The notes below the pieces were generated by a model, which had not been told where the DNA came from, did not search any database, and saw nothing but the letters and a program-made list of their open reading frames with translations. Position numbers and translations under genes: made by a program. This document shows, one piece after another, positions 1-64,000 of a stretch of 64,000 nucleotides of DNA (positions within the stretch are counted from its first letter, which is position 1; every line of letters begins with the position of its first letter). Source of the stretch: Candidatus Heimdallarchaeota archaeon (GTDB lineage Archaea; Asgardarchaeota; Heimdallarchaeia; JABLTI01); assembly GCA_018238155.1 (NCBI GenBank), contig JABCTZ010000001.1:1-64000 (forward strand), written 5' to 3'.

Positions 1-534
1 AGATTAATTCAAGCAATCAATAAAACTTCTCAAAAGGATGCGGAATTTTTCATTTCAGATATTAGTATTGATTATATGAAGAAAATGATTGAAACTACAT
101 ATGAAATAGGTTGGTTCTTAAAACTCGTTAGAGGAGTTTCGCTCGAGAAAGTTAAAGAGATTGTAATAGATAACGAAAGAGTTCAAGAGGCTTTTCTGTC
201 TGGAACTGTTGCAGAAGCTATAGCGACTTTTCAAGAAGTAGCTGAAATATATGAGGATAAAGGGTTAGAATTCATACAAGACATATCAAAGGATGATTTC
301 CATGCTTTTATCAAATGTGAAATTGAGGATGCCTTGACTTTCGAAAGGAATTTTGAAAAGGAAGAAGAAGTTGAGAGAATCATTGTTGAGCTCAAAGAAT
401 TAGCTGATTTGGCTAAACAAGTTTCGGAAGAAAAAGAGCTGGAAATAAAAGCTTTGATAGTGGAAGTAGTCAAGGAGAAACAAGAAGAAAAGAAACTCAG
501 TGCTGAACGTACTAAAGCTATAAAATGGCTTTAG
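1..534 (+). CDS. Unknown Glu-rich protein, 5' end cut off by window
   Basis: The reading frame is open from base 1 and the first ATG (base 76) has no ribosome site, so the gene very likely starts outside the window. The visible 177 residues have a hydrophilic, mostly helical look. The last 60 residues are rich in Glu and Lys with heptad-like spacing (KELADLAKQVSEEKELEIKA), which suggests a coiled coil. There is no signal peptide, membrane segment or Cys/His cluster. I do not recognise the family. It is followed by an AT-rich gap and then a membrane protein, so the neighbourhood gives no clue to function. Confidence 0.7.
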   Translation, partial: RLIQAINKTSQKDAEFFISDISIDYMKKMIETTYEIGWFLKLVRGVSLEKVKEIVIDNERVQEAFLSGTVAEAIATFQEVAEIYEDKGLEFIQDISKDDFHAFIKCEIEDALTFERNFEKEEEVERIIVELKELADLAKQVSEEKELEIKALIVEVVKEKQEEKKLSAERTKAIKWL

Positions 535-768
535 GGTGTTTGTTAGTGTATTTGAGTAGTTATTACATATAGTGAAAGAAAGGCGATCAAAAGTCGAATC
601 TTTATTGGTATCAGCAATGCTATTGCCTATCAATTGAATAAAGAAAGAAGGTTTTTGTTGTGTATCATTATTTTTATGTAAGACTGTAAAATAGACTCCT
701 AAAAAGACTGATGTTAAAACAACTAGAATAACTCCAATTGTGATTAAAATGATAAAAGAGCTGCTCAA
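400..768 (-). CDS. Possible small membrane protein (doubtful)
   Basis: This frame starts with TTG at 768 and opens with a convincing single membrane helix (IILITIGVILVVLTSVFLGVYF) followed by a short polar stretch. Its last third lies antisense to the end of the upstream plus-strand gene, where the translation becomes Phe/Tyr-rich as expected of an antisense shadow. No ribosome site is visible before the TTG. Only the first 75 or so residues (768 to about 540) would be believable as a gene. It could also be chance or the remnant of a one-helix protein. Confidence 0.25.
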   Translation of the reverse strand: MSSSFIILITIGVILVVLTSVFLGVYFTVLHKNNDTQQKPSFFIQLIGNSIADTNKDSTFDRLSFTICNNYSNTLTNTLKPFYSFSTFSTEFLFFLFLLDYFHYQSFYFQLFFFRNLFSQIS

Positions 769-825
769 AAGAAAAAAATTAATTAATTCCTTATCGAATG
801 AGCATATTAGTAAATATAATAGGAA

Positions 826-1833
826 GTGTGTAAAACGTCCAATGAAAAGCCTAAACCCTATTTAATGGTAATAATTATTTCAATTATAATCATATCAGTG
901 ATGTCAATATCTATTTTTTCATTAATTAGCACAACGGTGCAGACCCAATCAACTAGACATTCAACAACCGCTGATATGCTAAACAATTTTGGAAATTTAG
1001 CGGAGATTGATATTCAGGTAATTCTTGAAGAAGATTCTGCAAAATATGAGACAGCCTATTCCTTTTTGAATGATTTATACCTTCTAAACGATCAATATAT
1101 CGCAATGGTAGAGTACAATGAAACCCATGCTTTTAATTATACACAGATAGATTTTGATGAAGTTAAGATGGAATTCACATTAAAAATGAAACACATCATC
1201 AACATCATACATAGTACCTCTGTATACGAATATTGTACAACAATTATTGGATCGGATACTGAAAATAACTACACAGTTTCCGGATATGAATATCTTTTCA
1301 TAATTAATAGATGGAATACTTGGGAAATGCCTTATGAACCAGTTCATAGTGATATATTTGATTTTGTAAATACAACATTTACTCTTGCAAGTGTTCCCAT
1401 AGATCTCCCGGAAATTAAACTTGAAACTTGGTCTTACCATCTGTATAATAATTTATCAATTATAGAGTACGTTGGTCCTAATAGTGCTATGAAATACGCT
1501 AACAATAAATTGAGTTCTATCGACTTAACTTATGTTAATCTCTCCCTTGCTAAAGTATCTGAATATAGTGATAGCTATGTACTCCTCAGTGAAAAAGCGA
1601 ATTCTATTATACAGGATTTCAATAATACACTCATAACTTTAGCATTGGCAGGTGTTCTTATGGGATTTGCAACCTCTTTTGATAGCGTAAAGCTTCGAAA
1701 AATTAGCCTTGTTGTCGGATTATTAGTACTTATCATTGGAATTTTGTACTTTGTTACAGCAACTGCTAATCATATTAGCTTAGCTATTTACGAAGCTGGA
1801 ATTGTTGGTGCAAATGAATTTGTGTTTGCTTAG
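826..1833 (+). CDS. Membrane protein with large outside domain, unknown function
   Basis: The start is GTG at 826, with AGGAA directly upstream. The protein has an N-terminal membrane helix (about residues 13-34), a polar domain of about 230 residues carrying several NxS/T sites (for example NYT, NTT, NLS), and two hydrophobic segments near the C-terminus (about 268-288 and 294-314). The arrangement suggests a signal anchor, an extracellular domain and a C-terminal helical hairpin. I do not recognise a family and the outside domain has no visible catalytic motif. It stands alone, with a hairpin downstream. Confidence 0.75.
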   Translation: MCKTSNEKPKPYLMVIIISIIIISVMSISIFSLISTTVQTQSTRHSTTADMLNNFGNLAEIDIQVILEEDSAKYETAYSFLNDLYLLNDQYIAMVEYNETHAFNYTQIDFDEVKMEFTLKMKHIINIIHSTSVYEYCTTIIGSDTENNYTVSGYEYLFIINRWNTWEMPYEPVHSDIFDFVNTTFTLASVPIDLPEIKLETWSYHLYNNLSIIEYVGPNSAMKYANNKLSSIDLTYVNLSLAKVSEYSDSYVLLSEKANSIIQDFNNTLITLALAGVLMGFATSFDSVKLRKISLVVGLLVLIIGILYFVTATANHISLAIYEAGIVGANEFVFA

Positions 1834-1871
1834 TGTTAGCATAGCATTCTTGGTAACATTGAATAAAAAAA

Positions 1872-1918
1872 TTTGAAGAGTATTAACAAATATGTTAATC
1901 TTTCTTTCTTTCTTCAAA
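1872..1918 (+). terminator. Nested hairpin after the 826-1833 membrane gene
   Basis: A 7-bp outer stem (TTTGAAG at 1872-1878 with CTTCAAA at 1912-1918) surrounds an inner stem ATTAAC/GTTAAT (1882-1887 with 1894-1899). A T-rich strand follows. The position just past the stop codon fits transcription termination. This is inference from sequence symmetry only. Confidence 0.4.
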
Positions 1919-2002
1919 ATTTAAAATCCGAAATTAATTAAAAGCACCAAAACAATAACTCCCCACAACGCCCAAATAGCTTTTCTAGGAAATTCTTAGT
2001 AG

Positions 2003-3331
2003 ATGGATTTGTTTTCAATGGAAGAAAATACACAAATAACTCGAGATAAATTCCCTATGATCGGGAAAATAATTCAAAGAAATGATAACAGTTTATCCTG
2101 CGAGAGAACTTTATCATTGGAAAGTGATTGCTATTTGGATCATCATCGATTCAATAATACACCTTTTCTTCCTGGAGTAATCGGCTTGGAACTCTTTGCA
2201 GAATTGGGTAGAATTCTTTTTCCGAATAAAACAATTCAACGATATGAGGATATTCACTTTCTTTCAGGTATTAGATTAAAGAAAGATAATCCAATTACTA
2301 TTTACACAAATATAATTGCTAGTGATAACATTGCTGATGTCGTAATTACATCAATTAGTAAAGGATTCTCGGTAAACAAATCAAATTCCAAAGTTCATTT
2401 CACAGCAAAAATGGTTTTTGGTAGTAGAGTAAGAGAAAGACAAAAGATACCTGTGTTAAAGAAATTGCCAATGCTTACTGGGGAATATATTTATCAAATA
2501 TTACCTCACGGCTCCTCATTTCAAGTATTAGCTGAACTAAATAGTATTGAGAATGAGATGATTGCAGTCGGCAGTTTTCGAAAGAGACAACTTTTTGGCT
2601 GGAAGGTCAAAGAGTTATTAACTGAACCATTTATTCTCGAAGCGGGTTTTCAAGCCATCGGGTTAATGGATTTTATTATTAATGGTCGTGCAGGTCTTCC
2701 ATCAAAGATTAAACAGATAACTTACTTTGAAACTGATGATAAACCATACTTCATTGTTGGAAGAGAAAATAGTAAGAAAAGAGGATTTTTTGATTTCAGT
2801 GTTCTATCAAAAAAGGGTAATGTTCATGTGGAAGTCACTGATTTTCAAATGGTGGAAATAAATTTTGGTGACACTTCTAGTATACTTGAAAAATTACGTT
2901 CTCACAGAATCCGTCAAATGTTACATATACCGAAAAAAACTTGGTTGGAAGTAATTGATAAACATTTGTTTCTAGATAAATTATCTCGAGAGCCGGATTT
3001 TGTTAGAACCTTTTTACGAAATGATGAATTTGACGAATTAGAGGGATTGAATGAAAAGGATAAAACAGAACGATTATTAGAATTATTTGCACTAAAAAGA
3101 TCTCTTAGAGTTGTTCTTCGCTCTAGAAAGATGTTGAATTTTAAGTTAGAGAAAGATGAAATCGGAAATTATTACTGCTCTCATAAAGGTAAAAATGTTT
3201 ATCTTACAATGGTGGAAGAAATAGATTATCTTCTAGTATTAGCAAGTCGAAAAAGAAAAGACGGGCTCGATTTTTACGACGAAAGAGAGAAAATCAAGGA
3301 AAAGATAGAAGCTATTCGAGATAAAAAATAA
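2003..3331 (+). CDS. Double-hotdog dehydratase-like protein (PKS DH type) with degenerate PPTase-like C-terminus
   Basis: Residues 40-60 contain DHHRFNNTPFLPGV, which matches the first hotdog of polyketide/PUFA-synthase dehydratase domains (DHxxxGxPxLPG). A second hotdog follows, with PFILEAGFQAIGLMDF near residue 212, where the family has LDAxxQ; the catalytic Asp appears replaced by Glu. Such domains dehydrate 3-hydroxyacyl thioesters. After about residue 330 the sequence LELFALKRSLRVVL followed by LEKDEIGNYYC resembles the end of Sfp-type phosphopantetheinyl transferases (WxxKEAxxK), but the usual Glu is Arg. There is no ketosynthase or acyl carrier protein nearby. The double-hotdog call is fairly firm; the PPTase-like tail is tentative. 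ATG at 2003 has AGGAA about 13 nt upstream; a second ATG at 2018 is possible. Confidence 0.7.
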   Translation: MDLFSMEENTQITRDKFPMIGKIIQRNDNSLSCERTLSLESDCYLDHHRFNNTPFLPGVIGLELFAELGRILFPNKTIQRYEDIHFLSGIRLKKDNPITIYTNIIASDNIADVVITSISKGFSVNKSNSKVHFTAKMVFGSRVRERQKIPVLKKLPMLTGEYIYQILPHGSSFQVLAELNSIENEMIAVGSFRKRQLFGWKVKELLTEPFILEAGFQAIGLMDFIINGRAGLPSKIKQITYFETDDKPYFIVGRENSKKRGFFDFSVLSKKGNVHVEVTDFQMVEINFGDTSSILEKLRSHRIRQMLHIPKKTWLEVIDKHLFLDKLSREPDFVRTFLRNDEFDELEGLNEKDKTERLLELFALKRSLRVVLRSRKMLNFKLEKDEIGNYYCSHKGKNVYLTMVEEIDYLLVLASRKRKDGLDFYDEREKIKEKIEAIRDKK

Positions 3332-3353
3332 CAGCTTGTTTTCTTTGAGTTTT

Positions 3354-3899
3354 CTATTCTAATTTCACTTTATCACTCTCAAGATAGATCAATAAAATTG
3401 TCTTTAATTGTTTCATTTGGTCATCATCTAGAACCCTCTTAGGAATAAAACCTAGAAAGATGTCCATGAAGTGAAACCAAAGAGTATTTCTCATTTTGTC
3501 TCTAACAACTGAGACTTGATCCCAAGAATACTTTTGCTTTCTAAATATTTCATCAATAATTATACCTTCTTTGTTTAAAGACCACTTTCTTTCCTTAGGC
3601 ATTTTTATCTCAAATTTCCACCTAACTTTTTCAATTATTATCATACCAATCGGTAACATTAGGCTAACAAAAATATATATACTTGGCAGAGTAATCATTA
3701 ATAAAATACCAATGTAGGAAAATTCACTCGTAAATCCAATAATAATCATCACTACTTCAAATATCATTAAACAAACAAAAGGAATGACACCAAATAATAA
3801 TATTGTTATTTTATTATATAATTGATCAAAAGTGATTCTTCTTCGATCCTCATACGTTTCTTCATAGATAATTTCCATTTCATTTTCTTCAATTGCCAT
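3354..3899 (-). CDS. YcxB-like membrane protein, copy 1
   Basis: Two membrane helices sit in the first half (about residues 30-55 and 65-90). A C-terminal cytoplasmic domain has the YcxB-like pattern: SLNKEGIIIDE, then YSWDQVSVV, then FHFMDIFLGFIPKRVL and DDDQMKQLKTIL. The function of the YcxB family is unknown. I chose ATG at 3899 because AAGGAG lies 9 nt upstream; an earlier TTG at 3917 would put that ribosome site inside the gene. It is the downstream partner of a paralogue that begins at 4516, with 32 nt between them, so the two are probably co-transcribed. Confidence 0.75.
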   Translation of the reverse strand: MAIEENEMEIIYEETYEDRRRITFDQLYNKITILLFGVIPFVCLMIFEVVMIIIGFTSEFSYIGILLMITLPSIYIFVSLMLPIGMIIIEKVRWKFEIKMPKERKWSLNKEGIIIDEIFRKQKYSWDQVSVVRDKMRNTLWFHFMDIFLGFIPKRVLDDDQMKQLKTILLIYLESDKVKLE

Positions 3900-3931
3900 A
3901 ATGTTTCTCTCCTTCAAATAACTTATTGTTT

Positions 3932-4516
3932 TTACTTGTTTTCTTCTATGATCGAAATATCATTTGACAAAAATTCTACTTTAGTATTGTCTATATTATT
4001 TAGTAAAATCCTGTGCATTTTTCTTAATTGTTCTTCATCTAATACTATTTTTGGAATCCAAAAACAATTAAACTTTGCTAAGTAAAAAGTAACTAGTTGG
4101 TTTGTTTCCACTACTTTATTGATGAAATCCCATTTAAGAATCGAACTTGAAATTGTAGCATCAATATTTATTCCTTCATTGTTTAATATTACCTTACGAT
4201 TAATTGGGTGGTTGTTTAACCCTACTTTGATTTTCTTATTAATTTTTCTAATAAATAAGTGAGCTAAAAGAGATAATACAATGTATATACATAATGGTAT
4301 ACAATATGACCATATGATTGCATTTAAAATGGTCTCGCCAAGTATCCATACTTGAAAACTAAAATTCAACGTTAGAAATATTACTAAAAAGACTGGGAGT
4401 AAAAAAATAATTAAATTTAGTTTTTTGATATGAGAGAGTTCTTTAGTTACTTTCTGATTCTTATCAAAATCTTCTGAATATTCTATTTCCATTTCTTCTA
4501 TTTGATCCTTCATCAT
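3932..4516 (-). CDS. YcxB-like membrane protein, copy 2
   Basis: This is a paralogue of the next gene downstream. It has an acidic N-terminus, two membrane helices (about residues 35-56 and 68-92), and the same C-terminal pattern: ILNNEGINIDA, ILKWDFINKVV, FYLAKFNCFWIPKIVLDEEQLRKM. The shared order of strands and the conserved IP(K)xVLDxxQ element point to tandem duplication. GAGGA lies just upstream of tandem ATG codons at 4516 and 4513. The role is unknown. Confidence 0.75.
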   Translation of the reverse strand: MMKDQIEEMEIEYSEDFDKNQKVTKELSHIKKLNLIIFLLPVFLVIFLTLNFSFQVWILGETILNAIIWSYCIPLCIYIVLSLLAHLFIRKINKKIKVGLNNHPINRKVILNNEGINIDATISSSILKWDFINKVVETNQLVTFYLAKFNCFWIPKIVLDEEQLRKMHRILLNNIDNTKVEFLSNDISIIEENK

Positions 4517-4745
4517 TCCTCTTTCTTCCTTAATAAATCCTAATCTCTTAAAATTGACTATACTTGAATAGTTTTGACTTTACTTAAAAATATTCTTAAT
4601 TCAAGAGTAAAAAGAGAGACTATTTAAAAATGCAACTGTGACAAACTAGTTCACTGAGAATAGAAAATCTACTTTATTCAAATTTTTAATTTACTAAGAA
4701 AAGTTAATTTTCAATGAATAATACTTTCTTTAAAATAAAATGAGA

Positions 4746-4765
4746 GAAATCCCTGAAGGGATTTC
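4746..4765 (-). terminator. Hairpin closing the ABC exporter operon
   Basis: GAAATCCC and GGGATTTC form a perfect 8-bp stem with a TGAA loop. It lies 11 nt past the stop of the last permease gene. Read on the minus strand it is followed by a T-rich stretch (TCTCATTTTATTTT). This is the clearest terminator-like hairpin in the first 10 kb. Confidence 0.65.
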
Positions 4766-4776
4766 AATTGAGTATT

Positions 4777-6063
4777 TTATTCATCGGTAATTTTGGTTAG
4801 GAATATGCCAAGGATAAAAATTGCTAAACAGAATGCAAATCCATACCCAAGATTAGTTAATGAAACAATATGTTGTTTTGTTATCATTGCCGCTCGTAAA
4901 GCATCATTTAGATATGTCAGGGGGAAGAACTTGGATATAACGTTCAATACAGGATTTCCTGAAATATCAAAGAATGCTCCACTAAGGAACATCATTGGGA
5001 AGGTAAGTAAATTAGCTGCTCCTGCCGCTGCATCAGGGTTCTTAACAAAACGGGAAACGGTCATACCCAAACCTGTGAAACCCATTGCAGCAGAAATCAT
5101 TATTGGTATTATTTTCCAATCTAAGACATCAATGATCCATGAATAATTGCCTTTTGCAATACTAAATATGAGATAACTGCATACCCACGTTGCGATGAAT
5201 GATATCCAACCAAGGAAGAATTGCCAAATAGTTTCGCCCGCAACTAAGTTAGCTTTAGTCATTGGTGTTGAAGCAAGTTTTCTGAATAATCCTTGTTTCT
5301 TGAAATAGCTATGTCTTTGTACTGTGCCTATTACAGCATTATTCATTACTGCAACACAAATCATTCCGGGAACCAAATAAGCAAAATAATCATAATCTTC
5401 TTCCAAGTAGATGTTTTGTACTTCCATACCAAAATGATCTCTTGCAGGATTCATTGGATCTAAGAGTGCATCTATGTACATATTGATGTTGTAAAAAACT
5501 TGATCTACAATATGCAAGACAACACTTGAAGATTGGTCATTTTCAATGGCTATGATTCGTAGAGTAGCATCTGATGCGTTTGTAAACAATTTATAGCTAT
5601 AATTCGCAGGAATTACTAAACCAATATACGCATTATCTTGTTGTTCTAAGTATAACCCAGGGTCTACTGCTTCCCCTGCTTTTTGAAGTGGAATGTATTG
5701 AATATTTATCAAGGAAGTATTATCTTCTGTTTTTATCTCAGATACTGCTGCAATAATGCTGTCAGTAACATTCACGAAAACAGGAGTACCCATTACATCT
5801 TGAATATATCCTTGATCCTCACCAACTTGCATATATAATGTATAACTGACTGCACTTTCCGAGAAAATCATCCCAAATAGTGTTGTTATTATGATAGGAT
5901 AAGCGACTGCAAAGAAGATTGTCATTGGCGATCTTTTGAAATCTATGAAAGCAGCAATCGAATATCCACTAACTTTGCTGAAAGAATGTTTTAGCTTCCT
6001 CTTTAGGTTCATAGAGTTTTTCTGAGTTTCGTCTGATTTTTTATTGTTATTTTTTGTTGCCAT
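4777..6063 (-). CDS. ABC-2 type exporter permease, second copy
   Basis: The protein has one N-terminal membrane helix after a basic tail (near residue 50), a large outside domain of about 170 residues, and five or six C-terminal helices from about residue 225. This is the classic ABC-2 permease (YhgE/LinJ/DrrB-like) layout. The conserved element near YFKKQGLFRKLASTPMTKANLVAGE matches the cytoplasmic coupling helix region (kkqGtlerLlatPv). A GGAGGAG ribosome site precedes ATG at 6063, 17 nt after the preceding permease. It is the last gene of the exporter operon and probably forms a heterodimer with the other permease. The substrate cannot be read from the sequence. Confidence 0.88.
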   Translation of the reverse strand: MATKNNNKKSDETQKNSMNLKRKLKHSFSKVSGYSIAAFIDFKRSPMTIFFAVAYPIIITTLFGMIFSESAVSYTLYMQVGEDQGYIQDVMGTPVFVNVTDSIIAAVSEIKTEDNTSLINIQYIPLQKAGEAVDPGLYLEQQDNAYIGLVIPANYSYKLFTNASDATLRIIAIENDQSSSVVLHIVDQVFYNINMYIDALLDPMNPARDHFGMEVQNIYLEEDYDYFAYLVPGMICVAVMNNAVIGTVQRHSYFKKQGLFRKLASTPMTKANLVAGETIWQFFLGWISFIATWVCSYLIFSIAKGNYSWIIDVLDWKIIPIMISAAMGFTGLGMTVSRFVKNPDAAAGAANLLTFPMMFLSGAFFDISGNPVLNVISKFFPLTYLNDALRAAMITKQHIVSLTNLGYGFAFCLAIFILGIFLTKITDE

Positions 6064-6080
6064 TAAATCATCTCCTCCAA

Positions 6081-7313
6081 TTATTCCTTTTTCCAGTCCA
6101 TAATTAGTGTACCTATCACAAAGAACCCTATGCCTATGACAACAAGTATACCAAAATAATAGCCAAAGTTACTCATGGTTGATTCAAGCATGAGAGATTT
6201 CATTGCCTCATTTGCATAATATAATGGTATGAACTGAGCTACTTTTGCCAAAAAATTTGGCATCATACTGACGGGCATTATTGAATTTGATAGAAACATC
6301 ATTGGAAAAACAATCATCATTGCTGCTGCTGCAGCAGCTTCTGGTCTTTTAACGAACCGAGAAATGATTAAAGCCATTCCCGCGAAGGCCATTGAACCAA
6401 AAATTACTGGTAAGATCATTAGTGGATGTAGCATAGATAAATTGAACCCGTAAACCAGCCACCCTGTTAAGATTGACACTAGACTAATACCAAAACCAAT
6501 AGTTATCTGCCATAATTCAATCGCAAACGCCCATTCCCATTTTTTAACTGGTGTTGCAGATAATTTGTAAAGAAAGCCTGTACTTCTTTGTGAAGTAACA
6601 TTGGAAACAACACCAAGTATCCCTGAAGTACAGAGAGTGACCATAATCATTCCAGGAACATAGAAGTCAATACCATCTAATCCTTCCCTGTTAGGAGTTG
6701 TTTCAACTTCAACATCGATATGTGAAACAAGCCCAAATTTCTCAGCATTCATGTCATGTAAGATATCTGTAAGTATTTGCATGATTGTTAGAGCAGAAGA
6801 ATAGGATGGATCATAATAGAATGAAATGTTGGCTTTGGGAGCATTTGGGTCTGTCTCAGTGAGATTAGCGGCTTCTGACCAACCTTTAGGAATAACCATT
6901 AAGTTTGAATAATCATTTGCCCCTGTCCAATCTGAAGCATCATGTAGTGTTGAGTTATAGGCTACTTTTACTAAACGAATATTCAGTTCACTTGCAAGAG
7001 AATCATTATTTAACCCCATGCTTTCTAGCAGCTCATTTGTTGGATTGTAGCTAACCATAGAACCATCTGCTGCTTGATATATGTCTTCATTAACATAATA
7101 AACATCGAATTGTGTAGTAGTTGATCCTCCACCAAAGATAGAACCCATCAATATTATCATAATAACCGGAAAAATGAAGGTAAAAAACAATGCTTCTTTG
7201 GAACGCATCCAATCCGCTGCTGTACCAATATAGATAGAACCAATTCGTCTTAGACTATAGAAAATTTTTTTTGAGAAGGGTAGTTTTTCGCCTATTTGAG
7301 ATTTATCATTCAT
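6081..7313 (-). CDS. ABC-2 type exporter permease, first copy
   Basis: It has the same architecture as its downstream paralogue: a helix near residue 37, an outside domain (about 60-205) and a five- to six-helix C-terminal half. The coupling element STGFLYKLSATPVKKWEW aligns with the equivalent stretch of the other copy. Both copies carry an Ala-rich helix after FVKRPEAAAAAA / FVKNPDAAAGAA. GGAGGG lies 7 nt upstream of ATG 7313, and the ATPase gene ends 13 nt before. Two different permeases with one ATPase imply a heterodimeric membrane part. Confidence 0.88.
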   Translation of the reverse strand: MNDKSQIGEKLPFSKKIFYSLRRIGSIYIGTAADWMRSKEALFFTFIFPVIMIILMGSIFGGGSTTTQFDVYYVNEDIYQAADGSMVSYNPTNELLESMGLNNDSLASELNIRLVKVAYNSTLHDASDWTGANDYSNLMVIPKGWSEAANLTETDPNAPKANISFYYDPSYSSALTIMQILTDILHDMNAEKFGLVSHIDVEVETTPNREGLDGIDFYVPGMIMVTLCTSGILGVVSNVTSQRSTGFLYKLSATPVKKWEWAFAIELWQITIGFGISLVSILTGWLVYGFNLSMLHPLMILPVIFGSMAFAGMALIISRFVKRPEAAAAAAMMIVFPMMFLSNSIMPVSMMPNFLAKVAQFIPLYYANEAMKSLMLESTMSNFGYYFGILVVIGIGFFVIGTLIMDWKKE

Positions 7314-7326
7314 TCACAACCCTCCA

Positions 7327-8292
7327 CTATGAACTCTTTGTTGAAACAACATCACCTTGACCTGTAGAAAGCAAAGTTTCTCCAGTCAAAGATAAGAAAA
7401 CATCTTCAAGAGTAGGTCTTTGAGAGATGATGTCTGTATAGGAAATCTTCTTTTCATTAAGGACATCCACAACAGATGAAATCGCACCTTTCTTTGCAGA
7501 AATGACAATATCTCCATCTTCATTTTCCATCGGACCATGTTCAAACAAAATAGCATGAACTTGATCTCGAGAATCTTGGTTACTACAGCGAACAATAATT
7601 TTATTTTCGCCACCGTATTTATCAATCAGTTCAGTTGGTGTTCCAATATCTCTAATCTTTCCCTTATGAATAATTGCTACTCTATCCGCAAGCACTTGAG
7701 CTTCCATCATGTAGTGTGTAGTCAAGAAAATCGTTTTACCTTTTGCTTTCAAATCTTTTATTACTGCCCAAGATTCTCTTCGAGCTCGAGGGTCCAATCC
7801 TGTGGTTGGTTCATCTAAAACAACCAAATCTGGGTCGTTAATTAAGGCTATTGCGATTCCTACCCTTCGTTTTAATCCACCAGATAAATTCTTGAATTTT
7901 TCTTTTGTTTTATCTTCAAGATTTAATAGTTTGATTAAATCCTCAGGAGGTAGATAACTGTGATACATTCTACCCCAAAATCGCAAGTTTTCAATAACCG
8001 TTAGGTTTTCATGAGTACTAAACTCTTGAGGTAAAGTTCCAATAAGTAGTTGTATTTTTTTTAAATCACTTCTTTTTGAAACATCAAGACTAAAAACTTT
8101 CAATTGCCCACTCGTAGCTTTTCGAATTCCTTCGAAAATTTCTACTGTGGTCGTTTTTCCTGCACCATTGGGACCAAGCAAAGCAAAAATTTCTCCTTTC
8201 TTTACTTTGAAGGAGATATCATTTACTGCAGCTAATTCCCCGTACATTTTTATGAGATTCGTAATCTCAATTGCATATTCTTCACTACTCAA
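7327..8292 (-). CDS. ABC exporter ATP-binding subunit
   Basis: All motifs of an ABC ATPase are present in order: Walker A GPNGAGKTT, Q-loop TLPQE, signature LSGGLKRR, Walker B LVVLDEPTTGLD and switch His in LTTHYM. After the ATPase core there is a C-terminal extension (about 90 residues) ending in RPTLEDVFLSLTGE, typical of drug/antibiotic exporter ATPases of the DrrA/CcmA class. It powers the two permeases encoded directly downstream. I chose TTG at 8292 because AGGA lies 8 nt upstream and it leaves the usual short N-terminus; another TTG at 8334 would add 14 residues. Confidence 0.9.
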   Translation of the reverse strand: MSSEEYAIEITNLIKMYGELAAVNDISFKVKKGEIFALLGPNGAGKTTTVEIFEGIRKATSGQLKVFSLDVSKRSDLKKIQLLIGTLPQEFSTHENLTVIENLRFWGRMYHSYLPPEDLIKLLNLEDKTKEKFKNLSGGLKRRVGIAIALINDPDLVVLDEPTTGLDPRARRESWAVIKDLKAKGKTIFLTTHYMMEAQVLADRVAIIHKGKIRDIGTPTELIDKYGGENKIIVRCSNQDSRDQVHAILFEHGPMENEDGDIVISAKKGAISSVVDVLNEKKISYTDIISQRPTLEDVFLSLTGETLLSTGQGDVVSTKSS

Positions 8293-8560
8293 TGACTTTT
8301 TCCTGCTTAATTTATAAAAGCTATATTCTCTCAATATGTCAATTTACAATCTATCTTATAAATATAACCAATTTTATTTTTTCCACAACAAACTTTGATT
8401 TCACTGGCATTGATTGATGAATTTAGAAAAATAGAGTAATGTTTTCTGGGTTCTTTGTTTATCCATTTGTTTTCCTAAAATTTGTGCTCTTTAACTCAAA
8501 TATACGACTAATCAACCGTTATTATGATTTTTTTACTTAAAAAAAAAGATAGCTTTAGAA

Positions 8561-9655
8561 TTAAAGCTTCATATTTTTTCCGAAATACATTAGCTCATAG
8601 ATCACTGTAGATTCGTAATGTTCTTTCTTACTGTCTTTTTCTAAGGAAAATTCAGCTCTTCCCAAAAATCGGTGATACTGAGGATTTTTACCGATCTGTT
8701 TTAAAAACAAATGAGGACTATTTCCAAATAGCAAATTTTGATGCATCAAATCTTCTTTTCGTTGGAGATTTAATTTGAATTTGATTTTATCATCCTCATA
8801 ATTGAACTTGAGTAAATTTGAGACCATTTTTTTGGTCTTTGGATGTTTTTTGATTTGGTCATAGGAAACAGTGATTTTTTCAGAATCATCTGCTAAAATA
8901 CCTGTCTTATCAAGTAACAATGCAAATGGCTTTTGTATAAAGTTGTATTCTTTTCTTGCGATCAAATTACCTGCAAGTAGAATGTAATCACCAATGTGTG
9001 CTCTTGCCCAGTACCAATGATTAAACAAGCTGCTAGGATCGGCATTTCCCCAGTTATGATCATGATAACCATGCCCATTGATTTGTCTTTTCTTACCGTT
9101 AATAGTTAGAGTACCGGAGACTTTTCCATAAGGGATTGAGGGAAACCAAGCAAAGTATTTCTCTTTCTCCATAGCATTTTTTTGAAAATAAAGGAATCCA
9201 TTATCCATTCTCTTTCCTAGTTGAGTTAATCTTTCAAGTTTAATTTCAGCCGTAATGGATTTTGTGGATGCTTTTATTTTATATGTTTTTAAATCTCCAA
9301 TGAAATAATTATCTTTTATCCGAACGTCACATTGTTCTTGTGAGCTAGAGTAATTTTTCTTCCATTGTTTTTCAAGGTAAAATTCACGGGTTGTTTCCCC
9401 CTTTGGGTCTGTATAATCAATTGCTATAAGAGGTGTTATTAGAGAATGAGTGTCAAAATATGGTTTTGGTCCAAAAATGATGACTATTACTGACCCATCA
9501 TCTAATTCTGCATCAAAATACCACCACTCAAAATGCTTCCGGTCAACAGGAACTCTTTGTCCATCTTCCCATATTTCAGGGGTTGGTTTCATTCCCTCTT
9601 TCTCAAAATATTGCTCTTTATTACCAGGGTATACTTTAGGTTCATTTGAATTCAT
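8561..9655 (-). CDS. AttH/CrtC lipocalin-like domain protein
   Basis: Two hallmark motifs are visible: HFEWWYFDAELDDGS near residue 40 and GHGYHDHNWGN near residue 195. Both are typical of the CrtC/AttH (hydroxyneurosporene synthase-like) family, a pair of fused lipocalin-like barrels. Characterised members act on carotenoids or other isoprenoids, but most archaeal relatives have no known substrate. The length of 364 residues is normal. No signal peptide is present, so it is probably cytoplasmic or membrane-associated. It stands alone between the exporter operon and a divergent Fe-S protein gene, so a role with either is not supported. The start is ATG 9655. Confidence 0.78.
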   Translation of the reverse strand: MNSNEPKVYPGNKEQYFEKEGMKPTPEIWEDGQRVPVDRKHFEWWYFDAELDDGSVIVIIFGPKPYFDTHSLITPLIAIDYTDPKGETTREFYLEKQWKKNYSSSQEQCDVRIKDNYFIGDLKTYKIKASTKSITAEIKLERLTQLGKRMDNGFLYFQKNAMEKEKYFAWFPSIPYGKVSGTLTINGKKRQINGHGYHDHNWGNADPSSLFNHWYWARAHIGDYILLAGNLIARKEYNFIQKPFALLLDKTGILADDSEKITVSYDQIKKHPKTKKMVSNLLKFNYEDDKIKFKLNLQRKEDLMHQNLLFGNSPHLFLKQIGKNPQYHRFLGRAEFSLEKDSKKEHYESTVIYELMYFGKNMKL

Positions 9656-9824
9656 AAGATAATAAACTATCTTTCAAATATTTAAGATTCTCTTTTACTG
9701 ATGAAGAAAAGATTATCCATGGAAAATGCTTTTCTACATTGCTTTTAATTACTTTCAAGTTGTAGCAAATATCAAAACTATTTACAATAAGACCTTTTCA
9801 AATTATACTTTCGAAAATAGAACA

Positions 9825-9834
9825 TTTATATTTA
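9825..9834 (+). promoter_or_regulatory. TATA box for the 4Fe-4S protein gene
   Basis: TTTATATTTA at 9825-9834 is an archaeal TATA-like element preceded by an A-rich stretch (CGAAAATAG). Usual spacing puts transcription start near 9855. That lies after the upstream GTG (9842) and ATG (9848) and so supports ATG 9893 as the true start. Confidence 0.45.
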
Positions 9835-9892
9835 ACCAAGAGTGACTATGTTTAAATTTACATCATTAGTTTTAAATCAGGAGACAAATAGT

Positions 9893-10993
9893 ATGACCGA
9901 AGTAAATAGAAGCACTGATGACCCTTATTTGTTATTAGCAGAAACACTGAATACTGTACCAATGGGTTTCCCAACAGTTGAGGATGGCACTCACCTGAGA
10001 GTACTAGAATATATCTTCGAACCTGAGGAAGCATTACTTGCTAGTAAATTAAAACTAACAGGTGAAACAAAAGAGAAATTGGCAAAACGAATTAAGATGC
10101 CATTGGATCAACTAGAAAAAATGCTTAAGATTATGTATAAGAAAGGTCAACTTCGTAAGTTTATAGATAAAAAAGGCGTTATCAAGTATGGTTTATTTCC
10201 GTTTGTCCCTGGCATTTATGAAGAGCAAATTAAGCGATTAGATGTAGAACTGGTTGAATTAATTGAAGAATATCTCCTAAAAAGCAAAGGTGATATTGTC
10301 TTTACTTCAGATCCACCAATTTTTCGGGTTTTGCCAATAAATAAAGTAATTAAAACAGAGTTAGTTATTCATCCATATGCTCAAGCTGAAAGTATTCTTC
10401 GAAATGCTAAAAGCTGGGGTATCCGAGATTGCACTTGTCGTTCTGCTCAAGCATTGCTTGGCAATGAATGTAAATATCCAAAAAGTGTTTGTATAGAGCT
10501 CTCTGAGATAGAAGGTGATTTCCAATTTAGTAATACTACAAAACCGATTACGATGGAACAAGCTTTTCTATACTTAAAGGAAGCTCAAGAAGCCGGTTTA
10601 ATTCATACATCAATGAATATACAATCACAGCATCCATACATTTGTAATTGTTGCACTTGTTGTTGCAATGTCTTTAGAGCTTTATTGGAATTTGACAAAC
10701 CTAATGCTTTTGTTAAATCTAATTACGAAATTAGTATCAATCAAGAGTTATGCTCTGGTTGTGGAGAATGTGTTGAACAATGTCAATTCAAAGTTCTAGA
10801 TATAAATGATGGAATTTGTGTTGCAAATGAGAATTGTATCGGATGCGGTGTTTGTGCTCTTGTTTGTCCTGAAGATGCACTTAAACTCGTTCCAAGACCC
10901 AAAAAGGAAATCACTAAACCAGCTAAAAATTTAATTGCTTGGTTCTTGAAAAGAGCTTGGAACCGAAAAAAGAATCCAATGAAACTCATTTGA
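9893..10993 (+). CDS. 4Fe-4S ferredoxin-type protein with winged-helix N-terminus
   Basis: The C-terminus carries two classic [4Fe-4S] motifs, CSGCGECVEQC and CIGCGVCALVC. The middle contains two further Cys groups: DCTCR followed by C and C about 15 residues later, and CNCCTCCC. Residues 25-100 look like a winged-helix domain (LKLTGETKEKLAKRIKMP). This combination is common in uncharacterised anaerobe proteins annotated as 4Fe-4S ferredoxin; an electron-transfer role is likely but the partner is unknown. I chose ATG 9893 because AGGAG is 9 nt upstream and a TATA box lies 60 nt before. The basic C-terminal tail (KRAWNRKKN) has no membrane helix. Confidence 0.82.
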   Translation: MTEVNRSTDDPYLLLAETLNTVPMGFPTVEDGTHLRVLEYIFEPEEALLASKLKLTGETKEKLAKRIKMPLDQLEKMLKIMYKKGQLRKFIDKKGVIKYGLFPFVPGIYEEQIKRLDVELVELIEEYLLKSKGDIVFTSDPPIFRVLPINKVIKTELVIHPYAQAESILRNAKSWGIRDCTCRSAQALLGNECKYPKSVCIELSEIEGDFQFSNTTKPITMEQAFLYLKEAQEAGLIHTSMNIQSQHPYICNCCTCCCNVFRALLEFDKPNAFVKSNYEISINQELCSGCGECVEQCQFKVLDINDGICVANENCIGCGVCALVCPEDALKLVPRPKKEITKPAKNLIAWFLKRAWNRKKNPMKLI

Positions 10994-11024
10994 GTTTAGC
11001 TTTTAGCAATTAGAAAAAGTAATT

Positions 11025-11046
11025 GAAGGTTGAAATTATAACCTTC
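11025..11046. terminator. Hairpin between convergent genes
   Basis: GAAGGTT (11025-11031) and AACCTTC (11040-11046) form a 7-bp stem, followed by TTTT. It lies after the Fe-S protein gene and overlaps the end of the convergent protease gene, so it could serve either strand. Confidence 0.4.
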
Positions 11047-13015
11047 TTTTACGAGATTTCATTTTAAAGATAAAAGCCATAATTGGTATGAGAATCATAA
11101 CTGGTAAAATTAGTTTTAACGATGATGATTTGGAAAGGCTAATTCTCTCTAGGTTTGATGTCAATTTGTAAAGTGATCTAAAAGCTAGAAATGCATCTAT
11201 ATAATTCATTGCTGCTAATGCTGTTTCTCCATCACTAACAACTTGATCTAATTCTGCAAGAATTGTCGTATTATGTAATGCATCTTCTCGATAAGCGTCA
11301 ATTACTGGTTTATTTCGGAAGAAATTTACAAAACTCGAGGTTCTGTAAAGAGAATCTTTCAAGAATATTGAGAAATCGGGTGCACCTATGGTGTAGTAGC
11401 TCATCACATCACTCATAAATCCGCCTGCACCTTCGATTGCATCATTTGTTATTTCAGAATGGGCAAATCCTAAAACGTGTCCTATTTCGTGGATCAAGAG
11501 AGTTGACAGTCCAGATCGAGGTGTTGTTCCATCACTAGCAAAATAACGATTAAGGTCTTTATAACAAACAACATTGCCAACACCACCTAATCCAGTGTAC
11601 TCTCTATAAGCACCATACGACCAAGCAACCATTGAAACGTTTTGAAGTAAGATTACCCAAGAGGTAAAAATAGCATCTCCTTTACTCATATTGAAATAAT
11701 TTTCAGCCACATTTTGGAAATCATAGAAAATATTTACTCCATCAAGATATGTCCAGTTAGGATTATACCAAGGATACGTTCCTATGTCCTCAAATCCCAA
11801 AGTTCTATCATTTAGTATCTGGTTTAGTTCTAGATTTTCTGTTAATTCCACCCATTTATCTTCTAGGGATATTGTAGCTACTTCATTTGGAACCACATAC
11901 TCAAAGGCGTCTTCAACAACTTCTTCATGATAAATCCATTCTAGGTCCTCTTGACTGTATCCGTGAGCAGTTTCATTGTTAATGAATAATATCTGTGCAC
12001 TCACTTCTCTTTCATTATACAACAACCCATCACCACGACCTCCAACATCTATAACGATATCATTCAAGTAATCGATCAAATATGTATTGAGATGAGTAAT
12101 ATATTCTGATGATCCTGTGATATTATTTCCAAGATAAGTATCTAGGTCTGCTGTAAGGTAATCAAAATCACCTTCATAGAAGTCACTATTCCACCAAATG
12201 TCTGTCCATTTTGTGTACCATTGATGACTAAAAGGATCAACAAAGAAGACTCTGTTCTGGAAACCCCAACATGGATAAGGAAATTCAACATTAGGATTTA
12301 AATCGTTGTCCCATTCTAACCGCCACCAATCAGCTGTCACATTGGAATCTGGGTCTTCCTCATCAATTTCAAACCAATGTTCAAAGCTATGGTCTGAAGT
12401 ATCAAATCTTGACTGATTTAAAAGATAAATGGCATAACTTGGTTTTGGTGCAGAATAGCCCGGGTTAGTAACTAAATATTGTTCGAGTGCTTCTCCATCG
12501 ATTGCTCTTCCTTCCTGTTCGTAGAAGATAGACATCCTTTCACCTGTGCTTTCTTGCAAATTTAACTGAGTTGTATTTAGTGCACTAGTAGTGCCATTCC
12601 ATGAATTTGTGTCAATAAAAGTGTCTAAAGTTGACTCGTAACTTGGAGTTGTAAAATGAAAATTATATTCTAATGTGATATTTAAATCAAGTAGTGAATC
12701 ATATTTGTGAGTGACGTCATTCCATACGGAATCAATTCCAATATAGTAAACACTTTCACTCAAACTATTGGACATCATTGCCATATCAATATAATTTTCT
12801 TCGTATCCCGTAAAGACTAAATCTATAGGAATAGTTATTTCTGCAATTGGGATACCTTCAACATTAAATGAAATGCCTTCTGCATTGTTGTTCATCAATG
12901 AACGATTTGTAATCTTATTGAATGAAATACCAAAAAAGAGTACAATTATCAGAAAACTGGTTATTCTTCTCCTTTTTTGAAGGAAGGAGATGTTTGCTCT
13001 TTGGTTTTGGACCAT
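11036..13015 (-). CDS. Secreted metzincin-type zinc protease, membrane anchored
   Basis: An N-terminal basic stretch and hydrophobic helix (about residues 16-32) act as a signal or anchor. The active site near residue 505 is HEIGHVLGFAHS, which fits the metzincin signature HExxHxxGxxH. It is followed about 20 residues later by SDVMSYY, a plausible Met-turn. A C-terminal membrane helix (about 635-653) ends in KMKSRKRRL, so the catalytic domain is displayed outside the cell. The region before the active site (about 450 residues) is unrecognised and rich in Trp, Tyr and Asp. ATG 13015 has GGAG 9 nt upstream. It is the first gene of a block of surface proteins and may process them; that is inference. 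Confidence 0.85.
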   Translation of the reverse strand: MVQNQRANISFLQKRRRITSFLIIVLFFGISFNKITNRSLMNNNAEGISFNVEGIPIAEITIPIDLVFTGYEENYIDMAMMSNSLSESVYYIGIDSVWNDVTHKYDSLLDLNITLEYNFHFTTPSYESTLDTFIDTNSWNGTTSALNTTQLNLQESTGERMSIFYEQEGRAIDGEALEQYLVTNPGYSAPKPSYAIYLLNQSRFDTSDHSFEHWFEIDEEDPDSNVTADWWRLEWDNDLNPNVEFPYPCWGFQNRVFFVDPFSHQWYTKWTDIWWNSDFYEGDFDYLTADLDTYLGNNITGSSEYITHLNTYLIDYLNDIVIDVGGRGDGLLYNEREVSAQILFINNETAHGYSQEDLEWIYHEEVVEDAFEYVVPNEVATISLEDKWVELTENLELNQILNDRTLGFEDIGTYPWYNPNWTYLDGVNIFYDFQNVAENYFNMSKGDAIFTSWVILLQNVSMVAWSYGAYREYTGLGGVGNVVCYKDLNRYFASDGTTPRSGLSTLLIHEIGHVLGFAHSEITNDAIEGAGGFMSDVMSYYTIGAPDFSIFLKDSLYRTSSFVNFFRNKPVIDAYREDALHNTTILAELDQVVSDGETALAAMNYIDAFLAFRSLYKLTSNLERISLSKSSSLKLILPVMILIPIMAFIFKMKSRKRRL

Positions 13016-13216
13016 AAAAAAACGCTCCTAATAACACATTCTAATATTACTTGAAGCATTTACAGTATAAACCTAATCACTACTCTAGGAGAAAAAATTC
13101 TTGTGATTGAAATCAGAAAAATCGCCTAGCTCAAGCAAATTTTCCCTCTAGAAAATCATTTAAACAAATAAGAATCTAAGATATACTGTCGGATTAAATA
13201 AATCCTTGGTGTTTTC

Positions 13217-15661
13217 ATGTTAAATAAACTCATTAAATCGTTAGTTAAAGTTCTCTTTCTTGGAACTATTCTCTCGCTTTTATCTCTCTCTCTCACATCT
13301 GGTAATATTTCAGAGAAAACTGAATATATGCACGATTTAGATACATCACCAATTGGCAATAGCTTATCATTCAAACCAAAAGCAAATCCAAGAGCTCCTT
13401 CTCTAATTGTCTCTCAAGTTTACGAAATTAATGATGATTATCTTGGAGGTAGCACTGGTGATGATGATAATATTGTGGATGCGGGAGAAACTATTGAGTT
13501 ACGTTTGCAACTAGAAAATACTGGTGATCAAGGAGTTACAGATGTTTATGGAAACCTAACCTCATTAAATCCCTTTGTTTCTATAAGTTCCTCAAATCAG
13601 ACTTATATTGGGATAGCCGCTGGTGAGACTGGAATTTCTTCATCTTATTACATAATCGAATTTGATAGTAAATTGAATGAAAGTGAAATTATTAGTTTTA
13701 CTTTAGAGATAACAGCAAATGAAGGGATATGGTTCGATACATTTACTCTAACAGTTGTTGGTGTCCCTGAACCGGTCTTTTATGGTCACAGTGTAACAAG
13801 TGAAAATGATGGTGACCTAAATGCTGATGATGATGATGTAATTGATCCTGGTGAAGAAATTGATTTTCGATTATATGTTGAAAACATTGGAGGAAGTAAT
13901 TTCTTTGATGTTGATGGTTATTTGACATCATCTGATCCTTATGTGACAGTTGATGATGGTTTTGGCGGTTTTGGTACAATTGACGGAAATGGTTCTACAG
14001 ACTATGGTTATTTTGGAATAATTGTGAGTGGTGGTTGCCCTCTTCAATACCATATTCCTTTCAACCTCTCACTAGTAGACGATTTTGGTCATTTTTGGAA
14101 TTTAAGTATTGAGCTTGTTGTTAGTGGGCATCCTGAATACGATTTGTTGGACATTACCTTCAAGGAACGATATGGTGATCATGACAGCTACATTGACGCA
14201 GGTGAGACTTGGTATGCAAGTATTACTTTACGAAATATTGGTGATGCTATAGGTCCAAGTGTAGAAGTTGGTCTTACTTCTGATGATGATGAAATTGATT
14301 TTTATTATTCAAATACTGCTCTGTCATTTGGGGATCTTTATGCAGGTTTTATAGACACTAGAACAGGAACCTATGATTGGCAATTTACCATCTCTGATAG
14401 AGCTTCAAAAGATCAACAATTGAATTTCAACATTGTTATCAATGACGATAGTGGTGGACCAACGAGTGTTATCAGTACTTCTGTACAACTTGTTGGCGTT
14501 ACAGATTTTGAGTTGATTGCTTTCGAAATAGTGGAAGATTGTTATTACGAAGACGATTGTAATGGTATAATCGATGCTGGGGACACATATAATGTCAATA
14601 TTACTATTATGAACATCGGGAAAACAACTGGTAATGATATTGAAGTTTACCTCGTTTCTTCTGACAGTTATGTTAATTTCTATTATGGAAATGGAACTGA
14701 TTCTAACTCATTTGATCCAATGGATGAAGGCGAGTCAGATTATTATTATGATAGTTATTATTGGGAATTTACTATTTCAGAAAAGGCAAAAACTGGTAGA
14801 GTGCTTAATTTCACAATTGTAATTGTAGATGCATCCCTAAGAGAATGGCACTTTCCAGTTAGTATAATCGTTGAAGATGGTCCAAACACGTTCTTTTATA
14901 CTCTTGAAGGTATTGTGGTACTCATTTGTGCTCCGATAGTTTTTCTAGGATTCTGCGTTTTCCCATATATACGAAAACGGAATAAAGCTAACAAAGATGG
15001 AACCACTGTTAGTTTTGGTGATAAATTTAATAGCTGGCGTGAAGAAAATAAACAGAAACGAGCAAAGAAACACAAACAACGGAATAAAGAACGAGCTCAA
15101 AAAATGAAAGAGAAAGAAGTCATACGGCAAGAGCAAGAAAGAAAAAGAATTGCTTATATAAATGCCAATGAAAAGAAGCTGCTCGAGAAATTTGAAACTA
15201 TTCTCAAGATGACTGAAAGTGTAGAAATATCTGATGTAGCAAAAAGCCTAGCGATATCAGAATCACAATTATTTGAAAAGTTGATTCAATGGCAAGATGT
15301 GCTTCCTTTCAAAATTGATGGTGATTTCATTGAAGTACAAAATACTACTGATTTCACTCAATCTGTTAGAGAAAAAATAGCTGAAATTTCTAAATACTAC
15401 TCATGTTATCAATGCGGTTTTCCAATTGAAAGTACAAGTCAAATCTGTCCTGACTGTAAAAGTGATGTCATTAAATGTGCTGTTTGTAAACTACCAATAT
15501 CATTTGGTGATGAAATAGGTAGTTGTGTTTTATGTGAAACAAAAGGTCATTTAACACACATGCAAGAATGGTTGAAAACTCAAGGGACATGTCCTGTTTG
15601 TTTACAGAAATTACCTGTCGAGGGTTTAATGCAAAAGAAAACTAAATCGAAAAAGAAATAA
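13217..15661 (+). CDS. Surface repeat protein with cytoplasmic winged-helix and RING-like zinc finger
   Basis: A signal peptide (residues 1-30) is followed by four beta-sandwich repeats of about 125 residues. Each opens with a D/G-rich element ending in DAGE or DPGE and then a LxNxG motif (for example VDAGETIELRLQLENTG), as in CARDB-like domains. A membrane helix lies near residue 565. A Lys/Glu-rich coiled coil follows, then a winged-helix-like stretch (SVEISDVAKSLAISESQLFEKLI), a zinc ribbon (CYQCGF and CPDC) and a final finger CAVC-x11-CVLC-x4-H-x2-H-x10-CPVC that resembles a RING-H2. So the outside part may sense and the inside part may bind partners. The ubiquitin-ligase idea is speculative; the topology is well supported. 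Confidence 0.82.
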   Translation: MLNKLIKSLVKVLFLGTILSLLSLSLTSGNISEKTEYMHDLDTSPIGNSLSFKPKANPRAPSLIVSQVYEINDDYLGGSTGDDDNIVDAGETIELRLQLENTGDQGVTDVYGNLTSLNPFVSISSSNQTYIGIAAGETGISSSYYIIEFDSKLNESEIISFTLEITANEGIWFDTFTLTVVGVPEPVFYGHSVTSENDGDLNADDDDVIDPGEEIDFRLYVENIGGSNFFDVDGYLTSSDPYVTVDDGFGGFGTIDGNGSTDYGYFGIIVSGGCPLQYHIPFNLSLVDDFGHFWNLSIELVVSGHPEYDLLDITFKERYGDHDSYIDAGETWYASITLRNIGDAIGPSVEVGLTSDDDEIDFYYSNTALSFGDLYAGFIDTRTGTYDWQFTISDRASKDQQLNFNIVINDDSGGPTSVISTSVQLVGVTDFELIAFEIVEDCYYEDDCNGIIDAGDTYNVNITIMNIGKTTGNDIEVYLVSSDSYVNFYYGNGTDSNSFDPMDEGESDYYYDSYYWEFTISEKAKTGRVLNFTIVIVDASLREWHFPVSIIVEDGPNTFFYTLEGIVVLICAPIVFLGFCVFPYIRKRNKANKDGTTVSFGDKFNSWREENKQKRAKKHKQRNKERAQKMKEKEVIRQEQERKRIAYINANEKKLLEKFETILKMTESVEISDVAKSLAISESQLFEKLIQWQDVLPFKIDGDFIEVQNTTDFTQSVREKIAEISKYYSCYQCGFPIESTSQICPDCKSDVIKCAVCKLPISFGDEIGSCVLCETKGHLTHMQEWLKTQGTCPVCLQKLPVEGLMQKKTKSKKK

Positions 15662-15790
15662 CTATAATCTCTTCCCTCATGAAGTCACAAATTATTTTGC
15701 TCGTGAGATAATAGATATTAGAAATATGGGGACAATAAATCGAATAAAGTAAAATAGATTATAATGTCGGTTAACGATATAAATTAATGA

Positions 15791-15800
15791 TTTATATATT
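15791..15800 (+). promoter_or_regulatory. TATA box for the LVIVD propeller gene
   Basis: TTTATATATT is a good archaeal TATA element. Transcription would start near 15820, giving a leader of about 65 nt before the chosen ATG at 15889. Confidence 0.4.
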
Positions 15801-15888
15801 TTACTTGTTTGTATGGTAAATAATGTTGAGCTTTAAATTTCAAGTCGCCCTTATTGTCTTTTGTATAAACTTCAAGGAAGATGATAAA

Positions 15889-18117
15889 ATGAAATTAACA
15901 CGAGACTTTAGAAAAAAAACCCCAAGGATACTTGGAGTAATTATTTTGTGCTTTGTAGTTGGACTCACTGCTGTGAAATGTAACGGTGGTCTTAATGTTG
16001 AAACTAACTATAGTGAATTATCTGACAATTCTTTAAACGACTCAATTTATAAAATCGATGCTACCGATCCGGATGACTATGCGCGAATATCGAAAAGTGA
16101 TGACAATCATGGACATTTTGAAGATATCTTCAAAGAAGGAAACAATATTTACATTGCTACTTCTGATGGTGGATTACTAATTGTTGATACTACAGTTAAA
16201 AGTAATCCTGTCCTAAAAGGACAATACGATGAAGAATTATCTTTTAATGATGTTTATGTTGAAGGAAATTATGCTTTTGTAGATCATAAAAATATTCTTT
16301 TTGTGATTGATATTACCAGCACCACAAATCCAAGCAAAGCTGGAGAATTTACATTCAGTGATACAACCTATATTTACGATATTTGTGTAAAAGGAAGTTA
16401 TGTTTTCGTTGCGTGTGGTCTTGACGGCTTAAAGGTCTTAGATATTAGTACCCTTAGTAATATGCAAGTTGTTGACACCTATGAAGATACTAACAATGGT
16501 TGGATAGATACCCTATACATATCTGGCAATCAATTACATTTAGGTGGTAATGGATTAGATTATATAATTTTAGACTGTACAACCCCTACAAGTTTATCGT
16601 TAGTGGGTAATTATACACCACTTGATAGTATAACAGAAATTTTCATTGATGGAAATCATGCCTTTTTAGGAGAAAGTGGTAATCCAGGTATAGAAATAAT
16701 CTCTATTATTACTCCGGCATCTCCAACGCAAGTAGCAACTTTAAGTGATGCATGCATCGACATTTCAGTTTCTAATGAGATTATTTTTGCCAATGAATAC
16801 GCTAGTGGTTTAGCGATGTATAATATTAGTGATATTGCACATCCAAGTTTAATCACAAAAGTGAATGTTTCCACATCAAATCTTTTGATTGAAGGAGACT
16901 ATCTCTATTCTAGATTAACATTTGAGCGATTAGATATTTGGAATATTTCAAATGTCACGGATATTGTTGAAATAGGAGTGTTTTATTCAACAGGTTTTGC
17001 TCATAGAGTAGCCGTTTCAGGCAACTACGCGTACGTTGCTGATGAACGCGATGGTTTAGAAATAATTGATATTTCGGATCCAATAAATCCAACAAAAGTT
17101 TATTCATATAAATTTAATATCACATCTAGAGTTTATGATGTTTATATCGTTGGAAATAAATTGTACGTTGCTCATGGTGGGTATGGATTATTCATTTTTG
17201 ATATTACTAATAAAGCAAATCCAACACTTCTAGGAACTTATGACACTATATTAGGCAAAGCAAGAGGTATTGCTGTTAACGGAGATACTGCTTATCTTGC
17301 AAATGAATACAATGACTTTGAAGTTCTTGACATTTCCAATCCTGCTGCTGTGACGAGAGATATCCATGCAGTTACTATGGGTTGGTGCTATGATCTTGTA
17401 GCTGTTAATAATTTTCTCTATGTCGCTACTGGTGTCTGGGGAATGTTAATTTATGATATAAGCGTTCAACATGCTATTGACTACAAAGGTACTTTTGATA
17501 ATGTATTTGGTTCAACTCTTGGAATTGCTGTTTCAGGTGATTATGCATACGTAGCTGATAATGGTCAAGGATTGCGAGTTGTTGATGTCAGTGATAAAGA
17601 ACATCCTACACAAGAAGATCAGTACAAAAATTGGGGCTATGTCTACGATGTCAATATTCAAGGAGACACAGCTTATTTAGGCACTTCTTCAGGTTTAGTT
17701 ATTCTTGATATTTCAGATCCAACTGCTCTTGTAGAAATCGGTTTAGATTTTCGCTTGCAGGACTGTCGTTCAGCGATTCCAAAAGATGCTTTCATTTTGG
17801 TTGCTTCTGGTGGAAGTGGATTACAGATAGCTGGTAAGGATTCTGATTCTGATTTATTAGCAGATTACCTTGAGACTGAAAAATATCTTACAGACCCAAA
17901 TAATCCAGATACCGATGGCGATGGAGTCATTGATGGTATTGAAGTAATTCTTGGTTATGATCCTTTAGATCCTGATGACTTTCCTACTAGCATTCCTCCA
18001 TCATTGACTCAACCGACAGGAAAATCTACTCTTGGTACAATGCCATCAATAATCATCATGATTTCATTTGCCTTAGCAACAATTAGTTGTTTCACCTTGA
18101 AACGTAAAAAACGGTAA
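15889..18117 (+). CDS. Secreted LVIVD-repeat beta-propeller, calcium-binding C-terminus, membrane anchored
   Basis: About a dozen repeats of 40-45 residues carry the LVIVD pattern, for example YAYVADERDGLEIIDISDP and YAYVADNGQGLRVVDVSD. They should form one or two beta-propellers. Near residue 665 a thrombospondin-type-3-like Ca2+ loop follows (DSDSDLLADYLE, then DPNNPDTDGDGVIDGIE). A short Pro/Thr linker leads to a C-terminal membrane helix and KRKKR. I chose ATG 15889 because GGAAG is 8 nt upstream and the protein then starts with a normal signal peptide (MKLTRDFRKK plus hydrophobic core). An ATG at 15823 would add 22 unlikely residues. The probable role is adhesion or cell-surface binding. 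Confidence 0.88.
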   Translation: MKLTRDFRKKTPRILGVIILCFVVGLTAVKCNGGLNVETNYSELSDNSLNDSIYKIDATDPDDYARISKSDDNHGHFEDIFKEGNNIYIATSDGGLLIVDTTVKSNPVLKGQYDEELSFNDVYVEGNYAFVDHKNILFVIDITSTTNPSKAGEFTFSDTTYIYDICVKGSYVFVACGLDGLKVLDISTLSNMQVVDTYEDTNNGWIDTLYISGNQLHLGGNGLDYIILDCTTPTSLSLVGNYTPLDSITEIFIDGNHAFLGESGNPGIEIISIITPASPTQVATLSDACIDISVSNEIIFANEYASGLAMYNISDIAHPSLITKVNVSTSNLLIEGDYLYSRLTFERLDIWNISNVTDIVEIGVFYSTGFAHRVAVSGNYAYVADERDGLEIIDISDPINPTKVYSYKFNITSRVYDVYIVGNKLYVAHGGYGLFIFDITNKANPTLLGTYDTILGKARGIAVNGDTAYLANEYNDFEVLDISNPAAVTRDIHAVTMGWCYDLVAVNNFLYVATGVWGMLIYDISVQHAIDYKGTFDNVFGSTLGIAVSGDYAYVADNGQGLRVVDVSDKEHPTQEDQYKNWGYVYDVNIQGDTAYLGTSSGLVILDISDPTALVEIGLDFRLQDCRSAIPKDAFILVASGGSGLQIAGKDSDSDLLADYLETEKYLTDPNNPDTDGDGVIDGIEVILGYDPLDPDDFPTSIPPSLTQPTGKSTLGTMPSIIIMISFALATISCFTLKRKKR

Positions 18118-18132
18118 GGTTTTCTACAAAAG

Positions 18133-18180
18133 AAAAGACAATGCCTCGTAAGCATTTGTCTTTTAAAATCTTTTTTTTGC
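18133..18180 (+). terminator. Strong hairpin and T-run after the LVIVD gene
   Basis: AAAAGACAATGC and GCATTTGTCTTTT pair with one bulged base (18133-18164), followed by AAAATCTTTTTTTT. It lies 16 nt after the stop codon. Confidence 0.65.
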
Positions 18181-18273
18181 AAAGCACAAGCTGCTTACAA
18201 TTTGAGATACTTACGAAGGAACAAGTCTAATCTGAATAAAATCAAGTAAGAAAATAAGAGAAAAAGAATGATA

Positions 18274-18297
18274 AATTTCTCCTCAAAGGGAGAAATT
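18274..18297 (-). terminator. Hairpin after the DUF285 repeat gene
   Basis: AATTTCTCC (18274-18282) and GGAGAAATT (18289-18297) make a perfect 9-bp stem with a 6-nt loop. It sits 24 nt past the stop of the minus-strand gene and is followed on that strand by T-rich sequence. Confidence 0.6.
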
Positions 18298-18320
18298 ATA
18301 CCATACAGATTAAGAAATAC

Positions 18321-20621
18321 TTAGACTTGCCCATTGTCAAATATTGACCAACCAAAGTCACTAATGATTTTTATTCTTGCTGTTGTAGCTGAACCTGCGC
18401 TATATTTTGCATTACCAGCACCAAAATTCACACCAGCTTGTAAAATTAATTGCGACCAACCAATTAGTAATGCATCGTAATTTGCTGTTGATATAGTTAT
18501 ACCATAGAACATTTGAAACATATTTGATACCATCGAAACGTTCCATTCACCCAGATTTTGATCAAAGCTAGTAGCACTTTGAAACATGCCTTGCATATTT
18601 GTTACCTTTGAAGTTTCCCAAGAACTGATGTTTTGATTAAAGCTAGAGGCTCTATAAAACATAAGCCTCATATTTGTTACACTCGAAGTATTCCAAGAAT
18701 CAATGTTTTGATTAAAGCTAATTGCATGAGTGAACATATTTTCCATATTTGTAACCTTTGAAGTTTCCCAAGAACTGATGTTCTGATTGAAGCTAGAGGC
18801 TTTATGAAACATGTTATTCATTTCTATTACTTGTGAAGTATTCCAAGAATCAATGCTTTGATTAAAGCTGGAAGCTTCTTTGAACATTTGAGACATGGAT
18901 GTTACTTTCGATGTATCCCATGAGTTGATGGGTTGGTTAAAGTTAGAAGCTTGGTAGAACATATTATACATTATTCTTACCTTTGATGTATCCCAAGAAT
19001 TGATAGGTTGGTTGAAGTTAGTTGCACTAGCGAACATCCAAGGCATACGTTCTACGTTCGACGTATTCCAAGAGCCAATTGGTTGATTAAAATTAGTTGC
19101 ATTATGGAACATTTCAATCATATTTGTTACTTTTGATGTATCCCAAGAATCAATTGGTTGGTTGAAGTTGGTTGCATAAGCGAATATCCAACTTATATGA
19201 ATTACGCTAGAAGTATCCCATGAGTTGATGGGTTGATCAAAGTTAGAAGCATTATAGAACATACTCTCCATAATTGTTACTTTCGCTGTATCCCAAGAAC
19301 CGATGGGTTGGTTGAAATTAGAAGCTTGATAGAACATACTCCCCATAATTGTTACTTTCGCTGTATCCCAAGAACCAATTGGTTGATTAAAATTAGAAGC
19401 AAAGTTGAATAACCCTTCCATGTTTGTTACTTTTGATGTGTTCCAAGAATCAATTGGTTGGTTAAAGCTTGTAGCAAAAGAGAACATACTACTGATGTCA
19501 GAGACAGCCAAAGTATTCCAAGAGCCAATTGGTTGATTAAAGCTAGAGGCATCACAGAACATATTGTTCATATCAGTTACTTTCGCTGTATTCCAAGAGC
19601 CAATTGGTTGATTAAAGCTAGACGCTCTATAGAACATATCATTCATATCAGTTACTTTCGCTGTATTCCAAGAACCAATTGGTTGATTAAAACTGGAAGC
19701 GTCTTTGAACATGCTACTCATATCCGTTACACTCGAAGTATCCAAAGAGTTTAGCGATTGATTGAAGCTAGAAGCAAGAGCAAGCATAGAACTCATATCT
19801 GTAATATTTGACGTGTCCCAATTCTCTAGATTTGTAATATTTTTAAGATTGCTACAACGATGAAATGCAGCTTGTAATGAAGTGGTATCATATAAGTTTA
19901 GAATGTCAGTAGTTGTGATTTGTAGATTTTCGCATCCAGAAAAATAACCATTTGAATTTCCAAGGCAAAGGTCACCCCAATATTCGATAGCAATTATTTT
20001 CAATCTATCCCCACTATCGGCAAATCGCCAACCATTGATTAACCCTGCGATTCTAATTGTATAAACGCCTTCGCTTGTATAATTATGCAATGTTTCAGGT
20101 TGATTCCAAATGGTGATTCTATCATTCGTTCCATCACCCCAATCAACAATGAAGTTATAATTTCCACTAGACTCTAATGGCAATTGAATTTGATTATAAG
20201 CACTCGACTCATCTGATATTTTTGTGCTATTCCATCTTGAAGTGAAGTTTCCACTCGAAATGTAAAATGAAACTGTTGTAGTTGCCACATTTCCTGTTGT
20301 GTCATTTACCCATGCCTGAATTCTATTTTGACCATAATCGAAATCGATATTTGTTTGGTTTTGATAACTATTATTAACACCATTCCAATCATACCAGATC
20401 TCATCAATAGTCATATCATCTGAAGCATTGATTTTTAGGTTCAATGTAGTAGAATAGTAGATGGTATCTTCTATTGGATCAATAATATTTATTGTTGGCG
20501 CAATCTCATCATGTTGACCAATATTTAAGAATTTTAAACTAACCATTAAAGCACTGATATAAATCAGAGCCAGAATTATTATCGTTATTATAATGCTAAT
20601 AACTTCTTTCTTCTTTGTCAA
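18321..20621 (-). CDS. BspA-like DUF285 repeat surface protein
   Basis: The protein has an N-terminal membrane anchor (about residues 8-30), an Ig-like domain (about 40-125: [26 protein letters not shown]), and a PKD-like segment containing [11 protein letters not shown] (about 165). Then come 18 repeats of exactly 25 residues of the type [21 protein letters not shown] (DUF285/BspA family), and a conserved closing block (LLIGWSQ ... [14 protein letters not shown]). Repeats of this family form surface solenoids used in adhesion. The start is TTG at 20621, with GGAG about 15 nt upstream, rather far. No C-terminal anchor is present, so attachment is by the N-terminal helix. It converges on the LVIVD gene. 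Confidence 0.9.
18510..19860 (-). repeat. 75-bp tandem repeat array coding the DUF285 solenoid
   Basis: Eighteen in-frame 75-bp units follow each other without interruption. Some neighbours are nearly identical (around 19250-19400 and around 19500-19690), with shared blocks such as TTTCGCTGTATCCCAAGAACC; others differ more. The mix suggests recent local duplication inside an older array. Confidence 0.85.
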
Positions 20622-20850
20622 AAAAATCTACTCTTTCTCCATAAATCTAGCATAATGATAATTTGTATATTTATTAAAGTATAGTGAGAATAGTTGCTAG
20701 AAAATTACTCTAATGAGAATAATAATAACTGCGATTACAGGTTTCACATTAATATAAGAAAAAAGAAATTGTTTTTCTAAAAAAACAACCCCATTTTAAG
20801 TAGATATCTTTCTTTTATAATTGAACTTCCTGATATGTAAGAAGTATTTT

Positions 20851-21258
20851 TCACTCTTCTTTATTGTTATTGACTTTTCGTAGAATCAATGCAATAGTAT
20901 AAGCAATCATGAATGAAGCTCCAACAATTAGAGAGAGAATTATTTGAACATAACTAACATCTGTGTAGATGATTGGACACAAAATCGAGAAGAGTGTCAA
21001 AATACTCCCTTCTAGTATTCCAAGGTATACATTGTACCACACATAAGCATCAACAAATGAAGCCCAAATACGAGCTACACCAAAGGAAATTGCTGCAATT
21101 CCCCACCCACTAGCAAAATAGAATGCATGATTAGGCATATCTGGGTAACTTAGTAATTTAGTCATTACATTGGGAAGAAAAATTAGCGTTAATCCAATTA
21201 CGACATCAACAATTCCGTTAATAAGTAAAACAATTTTAGCAAATTTCATTATAATCAT
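20851..21258 (-). CDS. Small four-helix membrane protein, unknown
   Basis: The 135-residue protein has four hydrophobic segments (about residues 5-28, 45-65, 72-95 and 103-125) with short loops and a charged C-terminus (RKVNNNKEE). The pattern resembles small integral membrane proteins with no known function. ATG 21258 is the most upstream start; ATG 21249 is also possible and no strong ribosome site separates them. It is divergent from the release-factor-like gene. Confidence 0.7.
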   Translation of the reverse strand: MIIMKFAKIVLLINGIVDVVIGLTLIFLPNVMTKLLSYPDMPNHAFYFASGWGIAAISFGVARIWASFVDAYVWYNVYLGILEGSILTLFSILCPIIYTDVSYVQIILSLIVGASFMIAYTIALILRKVNNNKEE

Positions 21259-21344
21259 TCAAGACAAGTTATTAATCTCTATAAATATTACGAATATCCT
21301 ATTATCAATCAAATGTGTAAGGAAGAAAGAAGGAGCAACCATTT

Positions 21345-22103
21345 TTGACAAAAAGACGAAAGAAATCTCGCAAAAAACGAGGATATCCAGTAGCAATTCT
21401 GATTGGATTTGAATCGAAAGAAGCAGTTCTTTGGCAGATTTTCAGTGAAATGGTGAAGCCTCTCGAGACAATTGCTCTGAGTAAGCAAATAGAACAATTA
21501 GCTGATAATGAGCTCTATAACTTCCATGAAGCAATAATTGATAAAATACGGTTCCACATCAAAGAAGGTCTTAGGAGTGTCATAATTGCTCAACCGAGAA
21601 ATAGTCTATATTCTGTGAAATTCAAAAAGCATATTCAGAAGCATCACAAATGGTTATCCCAAGAGACAAGTTCATCTTTTCTAATGATTGGAACAATAGA
21701 TGGTTGTGCTAAAAATGTGGAAGATGTTTCAGAATTATTTCAAACAGAAACATTTCAAGAGATTGTTAGTGAAACCACAACAAAAGAAGCGAGTAATATT
21801 ATTGAGGAATTAGAAGAACGTCTTGGCAAAGTAACTCAAGGAGAAGTAGTGCTATACTCTCTTCAAGAAATTGAGGAATTATCTTATGGACAATGGAAAT
21901 ATGGGAAACGACAACCTGATTATATCATGCTTACTACTAATTTTCTAAAAAAGAATAAACAAAAACAACGTTTACATCGCCTCTTACAAATACTCGAAAA
22001 TAAAAAAGTGAAGACAAAAATTATTGATGCTGAAACTGCTGCTGGTGAACGGATAAATCAATTTGGTGGGTTGATCTGCTTTACAAAAACCAGTGATATT
22101 TAG
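21345..22103 (+). CDS. aRF1/eRF1 domain 2-3 paralogue (Vms1-like), no GGQ domain visible
   Basis: The start is TTG at 21345, with AAGGAG 9 nt upstream. After a very basic tail (KRRKKSRKKRG) the fold matches the central domain of the release-factor superfamily (YPVAILIGFESKEAVLWQIF). The last 100 residues match domain 3: VLYSLQEIEELSYGQ, DYIMLTTNFL and the ending GERINQFGGLICFTKT, comparable with the GxxxxxxGGIAAILRY end of aRF1/Pelota. I see neither an N-terminal stop-codon-reading domain nor a GGQ motif in this frame. It may bind ribosomes in rescue or quality control; that is inference from the family. Confidence 0.72.
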   Translation: MTKRRKKSRKKRGYPVAILIGFESKEAVLWQIFSEMVKPLETIALSKQIEQLADNELYNFHEAIIDKIRFHIKEGLRSVIIAQPRNSLYSVKFKKHIQKHHKWLSQETSSSFLMIGTIDGCAKNVEDVSELFQTETFQEIVSETTTKEASNIIEELEERLGKVTQGEVVLYSLQEIEELSYGQWKYGKRQPDYIMLTTNFLKKNKQKQRLHRLLQILENKKVKTKIIDAETAAGERINQFGGLICFTKTSDI

Positions 22104-22170
22104 TAGTATAAAACTAAGAGATATTGTATAGATTGAACGTAAAGCAATTGAAACAAAAAATCAGAATAAA

Positions 22171-22374
22171 TTATTTTTTGGTAGCAATAATTTTAGCGAC
22201 CCGCCCAATCTTCCCAGAAGTGAGTCTTACTTTAATCCCTCGAGGGTGTTGGGGTGAATTTGTCAATATGTCCTTGACTATTCCTTTGGTTAATTTTCCA
22301 GAGCGCTGATTGTATTTTTCAATTACTCGCACTTCTGATCCTATTTTGATGTCCTTGCGAATTGTACCTTTCAT
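22171..22374 (-). CDS. YwbE-like protein (DUF2196)
   Basis: The 67 residues match the small YwbE family along their full length: RKDIKIGSEVRVIEKYNQRSGKL and GIVKDILTNSPQHPRGIKVRL are near-diagnostic. The family is found in bacteria and archaea and is thought to be a small beta-barrel nucleic-acid-binding protein, but its function is not established. ATG 22374 is the only sensible start. It converges on the release-factor-like gene. Confidence 0.88.
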   Translation of the reverse strand: MKGTIRKDIKIGSEVRVIEKYNQRSGKLTKGIVKDILTNSPQHPRGIKVRLTSGKIGRVAKIIATKK

Positions 22375-22675
22375 AAAACACTAAACCCATTGGATCTGTT
22401 GATAAATATTGTTATTGTGAAATTTCGGTCCATTATGATATTTTGTAATTCAGACAAGAAGTATCACTAAATCAGTTCTGGATCTAAAAGAAGAGTGTTT
22501 TTGAACATTAGGAATTCATATATAGACATTCAAGGAAACGTGAGGAATAACTAGCTCTGGTAGTCAAGTGATATTGCCAAGAAATGCATTTAACTTTGAA
22601 ATTAAATACGAAAATACCTCAATAGTAAACTATTACTATTAATTATCAAATGAAGATAATTCTGATGGGAATTGA
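22375..22675. other. Intergenic, no gene seen
   Basis: This stretch holds no open frame of note, no tRNA-like structure and no clear repeat. It presumably contains the divergent promoters of the YwbE gene and the small gene at 22676. Confidence 0.5.
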
Positions 22676-22963
22676 ATGAATAATAATGCTGAAGAAATCG
22701 AAAAGCAAGTTCTTTCTCTTGTTCAACAACAGAATAAGGTTAAAATAAATTGGATAGCAAGCATCGTCCTTCTTACAGAGGACGAAATTGTTGATTTAGC
22801 CTCACGTCTCCATATTGAAATTGAAGGAGAGTATCTAATTACTCCTAAGAACAAGAAAGGCGAAGCTAAAAAGAAGACTTTGACTAAAGAAGAGTATGAT
22901 CAATTGTATCCGAAACCTGCACCAACTTTTTGTGATGCAAAAGTATCTAGGTATAAGAAATAA
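22676..22963 (+). CDS. Small winged-helix-like protein, unknown
   Basis: A 95-residue acidic-then-basic protein. The first half (EEIEKQVLSLVQQQNKVKINWIASIVLLTEDEIVDLASRL then IEGEYLITPK) looks like a winged-helix domain with three helices and a beta wing. The end is Lys-rich and carries one Cys. No family is recognised. GGGA lies upstream of ATG 22676. A PCI-type or regulator-type wing is possible. Confidence 0.65.
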   Translation: MNNNAEEIEKQVLSLVQQQNKVKINWIASIVLLTEDEIVDLASRLHIEIEGEYLITPKNKKGEAKKKTLTKEEYDQLYPKPAPTFCDAKVSRYKK

Positions 22964-23143
22964 AAAACACAGTAGATTATTCCATCTTAAATACTAACTA
23001 TAATTTTGAGCTACGATCTGTTGTTGCATACTGCAATTACATGTTAGAGGAAGATAATTAATGCTAATATTAAATGTTGATACCAAGAGATATATTAAAA
23101 GATAATAAATCCTTAAAGTGGATATTGCCGGAGAAAAAAAAGG

Positions 23144-25222
23144 ATGTCTATTCCCGAGATTTGGCCAAAGGAGTTATTATTTCATTATTCACGTCTAAGT
23201 GAGAGCCTTCGAGAAGAGTTTCTTGAGAAGGTAAAGAATACAACACCAGAGCGAGAAGATAATCTAAGACGATTTTTATTAGCAATGCACTCTATTGAGG
23301 ATCAACTCGATAATTACCGAGAAAATCCTGAATTCATTTATTTTGTTCTTCATGGATTATTTTATGAGGGGAAGAATGAAAAGATAATCTCAATTTGTTC
23401 AAATTATCCTCAACACCCTGGACTTTTAAATTTGAAAGTTAATGCTCTTATTCAGAGTAGGAAATTTGATGAGATTCCAGAATTATTAATACGAAATGAG
23501 GAGCTATCTCGAGATACTGACCCTGTTCTTCTTATCTCTACTTTAGCAAATGATGTTCTTTTCAGTTATTATAGCCAATCTTTTGATGATGTTCCATTAA
23601 AAATTTTGAAATTGAAGGAGGAATATATCAAACAAAAAGAAATTGCTTCTGCAGATACATTTCTCCAAATTTTTTTACTTCAAGAATATATTCATGGAAT
23701 TTCAGTTAATATCGCAATAAACCGTAGAAAAGGAGACTTGTTAAAAGGATCTGAAATAGGAAAAGATCTAATAGATCAAGCAAAAGAATTCAATAATAGG
23801 TTTTTGTTAAACAGGCTTCTGAATAATACTGCTCTTTGTTTAATTGAAATTGGACGCTTAAAGGAAGGTTTAGCTTACCTTGAAGAAGCGTTTGAGTTTT
23901 CAAGAATACTTGCTAATGAAATTCGGATTGCTTCTTTTGCAAATAATATTGGTTTTATCTACAGGCAATTGGGTTATTTGGATTTTGCTTTAAGATATTT
24001 CGAAATTGCTTCAGATTATGCGAAGCGTTCAAACAATTCCTCACACATTATTGTGGCAACAGATACCAATATAGCACATATTTTACTCGCTTCCGGTCAA
24101 ACAGAACTTGCTCTTACTATGTCTGAAGAAGCACTTCAAGTTATTAAAGAAAGTCAAACATCTATTCCTCCTCGTATCTGTATTGATCTCAAACTTTGCC
24201 GTGCAGATATCTTTGAAACATTGGATAAATATACCGAAGCAACAGATGAACTAGATTTTGCTCTCGCAGAAATAGCTGAAGCAAAACTAACAGCAGAAGT
24301 AGCTAAAGTAAATCTAAGAAAAGCTCATATTGCAGCTCGTCAATCAAATCTAGGTGATGCAAGTAAACTTCTAGAACAAACCCTAGAAATAGCTCTCGAG
24401 AAGAATCTTTTTGAAATCATCATTAATACCAAGTTACAACTTGCTGAGATTGACCTTATCAAGCATAGAATTACAGGACAAGAGCTCCTCCTAAGTTTTG
24501 CTCTAGAAAAAATAGAAGATACAAAACAATTGTGTTTAGAACAAGAATACAAGCTAGTTTTGATTGATGTTTACATTCTTCAAGGACTATTATTATCTTT
24601 AGCGAAAAAACGAAAACAAGGGGTGAAAATTCTAGAACAAGCTATCGAACTCTCTAAAGAGATTAACCTCCCTGAAAAAGAAGAAGAGGCTAAAAAACAA
24701 CTGAAAGAGATAAAAAGTGAAGACAAGCATTTACTTGTTAAAATTTTCACTCGCATGACAAAATCTATTCGTTCTACATTCACTCTCGAGAGTCTTTCTA
24801 AACCAAAAGTAATTGAAACAAAGTTGAAAGCACTTTATATCATTTCTAAACAGATCGGTCTTCCCATTTATGAGAAATATTTTGATGAAGATTTGAAAAT
24901 TGATGCAAACTTGCTCTCAGGTTTGCTAACTGCAATACGAACGATGGGCGAAACACTTCTGGATTCAAAAGAAGGTGGTTTGAAACTTATTGACCATGGA
25001 GATGTAGCTATAATGCTTGAAACTCTAGAAGAATTGGTTTTTGCACTTGTCTTATCTCAAGAGAGTTACTTAATACGAGAAAAACTACGTAATTTTGCTG
25101 AAAACTATTTAGAGAGTGAATTTGCATTCAAAGAAGTAGATGGTTTTGTCATAAAAGATGACAAAGAAATAGCCTCAATTGATGAAATTGTTTCAAAGAA
25201 TTTTCAAGAATTACTTAGCTAA
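23144..25222 (+). CDS. TPR-repeat protein
   Basis: The 692-residue all-helical protein has TPR-like repeats from about residue 60 to 510. The clearest are RLLNNTALCLIEIGRLKEGLAYLEEAFEFS, then FANNIGFIYRQLGYLDFALRYFEIA, each about 40 residues apart. The last 150 residues form a different helical/alpha-beta domain (LKALYIISKQIGLPIYEKYFDED) that resembles small-GTPase-associated longin or roadblock-like regions only vaguely; I would not assign it. It is probably a scaffold for protein contacts. ATG 23144 has an A-rich AAGG directly in front. Confidence 0.8.
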   Translation: MSIPEIWPKELLFHYSRLSESLREEFLEKVKNTTPEREDNLRRFLLAMHSIEDQLDNYRENPEFIYFVLHGLFYEGKNEKIISICSNYPQHPGLLNLKVNALIQSRKFDEIPELLIRNEELSRDTDPVLLISTLANDVLFSYYSQSFDDVPLKILKLKEEYIKQKEIASADTFLQIFLLQEYIHGISVNIAINRRKGDLLKGSEIGKDLIDQAKEFNNRFLLNRLLNNTALCLIEIGRLKEGLAYLEEAFEFSRILANEIRIASFANNIGFIYRQLGYLDFALRYFEIASDYAKRSNNSSHIIVATDTNIAHILLASGQTELALTMSEEALQVIKESQTSIPPRICIDLKLCRADIFETLDKYTEATDELDFALAEIAEAKLTAEVAKVNLRKAHIAARQSNLGDASKLLEQTLEIALEKNLFEIIINTKLQLAEIDLIKHRITGQELLLSFALEKIEDTKQLCLEQEYKLVLIDVYILQGLLLSLAKKRKQGVKILEQAIELSKEINLPEKEEEAKKQLKEIKSEDKHLLVKIFTRMTKSIRSTFTLESLSKPKVIETKLKALYIISKQIGLPIYEKYFDEDLKIDANLLSGLLTAIRTMGETLLDSKEGGLKLIDHGDVAIMLETLEELVFALVLSQESYLIREKLRNFAENYLESEFAFKEVDGFVIKDDKEIASIDEIVSKNFQELLS

Positions 25223-25278
25223 TATAAAAACACCCTTATTGAAAGAATTTATTAAAAACAAGCATCTTATCCTTTCCA

Positions 25279-25485
25279 ATGAAACTATATGATGAATTTG
25301 AAGAAAGAGGATATAAAGTTCAAGCATTTTTACCTACAAATTCTTCAGAAAAAGATTGGATTGTTAAAGTTTTTATCAAAGAAATTAAAATACCTATGAA
25401 TATAGAACCAAGATTTGGAGTGGATTCTAATGATTTACGAGCTCTTGAAGAGGAAACTGCGAAACTCATGGAATCACTGCCTTGA
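25279..25485 (+). CDS. Small conserved-looking protein, unknown
   Basis: A 68-residue alpha/beta protein, charged, with no membrane segment. It follows the TPR gene by 56 nt and may belong to the same transcript. The composition and the codon pattern look genuinely coding, and the gene converges neatly on its neighbour with a hairpin between. No family is recognised. Confidence 0.6.
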   Translation: MKLYDEFEERGYKVQAFLPTNSSEKDWIVKVFIKEIKIPMNIEPRFGVDSNDLRALEEETAKLMESLP

Positions 25486-25506
25486 TTGAAAAATCAAAAA
25501 ATCAAG
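25481..25506. terminator. Hairpin shared by convergent gene ends
   Basis: CTTGATT (25481-25487) and AATCAAG (25500-25506) pair across a 12-nt A-rich loop. The stem overlaps both stop codons, so it could end transcription from either side. Confidence 0.4.
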
Positions 25507-25828
25507 TATGATTAGTTTCTTTCGATTCAGTTTTGTAAGGTTTTGCAACAGTAGCAATGCCAGTTTCTGTTTCCTCCAGAACCCAGTTGAGTATTTTTCC
25601 TAATTTATCAATAGTAATCTTTCCATCAAGTCGATGGTTTTTGTCATACATTGAGAAACCATCCTCATCAAAATGATAACTAAAAATTATGTTCAAATTA
25701 TCCTCTATTTGTTCTTGAGAAATTATCTTTATATCTTCAAATTCACAGCGAGGTCTTAGAGGATTGCCCCAGCCTGTTTCTTTATGAATGAGATCAAGAA
25801 TTATTTTTTCTATTTCTTCGAGTGTAAT
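25502..25828 (-). CDS. Small unknown protein with apparent ATT start
   Basis: A TTG at 25696 would give only 64 residues, but the same frame continues upstream without a stop to 25831. It encodes a clearly protein-like segment (TLEEIEKIILDLIHKETGWG, then PLRPRCEFEDIKII). No ATG, GTG or TTG exists in that extension. An ATT at 25828 is preceded by GAGGA with 7 nt spacing, so I take ATT as the start (108 residues). The alternative is an ATG at 25836 in another frame plus a frameshift. The protein is acidic and alpha/beta, with no recognised family. Confidence 0.6.
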   Translation of the reverse strand: MTLEEIEKIILDLIHKETGWGNPLRPRCEFEDIKIISQEQIEDNLNIIFSYHFDEDGFSMYDKNHRLDGKITIDKLGKILNWVLEETETGIATVAKPYKTESKETNHT

Positions 25829-25990
25829 GTTTCATTCCTCATATTCTCTTATTGCTCCTCTCTTATAAAATTCTAATTGAAAGAAGTTTCAAAAGACGTT
25901 TTTTTTATTACAAAAACTTCTATTCATCTCAGAAAGTAAAGAGAGTGTTTAGAATTTTAAGTTAAATAAATTTACATCGAGGTTTAAAAG

Positions 25991-26375
25991 ATGAAAACTC
26001 TTCAGAGTACAGTTTAATCTTGATATCATAGGGGCTTTTTATCTACAAATCAATCGGCTTGGAGAATCCTTTGGATTCGCAGCTGATACAGGTATTTGGT
26101 TTTTAGGTGATGCAAGTGTAGAAAAGATACTAAACTTTACTGCAGTAGCTGACACAACAGGAGAATATTTTTTATTGGTGGGAAATGGTGGAACCGGCAT
26201 AGCTGCAACTTACGTACTTAACTTTAGCTCGTTAGAAGAAGACTTGGATTGGTGGTGGTATGTTGTAATAGGTTGTGGAGATTTGGTTGCCTTAATTATA
26301 AATATGGTAATTATTTCGCCACTTGTGAAAGGTAAGAAAAAGAAATCCAAAAAGAAATCGAAGAAAAAGAAGTAA
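25991..26375 (+). pseudogene. Remnant of a secreted, membrane-anchored beta-sandwich protein
   Basis: From 25995 the frame is open and reads as a beta-rich outside domain (LDIIGAFYLQINRLGESFGF, FAADTGIWFLGD, TGEYFLLVGNGGTGIAATYV), a membrane helix (WWWYVVIGCGDLVALIINMVII) and a Lys-rich tail (KGKKKKSKKKSKKKK). There is no start codon in that frame before a TTG at 26175. An ATG at 25991 with GAGGT 8 nt upstream lies in another frame and stops after 8 codons. So the gene has lost its 5' part and signal peptide, or carries a frameshift near its start. Confidence 0.6.
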
Positions 26376-26392
26376 AAATAACTTCCAACTAT

Positions 26393-26956
26393 TTATTCCT
26401 TAGTAGCTATAAGAATAAACGTTGCTTTATTTGGTCTCATCCAACGAGTGGAAAAACCAACTTTTTCACACATAGCAGATAGTTGTTTGGGGGAAAGAAA
26501 TTTGCTTTTGAATCTTAGAAACGCTTCTCCAATTATGAGAAAGATGTTCCAGAAATATTTCTTGTCAAATTCTCTGATAATGAGTTCGCCTTTTGGTGCT
26601 AACATTCTGTAGCATTCCTCTAAAGTCTGTTGCTGTTTTTGGATATGATGCAATGAATCGTTTAGGAAAATCTGATTTATAGCATTTGATTTGAATGGTG
26701 AATTTTCACTTACAGCTTGGATTAGTGGAAGTATCTTTGTATTCTTTTGTGCTTGTTGTAGCATTTCATACGAGTAATCTAAAACAAAGCAATCTTTAAC
26801 ATACTCTGACAATTGGAATGCAACTCTACCCGTTCCACCACCCAAATCGATGAGTAATCCATCTGATTTTAATGGTAAATATTCGTTAATTTCATCCAAA
26901 TCAAAAGGACCCACCAATTTATCATAACTATTTGCAACTCGGTTAAAAATATTCAA
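26393..26956 (-). CDS. SAM-dependent methyltransferase (UbiE/type 11 class)
   Basis: Motif I is GLLIDLGGGTGRVAFQLSE (about residue 33) and motif II is CFVLDYSYEML. The post-I acidic residue and the LNDSLHHI / LAPKGELIIREFD elements fit small class I methyltransferases that act on lipids or small molecules. At 187 residues it is a minimal single-domain form. The start MNIFNRVANSYDKLVGPFD is typical for the family. The neighbours do not identify the substrate. Confidence 0.85.
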   Translation of the reverse strand: MNIFNRVANSYDKLVGPFDLDEINEYLPLKSDGLLIDLGGGTGRVAFQLSEYVKDCFVLDYSYEMLQQAQKNTKILPLIQAVSENSPFKSNAINQIFLNDSLHHIQKQQQTLEECYRMLAPKGELIIREFDKKYFWNIFLIIGEAFLRFKSKFLSPKQLSAMCEKVGFSTRWMRPNKATFILIATKE

Positions 26957-27235
26957 ATATTCACGACCTTAATCAGTTATTTACTATTCTTTCTTACTAT
27001 TTGATAGAGAGATATCATTCGAATGGTTGAAATAAAACCTTTCTTCTTTAATTCTAAAGAATCTTTATTCAAAATCTGAATATTCTAACGTTGAGTTTTC
27101 AGTTAAAATATTTGGTTAATTTGAGTGTATAACCAAAACATGTCATTTATATTCCTCTCTTTTCTGAATAAATGTTTTTAACATTAGACATCCTTTTCTA
27201 TCCTACTGAAAAGTATTTTGTGGATGTTTTCATTA

Positions 27236-27994
27236 ATGCGAGCAGCTTTAGTAGTAACTCGACCTGGGAAGTATCCTGAGAAAAACCTAACTGAAATTTT
27301 AGATTACATTCATGAAGCTTCTAGGATGAATGCTGATTTAGTTTTATTCGCTGAAGCAGTTTACACTGGTTTGATAAATACAGGTGACATTCAAAATGAT
27401 TTATCTTTGTTTGTTCCAATTCCTGGAGATGTATCTCAACAAATTTCTTCCACTGCTAGACAAAATAAGATATATGTAGGATTAGGACTTTTTGAACGGG
27501 AAAATGAAAAATATTATGATAGTGCTATTCTTGTTGATAAAACAGGTAAAATTATTCTAAAATATCGCCGGAACTCTGTAGGATGGCATTCCCCTCAAGC
27601 AAATCCTTCTGTTTATTGCCAATCTAATATTATTCCATCTGTTGAAACAGCTTTTGGGAGAATGGCTTTTATAATTTGTGGTGACCTCTTTGAGAATAGA
27701 ATGCTAGAGCAAGTAAAGCGATTAGAACTAGACTATTTACTTTTCCCTCTTGCAAGGTCATTTGATACATCCCAAAAGTTCACTCAAGAGCAATGGGATG
27801 AAGAAATAGAAGATGGATATTTACCTCGTTTTAGAGATCTTCAAGTGCCTACATTAATGGTAAACTACTATTCACCTGAACTTTCAGATAGCAACTGGGT
27901 AACAATTGGTGGTGCATGCGCTATCTCATCAACAGGTGAAATAATAGCAAGTTATCCTATCGCTAAAGAAGGGTTGTTTCTAATTGACATCTAA
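27236..27994 (+). CDS. Carbon-nitrogen hydrolase (nitrilase superfamily)
   Basis: The Glu-Lys-Cys triad is visible: Glu in LVLFAEAVYTG (near residue 40), Lys in IILKYRRNS (near 110) and Cys in AFIICGDLFEN (near 146). Usual substrates of this superfamily are amides, N-carbamoyl compounds or nitriles; the specific one cannot be told. The length (about 252 residues) is normal. I chose ATG 27236 because family members begin with a strand like RAALVV; TTG 27218 or ATG 27224 would add 4-6 residues. It has no signal peptide and so is cytoplasmic. It is a single gene with no obvious operon. Confidence 0.85.
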   Translation: MRAALVVTRPGKYPEKNLTEILDYIHEASRMNADLVLFAEAVYTGLINTGDIQNDLSLFVPIPGDVSQQISSTARQNKIYVGLGLFERENEKYYDSAILVDKTGKIILKYRRNSVGWHSPQANPSVYCQSNIIPSVETAFGRMAFIICGDLFENRMLEQVKRLELDYLLFPLARSFDTSQKFTQEQWDEEIEDGYLPRFRDLQVPTLMVNYYSPELSDSNWVTIGGACAISSTGEIIASYPIAKEGLFLIDI

Positions 27995-28051
27995 TAATAA
28001 ACTTTGACTGTTATGTCTTCATCTCCTAAGAAAGATTGCGATTTGAAAGCA

Positions 28052-28471
28052 CTATGATTTGTATAACTGAATAGTTCTTAAACAGAACAATTCCCAGATA
28101 ATGTCTTCATTAGGAATGATATATTTTTCATTCTTAATCTCTTCCCAAATTATCTCAGTATATCTCATCACTTCAAAAACATCCTCTAGCATTTTCCATA
28201 TAATACCAAAACTCCTTTTTTTAAGTTCCCAGATTTCATCAATGATAAAATAGAATAATTCCTTACGAGATTTAAATTGAAATCCTACGAATTCTTCTAC
28301 ATCAAAAATTAGTGGATATACTTTTCTAATTTTACTAATATATTCTTGCACTTTATTTCTATCAATTTTTAACTTTGTTAAAAACATGAGCTCAACACCA
28401 GCTACTAGAAGATTAACTGTCTTAAAGATTTTTCTAGAAAAACTATTGCTGTGAGGAAAGTAAATAAACAT
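28052..28471 (-). CDS. Unknown helical protein
   Basis: 139 residues, mostly helical and rich in Ile, Glu and Trp (DEIWELKKRSFGIIWKMLEDVF). A hydrophobic stretch (TVNLLVAGVELMFLTK) near residue 18 could be a membrane segment or simply the buried helix of a bundle. ATG 28471 gives 139 residues and ATG at residue 29 is another option. It is divergent from the membrane protein at 28502. No family is recognised. Confidence 0.55.
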   Translation of the reverse strand: MFIYFPHSNSFSRKIFKTVNLLVAGVELMFLTKLKIDRNKVQEYISKIRKVYPLIFDVEEFVGFQFKSRKELFYFIIDEIWELKKRSFGIIWKMLEDVFEVMRYTEIIWEEIKNEKYIIPNEDIIWELFCLRTIQLYKS

Positions 28472-28501
28472 ATAATCTAAATAATATATTTGTGAATAGT
28501 T

Positions 28502-29185
28502 ATGAGTGAGATAAACCTACCCTTTGAGTTAAGAGTAACAGCTAATAAGCGTTCGTTTGTTAAATCACTAAAGAATTCATCATGGAATTATAGACTTTCT
28601 ATTCTACTGCTTTTCTTTGCAGTGATAATTAATATTATGCTTATATTATCGATTCCTGTACAAGTAAAAAATTATGAGTTTTATTACCTCATCAAAGAGA
28701 CTATTGTAGGATATGATTTTTATGGTTGTTCTCTTTCTGATATGCCTTTTCCAATTCTAGAATTTGGTTTAACCTACACAACTAATTTTCACATCAATTA
28801 TTGGTTAATGATAGGATTATATTCTTTAATTGGTTCTGGAGTTTTATTACGTTCTCGTTCAGAATTGAGAATGTTAATTCGAAGTTATTATCTAATCCTT
28901 TCTGTGGTTGTATTAGTTGGATCGGTCAAAATTTTTATCATGATTGGTTGTATACGATATTACGTTTTGGCTAATATTTTAGAGTTATCTCTCTTTTTAA
29001 CATTCTTCCCTATTGTTTTTCTAATTCCCATGCATTACATTAATCTAACCAATATCTATCCATCATTCCAAATAAATCAAGAAATTTTATCCAAAAAGAA
29101 ATCACTGATTAGAATGTCAATAATGATTACCTATACAATTGCTGTAGGTGTGATCTATATTGGAATACAAGAAATAATTGCTTAA
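28502..29185 (+). CDS. Multi-spanning membrane protein, unknown
   Basis: 227 residues with about six membrane helices (first near residue 30-50, last near 205-225). There is a short outside loop between helices 1 and 2 containing one Cys (YDFYGCSLSD). No transporter or enzyme motif is visible. ATG 28502 is the first start, and the divergent gene begins only 30 nt away, so they share a promoter region. Confidence 0.7.
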   Translation: MSEINLPFELRVTANKRSFVKSLKNSSWNYRLSILLLFFAVIINIMLILSIPVQVKNYEFYYLIKETIVGYDFYGCSLSDMPFPILEFGLTYTTNFHINYWLMIGLYSLIGSGVLLRSRSELRMLIRSYYLILSVVVLVGSVKIFIMIGCIRYYVLANILELSLFLTFFPIVFLIPMHYINLTNIYPSFQINQEILSKKKSLIRMSIMITYTIAVGVIYIGIQEIIA

Positions 29186-29276
29186 ATCTCTCTCTTTTTT
29201 TTAATCGATAAGGAGTGTTGCACTTATTTTTGTATTTCATGTTATTAAACCTAATTCTTTTAATCAGAATATGGTT

Positions 29277-29718
29277 TCAGATAAACAAGAACAAAAGAGA
29301 TATAATGGAAATATCTATTCGCGAAGCTAATAAAGTAGTAAGTGCTAAGGTGTAAAGAATCCAAAGAATTCTCACTATTGGTTTTGTTTTTAATTTTGAA
29401 AGTGAATAGAGTTTGCCAAGAGCATCATTGAAAATTGCTTCAATTTTCTTTTCTTCTTCTAAATCTATCTGTTTTTTTTGTTACTTCTAAAGCTCGAATA
29501 AATAATATTAGTGTAGTTATTGATAGAGGTCTTGGAATAAATATCATTATACTATGAATAGAATATTTCAAAGAAAATGAATATATTTCATGTAAAATAC
29601 TATGAAATGCTCCATTCCATAAAAACCTAAATGAAAAAATTACTAGGATATTTAATGCAATTGCTAATATTATTAAAAATAATTTTACTCTTTTCTCTGA
29701 ATCAATCTCTTCATTCAA
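29277..29718 (-). pseudogene. Small membrane protein split by a homopolymer frameshift
   Basis: The first frame from 29718 encodes two membrane helices (LFLIILAIALNILVIFSF and the stretch around PRPLSITTLILFIRALEV) and then meets a run of eight T at 29472-29479 (A8 on the coding strand). As written it ends soon after as TDRFRRRKEN. If the run had seven bases the frame would continue as KKQIDLEEEKKIEAIFNDAL and then a third helix region (IVRILWILYTLALTTLLAS), stopping at 29277. The restored protein is about 147 residues. This is either real decay or a sequencing error in the homopolymer. Confidence 0.65.
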
Positions 29719-29746
29719 GTTTAATGAAACTATTATTCAAGATTAT

Positions 29747-30730
29747 TTATTTCATATAGCTCTTGATTTTTGCTATTTGTTTCCTGAAACCTTGAGGAAG
29801 TTCTCTAGGATTGAATTTTCCATGTTTCCAAAAGATTTTTTCCAGAGAATTCTCAGGTAAGGATATTTCTTCCAATTTCATACAATTTCTTAATGGTGAA
29901 ATATCCAGAGTTTGAATTGGATTACCAATTAACCAGATTTCTTCAAGTTCAGAACAAACTTCAAGTGGTGAAAAATCGATAGAGCGAAGGTTGTTATATT
30001 CAAGATAGAGCATTTTGAGATTCGAACAATTACTCAGAGGTGAAAGGTCAATTGTTTGCAATTTGTTTCCTCGAAAAGATATCCATTCCAAGCTCTGACA
30101 ATTTTTCAAGGGGAAAAGATCAATCTCTAATAATTCATTGTAAGTAAGCCATAGTTCTTGTAAAACTGGGCAACTGCTGAGTGGAGTTAAATCAATAAAT
30201 GGAAGTTTATTCTCACCGAGATACAGTTGTCGTAATTTAGACCAATCGGATACAGGTAATAAATCAATAGTCTGAAGTTTATTGCCCAACAATGAGAATA
30301 TCTTCATTTCTTTACAATGTTTTAGTGGAGAGAGATCAATTGCAGTTAACTGATTATATTCGAGGTTAATTTCAACTAACTTTGAGCAATTTCTTAGGGA
30401 GAAAAAATCGATTGTTGTTAGTTTGTTATACCCTAGGTTTATTTCTTTAAGATTTTTACAATTGTTTAGCGGTGAAAGATTTATGTCTGTGAGCTGGTTG
30501 GTTAAAAGATACAAGAATTCAAGCTCTGAACAATTACTTAGTGGTATTAGATCAATGGTCTGAATGTTGTTTGTACTTAAGTTTAGTGTTTTAAGATTTA
30601 TGCAATCAATAAGAGGAGAAATATCAATTGATGCAATGCCATGATATGCTAAACTAATTTCTTCAGCTTTTTTACTAAATTCTTTCTCAAAATTTGAACC
30701 ATCAGTTTTAGTTCCACGTAAAACAACCAT
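29747..30730 (-). CDS. Leucine-rich repeat protein
   Basis: About eleven tandem LRRs of 23 residues cover nearly the whole protein. Examples are LKTLNLSTNNIQTIDLIPLS and LKEINLGYNKLTTIDFFSLR, with the pattern LxxLxLxxNxLxxIDLxPLxNC. A conserved Cys precedes most repeats. There is no signal peptide or membrane segment, so it is a cytoplasmic binding scaffold. The short C-terminal cap is basic (FRKQIAKIKSYMK). This repeat type is common in Asgard archaea and in bacteria. ATG/TTG choice aside, the start at 30730 fits a short N-cap. Confidence 0.88.
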   Translation of the reverse strand: MVVLRGTKTDGSNFEKEFSKKAEEISLAYHGIASIDISPLIDCINLKTLNLSTNNIQTIDLIPLSNCSELEFLYLLTNQLTDINLSPLNNCKNLKEINLGYNKLTTIDFFSLRNCSKLVEINLEYNQLTAIDLSPLKHCKEMKIFSLLGNKLQTIDLLPVSDWSKLRQLYLGENKLPFIDLTPLSSCPVLQELWLTYNELLEIDLFPLKNCQSLEWISFRGNKLQTIDLSPLSNCSNLKMLYLEYNNLRSIDFSPLEVCSELEEIWLIGNPIQTLDISPLRNCMKLEEISLPENSLEKIFWKHGKFNPRELPQGFRKQIAKIKSYMK

Positions 30731-30895
30731 CTTCTTTCAACTCATCCTCACAATAGATTCCTTCTATTATCTAAAAATAGTTTGTTCTAAATATATCTTA
30801 CTTTCCAATGACATTAATTATTGATGGTAGTGGTTGGTAAAACATCAAAGGATGAGCAAAGAAATGAGTTATTCCGATCGTTGTAACTCAAAAGT

Positions 30896-31120
30896 ATGAG
30901 TGATACCCGCTACGAAATTCGAAATACTATCAATGACCAATTGAAAGCAATTGTAAAAGCGCCACATAGAAATCCAAAGTATTTAGAATTAGTTACAATC
31001 GATATATCATCAAATACTCAGTTATCACTTTGGTTGATGTTTTTAACAGTTGTTCTTCAATTCTTAAGAATCAAAATTAGTAGTATAAATTATCTTAATC
31101 TAATAATTTTCTGCGATTAA
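30896..31120 (+). CDS. Possible small ORF or gene fragment (doubtful)
   Basis: 74 residues from ATG 30896, with a hydrophilic first half (IKAIVKAP-like) and a hydrophobic second half (SLWLMFLTVVLQFL). Its end overlaps the convergent gene by 26 nt, and there is no ribosome site. The rest of the 30731-31094 gap shows no other feature. It could be a remnant of a larger gene. Confidence 0.25.
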   Translation: MSDTRYEIRNTINDQLKAIVKAPHRNPKYLELVTIDISSNTQLSLWLMFLTVVLQFLRIKISSINYLNLIIFCD

Positions 31121-32054
31121 TAAAATTTAGTGTTTCTGTTATTTCTTTACATTTAACTATTAATTCTGGCTTCTTTTCAAAGAGCTCAATTACAGAATAT
31201 TTCCCAAGTAATAAATCCTTCAAGATATTTTTTGAGACTGAATGTCTTTTTGATATCTTAGGAATTATTTCCATAATTCTTTCGGGATATTTTGTCTTTA
31301 TTTTGGAATAATATAGATCATCACTTAGTAATCTAAGAATTAAATCAGGATTTTTATCTACTAAAGCAGATTCTTGTAGGCTTGTATTTAAAATCATGAA
31401 AAGTCTTTTTTTAGGGATTATTCCATTGTTTTCAATATTTTTCGTTATTTGTTCAAATAGTTTATTATGCTCTATTCTGTTTTTCTTCTTTTGAAAAGTC
31501 AATATTAGATGAGTTTTCCCTTCAATCCAGATGAAGAATTCTAAATTGGCTACATTGATACTAAGTGGTTGTGGAATGTTTTCATAGATACTTTTTGATT
31601 CCTCAATTTTATCAAAGATATTCTTAAGAACTGCTTCTGTTTTAATACTCGCTAATTTAACTACTTCAAGAATCCAACCATTTAAATTCACAATGAAGAA
31701 ATTTGTAAAAATGTCACTTGAAACTAATGGTTTTATTTCCTCTTCCAATACCATGAAATTATTATAATCAATCATGTTTACCTCTTTTTCCTCTTGTTTT
31801 ACTGGAATTTTGTAGGCATCAATATATCCTCTGAAAAGGTTCTGCTGATCTATTAAAACTGCATTGAGATGTTTTTCTCCGTTAACTATATGCTGAATTC
31901 TATATGTAATTAACATCATACCAAAAAAGTCTAGATGTTTTGTTTTCGATAAATATGATGCGTTATTATCTACATCGAAAGTGATATTAGCATTACATAG
32001 TTTACATTTGACTTTAACTTCAGTTGTTATTGGTTGAGTGATTTTAGCTGTCAA
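31095..32054 (-). CDS. Putative partner of the small GTPase, unknown fold
   Basis: 319 residues encoded 3 nt after the GTPase gene on the same strand, so almost certainly in one operon. The N-terminus has a CKLC pair followed by a beta-rich region (NITFDVDNNASYL ... HLNAVLIDQQNLFRGYIDAY). The middle contains a strand-rich stretch (ANLEFFIWIEGKTHLILTF) reminiscent of longin/roadblock-type regulator folds. The last 100 residues are helical. No catalytic motif is visible. From context it could be a regulator or effector of the GTPase; the fold needs structure prediction. Confidence 0.75.
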   Translation of the reverse strand: MTAKITQPITTEVKVKCKLCNANITFDVDNNASYLSKTKHLDFFGMMLITYRIQHIVNGEKHLNAVLIDQQNLFRGYIDAYKIPVKQEEKEVNMIDYNNFMVLEEEIKPLVSSDIFTNFFIVNLNGWILEVVKLASIKTEAVLKNIFDKIEESKSIYENIPQPLSINVANLEFFIWIEGKTHLILTFQKKKNRIEHNKLFEQITKNIENNGIIPKKRLFMILNTSLQESALVDKNPDLILRLLSDDLYYSKIKTKYPERIMEIIPKISKRHSVSKNILKDLLLGKYSVIELFEKKPELIVKCKEITETLNFINRRKLLD

Positions 32055-32057
32055 GTA

Positions 32058-32642
32058 TTATCTCTCCATGTATTTATTATTGCACTCATTGAAGAACTCA
32101 CTGAACCATTTCTTTAGCTCATTCACTCCCTTACCATCAAAGCAAGATATTTCAAAATATCCTTTTAATCTTGGCTTTAAAATATCCAACAAAGAATCAT
32201 CTATGTTGCTTTCCTGATCCATTTTATTCTTGATTACTATAAAAGGAGGAATTTTCAAGTTTGTTTCATTATAGTAATTATTTGCAATATTGACCCACTG
32301 ATTAAGGTCGAGTAAACTTTGTGCATTATCTTTTGCAAATACAAAACAGATCAAATCAACAGCACTAAACGCAAGTTTTGGCGTGTCTCGAGTAGCATGA
32401 ATTGGTAATTCCAATTGACCTGCTAAATCAACCACTTGAAAAGTACCATTTTTATCTTCAGTTTTGAATTGATCGATTTCAACAAATAATGTTCGATTAT
32501 AATTACAATCACCATTCATATCTTTAAGCGGCAGTTTAGATTTAAGTACCTTAGTCAAGCTAGTCTTTCCAACTGCACCTGAACCAAGGATCAGAATTTT
32601 CCTTATTTTCTTGAATGATTTCACATATTCAAGATAATCCAT
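32058..32642 (-). CDS. Ras-superfamily small GTPase
   Basis: All G motifs are present: G1 GSGAVGKTS (about residue 20), G3 DLAGQ (about 74), G4 NKMD (about 140) and G5 SCFDGKGV (about 163). The Gln after DxxG is the catalytic residue of Ras/Rab/Arf proteins. No C-terminal Cys for lipid attachment and no N-terminal Gly are present, so membrane binding would be indirect. ATG 32642 has GGAG 10 nt upstream; the TTG at 32660 overlaps that site. The adjacent downstream gene is its probable partner. Eukaryote-like GTPases of this kind are abundant in Asgard archaea. Confidence 0.9.
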   Translation of the reverse strand: MDYLEYVKSFKKIRKILILGSGAVGKTSLTKVLKSKLPLKDMNGDCNYNRTLFVEIDQFKTEDKNGTFQVVDLAGQLELPIHATRDTPKLAFSAVDLICFVFAKDNAQSLLDLNQWVNIANNYYNETNLKIPPFIVIKNKMDQESNIDDSLLDILKPRLKGYFEISCFDGKGVNELKKWFSEFFNECNNKYMER

Positions 32643-32720
32643 ATTTTTAATTCTCCACAAAGTGTATTATTAAGATATCTTTTCTGTGTTTATTTCGCTC
32701 TTTAAATCATTACCTTTCTT

Positions 32721-33755
32721 TTACTTGATAGGTTTTTTTGCTTTAAAGGTATTAACCATTGTTGCTGATTTAATTTCTGTGAACCCAGCTTCTATGAACC
32801 ATTTATTAAATTGTTTTTTTGAAAAATAACCAGTTATCCCTTCTACTACCCTAGCAGTGATATCAAGATATGGGTTAGTTACTTCTGTTGTACCTTGGCT
32901 CCCGAAAATGAACCCGCCTGGTTTTAAAACTCTGAACATTTCTTTTACGCCTTTAATGGGTTTATCCAACCAGTGAAGGAAATTTGAGAAGTAGATCATA
33001 TCAAACTTATTATCTTCAAGCATTGTCATGTTATCAGCTGATCCATGAATAAAGACAGGAGGATTGTCTAGTTGGTCCCAAGTGGTTTCTTTGTATCCAA
33101 ATCTAGAGATATTTTGACAAAACTCTTCTTTAGCGATTGTTAAGAGATTTTCATCATAATCAAGTGCAGTAATTTTAGTGTTTCTTCCTTGGAACCGGAC
33201 CCAAAAATCTGCTGTTTCATATCCGGGACCACAGCCGATATCAAGTAAATGGACATTATTTATCTTTTTCGTGTCAATGAAATTCCAAGCAGAGTCCCTA
33301 AGAGCTTGATATATTTGTCCAGCTAATACAGAGTCCCAATTAAATAATGCTAATCGACCTGTATAATCAAAGAATTTACCTTTCAATCTATTAGGTATTC
33401 CCGTTGAATAAACTTCAAAAACGTCATTAAAATCTTCAATAAATTTAACATTTGGTTTTTCGATTACAACACCTTTATTTAACGAATATCTGCCATATTT
33501 TAGATTGAGAACTTTATCATTTACGAGTAATTTTAGAAAATCATCTACGTACTTTGATGGATATTCCCAATTAAATTGATTAATAAGATCATAAAGAGCT
33601 CTAGGTTTGGTTAAATAATCAATAATATTTGCTTTCTTTAAATTATTTAGCACAAGAAAACGGCTATATTCTTCAAGTTCATTTTTTCTAGAAACAGTAT
33701 TGCCAAGCTTTAATAACGGCATCCAAGCTTTAATATTCTTAATTATATTTGCCAT
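32721..33755 (-). CDS. SAM methyltransferase with winged-helix-like N-terminal domain
   Basis: The first 110 residues look like the dimerisation/winged-helix domain of O-methyltransferase-type enzymes (LNNLKKANIIDYLTKPRALYDLINQF). The Rossmann core follows: motif I LLDIGCGPGYETADFW, motif II ITALDYDENLL, and MIYFSNFLHWLDKP then LKPGGFIFGSQG. The substrate is unknown. I chose ATG 33755, which follows a GGGGAT site; the frame extends to 33884 and a TATA-like TTTATAAA there would also allow ATG 33839. Confidence 0.8.
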   Translation of the reverse strand: MANIIKNIKAWMPLLKLGNTVSRKNELEEYSRFLVLNNLKKANIIDYLTKPRALYDLINQFNWEYPSKYVDDFLKLLVNDKVLNLKYGRYSLNKGVVIEKPNVKFIEDFNDVFEVYSTGIPNRLKGKFFDYTGRLALFNWDSVLAGQIYQALRDSAWNFIDTKKINNVHLLDIGCGPGYETADFWVRFQGRNTKITALDYDENLLTIAKEEFCQNISRFGYKETTWDQLDNPPVFIHGSADNMTMLEDNKFDMIYFSNFLHWLDKPIKGVKEMFRVLKPGGFIFGSQGTTEVTNPYLDITARVVEGITGYFSKKQFNKWFIEAGFTEIKSATMVNTFKAKKPIK

Positions 33756-34074
33756 TGTATGAAATCCCCATTTTTTGCAGTGGATAAAACATTTATGTTT
33801 GAAAGTTATATTTCTTTCGTTTTTATTAACTTTCCTCATAATAGTAGCAAAAACTGGCGGCAAAAAATTTAAACACAGACCCAATTTATAAAAGACAGAA
33901 TCTTCTGATGGGCATCTTTTTCAGTAATTGTATTCCATTTACAGCATTGTTCGTGTTGCTTTTTTACATCAAAAAAAAATACCTAGTTTTTTCTTATTTA
34001 GAAACAAATACAAAAAAAATCCTTATCTCAAATTATTACTGAGTATACTAAAGCATTTTTTATTTCTACAGATA
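33756..34074. other. Intergenic region with a TATA-like element
   Basis: AT-rich and without a supported gene. A TTTATAAA-type box (minus strand, around 33880-33888) probably belongs to the methyltransferase gene. The part from 33960 to 34070 has A- and T-runs and no hairpin I can defend. Confidence 0.4.
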
Positions 34075-35175
34075 TCATTTACTTGCAAGAACACTCCAAG
34101 AAATTAGCTTGTTCTCTGATATCCCAATAAGCCGAATTTCAGAAGGGATCGTAAAGAAGCAACCAATCTTTAGCCAGTTATGATACTTGAAGATCAATGT
34201 GTTTTGTTCTTTCCACACACCAGCAATTTTTTTGAGAAATTTAACTGATATCTCATTATAAGAAATCCTAAATGCTACTAGAATCTCACACTCACTAAGA
34301 ACATAAAGCACTAAGTCCTTTACAGGCAAATCATATCGATTCAAAATTGTTGCCTTCTCATTAGATACTGAGCCTGCAGCATCAAAGTTCCAAACTACAA
34401 TATAACCTGCATCTCCAGTCCAATATTCATCTGCATCAGAACCAATTCCTGCAATTAGTACTGCACTTTTACTGTTAATGCTGTTCATTGAAAAAGATCG
34501 TAGATAATTCGATTCATAATCGGGGCTTGGAGGTAAGCTCAACTTTTGTGGTGAATTGCCATCCCAATTGCCTTTAGTATCAAAAGTCCAAAGTTTGAGG
34601 AAAGTTTCCATCCAACCGCCAGATACTGTAAGAATGACTTTGTCTTTGTTGAAGGAACATAGAGAAACAGGATAAGCCCAATATGTAAATTCCTTTAGTA
34701 CTAGTGGTTCTTTCTTGTCCCATTGATACTCTGGAGTTAGTTTGTAAACAGAAAGGTTATTGCCATATTCCCCTCCTCCTACAGCCAAAAGCACTCCCCC
34801 ATCTTCAAGAAACTCCATAGCTATTGATTTAATGGACCAAGTCTTTATTTTAAGCGACTCAGGTTTACTCCCATTCCAAATACCTTTGTTATCTATGAAC
34901 CAAAGTTTTACACAAGAACCTTCAAAAGCACTTCCTGAAGCTAGAAGAGCTCCTTTCTTCCCGAGATAGAAGCAGCTCATACAATTAATAGGAAACTTGT
35001 GCCCCTTGATTACTTGGGGTGGTTTTCCATCCCACTTGCCACGTTTAGTAAGTTTCCAGATTTTCATTTGATTACCTGAAGCAGTTATTAACAAATTTAG
35101 CTCAGGGCATGGAATAAGGGAATGAATAGTTTGTGTTTCTTCATTTCCTTCCAAGTTTTCAATCAAAATGGCCAT
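34075..35175 (-). CDS. WD40-like beta-propeller protein
   Basis: The 366 residues contain about seven WD-like blades. Recurrent elements are LLITASGNQMKIWKL, SGSAFEGSCVKLWFID, and VSGGWMETFLKLWTFD, and each blade is followed by a (K/N)GxWxGxxPxxL linker. The first blade has the GH element (VIKGHKFPINCMS). There is no signal peptide, so it is cytoplasmic, most likely a protein-interaction platform. It is divergent from the oligopeptidase gene by 145 nt. The start is ATG 35175. Confidence 0.85.
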   Translation of the reverse strand: MAILIENLEGNEETQTIHSLIPCPELNLLITASGNQMKIWKLTKRGKWDGKPPQVIKGHKFPINCMSCFYLGKKGALLASGSAFEGSCVKLWFIDNKGIWNGSKPESLKIKTWSIKSIAMEFLEDGGVLLAVGGGEYGNNLSVYKLTPEYQWDKKEPLVLKEFTYWAYPVSLCSFNKDKVILTVSGGWMETFLKLWTFDTKGNWDGNSPQKLSLPPSPDYESNYLRSFSMNSINSKSAVLIAGIGSDADEYWTGDAGYIVVWNFDAAGSVSNEKATILNRYDLPVKDLVLYVLSECEILVAFRISYNEISVKFLKKIAGVWKEQNTLIFKYHNWLKIGCFFTIPSEIRLIGISENKLISWSVLASK

Positions 35176-35319
35176 ATAGAGAAATACTGCTCTTTAATTA
35201 TAAAACTTGGTCAAAAAAAGCACAGAAATTCAACAAATCTATTTCTAAATAATCAAGAAAAAATATTCTTCTTTTCTATTGAAGAACTTTTAATAAACGT
35301 TGAATGAATAGATACGATT

Positions 35320-37368
35320 ATGCCGGAACAAAATAATCCCCCCATTGCAAAGAAAGAACCAAAGGTCACTAAGATTTTTGGGCATGAGTTAGTTGATGAT
35401 TACTTTTGGTTGCGAGGAAAAGAAAAACAAGAAGTAATCGATTATTTAACAGCTGAAAATGATTATACTAAAACAAAAACTAACCATCTTGAACCTTTCA
35501 TTGATGAATTATTTTCAGAAATGAAAAATAGAATCAAGGAAGATGATGAGAGTGTTCCCTACAAATTCAAGGACTATTACTATTATAATAAAAATGAGAA
35601 GGGTAAAGAGTACAAGATTTACTTTAGAAAACACTTGAATTTAGAGAGCAAAGAAGAATTGATTATAGATGTAAATGAATTAGCTAAGGATTTTGAATAT
35701 TATAAAATTCAAACAATGAAGATTAGCCCAGATCAGAAATTATTGGCTTATTCAATTGACAACACTGGTTATGAGAAATTTAGCATCCAGATTAAGAATC
35801 TAGAAACAGGTGAAATGAGCTCTACTGGAGTTGAAAACATTGGCTGGAGCTTTGAATGGATAGATGATAAAACAATCTACTATATTCTAAGGGATGACGC
35901 TCAAAGACCTTACGCTCTAAAAAGACATATTCTTGGTACTTCACCAGAAACAGATGTTCTTATTTTTGAAGAAAAGGATATTACAAGAAGTTTAACAGTC
36001 TGGAAAAGTAAAGATGGAAAATACCTCTTTATGGATTCTGAAACAACAACTAGTTCGGAAACACGATTCCTTGATTTGTCAAATCCACTAGAAGAGTTTG
36101 TCGTTTTTCACTCGAGAGAAAAAGACCACGAGTACAATATTAGTCATAAAGATGGTTATTTTTACATTATAACTAATGATGATAAGGCTACGAATTTCAA
36201 ATTAATGAGAACTACGATTGACAATCTAACTAAAGATAATTGGGAAGAATTAATTGCTCACAATGCTGATGTGAAGCTCACATGGTCTTATGCCTATGAA
36301 CCTTATTTGGTAATCATTAAACGCCATGAGGGCATAACAAAAATAGGTATTTTCTATGGGAAAGATGATGCAAGAAATCATGATGTAGCATTTCCTGAAC
36401 CGATATATAGTGTTAGTCCGGGAGATAATTTTGAATATTCATCGGATGTTTTGCGCCTTCGGTATACATCATTAATAACTCCTGCAACCATTTTCGATTA
36501 TCAGCTTAAAGATAAGAAATTAGTCCTTTTGAAAGAGGATGAAGTAAAGAATTACAATAAAGAAGACTATGTGACAACTCGAGTTAATGTAAAAGTACGT
36601 GATGGTGTACAAGTACCTATTTCAATTGTTCACAAGAAAGATCTGGTAACACCAGCACCAACCATGCTCTATGCTTATGGTTCTTACGGCTATTCTATGG
36701 ATACCAATTTCTCTCCAACTTTAATAAGTCTAATCGAACGAGATATGGTGTATATCATTGCTCATATACGTGGTGGTGGAGAGCTCGGAAGAAAATGGTA
36801 TGACGATGGTAAAATGCTCAAGAAAAAGAATACCTTCTATGATTTCATTGATTGCGCAAAATATTTACTAGAACAAAAAATAACTACAAAAGAACAATTA
36901 GTAGTTGCAGGAGGAAGTGCCGGTGGATTATTAATGGGTGCTATCATGAACATGGCTCCTGAATTATTCCAGTTAATTATTGCTCGAGTGCCATTTGTTG
37001 ATGTAATCAATACTATGCTAGATGAAACCATCCCGCTAACTGCTCAAGAATGGGAGGAATGGGGAAATCCAAACAATAAAGAATATTTTGATTATATGCT
37101 GTCGTATTCCCCTTATGACAATGTAGAAGCAAAGGATTATCCTAATATTTTAGTAACAACAGGATTAAATGATCCTCGAGTTGCTTATTGGGAACCGGCA
37201 AAAATGGTAGCCAAACTGAGAGCATCGAAAACTGATAAAAATGAGCTGTTATTGAAAATAAATATGGGTGCAGGGCATGGTGGTGCTTCTGGACGGTATG
37301 AACACATGAAAGAAACAGCTTTTATCTATGGATATATGCTTGATAAGCTTGGTTTGACTAAGAAATAA
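35320..37368 (+). CDS. ptrB: Oligopeptidase B (prolyl oligopeptidase family S9A)
   Basis: The N-terminal propeller domain starts with the family element (GHELVDDYFWLRGKEKQEVI). The hydrolase domain has the characteristic RGGGELGRKWYDDGK, the nucleophile in GGSAGGLLMG (Ser near residue 532), the Asp in NDPRVAYWEP (near 617) and the His in GAGHGGASGRYE (near 652). LSYSPYDNV is also typical. The enzyme cleaves short peptides after basic residues in the cytoplasm. At 682 residues it has the usual length. ATG 35320 is unambiguous. Confidence 0.93.
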   Translation: MPEQNNPPIAKKEPKVTKIFGHELVDDYFWLRGKEKQEVIDYLTAENDYTKTKTNHLEPFIDELFSEMKNRIKEDDESVPYKFKDYYYYNKNEKGKEYKIYFRKHLNLESKEELIIDVNELAKDFEYYKIQTMKISPDQKLLAYSIDNTGYEKFSIQIKNLETGEMSSTGVENIGWSFEWIDDKTIYYILRDDAQRPYALKRHILGTSPETDVLIFEEKDITRSLTVWKSKDGKYLFMDSETTTSSETRFLDLSNPLEEFVVFHSREKDHEYNISHKDGYFYIITNDDKATNFKLMRTTIDNLTKDNWEELIAHNADVKLTWSYAYEPYLVIIKRHEGITKIGIFYGKDDARNHDVAFPEPIYSVSPGDNFEYSSDVLRLRYTSLITPATIFDYQLKDKKLVLLKEDEVKNYNKEDYVTTRVNVKVRDGVQVPISIVHKKDLVTPAPTMLYAYGSYGYSMDTNFSPTLISLIERDMVYIIAHIRGGGELGRKWYDDGKMLKKKNTFYDFIDCAKYLLEQKITTKEQLVVAGGSAGGLLMGAIMNMAPELFQLIIARVPFVDVINTMLDETIPLTAQEWEEWGNPNNKEYFDYMLSYSPYDNVEAKDYPNILVTTGLNDPRVAYWEPAKMVAKLRASKTDKNELLLKINMGAGHGGASGRYEHMKETAFIYGYMLDKLGLTKK

Positions 37369-37369
37369 T

Positions 37370-37400
37370 GAGAATAATTATTCTCTTTTTTTCTTTTTAA
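37370..37400 (+). terminator. Palindrome plus T-run after ptrB
   Basis: GAGAATAATTATTCTC (37370-37385) is a perfect palindrome beginning 2 nt after the stop codon, followed by TTTTTTTCTTTTT. This is the strongest intrinsic-type terminator in the window. Confidence 0.65.
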
Positions 37401-37493
37401 ATTGTTTCTACATTAAATTAAGATTTTGTTTTCTTATAAAAGAATAATGAAAGAATAAAAGGGAAATTAATCCTCTAAAGTCAAATTAAAGAA

Positions 37494-38450
37494 TTACCGT
37501 GTGCCAAATAGTGGTATATTACAAAATGGGCATTTGTTCGTGCTACTTATCATTGAAAACCTCTTACCACATGAGTAACATGTATGAAGTTCAGAATAAG
37601 GTTTTTCGTTACGAGAACTAGTAACATTTACTTTAGTATCCGGGATTTGATTAACAATCTCAGTCAATAGACTATCCAAATCTTGATTCTTGGTATCCTG
37701 TCGTGGTATATATCCTGGTGGTGGAGGAGGAGTCGGATACTGTTGTTGATTTTCTGGAGGAGGTGGAATCGCATATACTTGTTGACTTTCATGAGGAGAT
37801 GGAATCGCATATACTTGTTGACTTTCATGAGGAGGAGGGGGTGGCGGTAAAGTTTCATTTACTGTTTTTACTGGTGGAGGTGTTGATTGAACATATTGTT
37901 GTAATGGTTGAGTATATTGCTCTGATGAAATGGTAAAAGTTGGGGATGAATCTTGAAAAGGATTGCCTGGGACAATAGAAACTTTATTTTTACAATTGGG
38001 GCACTTTTTAGTTCCTGCTGGAAGAGCAACAACACAATTCAAACAAAGAGTAGTTTCTATATCACTAAATTCAGAATGAATTGCTTTTCTCAAGATTGCT
38101 TCATGTTTTTTATTTGAATTTCTACTTACTGTTATGAGTAGCAGCAATGTCACTAGAAAAATACCTAAACTTACAAATCCCAATATCCTACCTTGCTGAC
38201 CAATAATTCCAAATGAAGCGATAAATGTGAAAAATAGTATTGGTATTGTAATTCTTCCAATCCAATGATGTATATGATCTTGTACAAGTAAAGCATCTGC
38301 GTGTTCTTTGCTCATGATATTGATATGTGCAGGACATAAACCATTTGTACGATGTTTTCTGCACACGTATCTTCCACAGTAAGTACATGTTCTTGCTCTA
38401 CCAATTCTTGTACCTTTGCCGCAAATAGAACATAAAGCGTAACGTGCCAT
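37494..38450 (-). CDS. Zinc-ribbon membrane protein with Pro-rich repeat
   Basis: Four Cys groups can be seen. The N-terminus has CSICGKG and CTYCGRYVCRKH (an AN1/LIM-like finger). Two membrane helices follow (about residues 67-85 and 90-108). Then come a zinc ribbon (CLNC ... CPNC), a Pro-rich linker with repeats of HESQQVYAIP, and a last ribbon (CYSCGKRF ... CPFC). Both ends face the cytoplasm. Such proteins are probably scaffolds; no enzymatic motif is present. ATG 38450. Confidence 0.8.
   Translation of the reverse strand: MARYALCSICGKGTRIGRARTCTYCGRYVCRKHRTNGLCPAHINIMSKEHADALLVQDHIHHWIGRITIPILFFTFIASFGIIGQQGRILGFVSLGIFLVTLLLLITVSRNSNKKHEAILRKAIHSEFSDIETTLCLNCVVALPAGTKKCPNCKNKVSIVPGNPFQDSSPTFTISSEQYTQPLQQYVQSTPPPVKTVNETLPPPPPPHESQQVYAIPSPHESQQVYAIPPPPENQQQYPTPPPPPGYIPRQDTKNQDLDSLLTEIVNQIPDTKVNVTSSRNEKPYSELHTCYSCGKRFSMISSTNKCPFCNIPLFGTR
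37765..37836 (-). repeat. 36-bp tandem duplication in the Pro-rich linker
   Basis: The unit beginning GGAATCGCATATACTTGTTG occurs at 37765 and again at 37801 with almost no change, encoding HESQQVYAIPSP twice. This is a recent in-frame duplication. Confidence 0.75.
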
Positions 38451-38693
38451 AACTTTAGCTACTCCTAATTAGATAATTACTAAATAATCCCGAATCCCCT
38501 TTTTTTTGAGAATCCACTTTAAGGAAATTAAATTTTATCGTATATAATCCTTTATGTTCAATTTTAATTTCGAGTAATCAAATAATCATTCAAATTTATA
38601 AAAACTCGGAAAAAATAGATCAAAAAAATACAAACTATAAATCATCTTGTTTAAAAAACAAAAAGTCATAAAGAACAAATCGTTTTCTTAATA

Positions 38694-39088
38694 ATGTCTG
38701 AACAAAAACAACCAAGTCAACAACCAGACTTGCTTGTTTCAACAACTACAATTATACTAGATATCGAATAGTTGCATATCGTGTAATTTTATTAGGGATA
38801 GCATTAACAACCTATATTTTATTTCGCATTATTTATCGAAGAACAAAACGGAACAGAGATGAGTGTGAAGGATGTCAAGAACTCGACCAACTTGGTGTCT
38901 GCTCTGGGTTTAATACCCGAATGGACGCAGAAAGAGAATATTCACGAATCGCTACAAAACTCTTAGAACCCGATCTAGAAAAATATGTGAAAGGAAAATT
39001 TTCTTCATTAGGCGTTGATGAAGGTGGAATTGTTTCTAGCGAAAATAATTCTGATTATAATGTTGAATCCAAATCAGAGAAATCTTGA
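38694..39088 (+). pseudogene. Membrane protein gene interrupted by a frameshift near its start
   Basis: ATG 38694 begins MSEQKQPSQQPDLLVSTTT and hits TAG at 38769. A second frame, starting around 38744, continues as a clean protein: NYTRYRIVAYRVILLGIALT, a membrane helix, a basic stretch (FRIIYRRTKRNRDE), then a Cys group (CEGCQELDQLGVC) and a helical, charged end, stopping at 39088. Joining the two with one missing or extra base near 38744-38757 gives a single protein of about 130 residues with one membrane helix. A TATA-like AATTTATAAAA lies near 38595. The family is not recognised. Confidence 0.65.
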
Positions 39089-39160
39089 ATTACTTCTTCT
39101 TAGAAAAATAGAGATAGAAACCACATTAATACTGGGTTTCTTTCTTAATTGTTGGAGATT

Positions 39161-40657
39161 CTATGTTCCGCCCATTAATGCTAAAGCTAAAAGACTAACA
39201 ATAGCAAGAATAGTAATGACCCCACCTTCTAAAATATCGAAGCTGTTATCATCCATTATCATCATTTTTTCAGCAGTAGACATAATATAAATGCAGCCCA
39301 GCACCATTGTAATATTAATAGTAATAGGGATACCAATACCAATTATACCACTAATCAAGAATGGCAAACCAAACAATAAAAAGAATGTTTGGTTAATTGC
39401 TGATACTTGGTTAATTAAACCTATTTTCTGTGTTTCTTCATCTGGATGTAATAATCCTCTGAAGGTAACAATTAATTCCGGAGAAGTTGAGATTAATCCT
39501 ACAACTACCGCATAAACCAATATTGGTACTTCTATAAGAAAATCATGCTCAAATACATGTAATCCATTTTCAATTCCTGATGCGAGAAATTCTCCGCCCC
39601 AAATGATTCCACCTGCACCTATGGCGAATAATGCAATAATGATAATCCACGGGAATCGTCTTAACGTTGCTAACTCATCATGTTTGCTGTGACTTGTACT
39701 CACTTTCCTTGGTGGTTCACATGGTATCTCTTCATCAAGTTTTGTTTCTATTTTAGTACCAAGTTTCAATTGCACTGTTTCTGATGCCTTTTCATTATGA
39801 TCTGTTTTATTATCATCTTCGTAAAATTCTGTTATTAATGTTTGAGGGGTAGACGTTTTTTTACCATATCGTTTTATTAGAACAAAGATAAATAATCCGT
39901 AAACGAGGAGTAATGCTGCTCCAAAAACGATTTCAACACCTCTGCTATATTGAGAAGGAATAGCTGATTCGAATCGAATGTCGTAGAATTCATAAAAAAG
40001 TCCATACAAAACCATCACAAAAGTGAAGACCTTTATTCCTAAAACCATGTTTGTTTCATACATTGTCAATTCTGGTGGAAGCTTGAATGGACCTTTTTTC
40101 GATACAAAAATCATTGATATTCCAAGAAAGAGTATGTTAATTATTACTGTAGTTAAAATTAGAATAATAGCTGTGGTTGCCAATTTACCACCTACTACTG
40201 GGTCAGGTTCTAAATGTGATCTAATTAAAAGCAATGTAACGATTACAAGCTCTGCAAGTGCAGCTCCGATAGCACTCATTATACCTGCAATATATGGGTT
40301 CATATTCAATTTATCTTTGACCCCTTTTACACCAAGAATAACCATTTCTGATGCTCCAAAAACAATCAATAATCCTGCTGCAAAACCAAGGAGAACTCGA
40401 GACCATCCTGGAAAAACTTCGGGAAATCCTTCTGCGATATAAAAGAATATTCCAACGATGATTCCAAGAATAAAAGTGATTATTGTTGACTTATGTATAT
40501 TCTTGATTATCGTTCCTAGTGCTTCTTCTGGCTCAATCATCTCAAGTATTTCAGGGCATTCTGCATCAGATAGAGGTAAATCAAAATCCTCTGACTCTTG
40601 CAGTGCAACCATTTCTTCATTTTTTTCTTTAGAAATTTTCGATTTTCTTGGCATCAT
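39161..40657 (-). CDS. CaCA-family cation antiporter (Na+/Ca2+ exchanger-like)
   Basis: About eleven membrane helices in two halves separated by a hydrophilic loop (around residues 270-320). The alpha-repeat signatures are recognisable: IVFGASEMVILGVKG in the first half and VGLISTSPELIVTFRG in the second, where family members have G(S/T)SxPE. It probably exchanges Ca2+ or another cation for Na+ or H+. AAGGAG is 7 nt upstream of ATG 40657. The acidic N-terminus is longer than in many homologues. It lies 12 kb from a Ca2+ ATPase, and the two together suggest active calcium export. Confidence 0.82.
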   Translation of the reverse strand: MMPRKSKISKEKNEEMVALQESEDFDLPLSDAECPEILEMIEPEEALGTIIKNIHKSTIITFILGIIVGIFFYIAEGFPEVFPGWSRVLLGFAAGLLIVFGASEMVILGVKGVKDKLNMNPYIAGIMSAIGAALAELVIVTLLLIRSHLEPDPVVGGKLATTAIILILTTVIINILFLGISMIFVSKKGPFKLPPELTMYETNMVLGIKVFTFVMVLYGLFYEFYDIRFESAIPSQYSRGVEIVFGAALLLVYGLFIFVLIKRYGKKTSTPQTLITEFYEDDNKTDHNEKASETVQLKLGTKIETKLDEEIPCEPPRKVSTSHSKHDELATLRRFPWIIIIALFAIGAGGIIWGGEFLASGIENGLHVFEHDFLIEVPILVYAVVVGLISTSPELIVTFRGLLHPDEETQKIGLINQVSAINQTFFLLFGLPFLISGIIGIGIPITINITMVLGCIYIMSTAEKMMIMDDNSFDILEGGVITILAIVSLLALALMGGT

Positions 40658-40873
40658 TGTTAGCTCCTTACCAGGAATATTCTAGTTAGATTTTTCTATC
40701 TTCTATTTACATTAATCGTTCTCTTATATTACTTTCCAAACTGTTCAATTTGCAAATAGAATGAGTGTTTAAGAAAAACAAGGAATACTTAAAAAACATT
40801 ATTTTATACTTTGAGTGAGCAGTATCAATTTTTTCTTTAAAAATGGTTATTTAAAATCGAGGAGCAGATATAA

Positions 40874-42496
40874 ATGAAGACAATAAAGAATAAAAAGATA
40901 ATTTTAATCTCAATTTCATTAATTTCAGTTATTACAATATCAAGTTTTATTTTCATAGCTTTAAATTTTAGATGTAAAGATGAAATTTCACCTTTTGAAA
41001 CAGATTATATATTGCAAGGGAAAATTGTCTCGATGGAAAATGAAATGGGAATAATACCGTCAGGTAAAATATTGGTTAGAAATGGATTGATAGAAGCAAT
41101 ATGGGAAAGTAGCGCAAGCCCTCCAGCAAATATTGACATTACTGGTATTTCACTTATTGAGACAGATGGTATTATTTTTCCTGGTCTAATTGATACTCAT
41201 AACCACCCATACTATAATACAATTCCACTCTGGGATATTGATACATTATATTCTAATAGATATGAATGGCAAGCGGGAGATAATTACAGTCCAGATATTG
41301 ATAATCCCTGTGATATACTAATAAACTCGAAATATGCAGATTTAAGAACAGAAACTACCAAATATGCAGAAATTAAGGCATTAATTGGTGGAACTACTTC
41401 TATACAAGGGGCAGGCTATTGTGATGATGAATATAATTCTATACTGGTTCGAAATATTGATCATACAAATTTTGGCAAAGATAAAACAATGATGTTTAAT
41501 GCTCCTGTAGGTTCTTTGTCAGAAAGATCCATTCTTAATGCTCATAACAAAGGAAATCTCGATGCATTTTTCTTACATATTGGTGAAGGAACTGACGAAT
41601 TATCTCATAATGAATTTGATACCTTAAAGAATAAAGGACTTTTAATAGAACCATTAGTTGCTATCCATGCGTTAGCATTTAATAGAAGTAACTTTGAAGA
41701 AATGGCTTCCATTGGTGCCAAAATGGTTTGGTCCCCTACAAGTAATCTTATGTTGTATGGTAACACCACTGATGTGAAAGCAGCATGGGAAGAAGGTGTA
41801 ACGGTTGCTTTAGCACCTGATTGGTCTCCAAGCGGTGCAAAGAATATCTTAGGTGAATTAAAAATTGCTGATCAATGGAATATAAATAAACTTAGCAATT
41901 TCTTTAGCGATTACAATCTAACTCAAATGGTTACAACAAATGCAGCTGAGATTTGTGGGTGGGAGAATCTAGTTGGTAAAATTAAAGTAGGATTTCATGC
42001 AGATTTGTTAATTTTGGATGAATTTAATGATACACTTTCTCCTTACAGGACACTGATAGAAGCAATTGATTTCGATGTCAAACTAGTTATTGTTGAAGGA
42101 AATCCACTATACGGGTTAACAGAAATGTTTGATATTTTAAAACCTGACGATTATGAAACTATTGAATTTAATGGGTGGACTAGAGCTCTTGATATTACTA
42201 ATGAAGATGTTACAAATGGTTATCAGACATTTTCTTCAATAAATAATACATTAACTGATATTATGACTTTTGACCCAGAAATATTGTTTGGTTTTTTTGA
42301 TGGAGGAAAAAAAACACTTAGTGCATTTACTGATTGGTTAGCTGTTGAATTCTCAAGTAATCTTCACGCAATACCACTAGATCCGATTTATACTTACGGC
42401 GATTCAGTTTATTTTAATGCGATAAATTCTTCAGTCAACTTCAATAATAATTTTGATTGTAATTTAACGTCATATTATATACGTATACACACATAA
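40874..42496 (+). CDS. Secreted or membrane-anchored metal-dependent amidohydrolase
   Basis: An N-terminal membrane helix or signal (about residues 8-30) is followed by a full amidohydrolase: FPGLIDTHNHPYY (metal-binding HxH near 109-111), His in FFLHIGEGTD (near 235), His in PLVAIHALAF (near 264), Asp in LAPDWSPSG (near 316) and the C-terminal barrel element GKIKVGFHADLLIL. This is the ATZ/cytosine-deaminase-like branch; substrates are cyclic amides or similar. An outside location is unusual for the superfamily. ATG 40874 has GAGGA upstream. The C-terminal 70 residues after the barrel are unrecognised. Confidence 0.85.
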   Translation: MKTIKNKKIILISISLISVITISSFIFIALNFRCKDEISPFETDYILQGKIVSMENEMGIIPSGKILVRNGLIEAIWESSASPPANIDITGISLIETDGIIFPGLIDTHNHPYYNTIPLWDIDTLYSNRYEWQAGDNYSPDIDNPCDILINSKYADLRTETTKYAEIKALIGGTTSIQGAGYCDDEYNSILVRNIDHTNFGKDKTMMFNAPVGSLSERSILNAHNKGNLDAFFLHIGEGTDELSHNEFDTLKNKGLLIEPLVAIHALAFNRSNFEEMASIGAKMVWSPTSNLMLYGNTTDVKAAWEEGVTVALAPDWSPSGAKNILGELKIADQWNINKLSNFFSDYNLTQMVTTNAAEICGWENLVGKIKVGFHADLLILDEFNDTLSPYRTLIEAIDFDVKLVIVEGNPLYGLTEMFDILKPDDYETIEFNGWTRALDITNEDVTNGYQTFSSINNTLTDIMTFDPEILFGFFDGGKKTLSAFTDWLAVEFSSNLHAIPLDPIYTYGDSVYFNAINSSVNFNNNFDCNLTSYYIRIHT

Positions 42497-42784
42497 TTGT
42501 CAGTTATATTCTCAAGCATTACGCTTCTAATCGACAGAAAAAAATCTTCATTTATAGAGATGAAATCATTGGTCCTGTAATTTCGTCTCACTATTAATTC
42601 TTTAAACTCTAATCTACTAATAATTCTAGGGACAGTGGACTTGGATAAATCAGAAAGTCAATTAAAGATGTTTTGTAACTAGCCATTCAAATGATAATAA
42701 CAATCTACCAACATTGCTTTCTTACCATAAATTGTTTTGTTCCAACAGAACAAACCTATACAATCTTTCAGAAGTAGTGATCAT
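42475..42784 (-). pseudogene. Decayed winged-helix regulator behind msrA
   Basis: An ATG at 42784 overlaps the msrA stop as TAATG and reads MITTSERLYRFVLLEQNNLW before a TAA. After that stop and a frame change, the stretch 42657-42475 reads LSDLSKSTVPRIISRLEFKE, then LIVRRNYRTNDFISI, a textbook recognition helix plus wing of the MarR/ArsR-like type. So one stop and at least one frameshift break what was a translationally coupled gene. Its end overlaps the amidohydrolase 3' end by 22 nt. Confidence 0.55.
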
Positions 42785-43329
42785 TACATGCTCGAATATT
42801 CCAATTTTGGTAGAATTATCTCTTTTAATTTCGAGATTTTTGGTTGAATCAGAATACGACAATACACTTGATTCGGATTTTTTTTGTAGTAATTTTGATG
42901 ATATTCTTCCGCTTTATAAAAAAGGTCAAGCTTCACTACTTCTGATACAATTGGTTTGCTCCATTTCTTCTGAGCGTTATTTATTGCTTGTTGGATTACT
43001 ATTTTATCTTCTTCAGCTGTGTAGAGAATAATAGAACGATATTGGCTTCCTATGTCATTTCCTTGTCTATTGATTGTTGTAGGATCATGCATTTGAAAGA
43101 AAATGTCAAGTATTGTTAGTAATGATATAATTGCGGGATTAAATGTTACTTTCACTACTTCTGCATGACCTGTGACCTCAGCACAAACTTCTTGATAAGA
43201 AGGATTATTCATTGTTCCACCTGCATATCCAGATATGACTTCCAATCCTTCAATTTGATGATATACAGCTTCAAAGCACCAGAAACATCCGCCACCGAGA
43301 ACAATAGATTTGCTATTTTTTTCTTTAAT
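42784..43329 (-). CDS. msrA: Peptide methionine sulfoxide reductase A, ATT start
   Basis: The catalytic motif GGGCFWCFEAVYHQIEGLE is encoded upstream of the first TTG (43245), in the same open frame, so that TTG cannot be the start. The frame is bounded by TGA at 43336-43338 and has no ATG, GTG or TTG before the motif. ATT at 43329 follows AGGTGA with a 6-nt spacer and gives an N-terminus of the normal length (nucleophile Cys15). Other family marks are SGYAGG, YQEVC, GHAEVV, FFQMHDPTT, GSQYRS and QKYL-like YHQNYY. It reduces methionine-S-sulfoxide in proteins. Confidence 0.88.
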   Translation of the reverse strand: MKEKNSKSIVLGGGCFWCFEAVYHQIEGLEVISGYAGGTMNNPSYQEVCAEVTGHAEVVKVTFNPAIISLLTILDIFFQMHDPTTINRQGNDIGSQYRSIILYTAEEDKIVIQQAINNAQKKWSKPIVSEVVKLDLFYKAEEYHQNYYKKNPNQVYCRILIQPKISKLKEIILPKLEYSSM

Positions 43330-43567
43330 ATTATTTCACCTAAGTAAAGAGTCTCTCTAATTTTCTTAAAGATACTTAATAACAAACTTTAGTCAAAACA
43401 GCTCTAGACTATTGAAAGCTATCTTTTTCATTATTTATATTTACTAATGTTATGAAATCATGCAAAAAAAGTCCCTAAAATAGCTCACTAGCTTAGATTT
43501 GACTGAACAAAAAATAGAAAGAAATTGAAAAACAAGAAAAGATAAAAACAATGAAAAAAGATTGCTT

Positions 43568-44083
43568 TTATCCATCATAATTCATTAGCAACATTTGGTC
43601 ATAATTTAGTAATGCAAAGTACCCACCGATTATCTTTGCCGCAGTATTATAGTCCTTTTTAGTGATTTTATTTATTTTGGGTATCTGGAGAACTTCCCCA
43701 AAAGAAAAGAGAGCACCAGCAAGATCTGCCTCAGCAAAAAGTCCTGGTTTCAACATTAAATGGAAAAACAATCTGTCGGTATGATTCTTCCTAAAATCCT
43801 CTGATTCTGGACCAGTAAAATTAGTAAGCAGAATTGAAATTGCTCGTAACAATCGTGCCATATCAACAAGATGAGTAATTTGGAAGTGTTTAATGAATTC
43901 CTCTGATAAACTCAAGTTACCATATTCTTTAGTGAAGAATTCCTTCGGTAATTTTTCTTTTTTAGTATTATTATAAGCAGAACCTGGCTTGAAAATCTTT
44001 TTCTTTCGTCTTTTAATAATAAACTCATTTGTTCCTGCTTTTTTGAGATATTCTTTTCCCTTATCATGATTAACAGTAAACAT
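43568..44083 (-). CDS. Unknown protein, basic N-terminus
   Basis: 171 residues. The first 60 are very basic (IIKRRKKKIFKPGSAYNNTKKEK), and the rest is helical with hydrophobic patches (HLVDMARLLRAISILLTNF; YFALLNYDQML) but no clear membrane segment. No cysteines or catalytic pattern is seen. ATG 44083. I do not recognise the family. Confidence 0.6.
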   Translation of the reverse strand: MFTVNHDKGKEYLKKAGTNEFIIKRRKKKIFKPGSAYNNTKKEKLPKEFFTKEYGNLSLSEEFIKHFQITHLVDMARLLRAISILLTNFTGPESEDFRKNHTDRLFFHLMLKPGLFAEADLAGALFSFGEVLQIPKINKITKKDYNTAAKIIGGYFALLNYDQMLLMNYDG

Positions 44084-44236
44084 AAATAGGATTTAGTTAT
44101 TCAAATTTTTAAAGGTTATTTATTTCAAAAAGTCAAAAAATCGATTCATTTTTTTCATCAATTGATTTATTTTTGCCTTTTTTACTATAAATTATATCCG
44201 AGATAGTTTAATTAAGAGATATTTCTATTTCATTCT

Positions 44237-44730
44237 ACGTTAAAAAAGAAATTAATTTTAAAATCCCTATTTATTATTTTTCTCTTCTCGTTTTTCATGC
44301 CTAATTTCACACAAAATGTTCGAGCAACTTTGGTTTTGGAAGAACCCGTCTTACAAGATGTTACAAGAACTTGGTCCGACATTTCTTTACTTTACGATAA
44401 TCATTATCATAACACAAGTGCTCTTGGAGAGAGGTCTCTGCGTTCAATAATATTGCCCCTCAATTAATGGATGTAGATATTATCGGTGAAAGCTTTTACA
44501 ATAAAGACATAAAAGCAATTAGAATAACCAATGAATTAAGAACACAGCAAAAACATTGGCTGTATCCCACCATCATGGTAGAGAGCAAATTTCGGTTGAA
44601 ATCGCTCTTCGTTTTATCATTTTATTATTGAACAGTTATGGAGATGATAGTCAAATAACTGAATATATTGATACTCAAGAGATATGTAACAACAGAAAAC
44701 AATGGAATTAGTATCTTTGTAAGAAAATAG
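44237..44730 (+). pseudogene. Decayed secreted M14 zinc carboxypeptidase
   Basis: Three reading frames in series rebuild the start of an M14 peptidase. Frame 1 from 44237 gives a perfect signal peptide (LKKKLILKSLFIIFLFSFF) and the first strand, but its start codon reads ACG, not ATG. Frame 2 gives FNNIAPQLMDVDIIGESFYN and KDIKAIRITNE, matching the family element IGxSxxGRxIxAxxI. Frame 3 gives HHHGREQISVEIALRFIILL, matching the zinc-binding HxxE and following helix. A last frame change gives a short tail to TAG at 44728. The second half of the catalytic domain is missing. Confidence 0.65.
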
Positions 44731-44739
44731 TGATACTAT

Positions 44740-45684
44740 TTATTTGCACTCAACTATTTCTGTTATTTTCTTTCTTTCTTCCGTAGGTAGAGGGTGCATT
44801 TGTTTGATAATGTTTGAACCCAGAGGAACACCTAGATTATCAGTAATCACTTGGCATTTTGTTCGAAGAATACAGAATGTTGGAGGGAAATCTAAATCAG
44901 GATATCTTACTAAATTGTTCAAAGTAGTCTCATAATTAGATTGTCCCTTAACAATCAATAAATCGGCATCTTTTAACAATTCTTTGAACCTATCTGATAC
45001 TTGATGGACGTTATAACCAAAAGATGAGCTTACAATAAAGGTTTCAGTCGCAGTAAAAGGAATCTTATCTCTTTTAAAATCATCTAGGGAACAATCATTT
45101 GCAACTGGTCCACCTTTTAATCCCAAATAGGTTTCTTTTTTCAAAGTTTTTACTAGTAATTCAACCATCATATTATCGATTACTACCTCACCACAATTAT
45201 CTGAAAGGTAAACAATTTTTTTTGCTTCTGTGATATAATCGTATAATTTCTGAAAATCGTTAATAGCCAAACCTTCATCTGGAAACTGGATAATTGTTCT
45301 TGCTATTTCATCTAAATCTACAGTATGTCCCCCTGTGCTGAAATCAACCATATTTGCAGCAATAGTGAAAAGGAATAATTCCCGGACAATGTTTTTCACC
45401 ATCTTTCCCTCAAAAGAATCAATAATTTTGGGAACAAGGTCTTGGAAGTATTTATTACTCTCTTTTTTTATTGCTAGAAATGGGTCACTGGTGCCTGTTT
45501 CTCGTGCAATTATAGAAAAAACCTCTGTAGAATAGTCAGGAAGTTTTATTTGATCAAATTCTTTTTCTGTTCTTTCAGTTATTTTTTTGAAAAGTTTTTC
45601 TCGTGATTCTATGTTCTCAGTTGAGAGGTCAATTGCACGTTGTGTGATTTCATTTAAACAAGCAAGGCATTTCTGATTTGGCAT
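44740..45684 (-). CDS. DUF89/ARMT1-like metal-dependent phosphatase
   Basis: Family marks in order: an N-terminal CLACL pair, YLSDNCGEVVIDNMMVELL (metal-binding Asp-Asn and GE near residue 148), KGGPVANDCSLDD (near 180) and IVKGQSNYETTL (near 260). The DUF89 family comprises metal-dependent phosphatases proposed to remove damaged or surplus sugar phosphates and related metabolites; archaeal members with the N-terminal CxxC form their own group. The length of 314 residues is normal. ATG 45684. It directly follows the carboxypeptidase remnant, convergent to it. Confidence 0.88.
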   Translation of the reverse strand: MPNQKCLACLNEITQRAIDLSTENIESREKLFKKITERTEKEFDQIKLPDYSTEVFSIIARETGTSDPFLAIKKESNKYFQDLVPKIIDSFEGKMVKNIVRELFLFTIAANMVDFSTGGHTVDLDEIARTIIQFPDEGLAINDFQKLYDYITEAKKIVYLSDNCGEVVIDNMMVELLVKTLKKETYLGLKGGPVANDCSLDDFKRDKIPFTATETFIVSSSFGYNVHQVSDRFKELLKDADLLIVKGQSNYETTLNNLVRYPDLDFPPTFCILRTKCQVITDNLGVPLGSNIIKQMHPLPTEERKKITEIVECK

Positions 45685-45910
45685 TTGTACTATTTCTCAT
45701 TAAACCTTTTAAAGTTGGTTTTGAGATTCTGAAATAAAATAAAATAGCGTTTCAAAAGCATTATTAGTTATTTTAACATAAAAAAATTATACTAGTATTG
45801 AATAAGTCAGTTCCAAAGTTCAAATAGAATCCTTTGGAGAAAGGCAGAAATGAGCTAACTAATCAATCATATTGTTTTTGTCTTCTCAGATGTTTCCAAT
45901 AGTTTGATAA

Positions 45911-45920
45911 TATATTTATA
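45911..45920 (+). promoter_or_regulatory. TATA box for the CPBP gene
   Basis: TATATTTATA sits about 25 nt before ATG 45943, which predicts a leaderless or nearly leaderless transcript. Confidence 0.45.
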
Positions 45921-45942
45921 ACAGCTTTCTCTTTTGTATTTT

Positions 45943-46851
45943 ATGATAAATGAAACCAACCTCAAGAAACCGATTCTTTTCATTCTATCTACTTTTCTTA
46001 TAACCTATACTTGTTGGTGGATTCTTGTTGCGATTAGTACAAAAGGCATTTCCGAAAATGGTGAACCGTTGTTTATGGTACTCTATCTTTTGGGAGGATT
46101 AGGACCAACTGTGGGACCTTTTATAGCCATAGCATTAACAGACAGAAATTTCAAAGAATATGGAAAACGCTTGCTCAAATGGAAAGTTAACATTGGTTGG
46201 TATTTTTTTGCAATGTTTTTTATTTTAGTTCTCGAACTTGTCTCAATAGGTTTGTCTGCAATTGCTACTAAAGAATTTACATTGAACCTTGAAGAAAGAT
46301 GGTATATGTGGTTTGGCTATTTGGGCTTAATGCTAATTGGTGGAGGGCTTGAAGAGTTCGGATGGAGAGGTGTTGGGAATCATGAAATTGGTAAAAAGTA
46401 TAATTCAATCATTACTTCACTAGTAATTGGCATTATTTGGTTTGCATGGCATTTGCCATTGTTTTTTATTCCTGGCGTTTATCAATATCAAACAAGCATT
46501 TTGCTATTTGCTTGTTCAACAGTAGTATTTGCCTTTTTTCTAACCTTTCTTTACAACAATACTGGAAGTATTTTACTTTGTATAATAATGCATGTGTTTT
46601 CTAATGCTACCCATGCATGGGGCTTTAGTGTTGGAAATACGATTATGCTCACAGATCGAATAAGCCTTGAAGGGGTTATCGAAATAGGTGTTTTCTTTGT
46701 CGCAGGTATAATTCTGATAGTAATATTTGGACATCAATTCATGAGTAAAAAAGAGATACCCCCTTTTTTGACGAAAATAGTTACTGAAATAAAAAAAATT
46801 ACCACACATGATGAACAAATTGCAGCTGAAGAGAAAAATATTGAAGATTAA
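45943..46851 (+). CDS. CPBP family intramembrane metalloprotease (CAAX protease-like)
   Basis: Eight or so membrane helices carry the conserved motifs: GGGLEEFGWRG (EExxxR, near residue 137), IWFAWHLPLFF (FxxxH, near 170) and IIMHVFSNAT (HxxxN, near 217). These form the active site of Rce1/CPBP proteases in the membrane. Substrates in archaea are unknown. ATG 45943 is favoured over TTG 45934 because of the TATA position. The C-terminal tail is charged and cytoplasmic. The next gene converges with only 3 nt between them. Confidence 0.88.
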   Translation: MINETNLKKPILFILSTFLITYTCWWILVAISTKGISENGEPLFMVLYLLGGLGPTVGPFIAIALTDRNFKEYGKRLLKWKVNIGWYFFAMFFILVLELVSIGLSAIATKEFTLNLEERWYMWFGYLGLMLIGGGLEEFGWRGVGNHEIGKKYNSIITSLVIGIIWFAWHLPLFFIPGVYQYQTSILLFACSTVVFAFFLTFLYNNTGSILLCIIMHVFSNATHAWGFSVGNTIMLTDRISLEGVIEIGVFFVAGIILIVIFGHQFMSKKEIPPFLTKIVTEIKKITTHDEQIAAEEKNIED

Positions 46852-46854
46852 CTC

Positions 46855-48204
46855 TCAAGCTTTCACACAATCATAGATAATGAAGAAAGGAATTCTATCT
46901 GCATCAAAGGCTATCGCTCGTGGATGTTTTCTAATATCTTCTATTGATGGTTTTGGTTCGATTATTTCTCTTATTAGAAAACCTGCTTTATTTAATGCTT
47001 GAGTATATTCTTGGAGCGTTCGATGAAATTGCCAAATAGGTTTTATGTTACCCCATGACACTAATATCGCTCCGGAATCGAAGTATCTGTCTATCATTGA
47101 AAATAATCGTTCCTCATTTCTAGGTGTATCAAATGGCAATCGGTAAAAGTATTGATTAAAGCTTCCAAATATTGGGTGGAGATTTGACCAAACGAATCTT
47201 CCTTTAGATTTCAAAACTCTATTTATTTCATCAAATGCCCTTTGATAATCTTGCACATCAACCATAACTACATTTGAAACAACAATATCAAAAGTTTCGG
47301 ATTCTATAAACGACATATCCGTTAAAGATCCTTTGTAATAATTACATCCTAATGGTTTCTCTTTCTCTTTTTTCTTACAGAACCCAATGAAATGTCTAGA
47401 GAAATCAATACCAACAACATTAGCTCCTTTCTTCGCTAATAAGCGTGAAAGATAACCATTTCCACACCCTGCATCTAATATTGCTAGTCCCTTTATGTCA
47501 CCTAATTGTTTCCATAAAGCAGGGTCAATAATGAATTCCCTACTTGCATCTCCCTTATCTTCTTCAATATTATCTAGATTTTTCAGCCAGTTCTGACTTG
47601 TTTTTTCCCATCTTGTCTTTGTTTCAGATAGATCAACCTGATCATCTTGCAGAATTTCTGAATGTAAATTCACGTTTCCCATCTCTTTCCAAACTGAATG
47701 CACTAAATTTTCTATTTTCAGTGCTTCTTCAATTGTTATTTCAATTCCTTTTCTTTCCTTAGCTGGCTTCCAAATTGGATCCCAAGGAAAACGAGTGTTG
47801 ATAATCGAATTTAGTGAATTTTCCTCATTGAATAATTTCCCTTTGTTGACTTGCCAAGGATGATTGCCCATGTACTCGGTATACAGAAGATCGTAGTGTG
47901 TTTGGTTACAATCATCACATTCGAAAGCATAAGCGTAAGTTTTATTCCAAAATTTTACCGGGTAGAAAGTTGGTTTGTTGCATTTACCACATACGACTTT
48001 GTTTGTTGTTGGGCACCAATAAAGAAAACTGAAATGAAAGAAATTGTTACACTCAGAACATTGAAATTTAGCATGCCAAATACAACGATGGACTAATCCT
48101 TCTGCACTATATTTTCCTTTTCTTAGAGGATAATCTTTTTCTTCCTTTTGAAAATCTTGACAATAGAAACATATGCTTCTATTCTTTGAGGATGGGATAT
48201 ACAT
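46855..48204 (-). CDS. Methyltransferase with N-terminal zinc-ribbon domains
   Basis: Residues 10-110 contain several Cys pairs (CFYC, CSEC, CGKC, CDDC) plus His, forming two or three zinc ribbons. The C-terminal half is a class I SAM methyltransferase: motif I LAILDAGCGNGYLSRLLAKK (near residue 238), motif II VVGIDFSRHFI, and LKSKGRFVWSNLHPIFGS. The ribbon half suggests that it binds nucleic acid or protein and methylates there. The linker (about 150-215) is helical. ATG 48204; the divergent GNAT gene starts 76 nt away. Confidence 0.82.
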   Translation of the reverse strand: MYIPSSKNRSICFYCQDFQKEEKDYPLRKGKYSAEGLVHRCIWHAKFQCSECNNFFHFSFLYWCPTTNKVVCGKCNKPTFYPVKFWNKTYAYAFECDDCNQTHYDLLYTEYMGNHPWQVNKGKLFNEENSLNSIINTRFPWDPIWKPAKERKGIEITIEEALKIENLVHSVWKEMGNVNLHSEILQDDQVDLSETKTRWEKTSQNWLKNLDNIEEDKGDASREFIIDPALWKQLGDIKGLAILDAGCGNGYLSRLLAKKGANVVGIDFSRHFIGFCKKKEKEKPLGCNYYKGSLTDMSFIESETFDIVVSNVVMVDVQDYQRAFDEINRVLKSKGRFVWSNLHPIFGSFNQYFYRLPFDTPRNEERLFSMIDRYFDSGAILVSWGNIKPIWQFHRTLQEYTQALNKAGFLIREIIEPKPSIEDIRKHPRAIAFDADRIPFFIIYDCVKA

Positions 48205-48280
48205 AAATGAACAGAATGCATTAAAGTATTAAATCTATTATTGATTCCGTTAGATATAGTTCCATTTACTAATTGCTCTG

Positions 48281-49330
48281 GTGAATATATTGATTGAAAT
48301 AACATTACTAGGCTTTCTTAAGGAGAGTATACCAGCTCAAAATAGAGATGCATTAGTTGGATTATTGCACGAATACGAGAAAGAGACTAATATTTATTCA
48401 ATTGAACGAACTTTTGTAGAGAACACATTCAATGCAACTATACCTTCTGAATTCAAAGAATATTGGGTACTAGTTTTTCATAATACTGAGATGATTGCTT
48501 TTGGGTATTGTTATTGGCAAATAAAATTTGAAAATTTGAATAAAGGATCAATAAGAATTTTTGTTAAAAAACAGTTTAGAAGAAAAAAAATCGGCTCTAA
48601 GGTACTAAATTTCCTTCTCAAAGAGATTGATGCTCAAGTAACTACTCAAACAATAATGGCTTTCGAAGGAACTGATGGAGAAGAATTTCTTAAGCAGCTT
48701 GATGGTAATTTAGTTTTTACTGAGCTAACTATTGCATCCAAACTCTCAGATTTTACTGATGAAGAAGTAAAGCAGAAAGTTAGGAAATCTGTTGAAGAAG
48801 CTCACAAAAAAGGATTCAGTTCTAAGTTTGTAGATACAGGAGAATTATTGATTCTTTCTGCCAATCAGGATTTTGTTAAAATGATCGAACGAAATTGGAA
48901 TGCTACTCCTATAGAAGATCAATCATCAGATGAAATAACAATGACATCAGAACGACTAATAGAGTCATTCAATTATAGAATTAAAAGAGGAGATCAATTT
49001 TTAACTGTTTTAGCAATTCATAATGAATCTGCTAAATTTGCAGGATATACAATGACTCGAGTAAATGAATATCAACCAAATGTTGGTTTTCAACATGATA
49101 CTGGAGTATTGGAAGAATATCGTGGAAATAACTTAGGCTTAACTATGAAGTACAAATTACTGCAACATTTGAAAAAAAATTCAAAAGTAGAATTTTGGGA
49201 AACAGGGAGTGCAGCAAGTAATATCTATATGCAAAGGATAAATGCTATTCTAAAACACAAACCTCTCAAAACGAAATTAGTTTTCGAATTTAAAAAGTCA
49301 AGTCTTCAAGAAAAAGTAGAGAATCATTAA
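48281..49330 (+). CDS. Tandem GNAT acetyltransferase
   Basis: Two GNAT domains are fused. The first has FVKKQFRRKKIGSKVLNFLL (residues 88-107), the acetyl-CoA binding V/L-x-x-x-x-R-x-x-G-I/L-G pattern. The second has VLEEYRGNNLGLTMKYKLL (near 268) and the end WETGSAASNIYMQRINAIL, typical of Asn-containing GNAT closers. Tandem GNATs of this layout include mycothiol-synthase-like and related enzymes. The substrate is unknown. The start is GTG 48281 about 25 nt after a TATA-like GATATAG, so probably leaderless. Confidence 0.82.
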   Translation: MNILIEITLLGFLKESIPAQNRDALVGLLHEYEKETNIYSIERTFVENTFNATIPSEFKEYWVLVFHNTEMIAFGYCYWQIKFENLNKGSIRIFVKKQFRRKKIGSKVLNFLLKEIDAQVTTQTIMAFEGTDGEEFLKQLDGNLVFTELTIASKLSDFTDEEVKQKVRKSVEEAHKKGFSSKFVDTGELLILSANQDFVKMIERNWNATPIEDQSSDEITMTSERLIESFNYRIKRGDQFLTVLAIHNESAKFAGYTMTRVNEYQPNVGFQHDTGVLEEYRGNNLGLTMKYKLLQHLKKNSKVEFWETGSAASNIYMQRINAILKHKPLKTKLVFEFKKSSLQEKVENH

Positions 49331-49376
49331 CACAATTTAGTATAAATTGAAGTTCTTCCAGTAAAAAAGAAATTCA

Positions 49377-49396
49377 TCATCGATTTAAATCGATGA
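49377..49396. terminator. Perfect 20-bp palindrome between convergent genes
   Basis: TCATCGATTTAAATCGATGA reads the same on both strands and lies between the ends of the GNAT gene and the kinase-like gene. T-rich sequence follows on the plus strand. Its position suggests a bidirectional terminator; a protein-binding operator is the alternative. Confidence 0.5.
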
Positions 49397-49435
49397 GTAG
49401 TCATTTGTTTGTTTTATTTCAACATTCAAGAAGAA

Positions 49436-50746
49436 CTACGATGTTGTGGGAAGTTTAAGGTCTTTTAATCGGAAATCGGCGAGTCTATATTGAACTCTGG
49501 TAGATTTTGGTTTCAATCTCTTGCTAACTAAAACACTGGCAAATATGATAGGTATAATTCCACCAATTGCAATTAAACTAGCAATATTCATACCACCTAT
49601 TACTGCTACTGTAGAAGACGCAAGTACATCTATTGATGTGTCTAAACCTAGATTCATTCCAAGTAGGCTAAGTATTTTCGGTACAAAGCTAGCAAGAATA
49701 CCAAAGAATGCCACAACTCGAGCATAATTAGGATCTACAACTTTTGCATCAAATTTCGTGGTGTGAAAGACCTTGCCTTCACTGATGAAGGAAATTTGTC
49801 CAATTATTTCTCCTTTTACAAATGGGGTTACATAGAACGTTACTTTGTCAGTTGTTTTGTTGAAATCAGTTTCAATTTCTTGAGGAACAACAATGCATCC
49901 CGGTAAAATAGGTCGAATTTTGACAATAGGGTTTTTTAATTTCACATCTAATTGTGATTGTGTTTGAATTTTCCGCTCACCAGTTAAAGGGTTAATAATA
50001 GGTGCTTTATCATCTTGCAATATATCTGAGATATCAAGTATGAGTGGATAGTAATTCTGAGGGTTCATTCGATCGAAATATTCCATAGAAATATGCTTCA
50101 AGTAATCCTTTTCATCAACAAAGGAAATTCTTTTTGATTCTTCCAGCATTTCTTTTGCTTGACTAGCTACTTTTTTCCTATAGCTTCGTTCTGGAATAGG
50201 TTGAGGTAATGCGCCACTCGTTTCTGGTATAGAAGGTTTAATTGGAATTTTATTTTCTGCTTTACTTCTGAGAAAGGCTGTTGTTGGAGTAGGAATCTTT
50301 TGCTTTTCTTTTGACTGATGTCTAAGTCCATCTTTGATGCCTGTAGATGTTTTTGAAATAACTTTTTCTTCTTCTTCAAATTCAAACTCATCATCTTCTG
50401 CTGTTTCCACTAATTGCTCTGACCCCTCCTCTATATAATTGAGAATAATGAAGAATAGTTTTTCCTCGGAAATCACTAATGATCCCGATTCGATATATTG
50501 TATTGGCAAATCAGTAATTCCAGCTTTCGATTGTAAAATACCAATTTCCTTTTTCCATGCTATTTCAGCTTCTGCAATAGATGAGTATTTCTTATTGATA
50601 TAAATCTTAATCATTACAGTCATTTGAGTTGGAATCTGAGTTCCTTCAAGCAACCAATATTTCTGAGTTTCTTCTAATAGAGATACAATGACATATTGTT
50701 GTTTTAAGGTAATTGTATCACCTTTATTGAATGGACAGCTAACCAT
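49436..50746 (-). CDS. Membrane protein with kinase-N-lobe-like start
   Basis: The first 110 residues follow the outline of a protein kinase N-lobe: YVIVSLLEETQKYWLLEG in the Gly-loop position, MTVMIKIYI with the Lys, EIAWKKEIGIL as the C-helix and LFFIILNYIEEGSEQL as the hinge. The Gly loop is degenerate and no C-lobe (HRD, DFG) follows, so it is not an active kinase. Then come an acidic and a basic linker, a beta-rich domain (about 240-345, with ILPGCIVVP) and two C-terminal helices. I chose ATG 50746 because GGTGAT lies 5 nt upstream. Confidence 0.65.
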   Translation of the reverse strand: MVSCPFNKGDTITLKQQYVIVSLLEETQKYWLLEGTQIPTQMTVMIKIYINKKYSSIAEAEIAWKKEIGILQSKAGITDLPIQYIESGSLVISEEKLFFIILNYIEEGSEQLVETAEDDEFEFEEEEKVISKTSTGIKDGLRHQSKEKQKIPTPTTAFLRSKAENKIPIKPSIPETSGALPQPIPERSYRKKVASQAKEMLEESKRISFVDEKDYLKHISMEYFDRMNPQNYYPLILDISDILQDDKAPIINPLTGERKIQTQSQLDVKLKNPIVKIRPILPGCIVVPQEIETDFNKTTDKVTFYVTPFVKGEIIGQISFISEGKVFHTTKFDAKVVDPNYARVVAFFGILASFVPKILSLLGMNLGLDTSIDVLASSTVAVIGGMNIASLIAIGGIIPIIFASVLVSKRLKPKSTRVQYRLADFRLKDLKLPTTS

Positions 50747-50871
50747 TTTTATCACCAAAAAATTTAGTATCTAAGCTAAGTTTACTTTCTATTTATCAAA
50801 AGAATTTGTATAATCATAAAGTTATTGCCCGTCAACAGCTAAAAATACTATGAATCTTGCAAGAGTGCCTT

Positions 50872-50896
50872 TTAAGAAAGAAAAGTAGTTTCTTAA
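50872..50896 (-). terminator. Hairpin after the TPR/NTF2-like operon
   Basis: TTAAGAAA (50872-50879) pairs with TTTCTTAA (50889-50896). It lies 11 nt past the stop of the NTF2-like gene. Confidence 0.4.
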
Positions 50897-50906
50897 GATT
50901 AAAGAT

Positions 50907-51263
50907 CTACCAACTACTCACATCTACTCGCCATTCACCATCTTCATCAACTATAAGATGAATGGGTACTTGTCCTTGTTGTTTTCCTTCCCTGTTTATG
51001 CGATGGAAAAACAATTTGATGTGTTTCTCGGAACTTTGTCTCTCATCTTTATGTTTGAAAGTATAAGAGTAACCATATTGCTCTTTGTATCTTTGACCTG
51101 TTTTCCACCAATAAAATGGTCCATGACCACGTGAATTAACGGTTGATTGTTTCGCTTGTTTGATTGTTTTAATCCATTCTTCTTTTTTGCCTTCCAAAAG
51201 TAATTCATAATGGAGGGTAGCAATTTCCAGCGCACTCATTCCGAGTTTAACTTTTTTCGTCAT
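50907..51263 (-). CDS. Small NTF2-like protein, unknown
   Basis: 118 residues with the helix-helix-sheet pattern of NTF2/SnoaL-type cone folds (ALEIATLHYELLLEGKKEEWIKTI, then late strands VPIHLIVDEDGEWRVDV). The start codon overlaps the stop of the TPR gene (ATGA at 51260-51263), so the two are translated together. The function is unknown; a small ligand-binding role would suit the fold. Confidence 0.65.
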   Translation of the reverse strand: MTKKVKLGMSALEIATLHYELLLEGKKEEWIKTIKQAKQSTVNSRGHGPFYWWKTGQRYKEQYGYSYTFKHKDERQSSEKHIKLFFHRINREGKQQGQVPIHLIVDEDGEWRVDVSSW

Positions 51264-52096
51264 TTCTTATCGCCAACTGACTTTTCTTTCAATTCTTCTT
51301 GAGCATTATTTAGATTTATTTGAGCTAATCCAAATTCTGATTCAATCTGTAGGGCTTGTTCATAATATTCAATTGCTTTCTCCAAATTGCCTTTTTGATG
51401 ATATGCCCATCCCAGATTATTATAAGCAAAGAAATAAGTTGGATCTATGGAAATAGCTTTTTCATGTAGTTCAATAGCTTTATCAAAGTTGCCTTTTTCA
51501 TGATAAGCAAGACCCAAATTAGATAAAACTACTATATCCCGTGGTTTTAATTCTAATATCTCTTCAGATATTGTAATTGCTTTGTCGTATTCCTTTTTCA
51601 CCAAATGAATTAAAGCAATGGTGTTTTTTGGTTCAGTCATAGACGGTGAAAATTCGAGTGCTTTATTACAGTATTCAAGGGCTAAATCGAATTCTACCAT
51701 GCCATAATAAATTGTTGCTATATCATTATATACTCCCGGATCATCTGGAGTTATTTTCAACATGTTTTTCCATGCATCAATTGCTTTTTCATATTCACCT
51801 CTTCTTTCATAAACTATAGCTAAATTTCTTCGTACAACTATGAGTTTATCATTTAGCTCTATAGCCTTCAGGTAGCATTCGATTGCTTCTTCAGTTTTAT
51901 CCAAATAATTGTTGGCTAAACCGATGTTACTCCAAGCTTCTGCATAGTTGGGATCAATTTCTAATGATCGTTCAAAAATCTCTATTGCTTTATCAAATTG
52001 ACCTATTTCTCCATAGTTTATCCCCAATTCATTTAATTCCTTAACATCATCTATTTCAGCAAAATCTTTTGGTTTGTCTGTATTTTCATTCGTCAT
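51260..52096 (-). CDS. TPR-repeat protein
   Basis: Seven canonical TPRs of 34 residues fill residues 15-265. Examples are LNELGINYGEIGQFDKAIEIF and AYNNLGWAYHQKGNLEKAIEY, with the conserved W/L-G-Y-A-F-A-P positions. There is no signal peptide and no other domain. Such proteins act as adaptors. It is the first gene of a two-gene operon with the NTF2-like protein, which overlaps by 4 nt. ATG 52096. Confidence 0.92.
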   Translation of the reverse strand: MTNENTDKPKDFAEIDDVKELNELGINYGEIGQFDKAIEIFERSLEIDPNYAEAWSNIGLANNYLDKTEEAIECYLKAIELNDKLIVVRRNLAIVYERRGEYEKAIDAWKNMLKITPDDPGVYNDIATIYYGMVEFDLALEYCNKALEFSPSMTEPKNTIALIHLVKKEYDKAITISEEILELKPRDIVVLSNLGLAYHEKGNFDKAIELHEKAISIDPTYFFAYNNLGWAYHQKGNLEKAIEYYEQALQIESEFGLAQINLNNAQEELKEKSVGDKK

Positions 52097-52330
52097 TATA
52101 TTCTCTCCAAATTTACTCGAGAAGAAATTGATTTCCTTGATTTACAAGCAATAATTATTATTAATGTTCATAAATATTATTCAGCAACTAAAACACCATT
52201 AATTATGCAAGAAATTTTTCAAAGTAAAATAAATAATGTTTTCCTTCTATTTCATTGACATATAAATTGGCACCTTGTGATTTCATTATCTTAGAAATAG
52301 TTTTTATTTATCCTATTGTTTTTCTATAGT

Positions 52331-55126
52331 ATGGTATCTGGTTTTGATAAGACTGTAGAAGAAATCTATGATTTGTTAGATTCACAATTTGAAGGATTAT
52401 CTACAGAGGAAGCAAAAAAAAGAATTGAAAAACATGGTCAGAATATTGTTTCTTCCGAAAAAAAGACAAGTTCAATCAAACTTTTTCTAAGTCAATTCAA
52501 GGATCTCCTTGTAATTATTCTTTTAATTGCTGGTCTCATTACTGGAGTAATTGGTATTATTGAGTCGAATTTGGAAGCAATAATTGATGTCAGTGCAATA
52601 GCAATAGTTGTTCTATTAAATGCCTGTTTAGGTTTTTATCAAGAATATTCTGCCGAAAAAGCTATTAGCGCTTTGAGAAAGCTCTCTGAAAGTCAAGTTA
52701 TTGTTGTTAGAGACCACAAAAAAATATACATCGATTCTGAATATGTCGTTCCTGGAGATATTATTTTTCTGGAAGCAGGTAATTCAGTTGTTGCCGATAT
52801 TCGATTAATTCAATCCTATGAAATCAGAGTGAGCGAAGGCATTCTAACTGGCGAATCGACCACAATTGCCAAGCATACGGATTCTCTTCCAACAGATACA
52901 CAATTAGCTGATAGAAAAAATACTCTTTTCAAAGGAACTACGATTGTTAATGGTTCTGGTTTGGGTATTGTTGTAAGCACAGGGTTCCTTACAGAATTGG
53001 GCAAGATTGCTTCTTCATTGCTTTCAATTGAGCAAGAAGATACTCCTATCCAAAAGAAACTCGATCAACTTGCAAAACAAATAACAATTGGTATAGGCAT
53101 TCTTTCGGTAATTATCTTTCTTATTGGTATCCTTTCAATTGGTGTGAGTAGTTGGGCTGTTTTATTGATCTTTTCTATTGGATTAGCTGTTGCAGCAGTC
53201 CCAGAAGGGTTACCAGCTGTTCTAACGCTTTCACTGGCTTTAGGGATTAATCGTTTAGCAAAGAAAAATGCTCTTGTGAGAAAATTGCCTGCGGTTGAAG
53301 TTCTAGGCTCATCTACTATTATTTGTACAGATAAAACAGGTACACTTACTCGAAATGAACAAACGGTTAGATTAATTTGGACTTTGGATACAAAGTATAG
53401 TGTTACAGGTGATGGATATTTCAGCTCTGGAAATATCGTTGCTAAAGAAACTGGGAAAAAAGAAGAATCATTAACAAATTCTACTCTTCTTAAAAATATT
53501 GAAATCGGTGCTTTAGCTAATGAAGCTGCAATTGAAAAACAAGGTGAAAATGATCCCTACAAAATATTTGGTGATCCTACAGAAGTTGCACTACTAATTC
53601 TTGCTGAGAAAGGACAAACGATGGAAACAATTCAATCTGAATGGTCTTTAGAATATCTCTTTCCTTTTGATAGCGATAGAAAACGTATGAGTGTTATTGT
53701 TAAAAATCGCAAAACTGAAAAATATGCTATTATGGTTAAAGGTGCGCTTGATATTTTACTTGATTTCTGCACAAATCAATTTTCGAATAACGTTGTAAGT
53801 CCACTTGAGAAAGCAAGTAAGCAAATCATTATTCAAAATAGTGAAAATTATTCTGCGAGTTACGCTTACAGGATTCTTGGAATGGCTTTTAGAGAAATAA
53901 CTGATGAAGAAGCAGAAAAATTACTGCTTTCTAAAAAGTCAGAATTAGTTGAACGGAATCTCACATTTGCTGGGTTTGTAGGGATGATAGACCCACCACG
54001 AACTCAATCCCGTCCTGCTATTCTCAAAGCAAAAGCTGCTGGTATTAGAGTCATCATGATTACTGGCGATCACGTTGAAACTGCAAAAGCAATTGGACGT
54101 TCAATAAGTCTTACAACAAGCACAACCCCAATTACCGGAAAAGTGCTGGATAAAATGACCGATGATGAACTTGAGTTAATCGTTCAAACAACAGATATTT
54201 TCGCTCGAGTTAATCCTCATCATAAACTGCGTATTATCAATGCCCTAAAAAAACTGGGTGAAATTGTTACCATGACTGGTGATGGTGTTAATGATTCGCC
54301 TGCCCTAAAAAGAGCAGATATTGGTGTAGCAATGGGTATAACTGGAACAGATGTATCCAAAGAAGCAAGTGATATGATTTTAGTAGATGATAACTTCGCA
54401 AATATAATTGAAGCTGTTTCAGAAGGACGAACAATCTATTCGAATATTAAAAAATTCATTGGTTACCTTCTCTCAGCAAATGCAGGAGAACTAATCACTG
54501 TTCTTTTTGGAATTATTTTTGGTCTAATTTTCTTCAAAACAACAATTATCCCTATTTTGACCATCCAATTACTCTACATTAATTTGCTAACAGATACTTT
54601 TCCAGCACTTGCTTTAGGTGTGAGCCCCGCAGAGGAAGATATTATGCTTCGCAAACCTCGAAATCCAAAAGAACCTCTAATTGATAAGGAGATGCTAGTT
54701 TCAATAATCACATCGGGACTGATGTATGGCATCGGCACACTCTTTGGTTATTTCTGGGCGATGGGTTTTACATTATCAACTGATGTTGAGACGGTGAAAG
54801 CTGCTCAAACAATGGTTTTTGTTTCACTTGTTGTTTACCAACTTCTTCATTCATTGTCCTTGTGTCAAGATGATTTGATTTTTACTAAAAAATTTTTCAA
54901 AAATCATAAACTCTTTCTAGCAGTACTATTTAGCATTATTATGCTTGTTATCGCATTGTATGTACCATTTATGTCAAGATTTGCTCATACAACTCCTTTG
55001 AATGGGATGCAGTGGTTGATTGTATTACTAACTGCGCTTCCAATCATGATTGCTGATGAAGTAAGAAAATTCATTTTTAATAGGATAAGGAAGAACAAGA
55101 TAGCAGAATTAAATGATACTTACTGA
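52331..55126 (+). CDS. P2-type cation ATPase, probably Ca2+
   Basis: The N-terminal cation ATPase domain starts in the usual way. Motifs: TGES (near residue 173), PEGLPAVLTLSLALG in helix 4, the phosphorylated Asp in CTDKTGTLTRNE (near 333), TGDGVNDSPALKRADIGVAMG (near 649) and the six C-terminal helices with NLLTDTFPALALG. PEGLP together with this C-terminal half fits Ca2+-type P2A/PMR1-like pumps; a Na+ pump cannot be excluded. At about 931 residues the length is normal. I prefer ATG 52331 to TTG 52316. Confidence 0.92.
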   Translation: MVSGFDKTVEEIYDLLDSQFEGLSTEEAKKRIEKHGQNIVSSEKKTSSIKLFLSQFKDLLVIILLIAGLITGVIGIIESNLEAIIDVSAIAIVVLLNACLGFYQEYSAEKAISALRKLSESQVIVVRDHKKIYIDSEYVVPGDIIFLEAGNSVVADIRLIQSYEIRVSEGILTGESTTIAKHTDSLPTDTQLADRKNTLFKGTTIVNGSGLGIVVSTGFLTELGKIASSLLSIEQEDTPIQKKLDQLAKQITIGIGILSVIIFLIGILSIGVSSWAVLLIFSIGLAVAAVPEGLPAVLTLSLALGINRLAKKNALVRKLPAVEVLGSSTIICTDKTGTLTRNEQTVRLIWTLDTKYSVTGDGYFSSGNIVAKETGKKEESLTNSTLLKNIEIGALANEAAIEKQGENDPYKIFGDPTEVALLILAEKGQTMETIQSEWSLEYLFPFDSDRKRMSVIVKNRKTEKYAIMVKGALDILLDFCTNQFSNNVVSPLEKASKQIIIQNSENYSASYAYRILGMAFREITDEEAEKLLLSKKSELVERNLTFAGFVGMIDPPRTQSRPAILKAKAAGIRVIMITGDHVETAKAIGRSISLTTSTTPITGKVLDKMTDDELELIVQTTDIFARVNPHHKLRIINALKKLGEIVTMTGDGVNDSPALKRADIGVAMGITGTDVSKEASDMILVDDNFANIIEAVSEGRTIYSNIKKFIGYLLSANAGELITVLFGIIFGLIFFKTTIIPILTIQLLYINLLTDTFPALALGVSPAEEDIMLRKPRNPKEPLIDKEMLVSIITSGLMYGIGTLFGYFWAMGFTLSTDVETVKAAQTMVFVSLVVYQLLHSLSLCQDDLIFTKKFFKNHKLFLAVLFSIIMLVIALYVPFMSRFAHTTPLNGMQWLIVLLTALPIMIADEVRKFIFNRIRKNKIAELNDTY

Positions 55127-55328
55127 AGGATTTTGGGAAAGTTTACTCTAAATAACTTCCAAATAAAGTAAATTAGATAATTGAAATCTTACTAATAGTT
55201 GGTTGGAATTGCTTCATATTGAATCAATGAAACTCTTTGAGACTACAATTTGTTGATTTTATGCCCAATTTTATTTTTTGGGAAAACTATAATAATCTCA
55301 AATTTAACGTAAATGTTAGTTATTTATC

Positions 55329-55352
55329 TATTTGAAAAGTTTTTTTCAAATA
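55329..55352 (+). promoter_or_regulatory. Perfect hairpin in the leader of the zinc-ribbon membrane gene
   Basis: TATTTGAAAA (55329-55338) and TTTTCAAATA (55343-55352) form a 10-bp perfect stem with a GTTT loop. The ribosome site AGGAGA starts only 6 nt later and the TTG start is at 55372. The location suggests control of translation or a leader terminator. Confidence 0.4.
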
Positions 55353-55371
55353 AAAACAGGAGAGTAGTATT

Positions 55372-57774
55372 TTGTCTAAAAAAAGTGGAATGATTTGTTC
55401 TAATTGTGGCGTTAATGTAGCTGTTGGTAAATTCTGTCCAAAGTGTGGCGTGGCTTTATCAATATCACTTGAACAAGAATTTGATATCCAAAAAAATAGG
55501 TTGGATGAAATAAGCAAAAAACTTGTTAATTTTGAAAGTTCTGTTTTAAAAGCTCTAGCACTTGACTATCATCAAAAATTCGATGAAATTAAATTTAGTA
55601 TCGATACTTTGATCAATAAAATAGTTCATGATTCTGAAAGAATGAATCTTGAAGGTAAAGAGCTTGAGAGTTCTTTAATAATTTGTTTTAGTTGTGGACA
55701 AGAAGTTGCGCTTACAAAATTCTGTCAAAATTGTGGTAAATCCTTGGTTGAATTTGAAGGCGATTATAAGCAAGGATATGTGCAATATTTGGCTCAAACC
55801 CAGAGAAAGGTTAATCTTTTTAGAGACATGGTTGCAAAAATACTTGCAATTGAAGCTCTCACTGATTTAGAGATTATTATTAAAAACATAAGACAATTGA
55901 TTCTCTATTTTAATAGAGAAGAAGTAGAAAAAGTAACAATCGAAAAAGGTCGAGAGGACGTCGATAGCTCCACTGTTGTTTCGGAGAAAAAACAACCGAG
56001 GACTGCTATTCCAAAGAAACAATTTGAAAAAATGCCTGTTGTTACACCGAAAAAAGCATCCTCGCAAACACAACCAAGTGTTAAGAAAGCAGAAATTAAA
56101 CCTGAACGCAAGAAAAGTGCTGCATATAGCAAGCTCGAAAAAAATCTGCTCGATTATTGGTTCTTTTATCTTGCAACAATTATCTTTAGTGTTGGAATCT
56201 CCATTACTCTTTATTTCGTTTCTGTTGAATTGGAATCAGAGGTTTGGCAATTAGTAATTATTTATTCTATTGGTGCAATAATAATTGGTTTTGGTCAGGG
56301 TCTTAATTTATTAGCAAAACATAACAAGAAGAAAAAATTAGCGAAAGAAGAATCTAAACAAACTTCTGATAAAAAGAAGCAACCTTCGCAAGATGAAATT
56401 ATTAAATATACCCCACAAATGACTTCTGTTATTTCATTTATCGGATTTATTGTCCTCTTTATTGGTGGAATCATTGGTATATTATCTTATGAATCTCTGG
56501 GTGTTTCAAAAGGAGTTTTTATTGGTCTTAGTTTAGGTTTAAGTGCTGTTTGTATGGCAATAAGTATCTTGAATAAATCAGAACTCTTAGCTTTGACTAG
56601 TATTCTTCAAGCAATTATTTTTGTTGCAGTTGATCTTTTATGGGCTCAATATCCTCCTATTCTAAGTAACATCTCAAGTTTAATTGTGTATTCTTTGATA
56701 ATTATTGGTGCTACTTGCGTTTCTGTATTCTTCAAAAAATGGACTGTTTCAGCTGTGTCAATGGCTGTTATTCCTATTCTAATTTGTATACCAAGAGTAT
56801 ATTCGCAGATAGGTCTTGAATTTTTAATTCTGATATTTGTACCAATTATGATTATTTTGACTATTCAATTTGGTTCCGAAAAAATACCTATGCCTATCAA
56901 AAGAAGCTTAGTTGTTTTATCATTTATTCTTCCAACAATATCTGTATTTGTTATTTCACTCACAAGTTATTATAATCCAATTACTGAACCTGTTTGGGCT
57001 GCCTATCAATCATATCAATCGTTGCTTATCGGAGTAGTGATTATTGGTATATCTTATTATTATCAATTCATCCAAGAGAAGCATTTAGATATCAAATCTT
57101 CAAATGAGATCATTTGGTTTGCAGGACAAATTCTTACAGGGATAATAGCTTTTCTAACTGTTGGGCTTTACAAAGATATATTGATAACATCATTATTCTT
57201 TACAATCTTCTTTATCTTTGGAATTTTAAGCACGATTAAATTCTTTAGAGAAAAATTGGCTGTTCAAAATATTATCGCTTCTTTTGTTATAGCTGAAATA
57301 CTTGCTATTCTTATTATTGTCTTAGTGGATGTAAATACAACAGCACAAGCTATACTTGTTTTTATTCTCGGAATTTCGTTTGTGCTTATAACAATAGTTA
57401 GCCTATTTATTCCACATTTGCTTCACCAACAACCAGTACTCTTTTTTATTTGGTTTACTCTTTCAACAATCAATCTAATTTTGCTAGGTTTGATGGAAAT
57501 AATTAGTCCATGGTTAACTTTTGTGATCATTGTTCTTCATTTGAGTTGTTCAATAATAGCTGCTCTTCCAATAATCATACCAAAAGCAACTCGTTGGCGA
57601 GAGTTTTCGGTGACATCCTTAATCCTTAATGGTATAGCAGTTCTAGTATTCTTATTAAGTGGGAGATTTGCTTACTTTGATTATGTTCCACTTATTATTT
57701 TCATATTCTTCTTCTTAGCTTCAATATCGGGCTTTATTAATTGGAAGGAACAGGAGGCAATTATCAATGAATAA
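55372..57774 (+). CDS. Large membrane protein with two N-terminal zinc ribbons (DUF2339/DUF2157-like)
   Basis: The first 140 residues carry two zinc ribbons (CSNCGVNVAVGKFCPKCG and CFSCGQEVALTKFCQNCG), each followed by a helical segment. A basic linker (about 200-255) leads to about 16 membrane helices from residue 260 on, with few charged residues. The layout resembles uncharacterised DUF2339/DUF2157 proteins. The start is TTG 55372 with AGGAG nearby. It overlaps the next gene by 8 nt, and the two share the same membrane style, so they probably form one complex. The function is unknown. Confidence 0.8.
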   Translation: MSKKSGMICSNCGVNVAVGKFCPKCGVALSISLEQEFDIQKNRLDEISKKLVNFESSVLKALALDYHQKFDEIKFSIDTLINKIVHDSERMNLEGKELESSLIICFSCGQEVALTKFCQNCGKSLVEFEGDYKQGYVQYLAQTQRKVNLFRDMVAKILAIEALTDLEIIIKNIRQLILYFNREEVEKVTIEKGREDVDSSTVVSEKKQPRTAIPKKQFEKMPVVTPKKASSQTQPSVKKAEIKPERKKSAAYSKLEKNLLDYWFFYLATIIFSVGISITLYFVSVELESEVWQLVIIYSIGAIIIGFGQGLNLLAKHNKKKKLAKEESKQTSDKKKQPSQDEIIKYTPQMTSVISFIGFIVLFIGGIIGILSYESLGVSKGVFIGLSLGLSAVCMAISILNKSELLALTSILQAIIFVAVDLLWAQYPPILSNISSLIVYSLIIIGATCVSVFFKKWTVSAVSMAVIPILICIPRVYSQIGLEFLILIFVPIMIILTIQFGSEKIPMPIKRSLVVLSFILPTISVFVISLTSYYNPITEPVWAAYQSYQSLLIGVVIIGISYYYQFIQEKHLDIKSSNEIIWFAGQILTGIIAFLTVGLYKDILITSLFFTIFFIFGILSTIKFFREKLAVQNIIASFVIAEILAILIIVLVDVNTTAQAILVFILGISFVLITIVSLFIPHLLHQQPVLFFIWFTLSTINLILLGLMEIISPWLTFVIIVLHLSCSIIAALPIIIPKATRWREFSVTSLILNGIAVLVFLLSGRFAYFDYVPLIIFIFFFLASISGFINWKEQEAIINE

Positions 57775-59419
57775 TAAACAAGCGCAATCAGTTTCGAAAA
57801 CAAAATCAAAGGAAAATAAAGGCGAATTAGAAGAAGCAACTGGCTCTTTGGTTCAAAAAACCTTTATCTCTAAGTACGTTCACCAAATATTTCTTCTGGT
57901 TTTTATCAATATACTCTTTATCGTTTTTGAGCTTGTGGAAGCTTTCAAAATCAATTGGATCTCTGCAATAGTTTATGGAGTAATATCTATTAGCTCAATT
58001 GGTTATATTTGGACTCAAAAGGAATCGGCTAAATTTCTTATTCCAATACCCTTTATTTCATTGTTAGTAGCAAGTCTATTGATTGACTTTCCATTGTTAA
58101 TAACAATCATTTATGGTATTAATTGTCTATTCTTTTTCATTATTGCAATTATTAAGAAAGATGCTCAAGATTCAATTATCACTACAATAACCACAGGATT
58201 AATGCTAGTAATTTTAACATCATTGTCATTAGTTAATCGAGGTTTTATAAAAGTCGACTATGAGCTAAATGCTATTAGTGGGATGTTATTTTTATGGATT
58301 GTTTGTGCAACAGTATCCACAATAATGTTGAGAGATAATCCTGGGCAGATATTTACCTATATACTTTCAGCTCAAATAATTACCGTAGTTATGCCTTTCA
58401 TTCGACCAGAAGGAGTCAATTCTAACGTTTATACCATAATTTGTGCTTTAGGATTCATAGTCACCGCAGTAACAACTTTGGTTCTGGTAACAAGACATAA
58501 AGAATTAGATGATTTTCATCTTCTTCTCTCAGTTATTGTCCTACAAATAGGCATTGTTATTCTCTCATATTCATTCAATATAGGATTTAATTGGACAAGT
58601 CCTAATAATAATGCTCTTATCATAGATTATGCTCTGCATATTCCATTAGCAATCTTTACAATAGCTAATTATCTTTTTAGTTATTTAAAAAGCAGGGAGA
58701 ATCTATTAGAAGATGAGATAGCTGCTAACGATAAAAGATATTCTCAATTCAAACCTTTCATTCTCTATTTGTCATTTGCAATATCATCATTAGCAATGTT
58801 AGGTTGGGTATTTGGCAATCTAAATCTAATCAATGTTTTAATAATTTCAATACTCTTTTTTGTTGTTGGAATTGTGATAAATAACAAGTATCTGACAATA
58901 ATTACAATGATTACATCCTATTTGTTTATAGGTTTAACAATGTCCTTTGTTGGAAGCGTTGTACTCGATATTATTCTCATTGTTTTGATAAGCATTTCAG
59001 GAGCATTGCTAATTTTCTCAATAATAAATGAAAAATGGATTAAAGGTGAGCCATTAACTACAATATTATCTCTAACTAGTTCAATGATGATAATGATCAG
59101 TTTACTTATTTTGCTGGACTTTAATAGTATCTGGATAGGCGTTAGTTGGGTGCTAATAGGTTTCTATCTCTTTGCTGGAGGAATATTTATGGAAAAAATC
59201 CTTTGGAGAAGAGTTGGGTTAGGCATTATCCTTGGAGATATCGTTTTTTCAATTGTTCTCATTGCTATTAGTGGTGGGTCGGGAATCTTCCTTGGAATAG
59301 GATTTATGGTCATTGCTGTAGTACTCTTTGGATGCATCTTCATGTTTAGATGGTCTGAGCAGAAGCAAGAGGCATACCTTCTTGCTGAAAGTGGTGATGA
59401 AAAAACACTTGAAGAATAA
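57767..59419 (+). CDS. Large multi-spanning membrane protein, partner of the preceding one
   Basis: The 550-residue protein has a hydrophilic N-terminus (about 35 residues) and about 15 membrane helices with short loops. One longer cytoplasmic loop (about 305-325, SRENLLEDEIAANDKRYSQF) divides the helices into two groups. The ending (SEQKQEAYLLAESGDEKTLEE) is acidic. It resembles the membrane half of the upstream protein without zinc ribbons. The 8-bp overlap implies translational coupling. No transport or enzyme motif is seen. Confidence 0.78.
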   Translation: MNNKQAQSVSKTKSKENKGELEEATGSLVQKTFISKYVHQIFLLVFINILFIVFELVEAFKINWISAIVYGVISISSIGYIWTQKESAKFLIPIPFISLLVASLLIDFPLLITIIYGINCLFFFIIAIIKKDAQDSIITTITTGLMLVILTSLSLVNRGFIKVDYELNAISGMLFLWIVCATVSTIMLRDNPGQIFTYILSAQIITVVMPFIRPEGVNSNVYTIICALGFIVTAVTTLVLVTRHKELDDFHLLLSVIVLQIGIVILSYSFNIGFNWTSPNNNALIIDYALHIPLAIFTIANYLFSYLKSRENLLEDEIAANDKRYSQFKPFILYLSFAISSLAMLGWVFGNLNLINVLIISILFFVVGIVINNKYLTIITMITSYLFIGLTMSFVGSVVLDIILIVLISISGALLIFSIINEKWIKGEPLTTILSLTSSMMIMISLLILLDFNSIWIGVSWVLIGFYLFAGGIFMEKILWRRVGLGIILGDIVFSIVLIAISGGSGIFLGIGFMVIAVVLFGCIFMFRWSEQKQEAYLLAESGDEKTLEE

Positions 59420-59429
59420 AGGAATATTG

Positions 59430-59453
59430 AAAAGAAGAATACTATCTTCTTTT
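59430..59453. terminator. Hairpin between convergent genes
   Basis: AAAAGAAG (59430-59437) and CTTCTTTT (59446-59453) pair around an 8-nt loop and overlap the end of the convergent gene. It can act in both directions. Confidence 0.45.
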
Positions 59454-60845
59454 CTTTCTAAAGAAAATTATTGGGATTGTTGTTAATAAACTGCTAATTA
59501 CAATGAAAGGATAATTGATTTTGGCTTCATTGGAAGTTGAAGGAGTTAATGTAATGATTGTTGTGCTCAATTCCACTCTAAAAAGCCAAATTCTACTAAC
59601 TGTTTCACCAACAAAATGGGTAGAACCTAAGACTGTAAATGTTTCACTACCATCATAGACAAATGACCCTGCACCGTTTCCAAAAACATCACCTATAGTA
59701 AAATTCCATAGATGTGTTCCATTTTCATCTGTTCTCACAATCCAAGCATCTCCTTGACCTGCTTGGTCAAAATTGTGTGTTGATCCGAGAAAAGTTAATT
59801 CGCCATTCGGCATTTCTATTATATGATTTCCAGTATCTTCTTCTATCCCACCGAATGTTTGATTCCAAATTTGGTTTCCAAATAGATCTGTGCGAATAAC
59901 CCAAAAATCACTGCCACCTTCACCAAAACTATGTGTATTTGCAATTATTGCGAATCCTCCACTAGAACATTTAACAAGTGCTTCTGGTCGTTGATATCCC
60001 GTTTCATCTCCATATGTCATGTTCCATAACGGAATTCCAAATGAGTCTGTCTTAATTAACCACACATCACTTGACTTTGTATCATTATACGTATAGCCAA
60101 GTACTGCAAATCCTCCATCGTCACATTGCACAATACTGTGAGGTGCAAAACATCTGTCAATAGCCCAGTTATCATATACTCTTTCCCATTTTTTGATTCC
60201 ATTTAGACCAATTCTGAATATCCATATATCGCACCCACCACTTGTTGTAATTGTTACTCCACTAAGAACAAAATCACCATTTGAGCATTGAACGACAGAA
60301 CGACCAACATCGCTAATATATGTTCCACCAGTTTGTTCAGATCCACTGAAGTATTTATTCCAGATAATTGTTCCATCATCAGCAATTCGTGTAACCATAA
60401 AATCAGAATTTGTTATTGCTGCGCTCACATTATAAAATGTTGAAGCAATTACATACCCTCCCGTATCACATGCTATTATTTGATACCCTTGATCTTCTCC
60501 GACATCACCAATTGTTTGATTCCACTCTTGGTTTCCATCTGAATCTAATCCAATCAATAAAACATCCAAATCCCCTGCACCTGAGCTGTTTGTCCAACCA
60601 GAAATGGCATATTTTCCTGTAGCACTTTTTACAAGAGACTTCCCAACATTTTCCATTTCTCCACCGAATGTTTTATTCCAAAGAATTACCATTTCAGTTT
60701 CTTCAATGGTTTCGCATCCTGTAATACTGCTTGCAATTTGATTCATTTTTTCTGATTTATTTACTGGAAAATATAACAAAGTAACAATCACTAAACTCAG
60801 AAGAAAAATAGGCAATAATTTGTGATACGAGGTTTGCGTTGTCAT
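59442..60845 (-). CDS. Secreted repeat protein (propeller-like), membrane anchored
   Basis: A signal peptide or anchor (about residues 10-27) is followed by about eight repeats of 48-52 residues. Each has the pattern WNxTxGGxxxDxGxxxxxxxxGxxxxxGxT and W(L/V)I(R/K)TDxxG, for example WVIRTDLFGNQIWNQTFGGI. This is a beta-propeller type widely seen in surface proteins of archaea and bacteria. A C-terminal helix (VISSLLTTIPIIFF) and RKKRR anchor it. It converges with the large membrane gene. The role is unknown, perhaps adhesion. The start is ATG 60845. Confidence 0.82.
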   Translation of the reverse strand: MTTQTSYHKLLPIFLLSLVIVTLLYFPVNKSEKMNQIASSITGCETIEETEMVILWNKTFGGEMENVGKSLVKSATGKYAISGWTNSSGAGDLDVLLIGLDSDGNQEWNQTIGDVGEDQGYQIIACDTGGYVIASTFYNVSAAITNSDFMVTRIADDGTIIWNKYFSGSEQTGGTYISDVGRSVVQCSNGDFVLSGVTITTSGGCDIWIFRIGLNGIKKWERVYDNWAIDRCFAPHSIVQCDDGGFAVLGYTYNDTKSSDVWLIKTDSFGIPLWNMTYGDETGYQRPEALVKCSSGGFAIIANTHSFGEGGSDFWVIRTDLFGNQIWNQTFGGIEEDTGNHIIEMPNGELTFLGSTHNFDQAGQGDAWIVRTDENGTHLWNFTIGDVFGNGAGSFVYDGSETFTVLGSTHFVGETVSRIWLFRVELSTTIITLTPSTSNEAKINYPFIVISSLLTTIPIIFFRKKRR

Positions 60846-60985
60846 AGTAGATAATATTTCATCATTATTTATTAATAAACTCCAACTTTACATCTGCACT
60901 TTCAAAATCAATTATCAATAATAAAAAACAAACATCTACCCAAAAGAAACCTAAAAAAGTTTCTCTTTCCACATCATCTTTGAGA

Positions 60986-62602
60986 TTAAAATTTAATATA
61001 TTCAATCCTTGGCAAAGAGTTCTGTGGGAATCTTGAAAGAAGCACTCCTTGAGAGGAAATGGAAGATATATCTCTTACTTTTGAGATTCTTGGATTCATG
61101 CTATCAACTATTGATACTAATTGATTCATATTTGCTATTTGTCCGCTGTGGAGGCAATATCGAATCATACTCGATGGAGTTAATGCTTCATAAATTGGTA
61201 TTGACAACTTTTTGGATATTTCGTTTCGGAAATTGCTGAAATTCCCTTCAGAGAGATTTCTATTATGTGTATCGTGATATATTTTTCTAATTATTGCTGG
61301 TGGAACACCCTTGAAAGCAAAGGCATACAATTCCAGAGAAGATGGATCGAAATACAATTCATGTACAACACCTACCAATGATCTATCTGGTGATAGTACT
61401 CTCCGTCCTAATAACCCTGCATTTTCTGCTAGAGTTAAAACTTGAGAGTTTTGATTTAAAATTGGTTGATTATTTATATAATTAATCGCACTAACAGGAA
61501 CTGAAGCGAAATAGGAATTAATTAATTTCAACAAATCAATTCCAAGTTTGTTCTGAATAGAATATTTTACTACATTTTCAGGATATAGTGCCTGTTCTTT
61601 ATCCACTCCAAATGAATCCACTATTAGTTGTTGTAATCTGTCTTCAATTACTTTTGGATTTGAGGATGATCGCAATCTTGAAGGTCCTACTACAGCTATA
61701 TCACGAATTACTGCTAGAGAAGGTCTATCTGTTGCAATTATCGCGAAACTACTCCCAATGATGTTTATATCACCGATTAATTTCCCAATAGTGATTCCTT
61801 TCCATTTGATCCAAATGTCCTCTCCTGGTGGTGGTCTAGTTGGCTCATGAGTTACCCTTTGAGCGTTAGTTTGTATTGGTTCTGCTTTTGGTTGAGGTGT
61901 AGCAATAGCTCTTTGTTTTGTTGATTTTCTTTGTTTCTCTGATTTGGTCCAATCTTCTTTTTTAAACTCTACATCTGCAATTTTTGATAATTTTTTAGCT
62001 ACAGAATGAGTGTTCTTTTGAATCTTTAATAAGCGCTTTCTCTCTAAATCCAATTCCTTCTTTTTTGCTGTATCCATTGCAGCATCGATTGCAAGCTCAT
62101 CTATGTTTTGATTAATAACAGTGCTCAGTTGTTCAATTAATTCTAATGATTTTGGTATTCCTTGGATTAGCGTTTCTCTTTTGGCTTTAATTGTTAACAA
62201 TAACGTTTCGTATTCTCTTTTTTTACTTTTTATTGCTGATTCTGTAACACTACCTTTTGCTGCCAGCTCATCTAGTTTTTTGATTCGAACTTGAACACTT
62301 TTCTTTTCTTCTTCAATATACTCCAATCTTCTAATAAAACTTTGAACATTTACATGGATAGTTTCAAGGTCAGGTATAATTGCTTCGTAAGTTGCAAAAC
62401 CATCTCGAATATATGATTTCTCTTCGGCTGATTCTAAAACGTGATAGTAATTTTTCTTTAACGTTTCATATAATTCATCACTGATATCTCGCTTCCTTTT
62501 TCTTATATCTAGTTCCTCAATTAAAGTTAAAATATAGTTTTTGCCGAAATTTTCCAATTGAATTTCATTTTTAGCCAAATGGTTTGAACCCCTTGCTGTC
62601 AT
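60986..62602 (-). CDS. Coiled-coil protein with PRC-barrel-like C-terminal domain
   Basis: Residues 15-230 form a long coiled coil with heptads rich in Lys/Glu/Leu (ILTLIEELDIRKRKRDISDE; KKELDLERKRLLKIQKNT). A Pro/Gln-rich linker follows. The C-terminal half contains a PRC-barrel-like stretch (LLGRRVLSPDRSLVGVVHEL then YFDPSSLELYAFAFKG, near residue 395) and an earlier similar strand set (KWKGITIGKLIGDINIIG, near 268). CdvA of the Sulfolobus cell-division system also joins a PRC barrel and a coiled coil, but in the reverse order. A scaffold role is plausible. ATG/TTG start at 62602. Confidence 0.7.
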   Translation of the reverse strand: MTARGSNHLAKNEIQLENFGKNYILTLIEELDIRKRKRDISDELYETLKKNYYHVLESAEEKSYIRDGFATYEAIIPDLETIHVNVQSFIRRLEYIEEEKKSVQVRIKKLDELAAKGSVTESAIKSKKREYETLLLTIKAKRETLIQGIPKSLELIEQLSTVINQNIDELAIDAAMDTAKKKELDLERKRLLKIQKNTHSVAKKLSKIADVEFKKEDWTKSEKQRKSTKQRAIATPQPKAEPIQTNAQRVTHEPTRPPPGEDIWIKWKGITIGKLIGDINIIGSSFAIIATDRPSLAVIRDIAVVGPSRLRSSSNPKVIEDRLQQLIVDSFGVDKEQALYPENVVKYSIQNKLGIDLLKLINSYFASVPVSAINYINNQPILNQNSQVLTLAENAGLLGRRVLSPDRSLVGVVHELYFDPSSLELYAFAFKGVPPAIIRKIYHDTHNRNLSEGNFSNFRNEISKKLSIPIYEALTPSSMIRYCLHSGQIANMNQLVSIVDSMNPRISKVRDISSISSQGVLLSRFPQNSLPRIEYIKF

Positions 62603-62765
62603 TGTTGATAGAGAAGATATCTACGTTATAGTACTATTAGCTACATAATACCATTTTAATATTTAGTAATGGATTTAGTCCTAAAAGATAATATCTTTTT
62701 CGCTCAGAAATATCAAAAGCATATTATATTCATTTAATAATTTTTGTTTAATCGTTGTGATAATT

Positions 62766-63401
62766 ATGAAAGAGATTATCTTAGCCTCTGCATCACCAAG
62801 GCGTCATGAATTGCTTACTCTAATTGGAATTCCTCATATTGTTATTCCTTGTAAAGAAGAAGAAGGTCAAGTAACAAATAATGCTTCAAAATCTTCTGCT
62901 TCAGAAAAAAAACAAGAAACAATAGAAGAAAGCATCTTACAAGTAGCATGTCAAAAAGCACTATGTGTTGCGAAAACATTATCTCCTGCAAAAAAGAAAT
63001 CTGCTTTAATTTTGGGTGCAGATACTATTGTAGTACTAAATGATGAGATTATTGGAAAACCTTCTTCCCTTGAAGATGCTTTTGAAATGCTCAAGAGATT
63101 AACTGGGAATGTTCATGAAGTTTATACTGGTTTATGTTTGTATGACCTTGAGGTTGATCGATTATATTCTGGAGTTGAGAAAACTTTAGTGAGTATGATT
63201 TCTTGTTCTGATAGTAGAATTCAAGCGTATATTGCATCTGAGCATATTTTGGACAAAGCAGGCGCATATGCTGTTCAAGGAATTGGTGCAGCGCTAATTG
63301 ATCATATAGATGGTTGTTTCTATAATGTAATGGGACTACCTCTTAGCAGATTAACCAATATTTTGGATGAGATTGGATATCCTTTTCTCAAAACTAAATA
63401 G
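62766..63401 (+). CDS. maf: Maf-like nucleotide pyrophosphatase
   Basis: The family marks are all present: IILASASPRRHELLTLIGI at the N-terminus, ILGADTIVVLNDEIIGKP near residue 85, SLEDAFEMLKRLTGNVHEVYTG and DKAGAYAVQGIGAALIDHIDGC near the end. Maf enzymes hydrolyse modified or canonical nucleoside triphosphates to monophosphates (dTTP/UTP type). Residues 29-55 hold a polar Ser/Lys/Glu insertion (NNASKSSASEKKQE) that is longer than usual. I chose ATG 62766; GTG 62757 would add three residues. Confidence 0.92.
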   Translation: MKEIILASASPRRHELLTLIGIPHIVIPCKEEEGQVTNNASKSSASEKKQETIEESILQVACQKALCVAKTLSPAKKKSALILGADTIVVLNDEIIGKPSSLEDAFEMLKRLTGNVHEVYTGLCLYDLEVDRLYSGVEKTLVSMISCSDSRIQAYIASEHILDKAGAYAVQGIGAALIDHIDGCFYNVMGLPLSRLTNILDEIGYPFLKTK

Positions 63402-63544
63402 TGATATCTCAAACCATTGTTTCGAATAGAAGGATTTTTTATTTGAAAAATTGAGATTGGAGAGAAACAAAGCTAAAAGAAAACTTTTTAATATCAAAGT
63501 AAAACCAAAATAAAGCAGAATAAGAAAACACTTGAGGTCTACTA

Positions 63545-64000
63545 TTGAATTCAAAGAAACTCTCAGCAGTATTCATAATACTTGCAATGGTATTTGTAAC
63601 GTCAGTTCAATTTATCTCACCAACTGAGACAAAAGCATCAGTTATTGAAGATTCTATTATTTTAACCCCTCGAAGCTCTGATGTGGTAATAACCAAAAAG
63701 ATTGTTGCATCTAATGGAAGCTTGCTTGAATTCTATAATACTTATTCAGAGGAGACTTTCTCCGTCATTGTTGAAGTTACAAACACAGCAAGTGAAGTTC
63801 TTCATAATGCTAGCATGACTTCACCTGAAATTAACGTCACAGATATGAGAGAAATCATCAGTCAATCTGTCTATGAAGAAGAATGGTTTAAAATTTTAGG
63901 TAATGGTTCACAATTCTTTGGTGATATTAATCCCGGTCAATCCAAGAGTGTTTCTTATACAATTGGATTCGAAGAGGAATATTACGATACGGTTATTCAA
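63545..64000 (+). CDS. Secreted protein, 3' end beyond the window
   Basis: The start is TTG 63545, with GAGGT 6 nt upstream. A clear signal peptide (KKLSAVFIILAMVFVTSVQF) leads into a beta-rich domain with several Asn sites (NGS, NAS, NVT) and a LxV(E/T)VTNTA element that resembles CARDB-like or conserved-repeat surface domains (FSVIVEVTNTASEVLHNASM, then NPGQSKSVSYTI). The frame is open to base 64000, so the gene continues outside. It is likely a surface protein like those at 11-20 kb. Confidence 0.8.
   Translation, partial: MNSKKLSAVFIILAMVFVTSVQFISPTETKASVIEDSIILTPRSSDVVITKKIVASNGSLLEFYNTYSEETFSVIVEVTNTASEVLHNASMTSPEINVTDMREIISQSVYEEEWFKILGNGSQFFGDINPGQSKSVSYTIGFEEEYYDTVIQ

What the first reader, a model, noticed from the sequence alone, without database searches (positions are those of the whole stretch)
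13217..15661. Surface repeat protein with a RING-like finger inside the cell
The predicted topology puts four CARDB-like domains outside and a winged helix, zinc ribbon and C-x2-C-x11-C-x2-C-x4-H-x2-H-x10-C-x2-C finger inside. Membrane receptors ending in a RING-like finger are a eukaryotic theme. If the finger is a true RING, the protein could be an archaeal membrane ubiquitin-ligase-type receptor.
Basis: partly seen in the sequence, partly recalled or inferred. Interest (0 to 1): 0.75.

Follow-up and report, generated by a model that had tools for sequence, protein, structure and literature searches.

The report
Archaeal surface receptor ending in RING
This archaeal gene, from a close relative of eukaryotes, makes a cell-surface protein whose inner end is a RING zinc finger of the kind that in eukaryotes attaches ubiquitin, in a genome that also has ubiquitin and its enzymes, so it may be a very early membrane ubiquitin-ligase receptor, although ligase activity has not been shown.

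Summary
ORF 13217-15661 (814 aa) has a signal segment, four beta-sandwich (CARDB-like) repeats, one transmembrane helix, a basic linker, a winged helix, a zinc ribbon (ZnR) and a RING. The spacing is x12, not x11, between C757 and C770. All 12 zinc ligands are invariant in 23 relatives. AlphaFold gives the RING pLDDT ~90 and Foldseek places it with GATOR2/IFT-A C-terminal ZnR-RINGs and U-boxes, not plain ribbons.

The host is a Heimdallarchaeia-type Asgard archaeon with ubiquitin ending in GG, a canonical E2, ThiF/E1-like genes and ESCRT-I. Across 228 Asgard genomes the ZnR-RING module and E2 co-occur almost perfectly (159 both, 56 neither, 13 discordant), which favours a ubiquitin-linked role over a purely structural one. 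In this genus the same tail is fused to many ectodomains and to WD40, HEAT, LRR and TPR parts.

Best reading: a type I membrane RING receptor that recruits E2~ubiquitin, p ~0.6. Against: the nearest solved relatives use this RING for assembly, and the activating "linchpin" residue is Leu here although Lys/Arg in most other Asgard copies inspected. A membrane-anchored metzincin protease is a conserved neighbour. New variant of a known kind.

The parts
13217..15661 (+). whole gene: type I membrane protein with cytosolic winged helix - zinc ribbon - RING (814 aa)
13217..13306 (+). signal segment (residues 1-30)
   Evidence: hydrophobic segment 5-23 preceded by lysines, also in orthologues
13397..13762 (+). 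extracellular beta-sandwich repeat 1 (61-182)
   Evidence: repeat alignment; strands in weak AF2 model
13763..14128 (+). extracellular beta-sandwich repeat 2 (183-304)
14129..14494 (+). extracellular beta-sandwich repeat 3 (305-426)
14495..14884 (+). extracellular beta-sandwich repeat 4 (427-556)
   Evidence: weak CARDB hit at 454-487
14903..14980 (+). transmembrane helix (563-588)
   Evidence: hydropathy 2.58; helix 563-588 in model
14987..15151 (+). basic, helical cytosolic linker (591-645)
   Evidence: sequence; helix 601-645
15152..15340 (+). winged helix (about 646-708)
   Evidence: AF2 helix-helix-helix-strand-strand pattern, pLDDT ~70-84; winged-helix proteins among weaker Foldseek hits
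15404..15457 (+). zinc ribbon, ligands C730 C733 C744 C747
   Evidence: invariant in 23 sequences; DZR hit 23.4 bits, below cut-off
15476..15601 (+). RING, ligands C754 C757 C770 C773 H778 H781 C792 C795; putative E2-contact residues V756, W785, P793; L796 at linchpin position
11036..13015 (-). conserved neighbour: secreted, membrane-anchored metzincin-type protease (HEIGHVLGFAH and Met-turn DVMSYY), head to head with the RING gene
   Evidence: adjacent in all five genus genomes that hold the RING orthologue

Best explanation
A single-pass (type I) plasma-membrane RING protein of an Asgard archaeon. The ectodomain of four Ig/CARDB-like sandwiches binds a ligand, a cell-wall part or a neighbouring membrane protein (inferred). 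The cytosolic winged helix and zinc ribbon place the RING (inferred). The RING binds the cell's E2~ubiquitin through V756/W785/P793 and directs ubiquitin onto the receptor itself or onto associated membrane proteins (inferred). Ubiquitylated membrane proteins would then be read by ESCRT-I (Vps23 UEV/Vps28, encoded here). The adjacent membrane-anchored metzincin may cut the ectodomain or its partners (speculative). Shown here: architecture, RING fold, purifying selection, genomic presence of Ub/E1-like/E2/ESCRT-I, phylum-wide co-occurrence of the module with E2, and fusion of the same tail to many different ectodomains.
For: RING fold and invariant ligands. V756 and W785 correspond to srfp I30 and W58, whose mutation abolished or impaired the Caldiarchaeum E3 (PMC5654768; the positional match is my inference); both are invariant in 23 tails. 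Ubiquitin ends in GG; the E2 has HPN, a catalytic-type Cys, F in loop 4 and PA in loop 7. Module/E2 co-occurrence 159 both, 56 neither, 13 discordant, phi 0.86, concordant within two genera (g44: both in G165-166, neither in G167-170; g46: both in G174, neither in G173). Modular fusion to SBP_bac_5, LVIVD propeller and CARDB-like ectodomains and to WD40/HEAT/LRR/TPR. Asgard ESCRT-I binds ubiquitin in vitro (PMC9192718). TM RINGs with an ectodomain-sized segment occur elsewhere in Asgards (L169, L176).
Against: Nearest solved relatives (GATOR2, IFT-A) use this ZnR-RING for assembly; a ubiquitin role there 'remains to be determined' (PMC9646525). The linchpin is L796; it is never K/R among the 23 tails, though K/R in nearly all copies inspected outside the genus. 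V/W/P are also present in GATOR2 RINGs, so they do not discriminate. The gene is not linked to E1/E2/Ub genes. Co-occurrence tests the module, not this protein, and shared ancestry inflates it.
Confidence: 0.6

Rival explanations
1. The ZnR-RING is an assembly domain, as in GATOR2/SEA and IFT-A: it pairs with other ZnR-RING tails and tethers the surface protein to a cytosolic scaffold, with no ubiquitin chemistry.
For: Best PDB matches by sequence and fold are GATOR2 MIOS/WDR24/WDR59 and IFT-A WDR19; same C-x2-C-x4-H-x2-H pattern; linchpin lost in this genus; the genome has over ten ZnR-RING tails that could pair, including a WD40-wH-ZnR-RING.
Against: Near-perfect co-occurrence of the module with E2 across Asgards, with parallel absences; copies outside the genus keep K/R at the linchpin; E2-contact residues are invariant here.
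Confidence: 0.27
2. A membrane-tethered adaptor that binds E2 or ubiquitin without stimulating transfer (pseudo-E3), for instance heterodimerising with an active RING such as the simple two-TM RINGs.
For: E2-face residues kept but linchpin lost; many RING paralogues available as partners. Inactive/active RING pairs are known in eukaryotes (own knowledge).
Against: No direct evidence of pairing; not all active RINGs need the linchpin (own knowledge).
Confidence: 0.1
3. A ligand-responsive surface protein whose winged helix/zinc ribbon acts on nucleic acid or transcription, the RING being incidental.
For: A winged helix sits in the tail; TFIIE and SmtB-like folds appear among weaker Foldseek hits.
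Against: ZnR-RING is the most conserved part (dN/dS 0.024); the module occurs without a winged helix on other TM proteins.
Confidence: 0.03

Closest known systems
C-terminal zinc ribbon-RING of GATOR2/SEA subunits (MIOS, WDR24, WDR59) and IFT-A WDR19
   Same: zinc ribbon followed by RING with C-x2-C-x4-H-x2-H; best sequence and fold match
   Different: those are soluble WD40/solenoid coat-like proteins; here the module sits on a membrane protein with an extracellular part. The WD40-wH-ZnR-RING paralogue L090 is closer in layout.
Eukaryotic single-pass RING E3 receptors (RNF13 PA-TM-RING type, ZNRF3/RNF43)
   Same: signal peptide - ectodomain - TM - cytosolic RING; RNF13, ZNRF1 and ZNRF3 RINGs are among weak sequence hits
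   Different: no PA domain, C4H2C2 rather than C3H2C3 ligands, extra winged helix and ribbon; an analogue in layout, not a shown homologue as a whole protein
Caldiarchaeum subterraneum srfp RING E3 (PMC5654768)
   Same: archaeal RING working with Ub/E1/E2; matching E2-contact positions
   Different: small protein in a ubiquitin operon, with the R69 linchpin; ours is membrane-bound, unlinked and has Leu there
Nse1 (winged helix plus RING-like domain)
   Same: winged helix next to a RING variant; weak fold hits
   Different: soluble SMC5/6 subunit, no ectodomain

Membership tests
RING-type zinc finger (fold) | eight ordered Cys/His ligands with RING spacing | tested here: met
   C4H2C2, invariant in 23 sequences; PF13639 23 bits in genome scan, 16.7-19.4 in hmmscan, all below the cut-off of 27.3
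RING-type zinc finger (fold) | RING/U-box fold with cross-brace | tested here: met
   AF2 pLDDT ~90; Prp19 U-box TMt 0.79, rmsd 1.8 A over 55 columns; GATOR2/IFT-A RINGs E 4e-5 to 1e-3. The cross-brace is inferred from the fold match; zinc geometry was not measured.
RING E3 ubiquitin ligase | hydrophobic residue before C2, Trp, and Pro between C7 and C8 (E2 contact) | tested here: met
   V756, W785, P793 invariant
RING E3 ubiquitin ligase | K/R linchpin after last ligand | tested here: not met
   L796; L, Q or S in the 23 tails of A3, K/R in most other Asgard copies inspected
RING E3 ubiquitin ligase | cognate Ub, E1 and E2 in the cell | tested here: met
   which ThiF protein is the ubiquitin E1 is not settled
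RING E3 ubiquitin ligase | stimulates ubiquitin transfer | not testable with these tools
   needs biochemistry
GATOR2/IFT-A type ZnR-RING tail | ribbon + RING with C-x2-C-x4-H-x2-H | tested here: met
GATOR2/SEA subunit | N-terminal WD40 propeller and alpha-solenoid | tested here: not met
   absent from this protein
PA-TM-RING E3 | protease-associated ectodomain | tested here: not met
   no PA domain hit; four beta-sandwich repeats instead
CARDB (PF07705) | score above gathering cut-off | tested here: not met
   19.6 bits vs 22.7; resemblance only

The most novel reading that the evidence does not exclude
Asgard archaea possess a modular family of transmembrane RING ubiquitin-ligase receptors, with interchangeable sensor ectodomains (CARDB-like, solute-binding, beta-propeller) on one conserved ZnR-RING output. 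They link outside signals to ubiquitin and ESCRT before eukaryotes arose, and share an origin with the GATOR2/IFT ZnR-RING tails.
Probability: 0.45. Interest if true: 0.9.

Novelty: new variant of a known kind. Interest (0 to 1): 0.72.

Why it matters
The one archaeal ubiquitin cascade reconstituted in the papers read here uses a small RING protein from a compact operon (PMC5654768), and those papers say little about Asgard E3s. A receptor-type RING, and a whole family with swappable ectodomains, would put signal-regulated ubiquitylation at the cell surface on the archaeal side of eukaryogenesis. It offers a direct test of where membrane E3s and the GATOR2-type RING tails came from.

Tried and rejected
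Two plain zinc ribbons: rejected, fold search finds RING/U-box. Chance cysteine pattern: rejected by conservation and dN/dS. Pseudogene: rejected for the window copy; only the G007 orthologue shows a frameshift, on a fragmented assembly. Membership in PA-TM-RING or GATOR2 as whole proteins: rejected on domains. The full-length AF2 model is too weak (pLDDT 51) to assign the ectodomain fold, so only its strand pattern is used. A broad alignment (A1) was too divergent for the search for related loci. Foldseek hits to methyltransferases and CadC/SmtB were taken as winged-helix noise.

Full report
OBSERVATION. The ORF at 13217-15661 encodes 814 aa. It has a signal segment, one later transmembrane helix followed by RKRNK, and a basic tail; 10 of 11 N-glycosylation sequons lie before the TM and 10 of the 13 ecto/tail cysteines after it. 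The ectodomain holds four repeats that align with each other (23-28% identity) and form four blocks of strands in a weak full-length model (pLDDT 51). Pfam CARDB is below cut-off.

FOLD. AlphaFold2 on residues 636-814 with 22 relatives gives block pLDDT of about 77-92 over the ribbon and RING, near 90 in the RING. Foldseek against the PDB returns IFT-A (WDR19) and GATOR2 subunits first (E 4e-5 to 1e-3) and the Prp19 U-box at TMt 0.79, rmsd 1.8 A. Profile search of PDB sequences agrees: MIOS, WDR24, WDR19, WDR59, then RING E3s; the RING alone aligns without gaps with the rice protein EL5. So it is a RING, not two ribbons. Coordinates could not be read, so the cross-brace itself is inferred from the fold match.

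HOST AND PATHWAY. Close relatives are 'Candidatus Heimdallarchaeota' MAGs. The genome holds 29 candidate RING matches at E<=10, 11 over the Pfam cut-off, against none over cut-off in 14 control genomes. It has a 77-aa ubiquitin ending in GG, a 157-aa E2 with HPN, a catalytic-type Cys, F in loop 4 and PA in loop 7, three ThiF/E1-like proteins, a JAB-ThiF-E2-like cluster on C13, and Vps23-UEV next to Vps28. Asgard UEV proteins bind ubiquitin in vitro (PMC9192718).

A MODULAR FAMILY. The ZnR-RING tail recurs in this genus on very different proteins: SBP_bac_5 solute-binding ectodomain-TM (L127, L128), LVIVD/TSP3-TM (L092), a large ectodomain-TM-helical repeat (L091, L119-L126), small ectodomain-TM-wH (L086, L112), two-TM proteins (L109, L114, L116), and soluble WD40-wH (L090), HEAT/PCI (L085), LRR (L108) and TPR (L111) proteins. 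This looks like sensor- or substrate-swapping on a common output domain. Proteins with a signal-like segment, an ectodomain-sized stretch, a TM and a ZnR-RING also occur in other Asgard families (L169, L176).

LINK TO UBIQUITIN. Over 228 Asgard genomes the module (E<=1e-6) is in 167 and an E2 (E<=1e-10) in 164; both 159, neither 56, discordant 13, phi 0.86. Discordant genomes are often incomplete. Absences fall together in four families and also within two genera (g44, g46), so the pattern is not one clade alone, though genomes are not independent and the Fisher p value (2e-38) overstates it. This speaks for a role with E2.

E3 HALLMARKS. V756 and W785, matching positions shown to matter in the Caldiarchaeum RING E3 (I30, W58; PMC5654768), and P793 are invariant in 23 tails. 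GATOR2 RINGs keep these too, so they do not discriminate. The linchpin after the last ligand is Leu here and L, Q or S in the 23 tails, while most other Asgard copies inspected have K or R; R69 in the Caldiarchaeum protein is important (that R69 is the residue after the last ligand is my reading). So an ancestral E3-like RING is likely, and this genus changed one activating residue. In the SEA complex the RINGs play a structural role and a ubiquitin function is open (PMC9646525).

SELECTION AND NEIGHBOURS. dN/dS versus the closest orthologue: ectodomain 0.18, winged helix 0.08, ZnR-RING 0.024. The gene is adjacent to a secreted, membrane-anchored metzincin-type protease in all five genus genomes holding the orthologue, head to head in three and convergent in two. 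The pair kept its linkage through a rearrangement, which suggests a functional tie. In the more distant G039 the link is not seen.

LITERATURE. Searches for Asgard with RING/E3 terms found no description of transmembrane RING receptors in the titles, abstracts and passages read; the library is open-access only, so prior description elsewhere is possible.

VERDICT. A real, conserved transmembrane ZnR-RING protein. Ubiquitin-ligase receptor is the best reading (0.6); an assembly role is the main rival (0.27). Ligase activity, zinc binding and ligand remain untested.

Noticed in passing
L090 (own genome C27:6500-10500): A soluble WD40 - winged helix - ZnR-RING protein with a layout like GATOR2 WDR24/WDR59; its RING has lost the Trp but has Arg at the linchpin.
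   Followed up: partly
L127, L128: An ABC-type solute-binding domain (SBP_bac_5, 130 bits) fused through a TM helix to ZnR-RING, suggesting a nutrient-sensing membrane RING protein.
   Followed up: partly
window 11036-13015 (-): Metzincin-type protease (HEIGHVLGFAH, Met-turn) with signal segment and C-terminal TM, linked to the RING gene in five genomes.
   Followed up: yes
own genome C13, L098:5683-8503: Cluster of JAB protease, ThiF/E1-like, ubiquitin-like and E2-like genes, possibly a second ubiquitin-like conjugation set.
   Followed up: no
own genome C1, L103:14457-17001: Three tandem two-TM RING proteins in a row.
   Followed up: no
L108: LRR - winged helix - ZnR-RING fusion in an archaeon.
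   Followed up: no
window 15823-18117 (+): LVIVD beta-propeller surface protein with TSP3 repeat; an LVIVD/TSP3 protein of the same genome is fused to a ZnR-RING in L092.
   Followed up: no
phylum-wide ZnR-RINGs (L160-L180 vs A3): Linchpin K/R is kept in nearly all copies inspected outside the genus but replaced by L/Q/S in the 23 tails from the genus of the window.
   Followed up: partly
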